A stretch of 64,000 nt of DNA, from positions 25,576,960 through 25,640,959 of the forward strand of contig NC_092563.1 in the NCBI RefSeq assembly GCF_037975245.1. Reading direction: 5' to 3'. Position numbers and translations under genes: made by a program. Every line of letters starts with the position of its first letter. The first letter of the stretch is position 1. Below, in pieces: positions 1-64,000 of the stretch. The stretch is from Apostichopus japonicus. Lineage: Eukaryota; Echinodermata; Holothuroidea; Aspidochirotida; Stichopodidae. Under the pieces are notes generated by a model. It saw only the letters and a list, made by a program, of their open reading frames with translations, was not told where the DNA came from and did no database searches.

Positions 1-838
1 TCAGAGTGAAATGACAAAATCTGACGTAAACGTTCAAATTTTAAGCTCGGACTGACAATGAAATAAATATCAATAACTCATATGTCCTATCATAAATGTT
101 TGGAGAAAAAATAGCTTCTGTCTTTTATTCATGCAACATCATGCCGTTTGTTGACGATATGGCGTTGTTACAACTTTCTTCAGAACTGTATCATGGTTGC
201 AGTAACAAAAAGACTGAAGTTTTCATCTTGTCAATAGAAAAAGAAAAATTAGACTTCATTCCCAAGTTGAGCATAGGGTGTTCATAAGCCCCAGTGAAAA
301 GTTTACATGGACTTGGATTGTGGATTTGTGGATGGATTTCCCGATGCCGTTTATTTACCGATTGTCTGATAATTGGCCCGATGCCGATTATAAGTCGAAC
401 ACTTGTTGCAGTACAGTCCAGCACCTTGTTATACAGTATATCTAAAAGTATGGTTACCGATAAGGTTAAAGGTGGGCTCGCTCGTAGATTCTGTCCTTCA
501 CACCACCCGTCACACCACCCGATTCAAAATAATATCAATACTACCCTCTACTGGCTCGTCGCTGTTGTCACGTAATTTCTTAGCAATCCCGTATATATTA
601 CGGCTAGTAAGCAATATAAGCGGGAGCGGTGGCCTTGACAAGATTCCTGCATAGTTCTTGTCTGTGGCAGTGTCAGTAGTATGCGGTAAATTATTACACC
701 GCATTTTCGTGTGTGTTGTGTGATACAAAACTCTGTGGTTTGTATATATACGTTCAGAACTGTTCACGACTAGTGGGCACACAGGTTACGGTCGAGTTTG
801 CATCAGGCGTAGGCTTCTGTTTTTACCTCCACGGTTTG

Positions 839-871
839 ACCAGGGAGCTGCTACTCTAGCAGCTCCCTGGT
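839..871. repeat. Perfect 14-bp inverted repeat (hairpin)
   Basis: ACCAGGGAGCTGCT is followed by a 5-nt loop and its exact reverse complement. A second hairpin starting with the same ACCAGGGAG core occurs at 19939-19967, so this may be a small dispersed palindromic element. Confidence 0.75.
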
Positions 872-1139
872 TTGACTATTTTTAGGCCTACATGGTGAGC
901 AGTCAAAGTCCGAACTGCTCGAGTGCCCTGGTTTCGTAGATGATTCACCCATTAGGAAAGCTTTGCATGCTTTATCGAATATCAAAAGTTTAGCATATAG
1001 AAGTGCAATAACCTAATGCATTTTTACTGTAACAGACCAGTGTATTTTTAACTTTTCCAGAAGCACCAGTCTTGTACTAACTGGAGTAAAATATTTGTAA
1101 ATATTGTAACCGAACTTCCTTACTCTCATTCTCCCATTT

Positions 1140-1206
1140 CAGCGCCCCTCTTAACCCGGCGCCCGGGGCACGTGCCCTCCCTTGATCCCCCCTAGCTACA
1201 CCACTG
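1140..1206 (-). mobile_element. Terminus of a CAGTGG-type DNA-transposon relic
   Basis: Read on the minus strand from 1206 this starts CAGTGGTGTAGCTAGG and runs into a GC-rich segment. The same kind of start (CAGTGG followed by TGTAGC or CGTAGC) recurs at 23462 and 43455. No second end was found, so the element is truncated or too decayed to delimit. Confidence 0.45.
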
Positions 1207-1680
1207 CAGTAGTTTATAACTTTATACTAGTGTTGCACCAATTATCAGCATACTGTACATCATTGCAATGAGCCGATTTTGATGATATCAGTTTCAATAC
1301 ATTTTGAATCAACTGCTGTTGTTGTTTCAAAATTAGTTGACATTTTTTTCTGAATACTTTTCATATATTTAGCCTCATGACAAATCCACAATCCAAGTAC
1401 ATGCAAACTTTTCACTGGGATTTATAAGCACGCTTCTGTACGCTTGACTTTGGGAATGCAGTCTAATTTTTTTTGGGGGGGGGGGGGCTATTGACAAGAT
1501 AAAAACTTCAGCCTTTTCCTTAATCACAAAGCCCAAGTTCTTCAAGTTGGGATTAATGGTACTTTCATTGTGTTATCCGTATGCTAATCTACAAGCAAAC
1601 GTAACATTTGTGAGTCTTTCTCCGGAATCTTTTTTGTGTACTATACAGTATATTGGATTGGATTGTGTACTCTATGTACA

Positions 1681-1810
1681 GGGAGTGTATCACTAGTTAA
1701 GCTCACAAGGGTTTCTTGATGCACTCCCTTTCACATTCCATAATTCTCTATATTCCCTACTTTTGTTGTATATATGTTGTGAAAAAAACAAATAAATTAA
1801 ACAAAATTGA
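1681..1810 (+). other. Hairpin plus A-rich AATAAA tail, possible retroposon 3' end
   Basis: GGGAGTGTATCA at 1681 pairs with TGATGCACTCCC at 1717-1728, giving a 12-bp stem with one G-T pair. About 60 bases further on comes an A-rich tail with AATAAA (about 1789). A stem-loop followed by an A-rich end is common at LINE or SINE 3' ends, but no coding remnant is visible upstream. Confidence 0.3.
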
Positions 1811-3534
1811 AGGCAGCCAGTCTAAAACGGTACTTGTAAGAATTTCTGCTGGCAAGATACAGACCTACAGTATAAACAACTTAGTACTGTAATTGTATTG
1901 AACCAGAAATCAGCCTTATGAATGAGTCAAGGGTAAGACCTGTACCATATGTGCTGTGACACAGATGGTGGGTGGTTACCCATTAACAGTTTTTATTCGA
2001 ATACTGCAGGTTTTTTCAGTTTTTGTTTGGATAAAGTCCTGTCATAGTCATATACAATAGCCTAATAATTAGTGTTCAGAAGTAACAAAGCTATTCGTTG
2101 GTATGCTACTGTGATGAGTTCTCAGTGGCGTCTTTGAAACTTTCAACCGCCTGTTTGAGTTCAAGTTTAACTACGCTTGTGAGTAATACTCAAAGTTAAA
2201 ACAGTTGGATAAATTTTTTTTTAAAACATGAGGACTTTCCCACCAAATAAAGTTTCTCACTCACCCATAAATAAATCATTATGCATTGCACAACTCTAAA
2301 AATTGAATGCAGACACTTTTTGATTCCTTGCCGAAAGGAAAAGTTAATCTTTGCAATGGTGATGGTGTGTGTGTAATGCCCTGGCAGGTAAACATAGTAA
2401 GTCACCAAGCCTACTGTACATTGCATGTACAGTACTTCACATACATTATATAGATTTACATGTAGAGTTCTTAGCTTTTTTTGTTATTGAGCAAGGTCAA
2501 AGGTCGTGTGAGGTCACTAGTGGCCAAAATATGAAAATCTTTTAAACAAGCTTAGTGAAGTAAGCTGTTATGATTTTTGACAGTATCTTTGTAGTGCTCA
2601 TGGAGCTTAGCCAAAATAAATATAGAAAAGTGGGGAAGGGGAGGGGAAGGGGGTGTTGAAATCTTCTGTGCATTATAATACTAAGTTCAAAACAAACATG
2701 GAACATTGCAAACAACTCCTATCAGCTTTTGAAGGAAAATCCCAAGTTACAGTGTAAACAGATACAGTATGTGCCAAAGATGCTGTGTCATGCTAAAGCT
2801 CCTGTAGGTCACCTTGTCTGAATTGTGTTAATTTTTAGTAAATTTGAAGTGAAGTTGTTTATTCTATTGTTGGTAAAGTACAAAGGAGCTCTACCATATG
2901 AGAATGAAGATGTCACATGATCATGTTGTGTCTGTCGTTTGTTTCAAATTGGCAGCTTCTATATCTGATCAACTTGATAAGAGTACTACTGGGTATTATT
3001 GTGTCCTGTTCATTTTCGATTTTTTTTTTTTTTTTTTGAACATTTTCATTCCTGTTCATATTGGTTTCTTGCATAAAGTAGGTCGGCAGTTGTAAACGTT
3101 GCCTAGATGCAGTCATGTTGTTGTTGTCATGTATGTGAGCAGCAGATATCAAAATTGGCACAAAATCTCCAAACTGTCTTACTCTTTCTTTGTTTTCTTT
3201 CTTTGGGGGGGTGTGTGGGGAGGGGGGAGGGAGAGTGAAGATGTATGGGTAGGGTCATCTGAATTCAGCAAAAATAGAATTTCAAGTGCTGCCTTCCAAA
3301 CCTCATACTTAACTATTGGCTTTGATAATCACCAGAAGTTTTTAGAACCCTATTGCTGAACTTTTTCCGGTCAGAGGTAATCGATGTTCTGGAATGATAT
3401 GTCATGAAAGAATGAAGTGTCAGTTAAGAGGGTTAATCAAGATAGATTCATCAAAGTGATGTTTCAGAAGTCTCTCTCCTCTGCTTTTGAATACAATTTT
3501 CTTTTCATTGTTTGTCTTTTTTTGTTGTTGACAG

Positions 3535-3708
3535 GTACCAATATTGAATCAAGCACCGAACTAGGAAATATTTACCAGTTTTGCCTGGAAGATTTTGAAG
3601 CTGGGGGATTCAGCCAACTATTAGACAAATACAACCTGTTCTATTGCATCACATCTAGCTACTGGCATTAATAACTCAATAATAAAAGAAGAACAAAGTT
3701 CAAACAAC
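3535..3708 (+). other. Candidate 5' UTR of the + strand riboflavin transporter
   Basis: A pyrimidine-rich tract ending in GACAG at 3530-3534 is a good splice acceptor. The following 174 bases reach the transporter ATG at 3709. The 5' noncoding part of the gene is therefore probably split, with the first exon upstream and not identified. The ATG has a purine at -3. Confidence 0.45.
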
Positions 3709-6137
3709 ATGGAACGGCGGAAGACGTTGAGGAAAGCTCTAGTGTGTCTGTTGGTGGTCTTCTTTGGGACTGGTTCTTGGGTCGCCATCAACGGTATTTG
3801 GGTGGAGCTCCCTCTACTGGTATCCCTCGGTATTCCCGAAGGTTACGGACTGGCATCCTATATCATCATCATAACCCAGTTTGCAAATCTCGGTCCCTTG
3901 CTATTCACATTAGCTAACTTCTTGACATCGAAAGATGTCAAACTTGAAGTGCCCACCGTGTACCTGATCACCACGGTCGGCTGGATCACCTGTCTGCTCA
4001 TGGTATTTTTCTGGGATAGTTACACATTCTGGGCCGGGGAAACCCACAGCACTGCCTTCCTGATTCTATGTCTGAGCCTAGCCGTCGTGGACTGCACCTC
4101 CTCTGTGGCTTTCACACCTTTCATGGCGCGATTCAAGAGCGTCTACCTCACATGGTACTTTGTGGGTGAAGGCATGAGTTCCCTTCTCCCCGGGGTGGTA
4201 GCTCTGATCCAAGGCGTAGGAGGAGACGGCGTGTGCATCGCAAACTACACCTATGAATATGAGTTGGGCGGGAAGACCTACCAGTGCACCGATTGGATCG
4301 CTCAAAACAAACCAGCTAGATTTGGTCCCGAGGAATTCTTTTTGTTTCTGTTTGGTATGATGGTCCTTTCTTTTACCGGCTTTCTCCTCCTGAATGTACT
4401 GCCAGTGGTGAAGAAAGAACACGCACACGATTCACCGTCGCAGTCGAGTGTAGATACCGTGTCCAGTAAGGAGAGTAACGAATCGCATAACATGTTAGTC
4501 ACAAGTACGAAGAGCGAAGTCTCGTTACCAGAGACGGCCGAACCAGCAGTCGATCTGAGCAGTCCCCAGCAAATCCAAGGTCGCCCTCTCAGGGACTTTG
4601 TCTACTTGTTTACAGTCTTGGGTGTGGTTAACGCCCTTAGTAATGGCATTTTACCTTCCATTCAAAGTTACTCTGCCGGTGCGTACTCCCTAACGACGTA
4701 CTTATATGCTGCCACCCTTGGTAACATTTCTAACCCTATAGCTTGCTTCGCTGTGATGCTATGGCCCTTTGAGAGCTTGATCATTGTAGGCATTGCTGCT
4801 GGAGGGGGTATACTTGCAGGGATCTATGGTCTGTGGACAGCTGCCAACAGCCTGGAGCCACCATTGGAGGATCAAACAATCGGTAGTGTACTCGTGGTAA
4901 GTCAAACAGCAGAACTTGTAATCTGTGTTTTGATCATTCTCATCCTGTTTTTGTGTACTTACAGGGACCGGAGGCACACTTTGAGTTAGGTTCAACTCGA
5001 AGAATTATCAGTAAACCTGTTGATTTTCCCAACAAATTCTATATCATTAATTGTTTGTTTGGATAAGATAGTCTTTTGATGTGAAAGCAAGCAAACTATT
5101 CCAGTGTGTATTTCTGATTCAAGGAGCAATCATAAAGATAATGAAAGGAAGCAGATGCTTTTCAATGGCAAGGACGCTTGCCTTCAACTTGTCATACAAA
5201 GGTTCATTGAAGCAGAAGCTCATAGCCCTAGATCTAGCAACATAGCTTTAAGTAACCAAACTGTATCCCACATTAGGACAAGCTATATTATGATGGACGT
5301 GTGTCGTATCGGTGTGAAGCACTGCCTTCATGTGTCATTTAGTCATGCCAATCGCTAATTCAATTAAAAAATCTTTCATGAGTAAGCAATTTTCTATCAA
5401 GCTACATTACAGACAGTTAATAAAGGACTCAAGAGTTGCATTTAGACACAAGATCAATGACATAATTTAGTAATGACCATTTCATGTCATAATGGGTGTT
5501 GTGACTGACTACTCACATCCTTATCATGTTACCCTACTGTGAGTTTGACTAATTGCATGGGACCAATCCACCTGTGTTAGCCTGGCAGACCTACATGCTG
5601 GAATATTGCTAATGTATCATGAATTGGAAGCTAATTTTCAATTATATTTTAATCAATTAATGGAACTCAAGGGAATCAAGAAAATATTTGAGGGTACCAC
5701 TGCAAAGGACTGGTTGCTGATGGCAATATCTAAGTGTGTACACACAGAGAATATAGTTCAAGTAATCTATTGTACAGTCAGTAAGAGACTCTTTGTAATG
5801 ATACAACACAACACATTGAAATCATCTAACCTAGTCTTCTTGTCTTCTCTCCCTCGGTCATCAGGTGTTTGCATGGATATGTGTCGTGGCATTCTTCTCA
5901 TACACCAAGGCAACAATTGGGTGGATTCTTCGCCAGGAGCCCAACAAGAGGACCCTTCTCATATGGTTTGGTGCTGTCACTCAAATTGGGTCGCTGACCG
6001 GGGCGTTAATCATGTTCCCAATTGTGACATTTACGTCGGCCTTTGTGGCTCCGTATCATGATCCCTGCGAAGGTAAATTAAACTGCACAGAAATGGTGAC
6101 GATGGTAGTCGATGGGATCGAGTACCTGACGACATGA
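3709..6137 (+). CDS. SLC52A: SLC52-type riboflavin transporter (copy 1)
   Basis: A plasma-membrane riboflavin (vitamin B2) uptake carrier of the SLC52/RFVT family. Two coding exons are visible: 3709-4896 (396 codons) and 5865-6137 (90 codons plus stop), joined in phase 0 over a 968-bp intron with a GTAAGT donor and TCAG acceptor. The product is 486 aa, close to human RFVT2/3. Family signatures include GSWVAINGIWVELPLLVSLG near residues 22-41, the Q-F-A-N-L-G-P-L-L-F stretch of the next helix, and KATIGWILR and HDPC in the last exon. About ten hydrophobic helices are evident; a Ser-rich loop at about 235-290 is the least conserved part. NYT (exon 1) and NCT (exon 2) are potential N-glycosylation sites. 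Which vertebrate member it matches cannot be settled here. A paralogue in opposite orientation lies at 18719-21639. Confidence 0.92.
4897..5864 (+). other. Intron of SLC52 copy 1
   Basis: Starts with GTAAGT and ends with a pyrimidine-rich tract and TCAG. Reading straight into it gives 31 further codons before a stop at 4987-4989, including a hydrophobic stretch followed by a basic tail. No repeat or RNA gene is recognised inside. Confidence 0.85.
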
Positions 6138-8065
6138 TGACGTATATTTGCTAGTATTCCAGCTACCATCGACCAGTCTGAAGAAGAAGTGTCTTTGATA
6201 CTAACAGACTTTGTATCGAAGAGTGGTCTAGATAACAGAATACCTCGTGGCAAAACCGTCTTTTTTTTTTTAATATGCACTGTGACCAACCATTACAAGC
6301 AACCAACAGGGCAAGTAGGCTTGTTTATTGCTTTAGTCAACAGAAGTTACAGTATCCACGATACTGAAATGTTCATTGGCCAAAGTGGCTAGAGGCCAGG
6401 ATGCTTGTTAAACCCTTCCAGTCAACAAGGGCATGTAAAGGCTTTGTGCTTTTCAAAGCTATCAGTATGTCGGCAATTCCTCATCAATCTTTGTAAGATA
6501 ATGCCATGTTGTCAGTATGTAACATTAATGTGTAACATTAATGTTCCCTCATCAGAGCAACACTGACCATGGTTTTAAAAATTTATCCAAACATTTTACC
6601 TTGTAATATTATTTAATAATAAGTTTGTTGTGGAGGCATGTACAATCCTTGATGCATCATATCTATGATACGGCCCATATATGCCATAGTATATCAAGTT
6701 CTTGACATCATTTCAAAGGGTGGAGTTATTGTGTTAAATGGGGCCACACAAATTTCCTTTCGGAAAATAATACAGAACCTCAATATTTTGCAAAAATTTG
6801 GTTAACTTTTTAGTGCATTGCCTGAAGTCAATTAGGTAAGGTTATGTTGTCAAGTAACTAAAACTTGACAATTTGGCATATAAAAATCAGATATCTTTCT
6901 AACACTGTGGTTCTTGTACAGTATCTCCTTCCAGGATCGCAGTTCTCGTAAAACATACTGAAAACCAAAATGGAATTAAAGATGTGTATCCATCTTGTCA
7001 AAGTGTGACAACAACTTAGAATATTTTCACATTAGTTCTTGCTGTTACATGTGCAGCAAGTGTATTTTAGTAATAGTGTTACCATAAACTACTTAGGAAG
7101 AGAAGGTGATGTACATAATATCACTATTGATGTAGCAACATCTTATGCAACTTTCTATTTTTCTTATGAATCACTACAAGAGTCCTGTTTGTATCAAGAG
7201 ATGTCATTTATGAAACCATTGAGTTTATAGCATAATATGATAGTCACATTGAGAGTACTAATTGGTGATTATGTTGAATGCAGGAAAACCATGCAGCCAT
7301 ACAATATGACTGATATGGAAAGTATAATCCCCTAGCTATATTACGAAAAAAGAGATTAGCGAGGGGATCAGGACCACTATCCAGCTGCATAATTTGTGGT
7401 TGTTCAAAAGTCAGACGATTGTGTAACAGACAATTTGCCAGCATGCGACTGAGTATGAAAATGAGGTGAGTTAGGAAAGCTTAAATTGCTTAACTAAATG
7501 AAGGTGGAAAAAAATCTGAACTTGATTGATTTATCATCTTTAATTTGCTGAGAGGGTTTGTAATTGTAATAGATGTCTGTTTCCATGTAGACCAGCCACA
7601 GTAAATTGTTTTAGTTGGAACTAATAGATGTAGTTCCACAGTGTTTACCTCTAGATGCATTTTCAAACTTAAAGACACAGTTTCCATTGGACAGACATGT
7701 ACACACAATTACCATGCTGGGCAGTTGAGTTTAGGAAGGCAGTACTTCATCTGCCACTTGCATGGTACATAAGGTGAAGCTTTCAAAGTCACTTAAAAAC
7801 CAAATGAGGTTGATATCTACATTTCAACTCCAATCCCATTATATGGAGACCAAGTTCACCATGTGATGATGATGGTGTTGACTCAAGTCACTATTAATGA
7901 GTTCCATAGACAGGAAACAGATACCACTATACCTGGTGCATGGTCTACTCTGTATCATGATTGAATATCTTCTAGAGTCTCTGTATCCAATGCAGTTACT
8001 GTTGTATGATCAACATTGTATACATCTGGCTATCATTACTTTAACAAAGCTTATTGATAATTGAG
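6138..8065 (+). other. 3' UTR and intergenic sequence
   Basis: Downstream of the SLC52 stop codon. The nearest plausible poly(A) hexamer is the variant ATTAAA at 6976-6981; no canonical AATAAA lies closer. Short ORFs here have no recognisable similarity. I see nothing else in this stretch. Confidence 0.4.
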
Positions 8066-9420
8066 GCAAAGCTCAATCATTTAGCCCCAATACACAATAT
8101 GATTAGTATCACCACTGTAGGTGTTATATACAGAATTATACAGGTAAAACTCAAACATTGAGCCCAATACACAATATGATTAGTATCACCACTGTACCTG
8201 TGTTATATACAGAATTTATACAGGTAAAACTCAACCATTGAGCCATATATACAATATGATTAGTATCACCACTGTAGGTGCTATTTACCAAATTATACAG
8301 GCATAACTCAATATTGAGCCCCAACACAATATGATTAGTTTAATAGTATCACCACTGTAGGTGCCATGTACAGAATTATACAAGAAAAGCTCAACCATTG
8401 AGCCCAATAAACAATATGATGAGTATCACCACTCTAGGGTGCTATGTACCGAATTATACAAGAATAGCTCAACCATTGAGCCCAATACAAAATATGATTA
8501 GTATCACCACTGTATGTGCAATGTACAGAATTATGCAGGCAAAAGTTAACCATTGAGCCCAATAAACAATATGATTATAGTATCACCACTGTAGGTACTA
8601 TGTATATAATTATACAGGCAAAACTCAACCATTGAGCCCAATAAACAATATGATTAGTATCACCACTGTAGGTGCTATGTACAGAATTATACAGGCAAAA
8701 CTAGACCATTGAGCCCCAATACACAATATGATTAGTATCACCACTGTAGGTGCTATGTACAGAATTATACAGGTAAAACTCAAACATTGAGCCCAATACA
8801 CAATATGATTAGTATCACCACTGTAGGTGCTATTTACCAAATTATACAGGCATAACTCAATATTGAGCCCCAACACACAATATGATTAGTTTAATAGTAT
8901 CACCACTGTAGGTGCCATGTACAGAATTATACAAGAAAAGCTCAACCATTGAGCCCAATAAACAATATGATTAGTATCACCACTCTAGGGTGCTAAGTAC
9001 TGAATTATACAAGAATAGCTCAACCATTGAGCCCAATAAACAATATGATTATAGTATCACCACTGTAGGTGCTATGTACAGAATTATACAGGCAAAACTA
9101 GACCATTGAGCCCCAATACACAATATGATTAGTATCACCACTGTAGGTGCTATGTACAGAATTATACAGGCAAAACTAGACCATTGAGCCCCAATACACA
9201 ATATGATTAGTATCACCACTGTAGGTGCTATGTACAGAATTATACAGGTAAAACTCAAACATTGAGCCCAATACACAATATGATTAGTATCACCACTGTA
9301 GGTGCTATGTGCAGAATTATACCTGTAGGTAAAACTCAACCACTGAGCCATATACACAGTATGATATGTGCCATCATATAAGGTGTATGTACAGCATACA
9401 GACAAAACTCAACCATTGCA
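8066..9420. repeat. Minisatellite array, 78-bp unit
   Basis: About 16-17 copies of a unit containing AATATGATTAGTATCACCAC, GTGCTATGTACAGAATTATA and CTCAACCATTGAG. Successive CTGTAGGTGC motifs at 9063, 9141 and 9219 give a 78-bp period; some units carry 1-12-base indels. The variant block beginning at 8281 recurs at 8830, 549 bp away (about seven units), so a multi-unit segment has been duplicated. ORFs on the minus strand (8625-8876, 9049-9405) are products of the repeat. Confidence 0.95.
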
Positions 9421-11829
9421 TCATATCATTTGCAGGAAAAATTTTAAAAAAAATTATGGTCATGTCTGGTTATTGACATGTACTTATTATAAAGTGCAAC
9501 AATTTCATTTCCATGGAAACTGTCTGTATTGTCTTTCAGCACAAGGTGCAAGTTCAAATTTGAATACAATTGTCTTTGTAATAATAGTTATTCATGGAAA
9601 TATCATGCTGATTTGATTGATCCAATTTTTGCTAAGGGTTCATTTCCTTTATTGAAATAATAAAAAATAAAACAGCTGTGCTTAAGACTTTTCTCAGAAG
9701 TAGTTCCTCTACAGGGTACAAGCAACAAAGCTTTCTACACTCCAGTCTTTCACAACTCTAGATTTCATGGAATTCACCTTTCCTCTATACCTGCAGTATA
9801 GCCTGCCAAACAGATGGTTCAGCATATGGTTATTACCCTATCTGGAACACTTTCTTGTAAATTTGCAACAGATATCTCACACTTAGATAAAAGATAGGAA
9901 ATACCCAGATGTGTTTCAAAATGTGCAGAAAACATTTAAAACTTTAAAAAAGTGACCACTTTAAAGGCATTGAAGACTCGCCCCAACTGTGTGCGGCCAT
10001 CTGAAAAAGTTAACTTTCTGTTGCTTGCAAGTGACGTTTTGTTCGTGCGGCTAAAAAAATGCAGACAGTAATGAAACGTGGTACCTTGTTATATTTAGCA
10101 GAACCTGAGATGTCCATCACTGTATCGTTTGTATACTGTGCTGTGTGTTTTGACCGCATCTGTATGTACTGACTGTACACTAGTGTCTTATTACCAATGG
10201 TAGCAAGCTGTGTGTGTATTTTCTGGGATGGATGGTGGTGTTTAACACTTCTGTTACACCTCATTTGAACTAGGTCATATTACCAGCATTAGATAGGTTT
10301 TTTTTGTGCGAGTCTTCACACCCTTTAACCACAAATATTTGATTGTACTGTAGTTTGTGTAATATGCTCTTTAAGTTTAAGCCTTGCTGCCAAAAATTAT
10401 GATTATTTTCTTCTTCAACTTTCATAGAGTGTCAGATAGTAAACAAAGTTGTAAAAATTCCTTCAGACAATTTGATAGAACTATATATGTATTGGTGTTT
10501 ACCAGGGTGTGTACAAAGAGATTATTTATTATATTTGTATATATTTGATCACACAGAGAACTTATCAGAAGTAGAGCATTAATTTTACCCTGTGGTTAGT
10601 AGATGTCTGCAAACTTGTTGATTTTTTTTGTTAATTTTGTGGTGTCTCACTAGACTGCTGGGAAAACCAGTTGTCCACATCCAGGGGCTGTTGAAGTTAA
10701 ATTATTCAGTCTGTAATAGATAGCGGTATTTATACATTATTAAAAGGATGTTTGTCATGTATGCAGTGAAAACACACAACAACAAAAAATGTTATATAGC
10801 AGCAAGCTTACAGTCATAGGTGGGCAATTTCCTACACTATCTGTCTGCCTCTCTTTGTGTGCTTTTATTTGTAAGCAAAAAGGGTTTTAGACAATGTTTT
10901 GCATAAATAACTGTTAACGAATCTAGAGTCTTTTAAAAAAGTAGAGGGAGATCTTAAAGAATGAAACTAATATTTTGAGGCCGTATTGTATAATGCTGGC
11001 ACAAGTTGATATATATGTTCAAGTTTGAGTCACTCCCAGATTAATGTATGTCGACCAGTTACAGATTTGTTGACCGTTGACAATTCATAATCATGGACGT
11101 TAAAATATGAATGTAAGAGACTGACTTCGGTCAGCTTGAGGCTTTCATAAGCCAATGAGGCTTCTTCGCGAGTTCCTGCTGGTAGGAGGATCTAAAATAC
11201 TAGCATTACTAGGTACATTAGTAATTTATGTAAGATTAAGTTTCAATTTTTGTTTGTTTTTCTGTTTACATACACCTTATATACATGTCTAAGTACCATA
11301 CTAGCTGGGGTAATACCATATCTCTCCACTTGTCTCTTGAATAAGCATTAATTTTATTCTAGATGAGGTATGTGATTGGTAAATTGTAGTTTAATAACGT
11401 TCCAGGTACAGTATATACAAATGGCCGTGTCTATTATTGACTAATTACTGAAATATTTTGAGTAAATATAGCTGAATAGTTAAATGTATGATCATTGTCC
11501 CAATAGATTTGTATATATGAAGTGTATAAAGGAAGGCCTTTAACATCAAATAGCAGTGTGCACTGTACTGCACCATCACAACAAAATATTTAGTTGAGTT
11601 TCTTCATGTCTGCCATTCTCACTACTGAACTTCCTCCCTAAATTGAGTTGCTCCAGCATGCATCTAGGTAGTGTCTCTATGTCATGCTACAAAACTTGTC
11701 AGTTAAGTAACTGTGATATTTATTGATATGCAGTTAAAATGTTAGTGTATACACATCATTTAATTAATAATAGCTTCCCATAGCAGTGAATGCTGTTCTT
11801 AGACCTTAAAGGCTCACACTGGTGAAGAA
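9421..11829. other. Intergenic, nothing recognised
   Basis: AT-rich single-copy-looking sequence. Short ORFs (for example 9368-9616 +, 10010-10264 -) show no domain, splice context or codon bias that would support a gene. Confidence 0.4.
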
Positions 11830-13910
11830 TTATTCAAACCTGTTGCAAAACGTATTACCAGACTTGTGTGTTGGCTGTTTGTTATTCCATATTTACAATA
11901 AGCTCAGTCTTCAACCAGACTGGTGTGTTGGCTGTTTGTTAGTCCATTATTACAATAAGCTCAGTCTTCAACCATACTGGTGTGTTGGCTGTTTGTTATT
12001 GAATATTCCATTATTACAATAAGCTCAGACTTCAACCAGACTGGTGTGTTGGCTGTTTGTTAGTCCATTAATACAATATGCTCAGTCTTCAACCAGACTT
12101 GTGTTGGCTGTTTGTTAGTCCATTATTACAATATGCTCAGTCTTCAACCAGACTAGTGTGTTGGCTGTTTGTTATTGAATATATATTCCATTATTACCAT
12201 AAGCTCAGACTTCAACCAGACTGGTGTGGTGGCTGTTTGTTAGTCCATTAATACAATATGCTCAGTCTTCAACCAGACTTGTGTTGGCTGTTTGTTAGTC
12301 CATTATTACAATATGCTCAGTCTTCAACCAGACTAGTGTGTTGGCTGTTTGTTATTGAATATATATTCCATTATTACCATAAGCTCAGACTTCAACCAGA
12401 CTGGTGTGTTGGCTGTTTGTTAGTCCATTAATACAATATGCTCAGTCTTCAACCAGACTTGTGTTGGCTGTTTGTTAGTCCATTATTACAATATGCTCAG
12501 TCTTCAACCAGACTAGTGTGTTGGCTGTTTGTTATTGAATATATATTCCATTATTACCATAAGCTCAGACTTCAACCAGACTTGTGTGTTGGCTGTGTGT
12601 TAGTCCATTAATACAATATGCTCAGTCTTCAACCAGACTTGTGTTGGCTGTTTGTTAGTCCATTATTACAATATGCTCAGTCTTCAACCAGACTTGTGTT
12701 GGCTGTTTGTTAGTCCATTATTACAATATGCTCAGTCTTCAACCAGACTAGTGTGTTGGCTGTTTGTTATTGAATATATATTCCATTATTACCATAAGCT
12801 CAGACTTCAACCAGACTTGTGTGTTGGCTGTTTGTTAGTCCATTAATACAATATGCTCAGTCTTCAACCAGACTAGTGTGTTGGCTGTTTGTTATTGAAT
12901 ATATATTCCATTATTACCATAAGCTCAGACTTCAACCAGACTTGTGTGTTGGCTGTTTGTTAGTCCATTAATACAATATGCTCAGTCTTCAACCAGACTT
13001 GTGTTGGCTGTTTGTTAGTCCATTATTACAATATGCTCAGTCTTCAACCAGACTAGTGTGTTGGCTGTTTGTTATTGAATATATATTCCATTATTACCAT
13101 AAGCTCAGACTTCAACCAGACTTGTGTGTTGGCTGTTTGTTAGTCCATTAATACAATATGCTCAGTCTTCAACCAGACTTGTGTTGGCTGTTTGTTAGTC
13201 CATTATTACAATATGCTCAGTCTTCAACCAGACTAGTGTGTTGGCTGTTTGTTATTGAATATATATTCCATTATTACCATAAGCTCAGACTTCAACCAGA
13301 CTGGTGTGTTGGCTGTTTGTTAGTCCATTAATACAATATGCTCAGTCTTCAACCAGACTTGTGTTGGCTGTTTGTTAGTCCATTATTACAATATGCTCAG
13401 TCTTCAACCAGACTAGTGTGTTGGCTGTTTGTTATTGAATATATATTCCATTATTACCATAAGCTCAGACTTCAACCAGACTGGTGTGTTGGCTGTTTGT
13501 TAGTCCATTAATACAATATGCTCAGTCTTCAACCAGACTTGTGTTGGCTGTTTGTTAGTCCATTATTACAATATGCTCAGTCTTCAACCAGACTAGTGTG
13601 TTGGCTGTTTGTTATTGAATATATATTCCATTATTACCATAAGCTCAGACTTCAACCAGACTGGTGTGTTGGCTGTTTGTTAGTCCATTAATACAATATG
13701 CTCAGTCTTCAACCAGACTTGTGTTGGCTGTTTGTTAGTCCATTATTACAATATGCTCAGTCTTCAACCAGACTAGTGTGTTGGCTGTTTGTTATTGAAT
13801 ATATATTCCATTATTACCATAAGCTCAGACTTCAACCAGACTGGTGTGTTGGCTGTTTGTTAGTCCATTAATACAATATGCTCAGTCTTCAACCAGACTA
13901 TTGTGTTGGT
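11830..13910. repeat. Satellite-like array with a 180-bp higher-order unit
   Basis: Three related monomers of about 55-68 bp, all containing CTCAGTCTTCAACCAGACT or CTCAGACTTCAACCAGACT plus TTGGCTGTTTGTTA, alternate to form a 180-bp higher-order unit. The phrase starting TAGTCCATTAATACAATATG begins at 12061, 12241, 12421, 12601, 12961, 13141, 13321, 13501, 13681 and 13861. The units beginning 13321, 13501 and 13681 look base-for-base identical over 180 bp, and the left edge (11830-12060) is more irregular. Short ORFs inside are repeat artefacts. Confidence 0.96.
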
Positions 13911-15370
13911 TCTCCATTAGTGAACAGAATGGAAACAATTCCATTGTGCAGTAGATATTGCAGCCAGGATCATGTAATATACATTGTTAATCTCAGTTGT
14001 ATTGATGTGGAGTCTTATTGTATTTATAGCTAAAGCCTCAAAAGTCACCAATTATTATCCCCATTTGCCCAACACTTTATTTTAGTGTTATTGTTCCTGC
14101 TACACATAAAAAAAAATAAAAAAAACATCAGTATTACTGATTCTGCATTGTCCTACCCTCTTTTTGTATATAATTCTGCCTGTAACCACTTCCCTCAGAA
14201 TTGACCTATCCACCTTTTACCTGGGACCCCCAATTGTGTCAGCTACTGTAAAACCACAAAATGCAGAATTGTTGATTTGTATGTGTTCTAGCACATTTCT
14301 ATTGCATCTGCATTGACCTGAAAGTTCAAAATTTAACCTATCCACTATTGTTCTAGCTTCCAACAATGTTTTTCATCCCTACAGGCTTTATCTTTATGTA
14401 GCTTTCACCTTTTGTTTTATTGTCTATACAAGAATCTATTTGTGTTTCACAAAATTTCGGTTATATGGTTATGGTTATAGTTTTCTCAATCTCGATAATT
14501 TTACTTTATACGTCTTTTTATATTTTGTTTTATTTAAGAGTACTTTGGTATTGATGTAAATTTATATTGAGCAGGCAATGTCAGTGTTGTATTCAATCAG
14601 GAGGTTGAATGGGAGGAACACCTAAGAGGAGGGTGAGTTGGGATGGAATGAAAAGTGCAGAGGTGCTCAGGTGTGTATAATTGATTAAGTAAGACAATGT
14701 ATGAAATGTGATTGGATGAACAGTCATCAGGCAGAGGAACATGTTATAGTATCTGTACCATTAGTATTGTGGTGATAGTATTGTTATATTAGTATTGTTA
14801 ATATTGTTTATATTACTATTTTGATCACATTGGAGATATATATATATAAACAAATCTGTAGTAACAATACGAAAAGCAATGGCTGTCATCAACAGCTACA
14901 AACTGTGACCTCACTCACTTTCAGTGATTAAAAAATCATATATTTAAATTCATTGACAATCAACAATTTTGTTTTCCTTTATTTCTTTATCTTCTTTATT
15001 TTTTCTCTTCTTGATGTTGGTTGTAATGTAGGTCTCTTCCCAAGAAGAATTAATGTATAATAAAGGTGTGTTTGTTTAGTCAAAGTGACAGCATTAAATA
15101 GCTACCCAACATAAGTCAATAGTATTTTATAAGAGAAAAGAATAAATAATAAAATTTGAACAGGAGTCCCTGACAACCTTTCAAATGATCAGTGGAGAAC
15201 ACATCAACATCTTCATTCATGAAACTATCCAACAGGGGCACCAGTGCCCAGGGCAGGAAGTTTGTGCAAAATCTCAAAAGTTCCCCTTTGGATATTTAAG
15301 AATGTCCTTTTTGCTGAGAAATTGAGGAAATAATTATGGAAAGTGTCCTAAAACATGTTCAACATTTTGT
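13911..15370. other. Intergenic, nothing recognised
   Basis: AT-rich sequence with short A and AT runs (about 14108-14125, 14837-14847). No supported gene, RNA or mobile element. Confidence 0.4.
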
Positions 15371-15700
15371 TTGGTAGTGATGGACCCCATCTGTACATGT
15401 TTACCTGTTTGGTAGTGATGGACCCTATCTGCACCCCTTGCAAGTTTACATGTTTGGTAGTGATGGACCCTATCTGCACCCCTTGCAAGTGTGGTAGTGA
15501 TGGACCCCATCCCCACCTCTCTGAAGTTTACCTGTTTGGTAGTGCTGTACCCCATGTGCACCCCTTGCAAGTTTACCTGTTTGGTAGTGATGTACCCCAT
15601 CCGCACCTCTCTGAATTAGACCTGCACAGTAGTGATGTACCCCATCCACACCTCTCTTAAGTTGACCTATTCGGTAGTGATGGACCCCATACACATAAAT
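15371..15700. repeat. Minisatellite, 45-bp unit
   Basis: Eight copies of GGTAGTGATG or close variants at about 15373, 15411, 15456, 15493, 15538, 15583, 15627 and 15673. Most are 45 bp apart; two shorter units are 37-38 bp. As 45 is divisible by three, both strands carry repetitive ORFs of about 90-100 codons; I treat these as by-products. Confidence 0.9.
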
Positions 15701-16382
15701 GAGGTATAGAGAGGGTGTATGTGTTGCGTCTGACAAAACTAGCTCCTAGATTATGTAATGAAGTTGTTCAAAAGAAACTTATTGTTGAATAAGATTACAC
15801 AGATCATTGAATAGTTTCATAGCCTGAAACAGGTTGCAGTAAGTGAGGAACGGTGAGACCTCTAGTTACCTTCATGATCATTGGCATTGGATTTTTATTT
15901 CGAACAAAATACTTGTTTTGGGGTGTTTTAAGCTTTGGCATACTTTTTAATGTAGAATCACCAAAACCTTGGTGATCCTCAAAATGCCACCAACCACAGT
16001 CAACAGTAATGGTATTGAAACAAAATCTGAAATTCATAAACTTGAAAAGACCAAATACACTTTCATGAGTTTGTCTGGAATGATATTAAGAAGAAGATAT
16101 GAAGAACAAACATTCTTGGATATCTTAGTACTTTATTTTATTGAAGGCAGAAGAGATGTATAAAAGACAAACAGAATTAACAATTTAATTATTGAAGAAA
16201 GGTAAACAACCATCTGTATACTAATGGATCAAAATAGCAGGGATGGGAAAGCTTTTTATGCCTCCCATGAATTGTCTGGGTGTGACAATGCATGTGATAA
16301 GAACTTCTGTAACAGCTACCCTGCAATTGTGAAGAGCAAATAGTAATGATACAATCATAACCTCTCTCAACATAACCTCTTA
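15701..16382. other. Intergenic, nothing recognised
   Basis: No recognisable gene. Overlapping short ORFs on both strands around 15804-16163 have no identifiable domain or splice context. Confidence 0.35.
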
Positions 16383-16530
16383 CTCCCAGCCCTCCCTCCT
16401 CCCAGCCCTCTCTCCTCCCAGCCCTCCCTACTCCCAGCCCTCCCTCCTCCCTGCCCTCCCTCCTTCCAGCCCTCCCTCCTCCCTCCTTCCAGCCCTCCCT
16501 CCTTCCAGCCCCCTCTTATCTCTCCTCCCT
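16383..16530. repeat. Polypyrimidine minisatellite
   Basis: Repeats of CCCAGCCCTCCCTCCT with variants. The minus strand is runs of three or more G separated by short spacers, so G-quadruplex or triplex folding is plausible from composition. Confidence 0.85.
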
Positions 16531-16641
16531 CTCCAAACCCATATGTTACATTGATGTTTTCTGAAGCTTGAATGTGAATTATAACAGCAATTTTAATTAT
16601 TATATTTTAATAATACTGTTCCCAATGCTTGTTTCATTTTC

Positions 16642-17360
16642 AGCTCAACCAGCTTTGCTGGGTTGAGCTATTGTGATCCACCACCATCACTATATCTGTC
16701 TATCATGTCTGTTCACAATTGTTTATACAATTGTTTAAGTGCTCTGGAACACTCATTATTCGATAAATTTTTTACTGCAACTTGGACACAATGTTTGTTG
16801 GATGTTGGGCTACTATCGACCGCCCGGAAGTGAAGGTCAAAGGTTATTTAGGGGTCACTACAGGCCATATTGTGAAAATTTTCAAATGTATCTCCTCTTT
16901 CCCAGAAGACCACATATTCTTGAAAGTTGGTTTTAATATTTCTTGGTTAGCGTTTCTTTCAGGGTGTACAGGGATTTTGGATGGGTCATTAAAGGTCATC
17001 AGAGGTCAAAACAGTCTGTCAAGAGCTCTTGAATGCTCATTCTAAGATTGATTTTGATGAAACTAGGACACAATGATTGTTGAATGTTGGGCTATATATT
17101 GGACCACCAGCAAGTTAAGGTCAAAGGTCGTTTACCGATCCTTACCGTCCATTTTGTCAAACCTTCAACATCTCTTTCCTAGAGCGACCAATATTACTGA
17201 AACTTGGACAGTTTTCATTGGGCTACTTTTGACCACCAAGAGTGAAGGACAAAGACATGCACTAATTTAATATTAGCAGGTACATCCTCGCTGGAACAAT
17301 ATTTGCAATAATTCAGATTTGAACGATTTGAGCTATTGCACCATCAGTGCTCTAGTTCTT
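16642..17360 (+). repeat. Hairpin-capped, AGGTCA-containing dispersed repeat
   Basis: Starts with an imperfect hairpin (AGCTCAACC-AGC-TTT-GCT-GGGTTGAGCT, 16642-16669), followed by phrases such as AACTTGGACACAATG and several GGTCAAAGGT motifs, partly duplicated about 290 bp apart (near 16780 and 17070). The layout resembles the elements at 40758 and 49282. No protein is encoded. Confidence 0.5.
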
Positions 17361-18718
17361 TCATTTGAAACAACAAAAAAAGCATATTTAGTAACACACA
17401 CCAGTATAATTTGGTTAGTACAAGGAAAACTCATATCTGTAAATATAATTTAGAAGTAAATGTTCAAATAAAGATAAGAAAGACTACAGTTCTGAGCACC
17501 ATTAATTAAACATACTCAAAAGTCCTGCAAGTTCCACACTTGAGAACTAAACAGCACAAGTGATGTAACATACTGCAACCAACAGTTTGTTTCAAATATT
17601 CATTGCTTAAAAGATGATAGCTTTGGAACCAGTGTAACTACAGTATCATGGGATGCCACAAACATACAACTCTGCTGTATGATTCATATTTATTAGGAAG
17701 GAAACACCAGCATGTAAAATGATCAAAGATTCTACAAGAATATAAAGATATTAAACAAATGTTAGTGTTGATATATAAGTCACATCAAACAAAGGATGTA
17801 GCACATGCATTTCTTTAGTATTGTTTTTTTTTTTTGTATGATGCACTAACCTAGAAGAGAGACTAGTATGTGTTGTAAATTGCAGCTATATGGGCAACTT
17901 GTGAGTATACAGGTACGAATATGGTAAACAGCCTCCACATGCACTAATGACTCTGTGAATGTTAAGAATGGTAACACCATTGTTAACTGGGCCTTCAGAC
18001 TCCTCTACATGTGAATTAAAATATTAGAAGTATCAGACACACTGATAATGACCATCCATTGTATCGTTAAGTTTTAATGGACTTTTCAGGGGAAAAAGGC
18101 ACTTATGGTCAAGTGTAGAGCACTTAAGCATAAAATGAAAAGTCTGTTTTTTTTCTTGGTAGGTTTTAAATCAATTTTTACATAGTATTATTTATGCCAG
18201 AAATCTAGAATGTTCATTGCTTTCAAGGTGGGCTTCCAAGGAACTTATAACAAAAAATCTGTGTATATTAAGCTCTGATGGGCCTAAAGTAAGGTTGGCT
18301 TCTCATTCAGAGGTAATCCACAGTATTTTCATCTGAAATGGTCTTCTCAATTGCAATATTCCGGGAAAAAACAAAATTGGATAGCGGCCCAACATAAATG
18401 TTCGCCTTCTCCCACATACACAAGTTGAGGCTTAGCATCATAAAATAACTGTTTTTTCAGGATGATATTGACAAAATCAAAACCTCCATTTGGAACATCT
18501 GCTTCCAACTTCAGCTGAATTTAGATACTTTCATTAGCAGCTGCTTGCATCCAAATATCCTCTCAGAGTGAGGCCTTACAGTACCTCCTGTTATTAGACT
18601 TTGCCTGACTCCCTCCTAAACTTCAATTCTGTAACCAAAGAATTGCTTGAATTGTCTATCTGTGTGGTTAAAGTAGCTTGGTGATTAGCTTTGGCCTCCC
18701 TTTTTGGATTAAGTCAGT
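17361..18718 (-). other. Intergenic and probable 3' UTR of SLC52 copy 2
   Basis: Lies downstream of the minus-strand transporter stop. AATAAA on the minus strand near 17686 is a possible but distant poly(A) signal. No other gene or repeat is recognised. Confidence 0.35.
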
Positions 18719-21639
18719 TCAGAGGGGCGTGACGAGGTCACTGTTGGACACACAGGGAGGCATATGCGAGCACGGATCTGGATAATAGGGCACAAACCAG
18801 TCTGTGTAGTGTACAAGTGGAAAGATGACAATGGCTCCCAGTAAAGACCCTATTTGATTGATGATGCCGTAACATATCAACAGGACACGATTATTTGGCT
18901 CCATTCGTAGGATCCATCCGATGGTTGCCCGTACAAAATGAAAGCATCCTGATGACAGAAACCAAGCCAAAACCTGTGGAAATGAAAAACAGGGACGAAT
19001 GACTTGCCTTTATAAGTGTTGGTTATACTAATTTTACTGATTTTAATGAATTGTTGTAATATTTCCAATTAGAGCGACACATCGATTATCAGTTACTTTT
19101 CAGCAGTATATATTTAATATTTATTCTGCATCTATAGATATATTGGTTCTCGACAGGCCATTTTTTTAGCTACAGTAAGGCAACCCTCGGTTATTGGATG
19201 GATTCTTTGCTACCCAATGTAGGGTTGTTATGGAGAATAATTTCTGGCTCATTTTGTAATGCACAAATTTCTTCACACAGTCATGCTGACATTACAATTC
19301 AAGCCTTTTTGATGTTGCAAATTAAAATTGGAAAATTATGAGTTATATATTTATTTATTTTTGATTGATTTTTTTTTTGGCTCTTTCATCCCAACAGAAA
19401 TGTAAGATGACACAATCCCTCCCCCCCCCCCCGTTCCCCCTCACAGAAGAACAATTAGGTTGCTTTAAGGGATACAATATAAATACTCCACATTATGTTT
19501 ACAGACGATCATTTGGTGAATTCTGGGGCATATTTAGGCTATTAATTAGGTCTATTGTACATGCAAGGTTGTGCTAATAACTACTGTTAATGTTTTGTGT
19601 GAGGTTGGAAGGTGCAGTGAACACTATCAGGATCAAGAGTAATCTTAAAGCAGCATTTTGCGTCCTTTTCTATGATATTTCTCAACCTCACTGACTGCAC
19701 TATGCCATAACGACATACATAACTAGCTAAATCTATTTAAATCTTACTTCAAATGGTGGCATAAAAGTCGAAAACTTTGCAACTTTCAACTTTGTTTTTT
19801 CTCCAAGATATTTTCCATTGGGATCCAAATAAACCTCGCCCATAATATGAATATTTAAATGCTACGAACGTCATTGACCAATAGGCCTACGTAATACAAC
19901 ACCATGCTTGATTTGTGTACAGTCTATATGACAGATGTACCAGGGAGTTCCATAACAACTCCCTGGTTGTACCAACGCAAAGTCTTGAATCTATTTTTAG
20001 CAACGGCTCATAACTAAACCTGCATCTCTGATTGGTTGAATTCAAACTAGTGGGTTTGGGGAAACCGTATGCGATTAATTTTAACCGTGGAATTTGTCGT
20101 CCGTGGACACTTTTCTCATCTGCAAAAATCCTTAATTACTCGCCAATTAACGTTGTTGGCAGGGAAAAACTTGGCTAATATCTTACTGTAGTTTGCTGTT
20201 TTGTGATTGATATATGTAAAAAACTCGATGGACATGTCAAAAAGTAGAAAATGGCGACCAAACGCAAAATGCTGCTTTAAGGGAGCAGTGTTTCATTTTA
20301 ACAAAGCATAAATTTGAAGAAGCACTTGCTCCAGTGAAAGGTTCCCCATACACAGCACTACATACACACCTAGTAGTGCGTGTGAGATGGTGCCCGATAT
20401 TTTCAGTTACAACCATTACTTGACATTCTACTGATTAAACTAGCGACTTACCACAAGTATGCTGCCCATTACACTGTCTTGTAAAGGTGGCAATGGACTC
20501 GTTAAGGCAGTCACAAAACAGTAGATCCCTGCAACTGTTCCTAAGGCAAAAACAGTGATGACCAGAACAAAACTCCTGGAGGGCTTTAGCATCACAACAA
20601 AACACGCTAAGGGATTAGCAATGTTGCCGAATGTTGCGGCTAACAGGTAAATGTTCAAACCGTATGCACCGGCCGAGTAGCTCTGTATAGAGGGCAGTAC
20701 ACAGTTCACTAATGCATTGGCTACACCCAAGATGACAAACAAGGCAACAAATTCCAGAATACTACTGCTCTGTCGTGGTTGAGACAAGACCGAGGATACT
20801 TCTATTTCATCATCCTCGTCTTTCTTGGAAGACACCATTTCATACTGCCTCTGCCTTTGGTTGCCCCCGGCATCAGAACTAGCTTCTCTTTGTTGGTTCA
20901 GATACTCAGGTGCATACTCTCTCCGAACAGATGGCAGATGGTTCAGACAGACAAATGCTACGAAGCAAGACAACATCATGACACTCAAAAATGAAAAGAA
21001 GACTTCGGGACCAAAGCGTGCCGGTTTAGTTTCATGCGTCCAAGATGTACACTGTCTTAGCTCTCCCGAGTCGTCATAATCATTGTACGTATAATTTGCC
21101 ACACACACTGGGGCTCCTCCTACTCCTTGTATTATGGCAACTAAGCTAGGAATCATACCACTCAGGCCCATGCCGATGAAAAACCAGTTCATGTACTGGC
21201 TCTTCAATCGAGCCATGAAAGGAGGGAAAGTCACATTCGAAGTGCAATCGACTAATGCCAAAAGGAAGACAAATATCGTGAAATAGGTGCTGTGCAGTTG
21301 GTTATCTAGCTTCCAGATGGTGAAAACATCCCAGTAAAATATCAGAAAGACACATGTGGCTGTTCCAACCGCAGATATTAAGTAATTGGTTGGCCCCTCC
21401 AACTGGTATCCCTTTGGTGCCATGTAGTTGATGACTGCGAACAGAAGAGGACCAATGTTTGCCACCTGGATGATAATTACTAACCAAGAAGCGATCTCAA
21501 ACTGTTCTGGAATACCCAAAGAAACAAGCAGAGGCAGCTCCACCCAAATTGAATTGATTCCGATCCATGATCCTTGCCCAAACAAGAGGACTAGAAAGAT
21601 CACAAAGACCTGCATCGTGGTAGGTTTGCTAGTACTCAT
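18719..21639 (-). CDS. SLC52A: SLC52-type riboflavin transporter (copy 2)
   Basis: Second riboflavin carrier. Coding exons on the minus strand are 21639-20452 (396 codons) and 18973-18719 (84 codons plus stop), giving 480 aa, joined in phase 0 by a 1478-bp GTAAGT...CACAG intron. The intron falls at the same protein position as in copy 1, after G-S-[VI]-L-V. I use the ATG at 21639 (MSTSKPTT); the open frame extends to 21654 only through a GTG, an unlikely start here, and this ATG has A at -3. Signatures include GSWIGINSIWVELPLLVSLG, KPARFGPEVFFSFL, RATIGWILR and PDPC. The middle loop (about 235-290) differs in sequence from copy 1 and is Gln/Arg-rich. The substrate is assigned from the family. 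Confidence 0.92.
18974..20451 (-). other. Intron of SLC52 copy 2
   Basis: Bounded by a GTAAGT donor (at 20451 on the minus strand) and a CACAG acceptor (18974-18978). It contains a C-homopolymer near 19420-19432 and a hairpin at 19939-19967. A short ORF at 19365-19577 has no recognised domain. Confidence 0.85.
19939..19967. repeat. Perfect 11-bp inverted repeat (hairpin)
   Basis: ACCAGGGAGTT, a 7-nt loop and its exact reverse complement. It shares the ACCAGGGAG stem start with the hairpin at 839-871 but differs in inner stem and loop. Confidence 0.7.
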
Positions 21640-21681
21640 CCTCAAAGATGGCACTTGTACAACTTAATGAACTTGCCAAAA
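21640..21681 (-). other. 5' UTR end of SLC52 copy 2 with splice acceptor
   Basis: On the minus strand a pyrimidine-rich run ending TTTTTCAG stops at 21682; the 42 bases after it lead to the ATG at 21639. As in copy 1, the 5' UTR is probably split. An upstream first exon could lie near 22.9-23.0 kb, but no clear donor fixes it. Confidence 0.5.
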
Positions 21682-23005
21682 CTGAAAAACAAAAGAGAAC
21701 AAAATAATAAATTTGACATGAAGAAATCTGTAGAAACTTAAGTAAGAAAAGAAATCTGTAAATGAAAATTCTGCAAGTAAATTCTGTCAGAAAAGAAGTC
21801 TGTTTAAAAGTCATTTTCCAGACAAGAAAGTTCACAATTTTTATGATGCTTTAACTGCGTTCTTAGAAACTCACTGTTACTCCAGTCTACCCTCTGCCCC
21901 AAGCTGAGCTTGAGTAAGCCTCAAGATTTTTAACGTAAGGACACAGTTCACGATCAGATCTTTCAAACCTCCTCCAAAGGTGGATTGAACATCGGATAAC
22001 ACCCACTGTGTGTAAATAATCATTGCAGTAGGCGTTCCACCAGATTGCAATGACCTCGGCTTCTAACTTTCGGCAAATTTTGCTAAATTCCAGAGCCTGC
22101 ATACTCATCTTTAAATAAGCTGATTGGGACATAGGTCGCAACCACAATATGTTTGGGGTCTGGGGCAAAGAACATCTTTTACTACCTCCGGGTAACACTG
22201 GATCAATGGGAACGTGCCTTTATTCACTCAAGAGTAACATGGGTACTGAAACCAAACAACTTGAACCACTCTCAACTTTTGCCTACTTTAAAACAAGTTA
22301 CTATGTGACTTAAACCTTGATATCATGATGGTGATATAGCAATTGAAGTATCTTGAGTCCAATTCAAACTTCAAAGGGGATAGATACTAAGAAGTTTGTC
22401 CTTAAGTACCAGCTAGGCTTGGTAGCCTAAGCCTTAGGTTAGAAGGTAGATTAAGATTTAAGAATTTACTTTCATCATATTTTCATAACAACATACTGAC
22501 ATAAGCTAATCTTAGTCTGATCAAAGGTATAAGAACACACCTCATTACTATTTCAGGCTCAGTACACAAAGTGTGCGATTCACCTCTTACGTCTTAGGCG
22601 TAACTTAGGCCTGACAGTTTAGGCTAAGGTTTCAGTTGGGCAGCAGCTTAATGCTGATTGTGTAATATCACTATCAGATTGGTTACTTAACTAAATTTAC
22701 TAGTAGCACAAACAATATTATTACAGTAGTTTGGATTAATGACGTTACTGTACTTGATATCACAGGAGACAAGTTGACGACTATTTCGGCTCAAGTCAAA
22801 TTCATATCCATGACACCGTGAAAATAGACAACTCCATTTATGTTTATAACGATAGTTCATTCATTGATATTTATATTTATATCAAGGCACGAAATTTAAC
22901 AAAGTAACAAACCTCCTCGCAGCTGTTCACTTCACTGCCTGCCACCGTTGTCTGCATACTTTTACAAATGTAGCCGATCGTCGCGTTGCGTAAGCAGCAA
23001 AAACT
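21682..23005. other. Probable 5' intron and upstream region of SLC52 copy 2
   Basis: No supported coding sequence. The right end (22910-23030) is richer in CpG than its surroundings and has a palindromic E-box-like ATCAGCTGAT near 23014, so a promoter for the minus-strand transporter is possible. A minus-strand ORF of 103 codons (21887-22198) has no recognisable features. Confidence 0.3.
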
Positions 23006-23056
23006 GTGGTCAATCAGCTGATCGAAATTCCCGGTCTGCAGGTTACGCAACAGTCA

Positions 23057-23452
23057 ATGTTTACCCTGACTTCTGGCACATGTGTCACTACGGGTAATTT
23101 CTGTGACCGGCGGTATCAATTTGTAAATGAATTCCGTGGGGAGGTTTGTGGCATCAATCTGCAGACGGCAGTATTACAACAAAAAGATTTTCCCAAGGTC
23201 TCAGTTCGTAACAAATGGTATAGTATTTTGCACATTACCTTGGAAAACGGCACTTATTTATTCTCCATACTGGCAGGTGATATGATAAGAAACAAAAACA
23301 TAATTAATTACGCGATCATAGCGGTTTCAAAAGAGGATTACAAGACTTTTGCTGCTATAGAAAACGATGGAAATGATGGAAATTATACGTATAACAAGTC
23401 GCTAAGGAAAACAAACATCAGTTACCAGGAAGGAATTGGAGTTAAGGGTTAG
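23057..23452 (+). CDS. Uncharacterised ORF (131 codons from first ATG)
   Basis: An open frame runs from at least 23006 to a stop ending at 23452; the first ATG is at 23057, giving 131 aa. I do not recognise the protein. It has hydrophobic patches (LHITLENGTYLFSILAG), a Lys/Asn-rich C-terminal third and two N-Y-T/N-I-S sites, with no signal peptide, repeat or known motif. It is divergent from SLC52 copy 2. Length alone makes it somewhat unlikely by chance in AT-rich DNA, but without splice or codon evidence it may not be a gene; it could also be one exon of a longer gene. Confidence 0.25.
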   Translation: MFTLTSGTCVTTGNFCDRRYQFVNEFRGEVCGINLQTAVLQQKDFPKVSVRNKWYSILHITLENGTYLFSILAGDMIRNKNIINYAIIAVSKEDYKTFAAIENDGNDGNYTYNKSLRKTNISYQEGIGVKG

Positions 23453-23461
23453 GACAGATCA

Positions 23462-23540
23462 GTGGTGTAGCTATATAACAGGTAGGTGCCCCCTCGCACA
23501 CACACAAAATTTGGGACGGCCAAAACTTGCATACACACAA
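23462..23540 (+). mobile_element. CAGTGG-type element start
   Basis: Begins CAGTGGTGTAGCTATATA and continues with GTGCCCCCTCGCACACACAC, like the terminus ending at 1206 and the copy at 43455. The far end is not visible, so the length is unknown. Confidence 0.35.
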
Positions 23541-25394
23541 ACTTTATTCTAAAAAATTTCTATCAATTATACTTGATAGGCTACTTGTGTTTTTGGCAGG
23601 TTTTGATCTGCTTCTCAGGTTTTCCTCATAAGACATAATAATAACAGATTTTATATATCGTTTGTGGTCCGGGGGATGAGTTCAGGGTAATTTAATTTAC
23701 CTCCTGAATCCGGCACGTTGGTTGCCCTTCATATATCATAATGACAGAATAGTAAAGATATATTTGTTGCCAATCGTGTATGCACAATTACATTGTACCA
23801 CATGCTGACTCATCTGATAATGTAATGGCGAGGCTAACAAAGAGAATAATTATGAGCAAATTCAACTGGGGTAACACTTACGAGTATAAACTCGTCTCTT
23901 CTCGGCCACCGTAGACAAATAGCCTACGATCTTAAACTTGTCCTTTCTCGGCCACCGTACACTAATAGCTTACCCTGGAAACAGCATCTGGCGCTATTCA
24001 GAAATATTGTGGTTGTAAACGTACAAACTGCATGTAAAGCAAACAGCTTCCATTGTTAAACAAATAACTGGAAAGTTTCTGTATCTGTTCGTCAATACCA
24101 CATCCTGACAGCAAACATGAATTGTCCAATGTTTTCTTTGTTTTGTGAATGCATTTGCCAACAGAGTGATTGTCCTTCATCACAGCAATTTCGTTGAAAA
24201 TAATTTTGTTTTTGCCAGGTTTTGAGAGAGTAAAATAGTATTTCTACAGTTTTAGTTTTTCTGAAGTTCTAACTAAGAGAACATTAAACACTTTTCGAAA
24301 AGATGTTACTAGAAGTGTAACACTTTAGAACAGCATCTACAATACTGACATTATAAACCATCTATGATCCACCTTCCAGGAGGGATGAACCAGACAAAGT
24401 AGGATGCATTCAAATCAACCGCCATATCTCAGGCTATAGGGACAAGATATTGAAATGGGGTTGTCATATCATCGTCTGGTATATTTTCACCTCCATTTAA
24501 GTGATATGTTGTTTACCACCAGGTAGTGCTACTTCTTTGTAGATATACAGCCCATTTCATAAACTATGCCAGAGATGGCGTCGTCGATCATTGTTGCTGA
24601 TATACTCTTTAAATGACTTATTATCTACCAACATAATATGACTCTACCAACTTAACTCATGTGGTGGGGTGTCATTGTTTGGATATTCCCTTATTATTGA
24701 ATTTTTGTTTTCAAACAGAGAGAATGATCTTTAGAACAAGAAGAAGCAGGAGAGCTCCAGCATCATTGAGTGGGGGGGGGGGGTACAGGGAACAAAAGTT
24801 GAGCACATTAACTACATCCTCCTCTTCCCACTTATGACCACCAATTTAAATGTCCTCCATACTAGACCACTGTCATGGGACACAACCATGGCAATATGGT
24901 AAAGAGTAACCATGGACATCATTTCCATCAAAATATGAAACCAACAAATATGTTACAAAAACGTCTACTATATTTTATTACTAATCATATACAAGTATGT
25001 AAATGCCATAATGGAAGTGTTGACCACTCTCCAAATCACTACAAAATTAAACTTGACAATGGAAATCACACTAAAAACTATTGAAAACAAAAAACAAACA
25101 AAAAACAGACAAGCTAGCAAAATAAACAGGTTACATTGGGCCTACGATGACAATGCAAATAAAATTGTAGTCTTTCAGAAGGTTCAACAATGAAAAATGA
25201 GTCTTTAAATGTTGGTTATAAAAATCAGATTGCCCATCAAGCACATCCCACTCCACGTCAGCAAACAGCATACATATTCAATTAGTGTAAAGGGGTTATG
25301 ATAATATTCCATGGAATACAGCAATAAATGCACATTTTTCATTGCATACAAGTTCTCTCTGTGACATAGCAGTTTGTAGTTACAAAGCACACGT
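23541..25394. other. Intergenic, nothing coding recognised
   Basis: Contains a partial direct duplication (CTCGGCCACCGTA at about 23901 and 23958) and a poly-G run (24772-24783). Short ORFs lack support. Confidence 0.35.
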
Positions 25395-26835
25395 CATCAC
25401 ATAGGTTGAAATCACAAGACATTTCATCATGTAATTTGTAATTTCAAGCATTTCATCACACAGGTTGGAAATGGCATATATGTGTGTCATCACATAGGTT
25501 GAAATCAATTTTCATCAGATAATTTATAATTTCAAGCATTTCATCACACAGGTTGGAAACGGCATATATGTGTGTCATCACATAGGTTGAAATCCAAGTA
25601 ATTTCATCATATAATTTGTAATTTCAAGCATTCCATCACACAGGTTGGAAACGGCATATATGTGTGTCATCACATAAGTTGAAATCAATTTTCATCAGAT
25701 AATTTATAATTTCAAGCATTTCATCACACAGGTTGGAAATGGCATATATGTGTGTCATCACATAGGTTGAAATCAATTTTCATCAGATAATTTATAATTT
25801 CAAGCATTTCATCACACAGGTTGGAAACGGCATATATGTGTGTCATCACATAGGTTGAAATCACAAGTAATTTCATCATATAATTTGTAATTTCAAGCAT
25901 TCCATCACACAGGTTGGAAACGGCATATATGTGTGTCATCACATAAGTTGAAATCAATTTTCATCAGATATTTTATAATTTCAAGCATTTCATCACACAG
26001 GTTGGAAACGGCATATATGTGTGTCATCACATAGGTTGTAATCACAAGTAATTTCATCATATAATTTGTAATTAAAGGGCATTTCATCAAACAGGTTGGA
26101 AACAGCATATATGTTTTCCATCACATAGGTTGAAATCACAAGTAATTTCATCATATAATTTGTAATTAAAAGCATTTCATCGAAGAGGTTGGAAACAGCA
26201 TATATGTGTGTCATCACATAGGTTGAAATCACAAGTAATTTCATCATATAATTTGTAATTTCAAGCATTCCATCACACAGGTTGGAAACGGCATATATGT
26301 GTGTCATCACATAAGTTGAAATCAATTTTCATCAGATATTTTATAATTTCAAGCATTTCATCACACAGGTTGGAAACGGCATATATGTGTGTCATCACAT
26401 AGGTTGTAATCACAAGTAATTTCATCATATAATTTGTAATTAAAAGCATTTCATCAAAGAGGTTGGAAATGGCATATATGTGTGTCATCACATAGGTTGA
26501 AATCACAAGTAATTTCATCATATAATTTGTAATTAAAGGGCATTTCATCAAACAGGTTGGAAACAGCATATATGTTTTCCATCACATAGGTTGAAATCAC
26601 AAGTAATTTCATCATATAATTTGTAATTAAAAGCATTTCATCGAAGAGGTTGGAAACAGCATATATGTGTGTCATCACATAGGTTGAAATCACAAGTAAT
26701 TTCATCATGTAATTTGTAATTACAAGCATTTCATCACACAGGTTGGAAACGGCATATATGTGTGTCATCACATAAGTTGCAATCACAAGTATGCTATCAC
26801 AAAGGTTGCAATCACAAGTGTCGTCACAAAGGTTT
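25395..26835. repeat. Minisatellite array, 88-92-bp unit
   Basis: About 15-16 copies of a unit containing AGGTTGGAAACGGCATATAT, GTGTGTCATCACATAGGTTG and TTTCATCATATAATTTGTAA. TGTGTGTCAT starts at 25481, 25569, 25661 and 25749, showing alternating 88- and 92-bp periods. Variant units recur at longer distance: the ATATGTTTTCCATCACATAG version occurs near 26108 and 26568 (460 bp, five units). Long ORFs on the minus strand (25724-26786) are repeat-derived. Confidence 0.95.
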
Positions 26836-29275
26836 TAATCCGAAAGCTAATACTGACAAACATTAAGTTGCAAGTCCACAATAATTATAACAAGGTCAAA
26901 TGCTTGAATATTGCTTAATGACTTATTGTTAATTATTGGATTTTTTACACGGCATTGTTTTTAGAAGCAGAATTTAATTACAGTTCCCCTTCTGCTCTTG
27001 TTCCCCTGTGCTGTCAACTTATTCCAACATGTTCAAGTAACCTTACCGGTGACTTTCTTCATATATTTCTTATGTGCGTGTTTTAGAGGATTTCAAAGAA
27101 GGTCCCACACTCTTTAACAAAAGGCATGGGGGTAATACACAATAAGAAAAAAATGACCCTGAGAATAGAAAAGATAAATAAATATTTCACATGGTTTTAA
27201 AAAAAAGGGAACTGTCGTCTAGCACACTGGAGAATAAAGATATTTAAATGTGAGAAGCAAATAGCAGCCTTGTCTTTCTTTGGAACTAAACGTTGTTCAA
27301 CATTGCTGAAAAATAAACCTTGTTTTCTTCTCAGACATTACAGGAATCTCAGCCCCATAAGTCTCACAACAGTAAGCTTTAAATACACTTATAATTCCAC
27401 AGAGTTCTTCAAGACATAACTAGCAGCCAATTCCTTGAAAGGTGAAAATTAGTCATGGCAAAACACTTAGCTGAGCCAAGTTATCTGGTGTGCCAGATTT
27501 ACTATTAGGTCTTTGAAGTGTTCACCAGAGTTGAGAGATCCACTATGACATAAATACATCATAATTTAGTTTATTTTGAAGCATATTTGATGATGAGAGG
27601 AACTAAATTAGTTCTTCTATCTCATTTAATAATTATTCTCAGCAATGATTTTTCATTACAAAAAACGCTTCATCTTTAATACTATACATAGTAATGAACT
27701 CACTGCTATGTAACAAAATAACAGTTTTGTTGTCTCACATTCTACTACATGAAAGTTGCATTAAAGATCTACACTACTCATAAAAAACCAATCTAATCAA
27801 ACAATCATTTCTGTACAATAGAAGAATACACATCAACAGTTACTTGATAACCTTTCTTAATACATATCTGGAGATTTGGGAAGGAACAAAAATTGTAAAA
27901 TCTTCGATACACACTTTTCTTTCGTTGTAACAATGAGGACATCGCGATACAAAGGAAATGTTTCTTTCAAAATGATCCTATATGACAACGCAAATGTAAT
28001 AAATTAAAATTACAAAAATTACAACTGTACACTGGTAAATTACATATGTTTTACAAGGAATAGAGTAATACCTCAACAGATCTTAAAAATCACACAGATA
28101 ATAGAATACAAAAATCACAGAAAATGCCCATAAATCATCACACACCCACCCTCCCCCTCCCTCAGCCCCCTGGCCCTGAGCATCAACATACCTGTAGTAA
28201 TTCATTAACATACAATTCCAATTGGAAATACAATAGAACCTGAAGAGCAAGCCCAGCACAGCTCACTACTCAATGTACTCAAGCCCCTACTGCCGTAACT
28301 GCTAGCTCCCTATCCAATCAAGTGCCAACACAAACGTTCGATCAACACAATCTGTTCACTGCCAACTGCAAAGAGCAGTACCCTACATGTATGTATGTTT
28401 CTCAAATCTCATCATCATGTCAAAAATCTGGATCTTTGCCATTTCAACACCTGTTTGCTCCCAATCTTCACATCCTCCACACATACATAAGGTTTCCCTT
28501 AAGCATCATCTGTTTTCTGTACATATCCCCCCCCCCATCAGATATTCCCACTGTATGCCCTCCATCTACATCTGCCCAAACCCCCCTCCCTACCTCTCCC
28601 TTCTGTCTTTGCACAAGGTCTTTAATGTTTTTTAAGATGTTCTCATAAGATGCCACTGTCAATGCCATCCAGTAAGACTTAAAATAACATTTTCCTTTCA
28701 GAACTCTTTTTTTATTGCACATAGACTTAGCTGAGAGATGGGTTATACTTAGTAACATCTCCTTTGTGTAGGTAACAGTCCCATCTAATTTTTAAATATT
28801 TCAAGTCTTGTAAAAGACTAAATCCTTGCAGACACATGGGCTGACATCATACTTCATACCTCTCCGAGAATAACCAATCATGAAACTAACAGAGTGGAAC
28901 AGTCTGTGAGAATGGAACACATATGAATTAAATACAAACATACAAGGGACTGATGCCATTGTATGGGAGAGCAATCACAATACATTTTATCACACAGGGG
29001 GTTATCTCCTACAATGACTTCAACCTTCTGAACTAAACAAAGTGTTTTAGTATTCATAACCAATTGGTGCTATCAGCCAGCAGTTGTGTTTCCAAGAATT
29101 TTAACAGAAAGTCTAGTTGTACACTACTTGTAGACTGAGCAACACAAACAGATGATAGAGTTGATATGCATAAAAAAAAATAATATTTGTAGTTCTATGC
29201 CAGAATACATGCCAGAAGAAGGCAATTGTCATTACTAGATCACTATATCTGCTTTTCTTTCTTACTTTATTGCAG
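26836..29275. other. Intergenic or intronic, nothing recognised
   Basis: AT-rich sequence with C-rich patches (28145-28170, 28525-28590). The ORFs at 28322-28758 come from Pro/Ser/Thr-coding low-complexity DNA. If the exon at 29276 is real, part of this stretch would be its upstream intron. Confidence 0.3.
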
Positions 29276-29467
29276 TCTTTAACCTTGTTTCCTCGTATAG
29301 GGGAGGTGAGAGACCTGCCACCATCCCACCTCGGTACACTAATTTCTACGATACTGCAGGAGAACTGTCCTCTCATCTACTACCATGATGTAATCTATGA
29401 TGTGGAGGTGTACTCAGCAGAACCATCGGTGCTCAGGGAGAGAAAGAAGCAGTCAGCACTGTCATAA
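29276..29467 (+). CDS. Orphan terminal coding exon, unknown protein
   Basis: A strong acceptor (pyrimidine-rich run ending TTATTGCAG at 29267-29275) opens into 63 codons followed by TAA. The peptide begins SLTLFPRIGEVRDLPPSHLG, continues with an Asn-Cys-Pro-Leu-Ile-Tyr-Tyr-His stretch, and ends in a basic RERKKQ tail. It reads like the C-terminus of a globular protein, with normal composition and no repeats. I do not recognise the family and see no partner exon upstream. It converges on the zinc-finger gene on the other strand. It could be a real last exon of a long-intron gene or an isolated pseudo-exon. Confidence 0.4.
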   Translation, partial: SLTLFPRIGEVRDLPPSHLGTLISTILQENCPLIYYHDVIYDVEVYSAEPSVLRERKKQSALS

Positions 29468-30726
29468 CACCAAAGAAATTTATCAAAATCTGTCCTCATG
29501 ACCTCCACACAAGCCTCTGGTGTCTTCTTGTCTTGTTGCTGGGCTCACGGCACTGTTACAAAAACAAAATGGAAAATTCAAATCCATTACAAGGTGTTAC
29601 ACTTCCGATTATTTCTGTACAATAGAGAAATCCCAATGGAACTTAAAAGGAACAAGGCAAAACATCTCAATTAATTGTGCTAGTTTATTCATTATGCAAA
29701 TTCATTATGCTAGCTTCTATCTCACAACGTGCATTCACGGGCCAGCCATTTCATGATCGTTTCCAAATTTCTTTCTCCTTTTTCAAGGTGCATCAAGACT
29801 TACTATTGTGAAATTTAGGCTAAATAATTCAAGAAACTATTTTTTTCTTCTTTTCCTATTAACAATTACATAGTTACATCCGAATACCTCCCACCCTGTA
29901 TTCTTTCAGCCCTGCAAGACTATGACAAATAAGAAGGCCTGCTTTGGGGACTCGAGAAGCCTAGGGTCAACAGTTCATGTACTGTACATATGACAGGATA
30001 TATACATATGAACAATGACCATGGAAAACTTTCTATTCTTTTATGTAACAATCTAATGTAATGTTCCATTTCATACTAGAACGCACATCCTTAAGTGTTC
30101 TGGTCACAGTAACTTACTTGCTTAAGTTGCTGCAAACTAGCAGTTGAATACAAAATGCTGAGCTGTAAATGTTTCAGACACAACACATCCCAAAAAACAT
30201 GATTACTGGACTCAAAATAATTATGAAAAATAGACTACTAATGCATACTCAGACTCAACACAGTTAAAAATTAGCATTATTTCACAACTTTTGGGGTTTT
30301 CCTCTTTTACAAATTTATGGGTGGCAGAAAAAAATGATGAGCATCCGACCTGTCAAATCTTAACTTTCACCTCAGTTTACTTATATACAGTATGTGAGAA
30401 TGCACTAAAAATTTACTCCAGCCTTTGATTATTTGCCAGTCATACACAAATTTCTTCTTCATATTCCTTGGTTTATATAGTGAGAATGCACTAAAAATTT
30501 ACTCCAGCCTTTGATTATTTGCCCGCCATACACAAATTACTTCTTTATATTCATTGGTTTGTATAGTGAGAATGCGCATAAAATTTACTCCACCCTTTGA
30601 TTATTTGCCAGTCATACACAAATTTCTTCTTTATATTCCTTGGTTTATATATCTTTGGCAAAGAAAATTTACACTAGATTACAAAATGTGTGGAATCGTG
30701 GTTAGCATGGTCATCAATTATTGGGA
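29468..30726 (-). other. Probable 3' UTR of the ZNF507-like gene and intergenic DNA
   Basis: Downstream of the minus-strand stop. A canonical AATAAA lies on the minus strand at 29689-29684, about 1 kb past the stop. It also contains a threefold repeat (30392-30650). Confidence 0.4.
30392..30650. repeat. Three tandem copies of an 84-86-bp unit
   Basis: The phrase GTGAGAATGCACTAAAAATT (or a close variant) begins near 30394, 30480 and 30564, each followed by TTGATTATTTGCC and CATACACAAATT. The third copy is more diverged. Confidence 0.9.
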
Positions 30727-33700
30727 TTATTGACAAACTAACTGAAAATCTCTGAGATTTGATTTCAATACATATTTACCTTCAAGATGACCTTTGAGAT
30801 GTTCCACAAGACTTTCTTCAGTATTGCTCTGGAATCCACACTGCGTGCATTTGAAGATGAGGATAGGAGGCCCAGAGGCAGTAGTGCCATCTAGTGTTTG
30901 GTTGGCAGGCTCCGGTTGAGTGGGTATTACCATGTTTCGCAAAGAGGCAATATAAATCAAGTTCTGTTGGCCAGTTGGTGGATTACCATGGTCAGTTGGT
31001 GCATTACCATGGCCAGTTGGTGCATTACCATGGCCAGTTGGTGCATTAACATGGCCAGTTGGTGCATTACCATGGCCAGTTGGTGCATTAACATGGCCAG
31101 TTGGTGCATTAACATGGCCAATTGGTGCATTAACATGGCCAGTTGGTGCATTAACATGGCCACTGGTAGGGCTTGCATCTTTGATGATATCATCTACCAT
31201 GTTGTAGTCAAAGCCAGGATCACGGGCATGACGCCACATATGTGACTTCATGGAAGGCAGGTGACAACTGATGTAACCACATAGTTTACATTTGTACTGT
31301 TCGCAAGACGTTTGAGTCACCATTTCAGAGTTGGCGTGGACCTTCAGATGCGAACGCAGGCTCTGTGGGTAGGCGCCACTAAAATTGCAGAGGTGACATT
31401 TGTACGGTTTATCCACGGCATGAAACTTCATGTGGTTCTTTATGCCACTCGGAGTGGCCGAAGTGTACTGGCAGAGAGCGCACTTGAAAGGTTTCTTGTG
31501 ACTTTCCGTCAAATGTTCATTGAGTTCTTTACGGGTGTTGCCGACAAAGTCGCACTCGATGCAGGGGAACTCCTTCTTCTTTGTCGTGCACTCTTGCTCG
31601 TGTAGGTACAGAGATGCTTTTGTTCTGAATTTCCTGCCACACAAGGTGCACTTCCTGTTGGTGCTGGTGCCGATGCCCTCTGTGCAGGTTTGTACCGCCT
31701 CCTCGGCTACCTGCATCTGCTGAATGTGTATCCGTTCTTGCTCCGCTTGAGCTTTATTTGAGTTAGCAACAGCAGAAGCGGCAGAAGCAGCAGCTGGTTC
31801 AGTACTGTGAACCCGTTGATGGGTGATAAGTTGGGTTTTAGATGTGAACTTGGCTGGACAGGACGGGCAACTGTGCAGGATCTCATCCCTGCAATGATCC
31901 AGTAAATGCCTCTTTAAGGAAATGAAGCATGACACCTGCTCATCACAAAACGGGCAGATGATCTGACCGCCTGTTGACCAACCACGGTCTTTTTCAACAA
32001 TCTCTGAACTACTGCTCTTAACTTGAGGTGTTGTTGGCTTTTCCACTAAATCTTCCACGACATTTAGAAGCAACTTACTTATTCCAGCAGAATCTTCCTT
32101 GGTCAACTTCTTTGCACTTGGCTCCCCACCTGATTGTGGTGGTGTTAGCAACCTCTTGATAGCGATTTTCACATCCTCCTTGACGAGTGATGGAGACGGT
32201 GCACTTGAAGGATGCGGTTCTTCTGATGTGGTGACCTCCACTACCGAAGCTGTATCCTCTAACAAACTAGTAAAGCCTACATTCTCCACTACTACGATGA
32301 TACTACCATCATCACTCGGCATACTCATGTCCTTAGTTTGGGGGATTTCCGTGGTCTTTTCAACTTCCTTCTCACAACTGGATGGACAACAAGATTTCTC
32401 TGCAGACTTACAGCAGGTTTGACCATCTACTGACCTCTTCTTACCACCACAGACAATATTGTCCACTTGAGTTGTAGCACCATCTCGGTCCATCTTATCA
32501 TAGAAATCATCAATCAGAGTAGAACATTCGTCCAAAACATGTTCCACCTTGTCGTTCCCCCCCTCCTTGGGAGTTTTTTTAATATCATCCACAGAAAGGT
32601 TCTTGTTCGACTCATCAGCTACTTGTGCAGTTTCAGCTCCTCCCATACTTTCATCATTTCTGCATCCATCAGTTCCTACAGGTGCGACTATCTTGCCATC
32701 ATCGCTGACTGCCTCTGCTGTTTTGTTAACTATATCATTGAGGATAACTTTTAACACCGGTTGCTGCGACGCTGGAACATCAATGGACTTACACTGACAT
32801 TGCCCAGCATTCTCAGAGCAGCAAGCCTGTCCTTTTGTGCCACAACAACCGATGGCCAAACGACTCAGATCCTTACTGCTGTCCATTGTCTTCTCGTCCT
32901 CTGATCCATCAGGGTCGGAACTATCTGGAGAATTTCTCATCGAGCCAGTCGATAACTCCTTTAGTTTTTCATTCACATCAATGGATGCTTCATCATCACT
33001 CTCCTCTACGGGGTAGGAGCAACTCTGTTCGCCAGCATGCCTCCAAGAGTGAGATTTCAAGGTGCTCAGCTTGTCACAGCTGTACCCACAAACTGTACAC
33101 TTAAACACGACTTCATCATCCTCTTCACCCGTCTTGCATACGTCACCACATTTGCGCACGACCTTCATCCCTGTGGGTTCGATGATATGGGTCACCATAT
33201 GGTACCGTAAGACTTCCTCCGATCGACAAGTGTAACCACAGACTGAACACTTTAAGACCAGCAACTTCTTTTGGTCATGGGATTTCAAATGCTCTTCCAT
33301 CCTAGCAAAGTCGTTGGTCGAAAACTTACAGAGACTGCAAACAAACTTGTTGTTTATTTCTCGGGGGCGATGACTAGCCTGATGGCTCTCAATTTTTCCT
33401 TGTTTGGTGGTCACAAAGTCACAGAGTTTACATTTAAATATCTGTACGTCGGTATGACTCGCCAGATGATACAACAGACTGGTGTAATCTGACACCCATT
33501 GTGAGCAGACGTCACAGACAACTTTCCAAGACTCCAAGGGAACCACTTGTAGAGGAGTCGCAGTTTGCTCAAGTTTCTCCTTAAGAGCTTCTGCTTTTGC
33601 CTGTTTCAACTTTTCACAGCAAGAACAGAGAATCTCTCTCTCTTTCTTCAAATCCCTCTTTCTGATGGCAAACAAGCACGGACAGTGAGGACATTTATAA

Positions 33701-34254
33701 AGTTGCGACTTGTGACGCCTCTTTCGTGGTTTCTTCTTACTCTCTATGGCCTTTGGGGGCGTGTTAGCACCCGAGGAGCACCCGGAACCATGGGCTTTTT
33801 TGTTGGCAGGAGAGCAAAGACTCTCGCTACTTTTAACAAGTTCGGTTAGCTTCTGAATGACCACCGATAAAACGTCATCTTTTTCTTGCCGTGCTTGGTC
33901 TTTTTTCTGCTGTTCGTTTTGTGTTGACATTTCTCGACTGACTCCTTTGATTTCCTTTGGCATCTCTGCCCTGCTCATCTCTCCTGACTGTTCAAATCTA
34001 TGTTCATCTATTACAGATTGATCTCTATCTGAACCCTCTCGGCTCTGACCTTGTTCCTCTCCGTAACTCGCTTGTTCAATGACATCAGAAGACATTTCCA
34101 GCGGTAAAACAGCTTCGACCACAACCTTCTGCGACTGTCTCTTGCCTCCTTTCAAGGGTTTAGCAGTTTGGTGTTTCTTCTCATCTTTACTGCCCATCTT
34201 CTTCATTTCATTCCGTGGACTTGACCTCAAACCAGCTCTCTTTGCTGTCTCCAT
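30727..34254 (-). CDS. ZNF507: Large C2H2 zinc-finger protein, ZNF507-like
   Basis: A probable nuclear DNA-binding factor of 1175 aa in one open frame from ATG at 34254 (A at -3, G at +4). C2H2 fingers form groups: about 183-405 (first unit atypical, Cys-rich), 766-814, 866-1019, and one isolated finger near 1131. ZNF507 is suggested by the finger with SCHLPSMKSHMWRHARD followed by an acidic Tyr/Asp/Ile segment, and by an isolated terminal finger ending EESLVEHLKGHLEG with about 17 residues after it; human ZNF507 has the same layout as I recall it. Between finger groups are acidic Ser-rich linkers and two Cys-rich patches (about 465-485, 612-632). A GTAAAT at 30779 could be a donor, so the last 17 residues may instead come from another exon. 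Heptad repeats lie at 1031-1096. Confidence 0.8.
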   Translation of the reverse strand: METAKRAGLRSSPRNEMKKMGSKDEKKHQTAKPLKGGKRQSQKVVVEAVLPLEMSSDVIEQASYGEEQGQSREGSDRDQSVIDEHRFEQSGEMSRAEMPKEIKGVSREMSTQNEQQKKDQARQEKDDVLSVVIQKLTELVKSSESLCSPANKKAHGSGCSSGANTPPKAIESKKKPRKRRHKSQLYKCPHCPCLFAIRKRDLKKEREILCSCCEKLKQAKAEALKEKLEQTATPLQVVPLESWKVVCDVCSQWVSDYTSLLYHLASHTDVQIFKCKLCDFVTTKQGKIESHQASHRPREINNKFVCSLCKFSTNDFARMEEHLKSHDQKKLLVLKCSVCGYTCRSEEVLRYHMVTHIIEPTGMKVVRKCGDVCKTGEEDDEVVFKCTVCGYSCDKLSTLKSHSWRHAGEQSCSYPVEESDDEASIDVNEKLKELSTGSMRNSPDSSDPDGSEDEKTMDSSKDLSRLAIGCCGTKGQACCSENAGQCQCKSIDVPASQQPVLKVILNDIVNKTAEAVSDDGKIVAPVGTDGCRNDESMGGAETAQVADESNKNLSVDDIKKTPKEGGNDKVEHVLDECSTLIDDFYDKMDRDGATTQVDNIVCGGKKRSVDGQTCCKSAEKSCCPSSCEKEVEKTTEIPQTKDMSMPSDDGSIIVVVENVGFTSLLEDTASVVEVTTSEEPHPSSAPSPSLVKEDVKIAIKRLLTPPQSGGEPSAKKLTKEDSAGISKLLLNVVEDLVEKPTTPQVKSSSSEIVEKDRGWSTGGQIICPFCDEQVSCFISLKRHLLDHCRDEILHSCPSCPAKFTSKTQLITHQRVHSTEPAAASAASAVANSNKAQAEQERIHIQQMQVAEEAVQTCTEGIGTSTNRKCTLCGRKFRTKASLYLHEQECTTKKKEFPCIECDFVGNTRKELNEHLTESHKKPFKCALCQYTSATPSGIKNHMKFHAVDKPYKCHLCNFSGAYPQSLRSHLKVHANSEMVTQTSCEQYKCKLCGYISCHLPSMKSHMWRHARDPGFDYNMVDDIIKDASPTSGHVNAPTGHVNAPIGHVNAPTGHVNAPTGHGNAPTGHVNAPTGHGNAPTGHGNAPTDHGNPPTGQQNLIYIASLRNMVIPTQPEPANQTLDGTTASGPPILIFKCTQCGFQSNTEESLVEHLKGHLEGKYVLKSNLRDFQLVCQ
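30967..31163 (-). repeat. Coding minisatellite, 21-bp unit (GHVNAPT heptads)
   Basis: About nine in-frame copies of a 21-bp unit encode G-H-[VG]-N-A-P-T/I heptads between the last finger cluster and the terminal finger of the ZNF507-like protein. Copies differ mainly by one base, giving Val or Gly at the third position. The repeat keeps the frame, and copy number is probably variable between individuals. Confidence 0.95.
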
Positions 34255-36559
34255 AGTCGTACGGTCAGTTGGGTCAGCAGCAAACAGAAATTATGGAAAC
34301 ATCCATTCTGTCAGTCAAATATCTACATGTAAAAATTTAAAAAAATTGAAATAAATAGATCAGTAAAAGGAACCCTGAAATTGCAATATGTTAACTGAAA
34401 ATTACTCATCTCAACATCTTTTCTCATTTCCAAACTAAGTTTTTGTTTGTAAATTTGGAGCCCCAAGTAACTTTATTTCATTTGATTTATTTGATTTTCC
34501 ACAGATAATATACATGTATGTGGAGGGAAGTCCTCTAAAAAGCCAATTCAGGCTTAATAAGATAAAGGACTCCCAAGAAAAAAGGAGCTAACTTCACATT
34601 TCCAGTTGGGGATATTAATGAACATGGTGAGCTGTGTTACATGAGATTATATTTCACTTAAAGTTAAAAACAAAATATTAAAAATATACTATGGATGATT
34701 TTAATGGAATTAATGGAATTTTTGCGCAAAATCAACCGATGTGGAATGTGCAGGTGGTATGCATTCATCCAATGCTACTGGATAAGGCCTACTCCATGTC
34801 CATAGTAATTGAGTCTGAATGAATGCAGACCAAGAAATGAAGAAACCTTCATGTGTTCATTGTGTCGCTTCAATGTTTACTTCTAACTTCAACATATGCA
34901 AATAAGGAATCACCACACAAATTAAATGGCTTAAAGTATTCAATTGTCTTCAAATTTATTTCTAAACCCTACAGTATATCTACCGTTATCAACTCTGGCT
35001 CTGATTGGCCAATGTGGCATCATGTAACCATCCTGGTAATAATGACCATCTTGCTTAAATAAGTAGTATGCAAAAACAATGACAAGATTGGGGCATAAAA
35101 TTGTGAACATTATCTCACACTTTTACCATTAATGAGGTGAAATCACCTCTTTTTAATGCTGTGGTACGTGATAACTGACTCTTATTTTCAAGCTAAGATA
35201 TTTTGACACTAATTTAGAAAATATTCAAATGTCTAGAATGCTCTTTGGATGCTGAAAGTAACATTGAATGGGAAGCAAACAGTATTATCACTATCAAACC
35301 AGTTCATGCAGATATATAAATTGTACTCATATAACATGTCTGAACCAAGTCAATATCCATGAAATAGTCAAGTATTCCTTAAGCCAAGATCATATGTGCT
35401 CAAAATGTTTTCTATATATACTATATATATAGAAAGTGGGAAATCGGGATCCCTGTCTGCAACAAAAATATCAAATTAATAAATCTAAACTTATCTTTCC
35501 TACTTTTTCAAATGCCTTACTTTGAATGTTACATTTCAGTTATCCATCACTGTGTTATAACAATGAGAAATTTAACAAAGAGATGAAGTTAAAATGCATT
35601 TTAAGTACTTTCAACTTGGTCAATACTGGACCAAGAATTCATACAATGGAGAAAAGATCAACTTTGTATTCTGACTCTGAGGGCTGAGGCACTTTATGAA
35701 TTGGATTTTACAGTTAACAACTTTAGAATTATTAAATTAATCATGCCATAAGTTAGGCCTAGCCTACTTTTATTTTACCTTGCCTTATTTTGACCCAAAT
35801 TGTAGAAAATATGCAGTCCTGATGTTATCACCAATTTTGTATCATAGTACCGATACATATATGGGCCCTTTTTTCTTCTTAAGTTGTTAAGATTTAATGT
35901 ACGTACGAACTTGAGGTTTCTCTTTACTTACCACTTGGTCCTTTGGTTTGTCCAATTGCTAACGCTTTACCAGTGCCAATTCTGTTAAAGTTACTTTATG
36001 CCTGTCCCTAACTGAAGTTAGGCATAACATTAAGTAGGCAATGAAGTATTATACTTAGTTATAGACTGATATAGTTATGGTTGTATGGGCCTAAGGCAAA
36101 ACTTGAGTCTTACAGTTAAACCTAAGTTAGGCTAGGGTTACTCATCGGTGTAGGTCAGTGTAGGTCTATGTCAGAACGTTAGCCCTTACGTTCTATAGTA
36201 CCTAGGCCTACCGTCTTATATTACGGCTGCTATACCCTAGGCCTAACACAGGCCATAACTTTACTTTAGGCGATGTCTAAAATGAAATAAATTTATATTA
36301 AAATCATATGACTTATACCATTACTATTCTTGTTATTCTCTGTACTCCAGTGAACATTGCATTGTCAGATGGATCCGGCATTTGAAGGAAAAAACGTCAG
36401 ATTATTACATTCGAATTTGGGTATCTTGGTCAAGACTGATACTAGGTTCAATCACTATTTTGTACCAATACTTCTGTGATAGATATACGAATACTATATG
36501 GGCCTACACTGTAAGTTATTTTCGCTTGTAGCAGTGCAACATTGTGTAAAAGATGAAAA
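34255..36559 (-). other. 5' UTR and upstream intron of the ZNF507-like gene
   Basis: A possible acceptor (ACATGTAG on the minus strand, ending at 34323) would place 68 bases of 5' UTR before the ATG. A minus-strand donor-like GTAAGTAAAG near 35931 might end an upstream noncoding exon. No coding sequence, RNA gene or clear repeat is seen. Confidence 0.3.
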
Positions 36560-36818
36560 CGCAAGAAAATAACCGGCTCGCGCCGATCACGTGACTAATC
36601 AGGTCAGGTGGTACATTATGAATAGTCATCAGTTCTTTTATGCAAATTAATACGATAACGTGATGGAAGCCTCCTCTCTCCGCTCACTTGAAAGAAACAC
36701 CTGCGAATCTGTCGCCTATTTCTGAAACAATCCTGCATGTCTGGTCAGCTACTATTGCTGTATCTTCATCTTTGGTATCCTAAGAAGTACTTGGAGGTAG
36801 TTTTTATTCGGCAAAGGG
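36560..36818. promoter_or_regulatory. Candidate bidirectional promoter and + strand 5' UTR exon
   Basis: A more CpG-containing stretch between two divergent zinc-finger genes. It holds a palindromic TCACGTGA E-box (36587-36594) and an octamer ATGCAAAT (36640-36647). A + strand donor GTAAGA at 36819 follows a purine-rich AAAGGG; an exon ending at 36818 could be the first noncoding exon of the zinc-finger gene whose coding starts at 48008. Inference from position and motifs only. Confidence 0.3.
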
Positions 36819-37525
36819 GTAAGAAATAATGCCATAATCGTCTGAAAATGAGTGTACACGATGTTATCTTTTATCGTAAAACGTTGTTTTACAGTTACTA
36901 ACGCGCAGCCGTTACAGAGTAGGGTAACCGCCATACATTTTGTGCACTTGTACTTTGAAGCAAAATCTATGGTAAGGCCTGAAAACGGGAAGCCTGTAGG
37001 CGAAACATTACCTCTAACAGATTCCGTCTTGAAGAACATAGCACTGGATGGGTATATGCAGAAAATTTCCAGTAACTCTCGCCAAGTATGAACAGTTAGT
37101 AACAGTTAAACTAATGCTACTTTTAAGATGGATCTTGAGAGTTTTATTTTCAATCGTATGGAGTTGGCTAACTTGGCTTAGCCTAGTGTTGTTATTAATT
37201 TTACCGTCAACTAAAAGCCTATCGTTAGGCTATAGGCCCCAGGCCTAGCCAAAATAGATAGGCTGAGCATGTAGTCTATGGAGACTTGACTACCAACTAT
37301 ACCACAATGCTGGGATCACCTGTCTTTAGGACCATGCAGTAGAGTAAACCTAGGTATGCGTAGATTCTTTGCCAGTGCATGACACTACTCTTTATCCAAC
37401 ATAATTTATGGTATATTATTAATTAAGCCTATTCGGTGATCTAATTCAAACATACAGGATTGTTCATGGTTTGGAGAATATTGAGTATGTTTTAAATTGT
37501 TTACCTTAGATCAGTCTGCCAAACC

Positions 37526-37720
37526 AGAGGGCATAGCTACAAGATTGCTTAGAAGCATTGCAAGTCATACACACGTCTCAACTATTTTTCTTACTTTGTT
37601 ATTGTTAATAGATGGAACTCGCTTCCTGAGGTTGTAGGCTCTACAACCTTCATTGAATGATTTTAAGGCAAAATTGGATAGCCAATGGAATCTTAATGAT
37701 GAGAAACTGTATATTTTTTA
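37526..37720 (+). mobile_element. LINE reverse-transcriptase 3' fossil (CR1/L2-like)
   Basis: Translating from 37526 gives RGHSYKIA, a stop, KHCKSYTRLNYFSYF, then VIVNRWNSLPEVV, which matches the conserved tail of CR1/L2-type LINE proteins (RGHxxK...FFSxRVVNxWNSLPEEVV). One frame shift later the DNA reads DFKAKLDSQW, the next part of the same signature. It is an inactive, 5'-truncated copy with an in-frame stop and a frameshift. Confidence 0.65.
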
Positions 37721-40467
37721 GGCAATTGGAATTTTACAATGTATCATTAGTGTCAAGTGCTGTTAGTCTATTTTTGTGTTTGTGAACTTTGGATGTTTTG
37801 TGCTGAAGTTGGAAGGGTTTAAAAGGACTTTCCTTTCTTGGAATCAAAAATCAATTACTACTAGTACTAACCTATGAAGTACCGTACTCTGTAGGTATAG
37901 CAAGCCATAGGATTTCAGATGTAATGGTAAGTTTTTCTCGGGTTACGTGATTTTTTATTGTGGTAACCCATTTAGGGTATGGTGAAAAAATTCATGGGAA
38001 ACCATTTTTTTGTGATAACTCCCACATTAAAAAAATAACAAAATGTAATGTTAACCGACTCATGTAAAATTATTCTTCCCTACAATACATGAAGGAAATC
38101 ATCTTGGGTCATTTTAACAAAAATCAGAAAATCTTTTTTAAACAAAATTTGAAAAATAAATTACATGTTTAGTTTCCTGTCCAGTCAGATCGTGCACTTT
38201 TAGTTTTCAACTTATAAGTATTTATAACCAGTATGCATTTTGATGTGAGTAGCATATGTCTTCCATCTTAATTTTTCTGTCATTTTGAAAAATAATTCCA
38301 CTCATTGGAGACTTCATCAAGTCAAATATTTCCTTGTTATTCTGGCTTCCTATGTAGTTCGATGTCATTCTCTATAAAAAGGACTACTTGGCAGATTTGC
38401 AATTTGAAATTTTCAACAGTTTGTGTGTGGAATACAACATGTTAGAATGACGTAGTGTTAGAGCTGATTGCGATTTCTGCTCTTAAATGTTTCGCTGTGG
38501 TACGTTCTTTGTAAGCAAGTTGCAGGTTGTTCTATTATTGTATGGATGTAAGTTTTGGGAGCTATTTTGGGTTTTCAAACGTGAAATCCACAACATTTTA
38601 ACAGATTTAGCAGAGGAATATTGTTTTTACGTTCGTTCTCTAAGTGCATGAATGAAGTGTATTTACTGTCAGTTCTTTTGGTGCAATTGGGCCTTTTTTA
38701 TCCATAGAAATAATTACAATAATCTATTGCATTAAATAAGTTTGTGACAGTGTTTCCCAAAAAGGAGATGGCACAAAAAGGGAATTAAACCATCATCCTT
38801 CCTATGTCAATACAGTATAATGCACTGTAAGCAAACGGATAAACTGCTACTTTCTTTGGGACCATCTCAGCCCCAAAAATTCCAGGGCAAATTTTTAAGT
38901 GCTGGGTGGGCGCAGATTTTTTTAGCCCAACCCACTTTTGTGGGTAGAGCATATATGTGAAAATTTAGCTGGGAAAGCATACATGTGTTATTTATTTTAA
39001 AAAGCCTGCACAAGTACAATTGCTGGTTGACTTTTGTGAAATTTACAGTGAAGGTGCCACATTGGGATGGCAATATAGCTTGTTCATGAATAGATGATTG
39101 GATAAAAGGAAGTGGTATTTATTGCAATTATTCATCTTATTTCAGTGTCTTAGCATTCTTTTTAGAGTTCTCACTCCTTTAATAATGTGCTTGTAGGATA
39201 TAGTAGTGAGCTGTATCTGGAGGGAGGAAGCTCATCAGAGTGCGGAACAGCAAAAAGTCATATAAGCCATTGCATATCAGGAGGCAGATCCTTTCAATAC
39301 CAAGTAGATACAGTACTTACCCATGGGTGTGTTTTTTGCCCTATTGGTGTATCATTCCTTACCCTCAATTGATATATGTAAAATGTAATATTTGTTGCCA
39401 GTTGATCTTGGTCTTAGTAGGGAAGAGGTCTAAGCTTAGTGACCATGAGTAATTTGCTAGAATTGGGGGGCAAACTGGAAAATAGGGGGAGAACAGGGAA
39501 ATTGTGGGGAAATAGGGGGACTGGGAAATCAGGGACAAACTGGGAAATGGGGGTGGGGGTTGTGCCAAATTGGGATATTGGGGTACTGGGAAATAGGTGG
39601 TGAACTGGGATATCTGGGACAAACCTGCAATGGAGCAATACTACAGTACTGTATGCACATGAAAACAGTAATTGCTTCAACCTTCAAAGAAAACAGATAT
39701 AAAAAAAAATAACCATAATGGGCCATAACTTCAAAAATAAGACAGTTTTGCAGTAGGAAATGTAACTTTGGGAATTCAAGCTTGACAGGTTGGATTATGT
39801 GCAGACATTGTCTAGTTAGTATTTTCGTGTTAATAGGGGCAATTCACCTGTATGCTACCATATATACTCTATAAACAAGATGTTCCCGACTGGATGGTCT
39901 GCCTTGCTTGATGCAACTTTGTTTTCTGCTTGTCAAATTTCATTGAATGTCAAAGTTCATATCATGTCAACAGATTTCAAACTTTATGTAACCATTGTAT
40001 AAAAAAATTCCTATTGAAGGTCAAACAATCCCCAAATTGTTCCAAAGAATAGTCAAGAGGTTTTCATATGAATGATAGGTAACCTGATAAATACAAAACA
40101 GCACTTCACCAAATCATGTGATTTACAGGTTAAGAAAAAACAACACTTGAAACTTACAACAAGCCCCAAAGAGACACTGCACAGCTGCCAAAACAGGTTT
40201 GGATATAAGTCTACAAATGCAAACAGATTTTTGTCATTCCGTATTCCTCACACTGATTAAGATCTGTATTGTTGCGATCCACTCACGATGCTGAAAGTTA
40301 ACATATTCACAGTCTTATCACAGATTAGGAGCAAATGGGTTGAAGCAGAGGTGAGTGTGCCTCTTAATCTTATTGATTATCTATTGGTGTAAAGCACACT
40401 TCATTTAGTTGGTTGTACTTGACTTGACTTCTGTAATGCTCTGTTGTAAGTCACAATTGTGCATATT

Positions 40468-40680
40468 CAGTGGCGGATCCAGGATTTCGCCGAAGGGGGG
40501 GCCCAGATGGGAAATGCCTAATCGTCGTCCTGGGGGAGGGGTCTAAGGGGAGTGGGTGCCCCCCTCCCCTTTGGGAAAATTTCACAAAATATGGAGGTCC
40601 TCGGTGCAATCTGGTGCTACTTTTCGTGAAAGTTTGGAGTAAAATTTATTTCCAATAAATCATGTATTCATGGTTTGCCG
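40468..40680 (+). mobile_element. hAT-like non-autonomous element, 5' part
   Basis: Begins CAGTGGCGGATCCAGGATTT. An internal block (GGGGGAGGGGTC, then GTGCAATCTGGTGCTA) is shared with the minus strand of the element at 56779-57320, so both belong to one family. The right terminus is not identified. Confidence 0.55.
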
Positions 40681-40757
40681 GGCATATATTTGCAAATTCG
40701 AGCAATGAGCTGGGATTTACGTCTTTGGGGAGTAGGTGGTGATGCAAACTACTTTTT

Positions 40758-43220
40758 GGTTCCTTGCTGAAAGCAAAGGAACCTATGTATTCAGGTTGGC
40801 GTGTGTGTGTGTGTGTGTGTGTGTGTGACGCTTAAGCTTGTATGCACGATAACTCAACAAGGGATTGACTGATCATGATCAAACTTGGTGGGTGGGTGGC
40901 CCATAGTGAGTAGATGAACCCTATTGTTTTTGGTGCCCACAAAGGTCACCAAAGGTCAGTTATGGTCCAAAAACCCAAAATACTAAAACTGCAATAACTC
41001 CCAGTGCCAATGTGCGACAAGGTTGATATTTTGGGACAAGTTGTGAACTGGTTAGGGCAATATTTTGAAACTTAACGGTCATGTGATCTGAGGTCACCAA
41101 AGGTCAATTAATGTTAAAAAACTAGTATTTTTGCGATAACTTGAGAACGAATTGTCCGTTAGGGTTGGGAGTTGCTTCAGTGTAATCCAATTGTCGACCC
41201 ACATCTGGGTGACCCTTGACCTCAATTTGACCTCTGGTGACCTTTTCATGTTTTGGGGATTTTTACAGTTTCGATGCTATTTTCAGATGTCAAAGGTACC
41301 TTCCGATCATAAATATCGATAGGTTGACCCCCGTGTGACCTTTGTGTGCGAACTTATATGGGGTCAAAGTTTTCGGTCAGAGTTAGGATGGCTGTACAGA
41401 CTTATCGTGTTGATTTTTGGAATCAGCAGATCAAACTACATTTGAAACCAAGGTCAAAAGGTCAAAGGTCACATTAGAAAAAATGTGCTTAGTTTGGGAG
41501 AAAATGGGCGAAAAAGAAAATGTTTGGTTTTGATGCTAGATTTGGATATCAAAGGTACCTTCCGATCAAAAATGTCAATGGGTTGACACCCGGGTGACCT
41601 TTGTGTGTAAAGTTATACAAGGTCAAAGTTAATTTTCAGACATTTAATGCAATAACTCCCAGGGCCAAGGTGTAACAAGGTTGATATTTTGGGACAAGTT
41701 GCAAATGGTATAGAGGAATATTTTCAAACTTAACGGTCATGTGATCCGAGGTCATCAAAGGTCAATTAATGTTAAAAAACTAGTATTTTCGGTGAGAAAA
41801 TGGGCAAAGAAAAAAATTGTTTGAATTTTTACAGTTTTGATGCTATATTCACGTCTCACCAATCAAAAATGTCAATAGGTTTACCCCAGGTGACCTTTGT
41901 GTGTGAAGTTTTATGAGGTCAAAGTAAATTTTCAGACATTTAGTGCAATAATTCCCAGTTCCAAGGTGTGACATGGTTGATATTTTGGGACAAGTTGCAA
42001 ATGGTATAGGGGAATATTTTCAAACTTAACGGTCATGTGATCCGAGGTCACCAAAGGTCAATTAATGATAAAAAACTAGTATTTTTGCGATAACTTGAGA
42101 ACGAATTGTCCGTTAGGGTTGGGAGTTGCTTCAGTGTAATCCAATTGTCGACCCACATCTGGGTGACCCTTGACCTCAATTTGACCTCTGGTGACCTTTT
42201 CATGTTTTGGGGATTTTTACAGTTTCGATGCTATTTTCAGATGTCAAAGGTACCTTCTGATCATAAATGTCAATGGGTTGACCCCCGTGTGACCTTCGTG
42301 TGCGAAGTTATACGAGGTCAAAGTTAATTTTCAGACATTTAATGCAATAACTCTCAGTTCCAAAGTGTGACACGGTTGATATTTTGGGACAAGTTGCAAA
42401 TGGTATAGGGGAATATTTTCAAACTTAACGGTCATGTGATCCGAGGTCACCAAAGGTCAATTAATGATAAAAAACTAGTATTTTTGTGATAACTTGAGAA
42501 CGAACTGTCCGTTAAGGTTGGGAGTTGCTTCAATGTAATCCAGTTGTCAACCCGCATCTGGGTGACCCTTGACCTCAATTTGACCTCTGGTGACCTTTTC
42601 GTGTTTTGGGGATTTTTACAGTTTCGATGCTATTTTCAGATGTCAAAGGTGCCTTCTGATCATAAATGTCAATAGGTTGACCCCAATGTGACCTTCGTGT
42701 GCGAAGTTATACGAGGTCAAAGTTAAAAATTATTAATGAGGTCACGGGTCAAACGTGAAAAACTCCCAAGTTGCAATAACTTAGCTACTATTTATTGGAA
42801 TTTCGTCAAACTTGGTATGATGATATTGGTAGATAGTCTCCACACACTGATGTGTGTTGCAATTGATATAATGCATGTTTATAAGGGGGGGGCCTAGCAT
42901 TATTTCGTTATGAAAAGTTTGTATGCACAATAACTCAACAAGGGAATGACCAATCATTACCATACTTGGTGAGTGGGTGGCCCATAGTAAGTAGATTATC
43001 CCTGTTGATGTTGGTGCTCATTTCATGAATATTAATGAGGTCATGGAGTCAAACGTGAAATACTCCAAATTGCAATTACTTGGCTACTATTACTAGTCGG
43101 AATTTCGTCAAACTTGGTATGATGATAATGGTAGATAGTCTTCACACACTGATGTGTGTTGCAATTGATATCAGGGCTTAGCATTACTTTGGCAACAAAA
43201 GTTTGTGAGCATAAATTACT
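40758..43220 (+). repeat. Hairpin-capped repeat cluster rich in AGGTCA half-sites
   Basis: Opens with a hairpin (GGTTCCTTGCT/AGCAAAGGAACC, 40758-40783) and a (GT)n run, then ATAACTCAACAAGGGATTGA. Inside, large units are repeated: CTTAACGGTCATGTGATC starts at 41071, 41729, 42025 and 42424, and a second kind of unit (TCGTCAAACTTGGTATGATG) occurs near 42803 and 43107. AGGTCA or GGTCAAAG motifs occur many times on both strands. No protein is encoded. Related copies lie near 16642, 49282 and 50040. Confidence 0.8.
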
Positions 43221-43454
43221 GTTGTTGTATTAGGGCTTTGTTAGAAATTTCCCTATGAATGGAACTAATGAACAGCAGCAAGGAACCATGAAATGTTTTC
43301 ATTCTGGTTACCAGGCTACTCCAGGCCATTTCATCTTGGATGCCCCCTTCCAGATGGAGACTATTGATGCAGTCAGAGTGCCCCTCTCACCTTCACTTTA
43401 TCAGAATGATGGTGTACTCTTTTTGCAAATTTATTTTACAAAAAATTACACGCA

Positions 43455-43870
43455 CAGTGGCGTAGCTAGGATTTTTTGAGTGGGGGGGCCATGGGGGGCT
43501 GTTCTTTCTTGTGGGGGGGCGGAGTTAACTATCTAAGCGGAGCGCCACCTTGGTTGGCGCGGAGCGTACAGAGAAAATTTGAGATTTCAGCACCCCCCAG
43601 ATCGCAGGAGATGGCACCTGTGAGGCAAAATAGCAACCAAAAAGATGTGCAACTTTGGTGACAGAAATGCAAAAAAAGTTTTTTCTCTTTCATGCTGACT
43701 GGCCTTGCCAACTCAGCCAGACTTTTAACTTGAGGGAAGTTGGCATCATTTGTCGTTTCAAGCTGTCAAGGCCTTTCTCCCAACTCAAACCCCTGTGGGC
43801 TACCGGTAGATTTGCAGGATATGCCCACATGTGGACTTAAATAGCATTAGAGGAAGGGGTGGAAGACTAA
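43455..43870 (+). mobile_element. CAGTGG-type element with GGAGCGCCA core
   Basis: Starts CAGTGGCGTAGCTAGG and contains CTATCTAAGCGGAGCGCCA then GGTTGGCGCGGAGCGTACA, a core also present at 44535-44890. A matching inverted end was not found; the right boundary is a guess. Confidence 0.5.
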
Positions 43871-44032
43871 CACGCATCGATGTTTCGGTAATGGTCCACA
43901 TTGATGGCTCGGTGCTTATTAGGCCATTTATTGGGTTTCTTGAGGCAGCTGTCATCAGAATCTGGCTTTTTGTGCCAATCGATGACCGATAACATGTATT
44001 GGTATGTAAATTTCTTCTTCATATATCTAGCA

Positions 44033-44266
44033 ACACTCTAAAAACAAATGAGTGGATTTCATTCCATTGGAGTGATCACTCGGCGCGCTTCAAATTAAGA
44101 GTAAAATTTAACTCTATTGGAGTTAACCCTCACTCCTAATATGAGTGAATATAACTCTATTAGGAGTTAAGATTTACTCCAATGGAGTGGAAATTCACTC
44201 TTATACCGGAATGTGCTCAGTGATCACTCCAATGGAGTGAAATTCACCTATGTTTTTATCAGTACA
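44033..44266. mobile_element. Palindromic MITE with about 45-bp terminal inverted repeats
   Basis: The left arm reads GTGGATTTCATTCCATTGG then AGTGATCAC; the reverse complement of the right arm reads GTGAATTTCACTCCATTGG then AGTGATCAC. Outer sequences (CTCTAAAAACAAATGAGTG versus CTGATAAAAACATAGGTG) are similar too. The middle contains further ACTCCNATNGGAGT-type palindromes. No target duplication was resolved. Confidence 0.7.
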
Positions 44267-44534
44267 GTACAGTGCATATCATCATAGACGTACGTACTAC
44301 GTACGTTCGTATATCAGACGCACTCGATACCCACGATACGATACGGTCCTGGAGAAACTATTTCCACTCATCATTTTTTAAGGCGATACAGTAGTGAGTA
44401 TTGAACAGGCACAGCCGCATGTTTGCAGGAAATTCAGAATTCCCAATATTTTATATCTCTACCAATAGTGAAAATCATGTTTCGACAGTTTCGTGGACAT
44501 AAAAAGTTGTTTTGTGGAATATTCAATGACATAT

Positions 44535-44890
44535 CAGGGGCGGATGCAGGATTTGTGACAGGGGGGGGGGGTCTGACTGGTCCAGCCGCGCCTGAACGTA
44601 AGACTATCTAAGCGGAGCGCCATCATCGGTTGGCGCGGAGCGTACAAGAAAATTTTTGGCTTTACAAACCCCCCAGATGGCCGGAAACGGCACTTCCCGA
44701 GTATTCTAAGCAGCATGTACCTAGCCTGAAAATATGGATCTCATGTCTGCAATTTCAGGCCCCCCGTAGCTACGCCACTGATCACGCATGGGGCACTTTC
44801 CCTCGAACGCGGTAAAAAAAAAAAAAAAAAAAAAAAAATCAGGATTTTCAAAAAGGGGGGGCCCGGGCCCCCCCCCTGGATCCGCCCCTG
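44535..44890. mobile_element. hAT-like element with CAGGGGCGGATSCAGG inverted ends
   Basis: Starts CAGGGGCGGATGCAGG and ends CTGGATCCGCCCCTG, a near-perfect inverted pair 356 bp apart. It carries the GCGGAGCGCCA core of the 43455 element, and at 44760-44780 an internal CGTAGCTACGCCACTG terminus, so it may be two nested or fused elements. An A-run (44814-44837) lies inside. The flanking 8-mers do not match, so no target duplication supports the exact ends. Confidence 0.6.
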
Positions 44891-45477
44891 ATATTTAATA
44901 ATGACACTACATTGATGTAATAGAAATATTGTGTACTATTATTGCTAGGAAGGGTTTTTTTGTAAGTGGGAAATAGCTGTAAAGGCCCTAGTAATAATTT
45001 GTTGAAATGACAAGTTGATGATGTCACAGCATTTGAATCGTAAGATTTAATTTCAATGCAGCCCAAGTGATTGAACAGACTTCTTTTGGAGAATTAATCT
45101 CACTAAATCCATAGACACTGACTTGCTAGAGCAACCATGTCGGCTACATTCATGTTAACCACACTAACAGCACTGTCTTAAGACCTTCACATTCCAGTTG
45201 AGAATTGTACTCAAATGTGCTTGTTACTTTCTCTTATAAGATATTACGATTTGAATCAACAGCTATACTGCTGACCTGAGCTATCTACTTCCTAGTGGGC
45301 TTAATGAGGTTCAATGTTAGGCCTGAAGTTCTGAAGTTTTTATTTAAGTTTTAGTTAAGTTCTTAGTTGAAAATGAAATTGGCTAAGCTCCAAGCGGGGA
45401 TTTTCTATGAACAAAGGAAGCCATGCAAGTGAAGTGATCTTTTAGAGTGTTTGATGTCATGAAAACAAAACAAGCAA

Positions 45478-46010
45478 CGGAAAACTTTGCTTTCAGAAAA
45501 AACCAAGAAAGCAGCCCGAACATGCCTCAGTAAGGAAGGAAACAAAATTATGCAGTATAGTATGTTGATATGTTATAGTTAACACAAGTTTCTTGTATAG
45601 TATGATTTATAGAAAAAACTTTTATCTTAATTGATGCATTACTGTCAGACAGCTGAACTAGCCTGCTCTGTAATCACATGCAATTTTCCTACTGTACCTT
45701 CACAAAGTAGAACTGAGATTTTTGACATGTTTGCAATCCAGCTATAGAAAACTTTCATTTCAGAAAAACAAGAAAACAGCCCGAACAAGCCACAGTAATG
45801 GAAAAGAAACAAAATCATGCAGTTAAATATGTTATAATTTACACAAGTTTCATGTACGGTATGATTTATAGAAAATAATTTATATTAACTGATGCATGAC
45901 TGTCAGACAGCTCTTTCACAGTGAACTAGCCTGCTCTGTAATCACATGCAATTTCCCTACCTTCACAAAGTAGATATGAAATTTTGCATAGTGCATGTTT
46001 GAAATCCATT
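45478..46010. repeat. Tandem duplication, about 270 bp
   Basis: Segments 45478-45740 and 45748-46010 share long phrases (AACTAGCCTGCTCTGTAATC, GTATGATTTATAGAAAA, CACAAGTTTC) in the same order with scattered indels, so this is an older duplication. Confidence 0.85.
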
Positions 46011-48007
46011 ATATACATCAAATTAAACTACTGTAACTACCTGTAGGTAGTGTTAGACAATATTAATTTCTGACACAGCTTTCAAAAAGAAAACTTGTTA
46101 GAATATTTTCCATATAGAAACAGGGGTGTTCAGTTGATAAGATGGTCAGCAAACTAATTTTTGGTGAAGTGTTCAGGATAGAAAGTCAAAGGTATGAGGA
46201 TAGCAACTTTGTGTGAAGGAACATTACCATAACCGCTTTTTGTTTCAAATGATACAACCATTTCACGTAGTTGCAAATCATGCTACAGTAAGAATCAATG
46301 CACTAGAATTGGTAGAGAGCTATTGAGAGAGAGAGAGACACATGTATTAGAGTCCTGCTGGTTGTTAGCTATTTGGACCAATTCTCATTAAAAAAATATT
46401 TGAGAAATGCATGGGTAGACATCTATAGGCCTAAATTTAATGAAATATCAAGGTGGAAATTAGTCCATGATGCATACTATTTTTCTTACCATATTATATA
46501 CTAAATAGATCTACAGTATACTTTGTCATCATCTGACTGATAAGAATTATGGCTGAAAGGAAAAGTGAAACAATCTTTTCATTTGTCACAGTATCATACA
46601 TCTAAATGAAATAATCAGACATTGATCAAAAGAAAGAATTTGTCTACTGTTAACGATACCATGCTGTCTGTGAGGCATCCCCTTTAGTCACAGTAATAGG
46701 TGGTTTTTAGTGCAGAGTCAAAATACCCTTGTACTCGTATTGCTCATACTATTCTGAAAACTACAGTGTAGGATAGCTAAATCAAAGTGGGCAATGTTGA
46801 GAAGTGTGATAAGGCCTAGTATAAGCCCCCTCTATACAAATGCCATGGACTTGCTTCATGACAGCATAGTGTGTTCAACAGGTTGCAATTTCATTTTGGG
46901 CAGGTCTGTGTAACATTGGTGGAGTAACCAAATTGCATTATGAATATGTACAGTCATGCTAAATTGCCCTTTATGTTGCTGTACAGCTTCCATTGTTGTA
47001 CCAGCAGCAGCATAATGCAATAAAGACACAACTGCACTTTGAACACATTTTGATGATGAAAAAGCTGACATTGCAAATTATGCAAGTAACTGCTTAAAGT
47101 AGCTGGTAGATCATAGGCAATGAAGTTGCTTCCATTCTTAGTAAATTTGACTATACAGAGGAATACTATAGAAAAACTGGATGACTTTGCCATGATATCA
47201 GTTTTGTATGCATTAATTTGCATAACAGCTAAGTACTTTGCAGACATCACATACTGTACTGTTGGCTGATATGATTTGAAAGAAGTCAGAAAGTGGGTTA
47301 TCGATACAAATTAAGACAATGCAAGACACTTTCAATATGAAATTTGAGCTATATGTGTGGAGTCAAGTTTTATTGAATTATTCCAAATTACTTAGTATCC
47401 TAAAGTACCTGTAGTGCTTTTCTGCTAGAGGTTGTTACAGTATGGGTACAAAATCCATTGATTCAGCATCATTACTGGACATTGTTAATGTGCTATCCAG
47501 TTTTCATGTTTGCTAATCCCAATTCTCAATTATAATTTGAATTGTTATTTTGAGTCATGAAATTTCCCATAATTCTTTCCTTTTTTCTTAAAGAGTTTTT
47601 TCTTAAATACATTTAACACAAGTTTAATAACTTGCTGCATTGCCAGATTTAAAGGGTAAAATCTGTCCCTCAGAGGTCCATTGTGAAGGTACATGCATTG
47701 TAATGTATTTTGAAAGGATTGTCCAAATAGGAACTTTATCATGACGCTAGTATTGCACCTTTTTATCTTGCTACAGTACGTAGTTTCCTCAAGTTGGACC
47801 CTTTATAAGTTAACAAGTTTTAGCACAATTTGCATCCGTCTGTATGTGTCACTATGTTTGGAATATTTATTGAGAAATCACTCCGCTAACATAATTCAGT
47901 CACAGATGTCATATTGTATAATTTATGTACATCTCATTAAAGGTCTCAAAATGTATCTTTCCTTCCACTCTTTGTTCTCTAGGTGATTAATCAGCCAATT
48001 GACAATC

Positions 48008-51000
48008 ATGGAGGAAGACGATGTCCATTATTGCATGAAGTGCAAGACAGAGATCCAGGGCCTTGAGCAATACATACAGCATCGTAAAGATGGTTGTCCA
48101 GCCAATGCAAAACCACAAGGTAAATTTAAGTGATGATGTGTTTGATTCATTTTCATTCCTCCTACAAGGTGGCCTAAAGGCTGCAAGACCCCCCATTTTG
48201 TGTATGGCTCATTTTCACTTTGTGAAAAATATATACAGATGAAGCCTCTAATTCATCAACACGGTTGGCATACAGGTCTGTGTGTTTTACGTTGTGCAAG
48301 ATTCCACACATGGTAACATCCTTTCTATATCTTTTATTTCCCTTAACTTAATGTCAATGTCTCTTAGACAGGAAGGTTGCCACATAGTTGATAACTTTGG
48401 CATATCCTACCTCAACGGTGACAAGTATGCATACACAGCTAGCAACATTAGATATATCAATATCTGTTATTACTAACCTAACGTGACTTCAAAATATGTA
48501 CACAGCTAACATCATTAGATATATCTATGTCTGTTATTACGAACCTATTGTGACTGCAAATCCTGTTGATATTAGTACATTGTAGGGCAAAGTGTAAATT
48601 AATTTGAACAAAGTATGAAAACTAGTATACATGCAAAATATGGTAATGATAACATTTATCCGGAAATGAAGAGGTGCAACTCTCAGAAATGTTTGCTGTA
48701 TGGAGAAGGACATCCTGCTTCCTGTTAAGAATCTGTCAAGAATCAAACACTAGGCTGATTTTATGACTTTCATTATAAATTCTTGTTCTTATTGTACATC
48801 TATGACATAATTGAACTAACCGGACTAAAAAATTTGAAAGTTAAATTTTTGTGTGGAATTTTCCATTTCAATGTGGTAGTGTAAATTAATGTGTAACTTC
48901 AAGGAACTTGCTCCAGATACAACAAAAATTAGATCATATAAGTTACAATGAAACTTTGCATCGCTTTGTGGGATACAAAAGTTTCTGTTTTAGTGTGAGC
49001 AGTTCATAGCTAGATCTTATAAAAATACGCAGAATATCGACATGAATATCCTTGTTATATTATTATAGGGGTAATTCCTTTGTATAGGAATATTACATGG
49101 CTTGGTAAATATGATGCATAGTTTTTTCAGCCCAGGGCGAGATGTTTGCCTGAAACTTAGTGAAAGGTTGAATATAGTTGTATATAAAATATATATAATA
49201 TATATAATTCAATTTTAAATTGGAGGTTGAGGCGAGGGGGGTTGGGGGGTTGGACATGATTCTTACAAAACCTTTTTTTTTGCTTCCTTGCTGGAAGCAA
49301 AGGAACCTGTGCCACAGGTGTGTGTGCGTTTGTGACACTTGCTTGGGTCCGTGATAACTCAACAATTGAGTGATGGATATTTGTCATACTTGATGTGTAG
49401 AAGTATTCTTGTGAGTAGGTGTGCCCTATCATTGTTGGCGCAAACCTTATGAATATTAATGAGGTTATGGGGTCAAACATAAAATCTTTACATTGCAATA
49501 ACTCCGTAACCCTAAGTCGGACTGTAGCCAAACTCGGTATACGGTTGGTAGTTAATAGCTGGTACATGTAGGTCGTACAATTTTTGTGACCATCTTGACT
49601 CAAAACAATTTCAGATGCATTTTAGGGTTGGGTGGGCATAGGATCATTCATAAATGACCAAGAAGAAACAATATTTGTATATAATGTGGGAGAAAAGTAG
49701 TACGCATTTTGTCTTTGCTACTGCACAATGAGGTGACCGTGTGTATAGGCCTATGTCTGGGGGTTTTTTGGGGGGGGGGTGTTTTGTTGCATGATTTTGT
49801 TGAATGATGAAAGAGTTGTAACAATCCTGGGCAAATCCTTAAGGTTTTTTTCTGGTTGTCCCTGGGATTACTTGGTCTCCCATTTTGGTTCTCCGAAAAG
49901 CAAATTTGGTTGTCCGAAAAGCAAATTTGGTTGTCCGAAAATGTAGCACAATCATAGGAAAGCAGTAATTTGTACCAAAGAAAGGTAACGCCTGCAGTTC
50001 TCATATTTGGAATGTGGTTTCCCCATTATCGTATTGTGTAGAGGTCAAAGGTCATTTGGGGTCAACAGAGGGTAAGTGAAAATCTTTAAAACGCTGTGTC
50101 TCAAGAACTTGAACATCAAAGGAGCTCATATATGATTGGTAGGATAGCCTCATGTAGTGTAAAGTTTTTACCCAATTTGGTGTACAGTAGATCAGAGTTC
50201 ATTTAAGGTGACCAAGGGGCATCACTTTTAATCCTTGTAAACACAATATTTACCATTAGGAGACTTTCTTGGCTCTCATAGATTGCATGTGGCTCCCCTA
50301 CAATGAGTACAAGAACCTTATTGTTTTTGGTGGCCAAAGGTCATTGGGTTATCAAAGGTCACACTCTGTAAAGCCTTATAAACAAACCTTATAAACATGA
50401 TAATTTAAGTTAAGTACATTTTCCTAGCTCAGTTGTCTAGGATAAATGCTCAGCCTACATTACTCTATGAAGAAATTGTCTAGGATACATGCTCAGTCCC
50501 TCTATTCTTTCTTCAGCAGCTAGCAGCAAAGAGAGCAAATCAGAGGCGGAGTCTGAAGAGATAACCGTGCAGCTACCTGAAGATGACACAGAGGACATTG
50601 CTGCCACAGTACAAGCAGAAGCTTTAGTAGAGGAAGCACCAGCCAATCCACCCAGAGGGGGTAGACCCAGGCGCAAGCAAAGGACACCCAGGGTCCGTGC
50701 AATGTTTGTTGATCCTGATCAGATATCTGAGGATGAGGACGAGGTTCAGTACAAACCTCCTGCGAAGAGAGGCAGACCACGGGGATCAAAGAAGGCGATC
50801 ACTTCATCCCAGTCAAAGATGACAAAGGTTGATAGGAAACCAAGGAAACCACCTGGCAAACAGAGAACATGGACTAACTGTGAAATTTGCAACTTTTCAA
50901 CGTCCACCGTAAACAGACAAAAAGCCCATGAAAAGACCCCTATGCACGAGGAAAACGTTGCACGAGAGGAAGGCATCGAGCGGCAGTTCAGATGCCACAT

Positions 51001-52951
51001 CTGTGAAGAGACTTTCTGCCTGGACCGGGCATTACGTTCACATAGCAGAGTCCATTCCTCTAAAGCTGTCTGTCAACAGTGTGGGATGTCGTTCCCTACA
51101 AAGGTTTCACTTCGTAAACATCTGGAAGATAGTGGACATTCCACCAAATACTCCTGTAACATCTGTAGCAAGGAGTTCCCTATCGAGGCACACTTGAAAG
51201 TTCACATGACGGTACACATGGAGGAGAAACCCTACACTTGCAATGAGTGCGACTTCAAGACCAAGCGTAGAGCCGATCTGAACATTCACATGAAGAGGCA
51301 CTTGGGCATCAAGCCCTTCAAGTGTACCCTCTGCACCTTCAAGAGTGTGAAAAGATCGGTACTGACGCGCCACATGGAGACCCACAAGGACCGTCCCAGG
51401 GACCTCATTTGTGAGCTGTGTGGTGCTGCCTATTGCTCCAAGATGGTCCTCCAGCATCACATCTTCACCCAGCACCAGAATGGTAGACGGTACAAATGTG
51501 ACTTTGAGGGATGTACATACATCTTCTGTTACAAATCAGAACTGGTGGCACACACCCGGTCCCACACCAAAGAAAAGCCATACCTGTGTTCAGTCTGTGG
51601 GTATGAAGGTTCCAATACCTATGCTCTCACCAAGCACATGAGGATTCATACTAAGGAAAAGCCCTTTGTGTGTCCATTTCCAAGCTGCAAGTATGCCAGT
51701 CGTTTCTCTGCGCATCTGGTCAGGCACAAACGCTTGCACACCGGCGAGAAACCCTACAAGTGTCCTTTTTGCAATTATCGTTGTAACGCCCAAGAGAACC
51801 TGAGAAAGCATGTGAGAAACACTAAGAAACATGCTGGAAAGAACATGTACATGTGTAAAGACTGTGAGTTTACCACCAACAGCTACAAAGACCTTGTTCA
51901 CCACACCAGACTGAAGCATGGTAACGAATACATCAAACTTCAGGATGTGTCTAGAGTTTGTGGTATATTCCAGCCTGGAGCAATGAGCAACACTGCACCT
52001 CAGAATATCGTGGAACAGGCCTTTGCCGAGAGCTTGGTTGGTACCGACGGTATGCAGGAAGATGGTAATGACGTGGCCAAGGTCGTCCCTAACCAGAAGA
52101 GTAAAGGACAGGACCAAGAGACTCAGGAGGAGGCAGAGCTTGTGATTGATCAGACCGGTCTCATCCATCAGGCGATCACTCAAGCTACAAGCAACATTGC
52201 AGGAACCTCAGATGGGAGGAACGGAGAACAGCAGCACTTTCAGCTTCAGGCCACTCCACAAGGGAATGGAGATTATCTGGTCATCGGTCCTGTCTACAAT
52301 GGAGCACAAGGCCAGACTCAGGAGGTGGAACCACAACAGTTGGAAATAGCCTCAAGCGGAGCAGCGACTGCGAGCCAAAGTTTTGCCGAAGCGATGAGAT
52401 GTCTGGCTCAAGGTCCCGACGAGAGGTCCCACCAAGTGAGCTTTGTGGTCACAAATATCGTCCACAAGGATGGTGGATTGCCCAGTCAAGGGACCCCTGC
52501 ACAACCTCCCCAGGAAGTAGCCATCCACACCGTCCCCCAGGCAAATGGTTCCGCTCAGTACTCCTACTACAGTAATGGAGCTCCTGTAACAGGTCAACCA
52601 AGGCCAGAGGGAGAGGTGGTTGCTACCCCAGTGCAGATAGTGGCAGCTACTTCAGTAGCTACTACACAGCAAGGATATGTCCCAGTGGGTCGTGATGACC
52701 CAGTGGAAATCAGGACCATCCCCATGGCGACAGCCTACCAGACAGTCGCGGCCGATTCTCTGCCTTCGACGTCTCGTCAAGTTCAAGTAGCCACCGGAAG
52801 TGGAGAAGGAGGCCACCTACCATTTTCACAGAGTCTAGTGCAAGCCGTTCAGCGTGTTAGAGAGACAACAGATGAAGTCACAGCTGTCACAATCTTGCAA
52901 GAAATGGATGCCAATGCAGACAGAATTCTCCAACAAAAAGACAATAATTGA
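48008..52951 (+). CDS. Polydactyl C2H2 zinc-finger protein with AT-hooks (ZFP64-like?)
   Basis: Predicted nuclear DNA-binding protein of about 848 aa. Exon 1 coding part is 48008-48119 (37 codons plus one base), within an exon that starts after CTCTAG at 47982; exon 2 is 50517-52951. The phase-1 junction (G|CA, Ala) keeps the frame. Exon 1 encodes a C2HC finger, C-x2-C-x12-H-x4-C, with the same spacing as the first finger of ZFP64. Two AT-hooks follow (GRPRRK about 86-91; KRGRPRG about 121-127), then about a dozen C2H2 fingers at 159-500 with TGEKPYKC-type linkers. Residues after 500 are a Gln/Gly/Thr-rich, probably disordered activation-type tail without fingers. Orthology to ZFP64 is tentative; E4F1-type proteins share the N-terminal finger style. 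Confidence 0.85.
48428..48560. repeat. Tandem duplication, about 65 bp
   Basis: TACACAGCTAGCAACATTAG and TACACAGCTAACATCATTAG each start a copy containing ATATATC and TCTGTTATTAC, about 67 bp apart. Confidence 0.85.
49282..49640 (+). repeat. Hairpin-capped dispersed repeat, second copy
   Basis: Opens with GCTTCCTTGCTGGAAGCAAA then GGAACC, a hairpin like that at 40758, followed by a GT-rich run, GTGATAACTCAACAA and ATTAATGAGGTTATGGGGTC, all with counterparts in the 40758-43220 cluster in the same order. Confidence 0.7.
49884..49943. repeat. Short tandem repeat, 22-bp unit
   Basis: Three copies of TTGGTTGTCCGAAAAGCAAA or a close variant in a row. Confidence 0.9.
50040..50400 (+). repeat. AGGTCA-rich repeat segment
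   Basis: Contains an exact AGGTCAAAGGTCA (50042-50054) plus further GGTCA-type motifs (near 50337-50362) and phrases such as CTCATGTAG and CCTTATTGTTTTTGGTGGCC that resemble the 40.8-43.2 kb cluster. Confidence 0.5.
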
Positions 52952-53414
52952 ATCGCCTATTTCGCTAATTCAATACATATTCCACACCAAATAGCTGTAC
53001 ATAAAATGGATTTGTACCTCTGTGCGATTTAACACATACACTAGAGTGTACTGTTTCAACATCTGGTAGGTGATTTATATTCTTTAATTGTACCATACAT
53101 TGTAGGCTGATTCTCATGTTACTGTTTACCATTTTTAACCAATGTTGCAACACAGAAGTAATGAATTGTTATAGTTTTTATTTGTAATTTCCTTACATTT
53201 GCCTTTACAAAGCTAATTTCTCTTGAAATCATTTCCCAGCTTTTTATTAGGGTTGGTTGACTGCAGTTGGTTGTGATTCCCCAATATGCAGTAAATAAAA
53301 TATTGTGTCATCTTACAACAGTACAACAGTATGCAAATTTATTACGTGATAAGCCTAGTTTGGGGTGAATAAATACTGTACATCTTTATGTACAACAAAG
53401 GACTAAAATAGTTT
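52952..53414 (+). terminator. 3' UTR with poly(A) signal of the AT-hook zinc-finger gene
   Basis: A canonical AATAAA lies at 53294-53299, about 340 bases past the stop, followed by a T/G-rich TATTGTGTCATC stretch suitable as a downstream element. Cleavage would fall near 53310-53330. Confidence 0.55.
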
Positions 53415-53495
53415 GAGTGTGATAAGTACTCAGTTGGGAGAGCGTGCTATTCCTGAAGTAACTGGTTGTGCTATCAATCCTGGCATCGTGTATTT
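53415..53495 (+). mobile_element. tRNA-derived relic (decayed tRNA or SINE head)
   Basis: TACTCAGTTGGGAGAGCG resembles a tRNA D-arm/box A, and about 35 bases later GTGCTATCAATCCTGG sits where box B (GGTTCGAATCC) would be. Spacing fits a tRNA but box B is degenerate and the acceptor ends do not pair, so it is a relic. Confidence 0.45.
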
Positions 53496-56400
53496 TCTGA
53501 ATAATATGTAGCCATGAAATGCAAAGTTTTCATAAAAAGATAGTTGATTGTAAATATAAGGAAAAGATATTGCACATACTGTCAATTATAGTACAAGGGT
53601 GTTTTCATCTTTGTGTTATCTTTCAAGACTATAAAAGCAATTTCAAATGATGCTTCCTTGAAATGAGATAAACATTGTTCAGCAATAAACATCAGAGTAG
53701 ATCATGTTAACAGAGGAAGCAATCAAGGATATAAACACATACCATTGTTCAGAGAACAATTGTTCAGAAGAGGATGTTGTCTCCATGCCTTCAGTACATT
53801 AGTAATAATATATCTTTAACACTGTAAGTAAACTTTGTGATATGGAGAATATTAGTGGGGATAGGATGTATAGTTTCAGACATATAATTATTCAGGCACA
53901 GAATCTGGCATAATAAAGTAAACCAGTGATAGAATTAAAGTTATCAAAACAAGTTATGTATTGTGACTGCAGATAGTTGAGACTTGGTAACTTGAAAAAT
54001 ACAAGTAGGTTGGTCTACGTGGTCAGTTCAAGCTAGACTTACAATTAAGTTGAAGACAATATTATTTAGCAATTTAGCTTATTTATTGGACAGCCATTGA
54101 TCTCATTTATTTATCCCACAAAGCATAAATGAAAATCAAGAATAATTGAAATATTGAACTTATCAGGTTTAGCTCAAAGATAATATCTCACGCACATTAC
54201 AACTGCTAAAGTGCACCACCGTTATGCAAGAATAGCTGCAAAGAGACTATTAACCAAGAACTTGTCAGTTGATATCTAGTGTGTAAAGAAATGTATTAAC
54301 TTGTGTTGAGCTGTAATGTTGTAATTAATAGTTCCATTGTTTCTACATTGTCTTCTTCTTACTTGAATATTATTAACAATACAGTCTTCATGTATTTTAT
54401 ACCAAATCAATTAATACATTTATTAATTAAAAAATTGTTTGTCAAATAGGGTTGGTTACTCCATACCATAGTGGGTTCTTTATGTAAAACATAATTATGA
54501 ACAAAATAAATGTGGATGATAAATATGTTTTCTTAATTGCCGGGGGGGGGGGGTTGGTAGGGGGGGTTGGCAGGTTATAAAGATGTGTGTATCAGCATAA
54601 TTGCACAGTTGGATATGAAACCCATCTTAGCAGTACAATTCTTGAACTTTGGTTTCAAGGGGAATCTAGCAAAGATTTCATACCCGGATATTCTTCAGTA
54701 TATGAATGTTTACTCAGGAAGTTTAAGTTATTACTAATAACACATCTGGAGATGTTTGCAAGGTGATTCTCAAGATAAGTGTAAGTCTTGTATTATGTCC
54801 CATAAAAGTAGTTTGAGCAAAGCACTATCATTACAAGCTACATTTGTTGTACTGTGTTCTCAATTGATGGCAGGGATCCGAGTTGTACAACCCGCTAATG
54901 CATGTTTAGTTACAGGGCGTGTTTTGTTTGTATTGGGAACTTGTTGCCAAACTGCATCATTCTACATAGTGAATGAATTCAATGAATGTTGCTACCAAGT
55001 ATGATAGTAATTAAAGAGAATCAAGCTAAAATACCTTTTAAGAGATAATTATTTTTTCTTTCACTGAGATATTCAAATAAAAGCCAGTGTGTTTAAATCA
55101 TCTGAAGCGGTGGAAGAGCTGAATGCTGCATGTGTACCCAGTGTGTAGTGTAGTTCAGCTACTTGCTGAAATTTATAATTTGGTGATCAGAGGAGTACAG
55201 CATGGATGAATCATGCATGAATTATACTGTGGGTAGAATCTTGGTGTGTGTGTGTAGCTATTTTGATACTGCACAAATCAAAGAACTTACCTGGTGTAGG
55301 ATCCCCTTGCCAGTTAAATTGTATTTTATGATTGAGGAGTTCAAACAATTTTATGTAACATTTTGATCTTTGTATATTTAGATAAGCCCATATTATTGTT
55401 GATATTGAGGCACCTTCATTATGTTCATCAATGTTTCTGTTGGGATTCAAGGAATGGAGTGAGTTGGTTGGTGGAAATTGAAATTTTATGAAACAGAATG
55501 GTTGCAGGAATACACACAGCTGTTGGTGGTATTAATGGTGTATTACATCCCTCCATGAATATTGCTTACACAGTTGTGTTAAAGAGGATTGAAATTTGCT
55601 AGCCTGTTACTTGTCGAAACACAGCTTACACACTAAGCCTAGTCTAGCCGACTTTGTGCAGGAGTTGGGCAGAAATTGTTGGGATCTCTGGCCACTAGCA
55701 AGGTCAAGTTTTGACTCACTTATTCACCTTCATAAGACATGCTTCATAGAGTTATGAAGTTGCACCCATGATTGGTTTTGCTAGTTGTTTAAAACACATA
55801 CCTGTGTATCTACCTGGCGCATGGTGTGATTGTAAGTAAGCCACACATTGCATTATAGAATATACTGTATGACGTATGTGAATGCGTTGTGGAGGTATTT
55901 ATGTTTAAATAATCACTCATATTACAGAAATCATGAGTGATGTATTTACTCATGTCATCTCTATATATTTAACACAGTCCTTGTTAGGATCTAGCTAAGT
56001 CATGATCAAATATGTTTGAATCTTTTAGCTACATGCTCAAGGTAAATGTTTAGATTTGTATTTCTGTATTGAAGTATGCCAACTGAAGCAAGGTTTTAAT
56101 CAAACATCTTGGTTACAACAGTCCAGTGGCCTGTGTTACATCACACTATTTCCCTGTATGTCTAACAACAGCTCTTTCTGAGTAAACTGCCTAGCACCAT
56201 CTTAATTGATTACAGCACTTCTATTTTATCAGGACCCTCTCTCTCTCTCTGTAAAAAAAAACTGAGAAAAGAATCTTTGCAATCGCGCAATTGAATTCCA
56301 GGATTTGATAAAATGAAAGTAATAGAGCCGTTTAAATCTTATTTTGTGATTATCTATCCAACAGCTTATGGTAAAAGCCTATGGGATTAATTTCAGCATG

Positions 56401-56778
56401 AAGTCATTGTAATACTCACATTGTAGTAATAATTATCTAAGATTAATTTGAGATATGAAGGTCATCACAGAACCAAGTGTTATCAATTGTAACGATGGAA
56501 TGTGATCAAAATACAGCAGCCTGAAGGCAAAGTTGTGTACACTCTCTCTTTTTATGATGAAAACTTGTGAACATTTTTGGGAGAAAGCATTTCAGTGGAA
56601 ACTTCCCATTGGTAGAGATAGAATAGAGTACATTGTTGTACACAGTGATATTCTAATTAACTTTCTTGGTCATTTCTTTCCCCTTTAACATTGTTATTTG
56701 CTCTTTTCATTATTGTGTGGCCATCAAAGGTAATATTTTCTTGGGGGAGGGGACATCCTGATGTCAACATATTGGAAA
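53496..56778. other. Intergenic, nothing recognised
   Basis: AT-rich sequence with a G-run at 54541-54551 and a CT run near 56238. Short ORFs (54756-55004, 55211-55450) have no support. Confidence 0.35.
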
Positions 56779-57320
56779 CAGTGGTGTGTTCTGGGGGCAG
56801 GTGCCCTCCCCCAAAAAATATCGTGCCCCCCCCCAGGTGGGTGCTATTTGTAGTGTTACAAAGAAATACTCAAACAAAAACTTTTTTTACAAAGGAGGAA
56901 ACGTATTATGTTCATCAGTAAAACTTCTTTCCAACGACTATCACAATAACCACTTGTTTTCTCACTAAAAAGGTCATAGAGCCCCCGCCTGAATTGCTAC
57001 TGCTTAAACTTCACTACTACCCGGCATGAATTTCAATTTTCAACACTCGAATAAACATCAAAGCAAAAGGGTTAATTTCCATTTTGTGTATAACCTTTTA
57101 GTCTGTCCAATTAAAAACAAATATCGGACAGACTATCCCGAAAATTCTTGAACATAAAGTTACTTCATGTTGCAAAATATAGCACCAGATTGCATCTAAG
57201 GACCCTTCATTAATCAAAAATTTCTCAGGGATACCCCCTCCCTTCGACCCCTCCCCCAGGATGGCATTCACAAATAAACATTCTGTCCCCCTAAGATTGA
57301 AATGTTTGCCGACACCACTG
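56779..57320. mobile_element. Non-autonomous hAT-type transposon with 8-bp TSD
   Basis: A 542-bp element starting CAGTGGTGT and ending ACACCACTG, flanked on both sides by the identical 8-mer ATTGGAAA (56771-56778 and 57321-57328). The 8-bp duplication and CA...TG ends fit the hAT superfamily. The minus strand carries the GGGGGAGGGGTC and GATGCAATCTGGTGCTA block seen in the copy at 40468. No transposase is encoded. Confidence 0.88.
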
Positions 57321-57429
57321 ATTGGAAAGTCCATGAATTCAACAGGACAGGTGGGTACCTGCTTATTTATTTAGGTAAATGATCACAGAAAATATTTTTG
57401 TCCAATTTAACCCAATGTTCCAATAACAG

Positions 57430-57800
57430 CATATGTGGGGAGGGGCTTCAGCCCCCCCCCCTCCCAACCAAAATTTTTGTGTGAAAATTCGGGCAATATG
57501 CTGACAACTTTTCAGGCACCTACTGAAAGAAAAATAATTTGCAATGTGTTTTTCAATGGCTAAACTGGTATTTTTATGATCATTATAATTGTAACGACTT
57601 CCCCAATAATTATAACCAATATGGAAGAGTAATAACACGGAAAATGATTGTATGTTATTGGCATGTGATGTAATAACCGATGAATGCCTATATGATATGC
57701 ACATTTACATGTTGAAAATTTTGGTTACATTTTCGGGCAAGTCGTTACAGCCCACCCCCCCCCCCTTCAAATCAAATTAGGCTCCTACGCCGAAGAATAA
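57430..57800. mobile_element. C-rich repeat fragments of the same style
   Basis: Two C-homopolymer stretches (57452-57463, 57753-57765), the phrases ATTCGGGCAA and TTTCGGGCAAG, and GGCTCCTACGCC near 57781 look like pieces of CAGYGGCGTAGGAGCC-type elements. Boundaries and target duplications are not resolved. Confidence 0.35.
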
Positions 57801-58169
57801 TGGCATGGTAGCGCTAATCTTTCAATAGCACAGTTATGAGGTCCAGTTAGAATTCCCCATGATGTCTACCTTTGTGATCTTTGGGTTGTTATATCTCAGC
57901 AGTATGGATAAATAAGCAGATGTGTGTCATTGTGCAGTTGCTACAAAAGTTATACGCTTTAACCCAGCTAGTTGAAGGGGAGATTTATCATGTGGACAAT
58001 TTCTTTAGAATCCTGTCATTTGTCTTGTAAACTGACTAAGTATGCAGCTGTAACAATAGCCAGTCATAACCACTGATCTGTACACTAACTCAGTGGTCAT
58101 AACTTACTGTGCGTGAATAGCGCCACACTTTATGGACTTAAGCATGTTGCTTAAAACATGCCAGTAAAC

Positions 58170-58602
58170 TAAGGTGAGCAGACGTCCCCGATTTTCGGGG
58201 ACAGTCCCCGATTACAGTGTGCTGTCCCCGATGAACAAGTGTCCCCGAAAATGTCCCCGATTCGTCAAAATGTTCAGGAATTTCGAAAATATCCCACATT
58301 ACTAGTAAAATAATTGTAAAAAAAAAATTAGTCAAGTGTGCAGTCGCAGAACGGAGCTAGCCAATAGTTCAGATGGGCCAGTGTAAAGTGGAATATGCAG
58401 ATCGATCTAGCCTAGCACTCTTACGTAAAGTAATTAAAATTAATCTAAAAAAAAGCTACATTTTTGAAAATAAAATTGATATAAAACGTGCTTCTAAGTA
58501 TCACCATTTTACATCTAGGCACTTAGGCACCTTAAACCCCTCCCCCATATCTGTCACGCAATAAATTTCCCTGATTCCAGTCAGGCAAATATGGTCACCT
58601 TA
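58170..58602. mobile_element. Non-autonomous DNA transposon with 8-bp TSD and GTCCCCGA repeats
   Basis: A 433-bp element with short inverted ends (TAAGGTGAGCA left; ...GGTCACCTTA right) flanked by the identical 8-mer CAGTAAAC at 58162-58169 and 58603-58610. The left 90 bases hold about seven GTCCCCGA/TCGGGGAC motifs in both orientations. An 8-bp duplication again suggests hAT. No transposase remains. Confidence 0.85.
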
Positions 58603-58703
58603 CAGTAAACTATTATTTTAAGTTACTTACCACTCTATCCCAATGTCAGCATTGGTGGTATAGACAGAAAGGAAAAGAGTGATGTCATTAATACTTTTTA
58701 TTT

Positions 58704-58889
58704 AAAAAAAAGTCGCCCAGGAAAGAACCTGGGCACGAAAACCAAACTACAGAACGACTGATCCGCTCTCAACCCCAGTCCCCTTGCATCGGGACTGTGA
58801 CTGTGTGATCATCGTTGGGTGTGCATCACCATTCCTTCGAAAGGGAACAGATACTACACATGATCTTAGCCAAAAGGCCGAGAAGCGAA
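58704..58889 (-). ncRNA. U2 snRNA-headed structured RNA or retroposon
   Basis: Read from 58889 on the minus strand, the first 45 bases match the metazoan U2 snRNA 5' end at 43 positions by my recollection, including stem-loop I (CUUCUCGGCCUUUUGGCUAAG) and the branch-site-pairing GUAGUA. After GUAUCUGUUC the sequence no longer resembles U2: no U2 stem IIa/IIb, no clear Sm site (only UAGUUUGGUUUUCG). Instead come further hairpins, notably CAGTCCC/GGGACTG (58776-58797) and GCCCAGG/CCTGGGC (58715-58734), then T8 at the 3' end. The terminal hairpin loop GGTTCTTTCC is faintly like a tRNA box B. Near-identical 12-mers flank it (58681-58692, 58896-58907; one mismatch). It is either a U2-headed SINE-like retroposon or a U2-chimeric RNA gene. 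Confidence 0.6.
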
Positions 58890-59033
58890 AGGAGGGATAT
58901 CATTAATTGATTGTGGTATTTTTACTTCATTAAAATGGTACCATCTTATAATTAACAGCCCCGCTTTAAACAAACTATCCCACAAGAGATTCGCTGTAAT
59001 TAAACCCAACAACTTATTCGCACATTCATTGCT

Positions 59034-59690
59034 ACGGAAGCGTAGAAGAGACCTGTAACTTGACGTTTTCGGAAGAGATGCAACAACTCGTCAATATGTC
59101 AAGAAGTTGAAAATTACATTTTGACGACAAATTTTAAATCATCAAAATTTATGTTTTGTCGAATTGCATCAACTGAAAATGTGAAAACAAACATCTTGAC
59201 GACATATCAACTCGTCAAGATGACAAAAATCTAAAACATGGTGTTTTGTTGAAATGCATCAACATCGTCAAAGTGACAAAAACATGAAAATTACCAACTT
59301 ACACGCTTCCAAATCTGGCAAAATGACATAAATCTGGTATTATGTCGATGAAGCGTCAATCTTTATGTATACTCCATTTTGACTTGTTATTGCATCTCTG
59401 GCAAAAATGCCAATTATCAAATTGTTGACATTTTGACAAGTTAATGCGTTTGTCAAAACGTAAATTTTCCGATCCTATTCACTTTGATGAGTTGGTATGA
59501 TGTAGTCAAAACGTAAATTTTCAGATTTTTGACATTTTGACAAGTTAATGCGTCATCACAAAATGCAAATTTTCAGATTTTCGTCATTTTGATGAGTTGG
59601 TATTGGTCGACAAAATATCAACTTTATATTCTTGACGAATTGTTGCATCACATGACAACGTCAATTAACATGTCCCTTCTACGCTTCCGT
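59034..59690. mobile_element. 657-bp inverted-repeat element (MITE-like)
   Basis: The left end reads ACGGAAGCGTAGAAGAGAC and the reverse complement of the right end reads ACGGAAGCGTAGAAGGGAC, with similarity continuing to TTGACGTT (about 30 of 34). The interior is crowded with short motifs such as TTTTGACGA, CTCGTCAA and ATTTTGACAAGTTAATGCGT in both orientations. Flanking 8-mers (TCATTGCT, GTATTGTT) agree at only five positions, so the target duplication is unresolved. No coding capacity. Confidence 0.8.
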
Positions 59691-61335
59691 GTATTGTTAA
59701 TCTCCGCTCTTTCATATACCATTAGCTAAATGCCGCTTCCTTTAGCGTAAATAAGTTCTGTTCATTTGACTGTCTCAAGCAGTTAAATCAAAATATTCTT
59801 TCACAGCAACGATTTTCACGTCGGCAATCCTAACACCACTGAACTATGATTTCTCCCTCCCTCTCCCGTCCTATCCAATCTGAAATCCCTCACGAGGTCT
59901 GCATCATAATGCCACTCGAGAAGTTAGGCTAGCAAACTAGGATAGAAAGTTATGATATTAAAGTAAACACAAAAAAAAAGTTAAATGATAAGTTAAGTAT
60001 AAATTTTAGCGCAAAGACACTTCCGGCAAAGTTTGTGTGTACTAGGCAGCGATGTATAACATTGAATGTAATCATAATTAAAAGTTGAAGAGCCTCTCAT
60101 CACATTACGTTGCTATAGTCTAGAAATCAGTGGAGGTGGTTCGAGGGTACCAAATGTTGAATAAGACAGCGGTTAGTATATGCAAACATGAACAAGGGGA
60201 CATTTTATGAGTCCTTTACCCATTGGAACGAGAAAGAAACAGCTTTCTCTCCTGTTACTCCTCCATACCAATGGCGTGCGCACAAAGTGGGGGGGAGGGG
60301 GCGTCCGGGGAATGGAGGGAGCATTCTCCACCCTGCCTTCGAACTACACTCGAGGGAGGTCAGGGGCTTTCTGTATTCAGCAGTTAAAGAATTGGACCTC
60401 TTTCAACCTTACAGAAAATATTTATTGGCAAAGCCAATAAATAGTTGAGTGCTTTCAGTGCTTTTTATATGGAGATAATTTATATTCTAAATAGGCCAAT
60501 GCCTCAGAATGTTTTTTTTTTCTGGGAGAAGGATTCCCAGACCTCATACATAGGAGTCGACTTCGATTGCTACAGGCAAGTTCCCTCTTTTATAACATTC
60601 TTCATTCGCCTTGGGATTTACATACAAGTTTACCTGATTAATTATATATATCAGTCGGGGATTAAAATTTTGAATTTGTCCGTCCCATCTCCCCACCCAC
60701 CCTACTTCCACAATCACCACATTTGGAATCCTGCGCACGACACTGAACCATACCATGACATACTTGGGCTTTATCAGTTGAGCAAATCATTTATTGCACG
60801 GGGTGGACTGACCGTTCGGGCAATCCGACAGTGCCCTGTGGCTATATGGTAGGCCCTTCTGAATCCATAGCCTCCTAATCGAATTAGATGTTTAGTACGT
60901 CGCTTGCGAATGTTTCGTCAAGTGTAGTGGGTCTTATCCATGTAAAATGGGTTGTATTCAGAAGTGGGGTGTGCCCCTTCTACAACCACACACTTTTCAT
61001 TGATGTCACTCTGTCTATGCCTTCAGCTTCGAGTGGCGCTCTGCATATTTCCGTTTTATTCATAGAAATTGGATCTGCCCCACCTCTCTACATAGTTCTC
61101 CGAATCCTTGAGTTATTTGACTAAATCAAACGCGGGGTAAGCAAACCTTCACATTTCATTTTAGTAGAAGTATCGCCCCTCTTCTCCCTTCTCTTCCTCT
61201 CTTTTTTTCCCTTCTCTTCTCTCCCTCCCAACAATCAGTTTCTGAATAAAGAAGAAAAGTTACGTCTCCCTCTTTTTTGTTTACTTTTGCAGCTGCTGAA
61301 GGTTTAAGCCACGCCTACTTTGCTACTCATCATGC
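59691..61335. other. Intergenic; one G-rich repeat fragment and a polypyrimidine tract
   Basis: A fragment near 60270-60400 (GGCGTGCGCAC, G-run, GTCCGGGGAATGG) is like the G-rich interiors of the CAGTGG elements. A polypyrimidine tract fills 61170-61230. No gene is supported; the ORF at 60445-60852 has no recognised feature. Confidence 0.35.
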
Positions 61336-61505
61336 ATGGCCATATTGCAATTGCAGGGTTTTCTATTTACACTAATACGTATGTTACCTACTCTGTGCAT
61401 TGACAATAGCCATCATGAGGATAAAAATTGTTCTAACCTTTCTGCGAAGATTAACATATTCTTCATCGTTCTTTCGTTATTAGTTACAACTAAGTCACTA
61501 TCAGA

Positions 61506-61545
61506 ATGCCAAGAAGGAAACAACTTACTCCAAAACGTCTTAAAG
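61506..61545 (+). CDS. First coding exon of an RRKQ-motif zinc-finger factor (partial gene)
   Basis: The 40-nt open exon ATG...AAAG encodes MPRRKQLTPKRLK and ends at a GTAAGG donor in phase 1; the ATG has A at -3. Teashirt (MPRRKQ-), Sall, BCL11, FOG and ZNF423/521 proteins start with M-[SP]-R-R-K-Q, a motif known in several of them to recruit the NuRD corepressor, and in Teashirt and ZNF423/521 genes this peptide is a tiny first coding exon followed by a long intron. Pro at position 2 fits Teashirt; the R-x-L-K ending fits ZNF423/521. The remaining exons would lie to the right of the window. The call rests on 13 residues plus a donor. Confidence 0.5.
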
Positions 61546-64000
61546 GTAAGGGTCTTACTTTGTTTAGTAGGCAATAGTGGAATGTCGTCTGCCGAGATCT
61601 GTCGCATTGCAACAGTAACTTTTGTACGGTCTAGCACCGTTGAAAGTTTGTGTTATGGTCCGCTCTGTATGCAGCTGTTGTGACATCTCATTTACTATGC
61701 GAAATCGGCGGTGTTCTTTTGCAATTGACGCACAAGAAGTGACAGATTTGATCGCAAATTCTCTATGTTACTGATTGACGGATGTCGGTCAAATACCCTT
61801 GAAGCCTAAGTTGGGCGTCGTAAGCGAGACTTTCAATCTTTATTCAATCAGTCCTCAATTGTTGTCGGCGATACGTGACACAAAGTAAAGGGAGACAGTC
61901 CCGACTTGACGACGCCGAATTAAGGTTTGACAGGACCTTGGAGAGATAGGGTAACCGAGACCATGTTGTGTTAGCTTCTGTGTATCAATGCTTGAATCTT
62001 AAGCAGGTTTTTCTGAAGAATGTTGGCAATGCATAAATGGTAAATTTCTTATGTGAAGATGTAGAATAATCTGAAAATAAAATCATACTGACATGGCCAG
62101 TTACTTCTAAAAATTATAAAATGTTACAAAATTAGATAGTCCTAGGCTACAGTGTTTTATTGTATTGAGACGTACGGTAGGCCTATAACTAAATTCTCAA
62201 GTAGATTTCCCAAGGATCCCTTTATAAACACAAGTTCAAAGAGAATTGTTGGGGAGAGGGTGGGGCAGAGGGTGGGGGGGTGGGTCTGTACATTCATTCT
62301 TGAAAGAGTTATGTCTGTAATCTTAACATTATTTGAATTGATAGGAATTTTCTTCAGAGCTCTGCTTCCTAACTGACATTTAGCCCAGGTGAAAGTCTAA
62401 AACAAGCACTGTACCAGGGCTTTATCTGCATGACTTTTATAGGGCATGTTTTCTATAGATACAAAAGTGGATGAGCTTGCATTGGTCAGGAGTGAAGTCA
62501 CCTGAAAATGAACACCATTAATAATACTGCATACATAACATCGACCACTGCTGTAAACAATTACAATGAACCACACTACAAGTAATAATATAAGATTGGG
62601 ATAATAGACAGTGCTCCATTAAAGAGAAAATTAATCATCCTCATGCAAGAGTTACATGCAGGTAGTGTGCCTGTTCATGCAGTCTATCCTGTTGTCTACT
62701 GGGATGTCTGTTAAGGATCAGGATAGCATGACTATTGTGTATCAAGTGATGTCTGAATAGCATGCATAAACATTGTTTCAATGCCTTATATAAAGCTTAT
62801 ATCCAACAACACATAGTGTAATTTGTAAACAATTTATGTACCTTTTGACTATAGAACCCACTCATTTTTTAAGTATATAAATAACATATTTTGTCAGTAT
62901 TATACATGTCTTGTTTGAGACCCATTTCTACTGTAGGAAAATCATGGTAACTAATGATGAACATTCCATCAAATCTTTTCCCATTGTTGAAGAGAGGCAT
63001 GCATTGTTTAGAAACCCCTGGATGTTCATATTCTCCCACATACACACACACAAACAATGCAACCACATAAATTACTTTTTTTTAAAGTCCATCCAATGTA
63101 ATTATGTCACTGTATGTTACCCACCACTAAGGCACACTAACCCAACAAGTTGCAGTGCTGCAAGTGCAAATTGATGACACTGGTACAGTATTTCATACCC
63201 AGTAGTACATGTAGAGATAAAAATTCTACATTTCTTCAACCATCAAGTTAATTAGTTTTGTACTTTTCTTGTCTTACATCTGTACAAACTTAACTTGTGC
63301 TTTCCTAAAAAAAATGGCAACACAAAATGTTATCTGAGAGCTGGTTTTCCTTTGCAACCTGTCACCAAGTATTTACTTTAATGAACTGTGATTTTTCTGC
63401 CATCAAGTTTTACTTCATTAAGACTGAAGAGACACCTCTGATTTTATGCAGGTCTTTAGTTGCCATTAATCAATAATATATATTCCAGTTATTATTGATG
63501 TTACCCAAAAATGCCCCTAGGGCAGTGTTTTAGTGAGTTAATAGCCCACTAATTTTTAGGATTCAGATTTCATTCCTTTGAACTTGCATATGTACTATGT
63601 TAATACTAACTATATTAAACATTGGGTGTTTAGACCCCCCAGGTGTGTATTTGATGTCATTCATGCGTGACAGGGATTGTGTGTGTTGTTTTCGAACATA
63701 ACCAACCAATCATAGAACTCAATTGGAAAGAGTAATTTGCTGTAGATTTCAGTTTCTATAATATGTTAATTTGTTTTCCGTTAAAGCATGTTTACATGAA
63801 AATAATTGAGAAGAAAGCCCTTATATGCCTCTGTCTAACACAATAAAACATTTCATACAGTATGTCCACACTTGTTGTCTGTGCAACTATCTGGTATTCT
63901 GGTTCATGTTTTGGGACTGTTCAACGACAGGGATTAATTAAGTTATAATGGAATCATTATACATGTATACTACATCAAATTGTCAAGTTCTTTTCATAGG
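61546..64000 (+). other. Presumed first intron of the RRKQ-motif gene
   Basis: No further exon, RNA or mobile element is recognised to the end of the window. A G-rich run lies at 62256-62283. Short ORFs on both strands have no support. Confidence 0.35.

Follow-up and report, generated by a model that had tools for sequence, protein, structure and literature searches.

The usual expectation for a SINE is a Pol III promoter within the element, and animal U1 and U2 genes have external Pol II promoters, which is what makes SINEs headed by these snRNAs puzzling. Such elements, known as SINEU, were reportedly characterized by Kojima in 2015 as having U1 or U2 heads, recurrent head addition and mobilisation by a Tx1-clade LINE. 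The LINE Keno belongs to this clade. Papers that cite this work describe SINEU as the snRNA-headed SINEs of crocodilians (PMC5753468, PMC7245038, PMC8010984). Keno is an APE-type, U2-specific LINE, and Utopia, of RLE type, uses the same U2 site (PMC4640811). The R2 SIDEs are non-autonomous site-specific elements in 28S genes, with a self-cleaving ribozyme and LINE ends (PMC3414825). A search of the open-access literature found no papers on U2-targeted SINEs or on snRNA SINEs of echinoderms.

Here we describe a SINE of Apostichopus japonicus that fits the snRNA-headed class (SINEU) and works in part like the R2 SIDEs. As in SINEU, its head is derived from an snRNA, here nt 1-45 of the host U2; unlike SINEU, it lives in an echinoderm, an unrelated host. 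Compared with SINEU by description, the present element further stands out by copies inside U2 genes that occupy a LINE target, with parts of U2 duplicated and the upstream flank of the gene preserved, and by its nesting in U2 heads. With regard to mobilisation by the Tx1 clade, APE-type Tx1-like LINEs occupy the same U2 site, and tail similarity, which is weak, is seen to LINE family E alone. Like the R2 SIDEs, the resident copies are short non-autonomous insertions in a tandem host RNA gene, placed where an autonomous LINE also inserts, with variation at the 5′ junction, and the SINE would share their reliance on co-transcription with the host gene. Unlike the SIDEs, it has no detected LINE ends (the tails of the resident LINEs do not align with it above chance) and no Rfam match to a ribozyme, and ~1,900 of its copies have left the array carrying host sequence, whereas SIDEs are described in 28S genes. 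Copies in U2 genes at the site of U2 LINEs show how such an element can acquire a U2 head and probably a promoter. Since a single assembly holds resident copies, dispersed ones identical to them and candidate LINEs, the origin of the head and the transcription of the SINE are directly testable.

Results

The window, the whole 64,000-nt stretch of A. japonicus DNA that was analysed, contains an old, dead copy of a U2-headed SINE family, with the following features.

58693-58888, minus strand: whole SINE, consisting of host U2 nt 2-45, a structured body of ~145 nt and an A-rich tail
58892-58907, minus strand: 5′ target-site duplication (TSD) ATTAATGATATCCCTC (minus-strand reading), with 2 mismatches to the 3′ TSD
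58889-58891, minus strand: CTT, three extra bases between 5′ TSD and head, read directly
58845-58888, minus strand: head, U2 snRNA nt 2-45 with stem I and the branch-point recognition region, 44/44 identical to the host U2 genes of the C16 array
58701-58844, minus strand: SINE body, structured and unrelated to the remainder of U2 (a body 32-mer has 1902 copies in the genome against 0 for its control; folding)
58693-58700, minus strand: A-rich tail AAAAAGT (family consensus CTTAAAAAGTAT, in which GTAT corresponds to U2 nt 36-39)
58677-58692, minus strand: 3′ TSD ATTAATGACATCACTC (minus-strand reading)

The Rfam U2 model (RF00004) matched 58889-58814 with 52.5 bits, against a gathering score of 46, and this match is carried essentially by nt 1-45. 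The head (nt 2-45, 58888-58845) is that of the host's own U2 genes, and beyond nt 45 the sequence departs from U2. A match of 43 of 45 bases to the U2 5′ end, given in a preliminary description made from the window alone, is thus real, and its two missing bases probably reflect the T at nt 30 of host U2, where the Rfam consensus has A. The flanking 12-mers noted in that description, ATTAATGATATC (58907-58896) and ATTAATGACATC (58692-58681), differ by 1 mismatch, and at 58907-58892 and 58692-58677 they widen to 16 bp with 2 mismatches; they are true TSDs, with duplications found in 44 of the 69 headed copies among the 90 that were read and in 0 of 271 mispaired control flanks. In the predicted fold, U2 nt 31-45 pair with the start of the body, and the body ends in a GCCCAGG/CCTGGGC hairpin followed by a T-run. 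The T8, previously taken for the end of the element, is a change private to this copy, the family consensus at that point being TTTTTCTTAAAAAGTAT, and therefore the T-run is not the 3′ end. The window copy is 97.4% identical to the consensus of the older subfamily. Elsewhere in the window, two long ORFs in inverted orientation, at 3625-4989 (+) and 20440-21663 (-), resemble SLC52-type riboflavin transporters by eye.

The mitochondrial contig of the assembly (16,099 bp) encodes a COX1 that gives a normal protein with translation table 9 (AAA Asn, ATA Ile, AGR Ser, TGA Trp), which restores conserved Asn and Ile residues and very probably marks the genome as that of an echinoderm. Across the searched genome (671.6 Mb, 35 contigs), a 206-nt query gave 2,171 candidates, 44 scored matches among them, and the body 32-mer, allowing 3 mismatches at most, has 1,902 occurrences, compared to 0 for the reversed control. 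The elements are short (<600 bp), non-coding, high in copy number and dispersed. A genome search of the kind proposed in the preliminary description therefore returned ~1,900 body copies with differing flanks and their own target duplications, bearing out its suggestion of a U2-headed SINE in an invertebrate. There are two subfamilies, an older and larger one and a younger one, which differ at several body positions. In a separate count of 60 copies chosen by position, the full head was missing in 21, mostly through 5′ truncation, so that the family shows both hallmarks of LINE-mediated TPRT, target duplications and loss of 5′ ends. Complete dispersed copies begin at U2 nt 1-3, that is, at the U2 transcription start. 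An exact 139-nt string is found in 96 copies, 3 in the U2 array and the others across nearly all chromosomes, and this identity between dispersed and U2-resident copies indicates that the family was recently active. Outside the SINE, the fetched loci yielded a single match to body or tail, a tail-only match in a rearranged SINE copy (L094). The tRNA-like 3′ module that had been suggested was not found, as ARAGORN reported no tRNA and Rfam reported only U2, leaving no detected similarity to tRNA, 5S or 7SL. Derivation of the body from the 3′ half of U2 itself was also considered, and a by-eye comparison with host U2 gave no match.

The host U2 genes, 193 nt at full length, form a 645-bp tandem array on contig C16, with a few further genes on C15. 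Alignment of U2 to the array loci revealed U2 genes broken near nt 25-53, and the SINE body lies within these true host genes, flanked by U2 target duplications, an arrangement beyond what the window alone could reveal. The resident structure is U2(1-45)-body-AAAAA|GTATCTGTTC...U2 with a 10-18 bp U2 duplication, the sequence as read being U2(1-45)-CCTTAGGGAATGG...CTTAAAAA|GTATCTGTTCTTTTCAGC, and the U2 upstream flank is intact (99.7-100% over 300 nt). Resident copies carry their own loop variants, CCTTAGGG and CCCTCGGG. The exact 3′ junction GACTTTTTCTTAAAAA|GTATCTGTTCTTTTC is found six times in the C16 array, with one further occurrence on each of C5 and C20; the C5 junction comes from a copy that has nested in the head of another SINE with a TTTT junction, and the C20 junction is that of an old insertion into a U2 copy that has diverged (L064, L065). 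One resident body is 5′-truncated with U2 36-53 duplicated on both sides (L068), another is likewise 5′-truncated and adjoins a LINE (L066), and one U2 gene holds two tandem bodies with GTATCTGTTC between them (L062). The resident copies are target-primed insertions at U2 nt 36 with duplications of 10-18 bp.

The U2 array (G000:C16:30966272-31170198) contains 84 U2 3′ halves separated by 83 intervals, 53 of them regular (645 bp) and 30 irregular; 20 of the irregular intervals have the length of a LINE (5.3-6 kb), and the length of five corresponds to one or two SINE bodies. One of two 5313-bp intervals was read, and its LINE sits just upstream of U2, outside the gene. At least three Keno-like LINE families are present in the array. 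LINE-A encodes a 510-aa ORF1 with a CCHC zinc knuckle and a 1162-aa ORF2 with Exo_endo_phos, RVT_1 and zf-RVT domains, and is flanked by U2 1-50 on one side and U2 36 onward on the other. Its whole 268-nt 3′ end has 7 matching copies, all 7 in the C16 array. With a U2 target and an APE-type endonuclease, LINE-A is Keno-like by site and domains, and the ORF2 of two further array families is 51% and 47% identical to its own. The 3′ junction of the array LINEs in U2 is that of the SINE, and it coincides with the published site of Keno and Utopia (PMC4640811). The autonomous LINE families of the array thus resemble these elements in their use of the site; unlike the SINE itself, they are probable helpers within the array. 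A further APE-type LINE with a 961-aa ORF2 lies just upstream of U2 units (L061, C16:31040900-31046500), and a regular cluster of RT matches with 926-aa frames was seen near the start of C7 (C7:316612-373963).

Alignment of the SINE 3′ end to LINE tails, as the preliminary description had advised, gave a divided result. The 3′ 70 nt resembled the tails of the U2-resident families and of the dispersed family D no more than expected by chance, and they matched weakly the tail of family E, a dispersed Tx1-like LINE abundant on C17 with an ORF2 37-38% identical to that of LINE-A. This tail aligns collinearly with the SINE, with GTTCGGTAGT equally far from the end and TAAAAAG at the end; depending on the copy, a score this high is reached by 6 to 98 of 1000 shuffles. 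As a candidate helper for dispersal, family E is a lead, not proof. The region of C17 at about 16-25 Mb, where identical young SINE copies and family E both abound, could be a young or heterochromatic one.

Following the A-run, G, T, A and T are found in 87, 83, 82 and 57% of copies, and the next base is C in 42% of copies compared to a background of 18% (p = 4e-7); this series matches the start of U2 nt 36-40. In copies with TSDs, the GT (up to GTAT) usually comes from the element and not from the target, and among their targets C is enriched at the position of U2 C40 (15/33 vs 18%, p = 3e-4). These results indicate that the RNA ends in about AAAAAGUAU and that targets resemble U2. ACTTTTT and AAAAAGT can pair as a terminal hairpin, so the GT may be the element's own rather than U2 read-through. 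The exact junction AAAAAGTATCTGTTC|CC was found at five places in the U2 heads of other copies, and at L074 (C2:21947517-21949050), L075 and L076, 3-8 SINE copies are repeatedly inserted at the same GTATCC/GTACC target, each insertion regenerating the site. This nesting occurs because the SINE carries the LINE target in its own head.

Discussion

The SINE resides in host U2 genes and is dispersed through the genome. We think it likely that the resident copies are masters expressed under the U2 promoter, and that a Tx1-like LINE scatters the chimeric RNA; here we infer that the U2 promoter is used and that resident copies gave rise to dispersed ones. A resident copy, with its intact U2 promoter and its start at U2 +1, would produce a U2(1-45)-body RNA, and such a copy would be the simplest source of an RNA that runs from U2 +1 into the body. 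The reverse transcriptase of the LINE would prime on the AAAAAGUAU tail and scatter this RNA at GTATC-like sites. A scattered copy would be promoterless and dead on arrival, and would regain a promoter on landing in a U2 gene; the U2 upstream flank is absent from all dispersed loci fetched. The head would thus be the 5′ co-transcript of a host gene, as 28S sequence is for R2, and not an internal promoter. Comparison of the C15 and C16 U2 genes gave no clear common promoter motif at equal distance, and no signal for the transcript 3′ end was identified in the SINE.

Two variants of the head-body junction, CCTT and TTTT (CC or TT after U2 nt 45, TTTT being the U2 sequence), are found among young as well as old forms. 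Their presence suggests that the family has come into contact with U2 genes, or passed through them, repeatedly, and simple mutation could also have produced the variants. Whether such passage is obligate we judge to be evenly balanced. This stricter reading would have U2-resident masters at the U2-LINE site, transcription by Pol II from the U2 promoter, re-capture of U2 nt 1-45 in each generation, a AAAAAGUAU tail matching the U2 target, and a body holding the branch-point sequence locked in a hairpin. If true, it would represent a SINE with no promoter of its own and give a concrete origin for snRNA-headed SINEs. With so few insertions in the U2 array (six places), and these nearly identical, the resident copies could also be by-products of RNAs made elsewhere.

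Such a by-product origin belongs to an account that we regard as unlikely, in which the U2 head was gained once, by a template jump of the reverse transcriptase onto U2 RNA or a single U2 passage, the dispersed copies are transcribed from an internal, perhaps Pol III, promoter, and the insertions in U2 genes follow from the match of head or tail to the U2 target. Head and body do travel together in many copies, and template jumps of R2 to small stable RNAs have been reported (PMC3414825). A jump alone, however, leaves unexplained why bodies within U2 genes come with duplications of U2 36-45 or 36-53 and why tails end in U2's GTAT, and the junction variants shared by young and old forms point to more than one contact with U2. 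As for the promoter, TGGCTAAGATC in the U2 head is loosely A-box-like by eye, yet none of the similarity to tRNA, 5S or 7SL that would favor Pol III was detected, and the sequence downstream of an internal T5 is kept in 90/90 sampled copies, which speaks against a Pol III product ending at this T5.

The predicted RNA structure bears on a possible role in splicing, since a functional chimeric spliceosomal RNA still able to pair with branch sites had been raised as an alternative. The well-paired hairpins described for the body are borne out, as the folding energies of the young and old consensus-like sequences are -74 and -75.8 kcal/mol, respectively (z of -4.5 and -4.7), and 0 of 200 shuffles were as stable. 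In these folds, U2 nt 31-45, which contain the branch-point recognition sequence, pair with the first part of the body. The energy of this head-body pairing was reached by 1 (young) and 3 (old) of 2000 body shuffles and by 15 and 24 of 2000 head shuffles. The chimeric RNA may therefore hide the recognition sequence, which speaks against a role in splicing. In favor of such a role, the head keeps stem I and GUAGUA intact, but nt 1-45 are all that is present of U2 by Rfam and by comparison with host U2, with the Sm site, stem-loops III/IV and the rest of the 3′ half absent, while the host array holds 84 true U2 3′ halves. In addition, head and body of older dispersed copies have diverged equally outside the fixed 32-mer (5.9% vs 5.3%, Fisher p = 0.44), indicating that dispersed copies are not under constraint. 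A spliceosomal function is thus left without support and is highly improbable. Least credible of all is an ordinary U2 retropseudogene or a single-locus chance chimera. The 5′ end near U2 +1 and the TSDs do resemble those of snRNA retrocopies, but the recurrence of the same non-U2 body in ~1,900 copies refutes this reading, and true U2 copies retain the 3′ half.

SINE copies with a TTTTCGGG junction form inverted pairs 2-3.4 kb apart, and in the single pair that was read (L099, L100) the TSD is the same. Such pairs lie at C2:13099707/13102874, C3:5845498/5847483, C3:25407316/25410319, C7:5899543/5902100, C16:10514684/10517721, C16:23429866/23433238, C19:27865158/27867375 and C19:10651947/10653770. 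In these pairs the SINE is probably a passenger, carried within the terminal inverted repeats of a DNA transposon.
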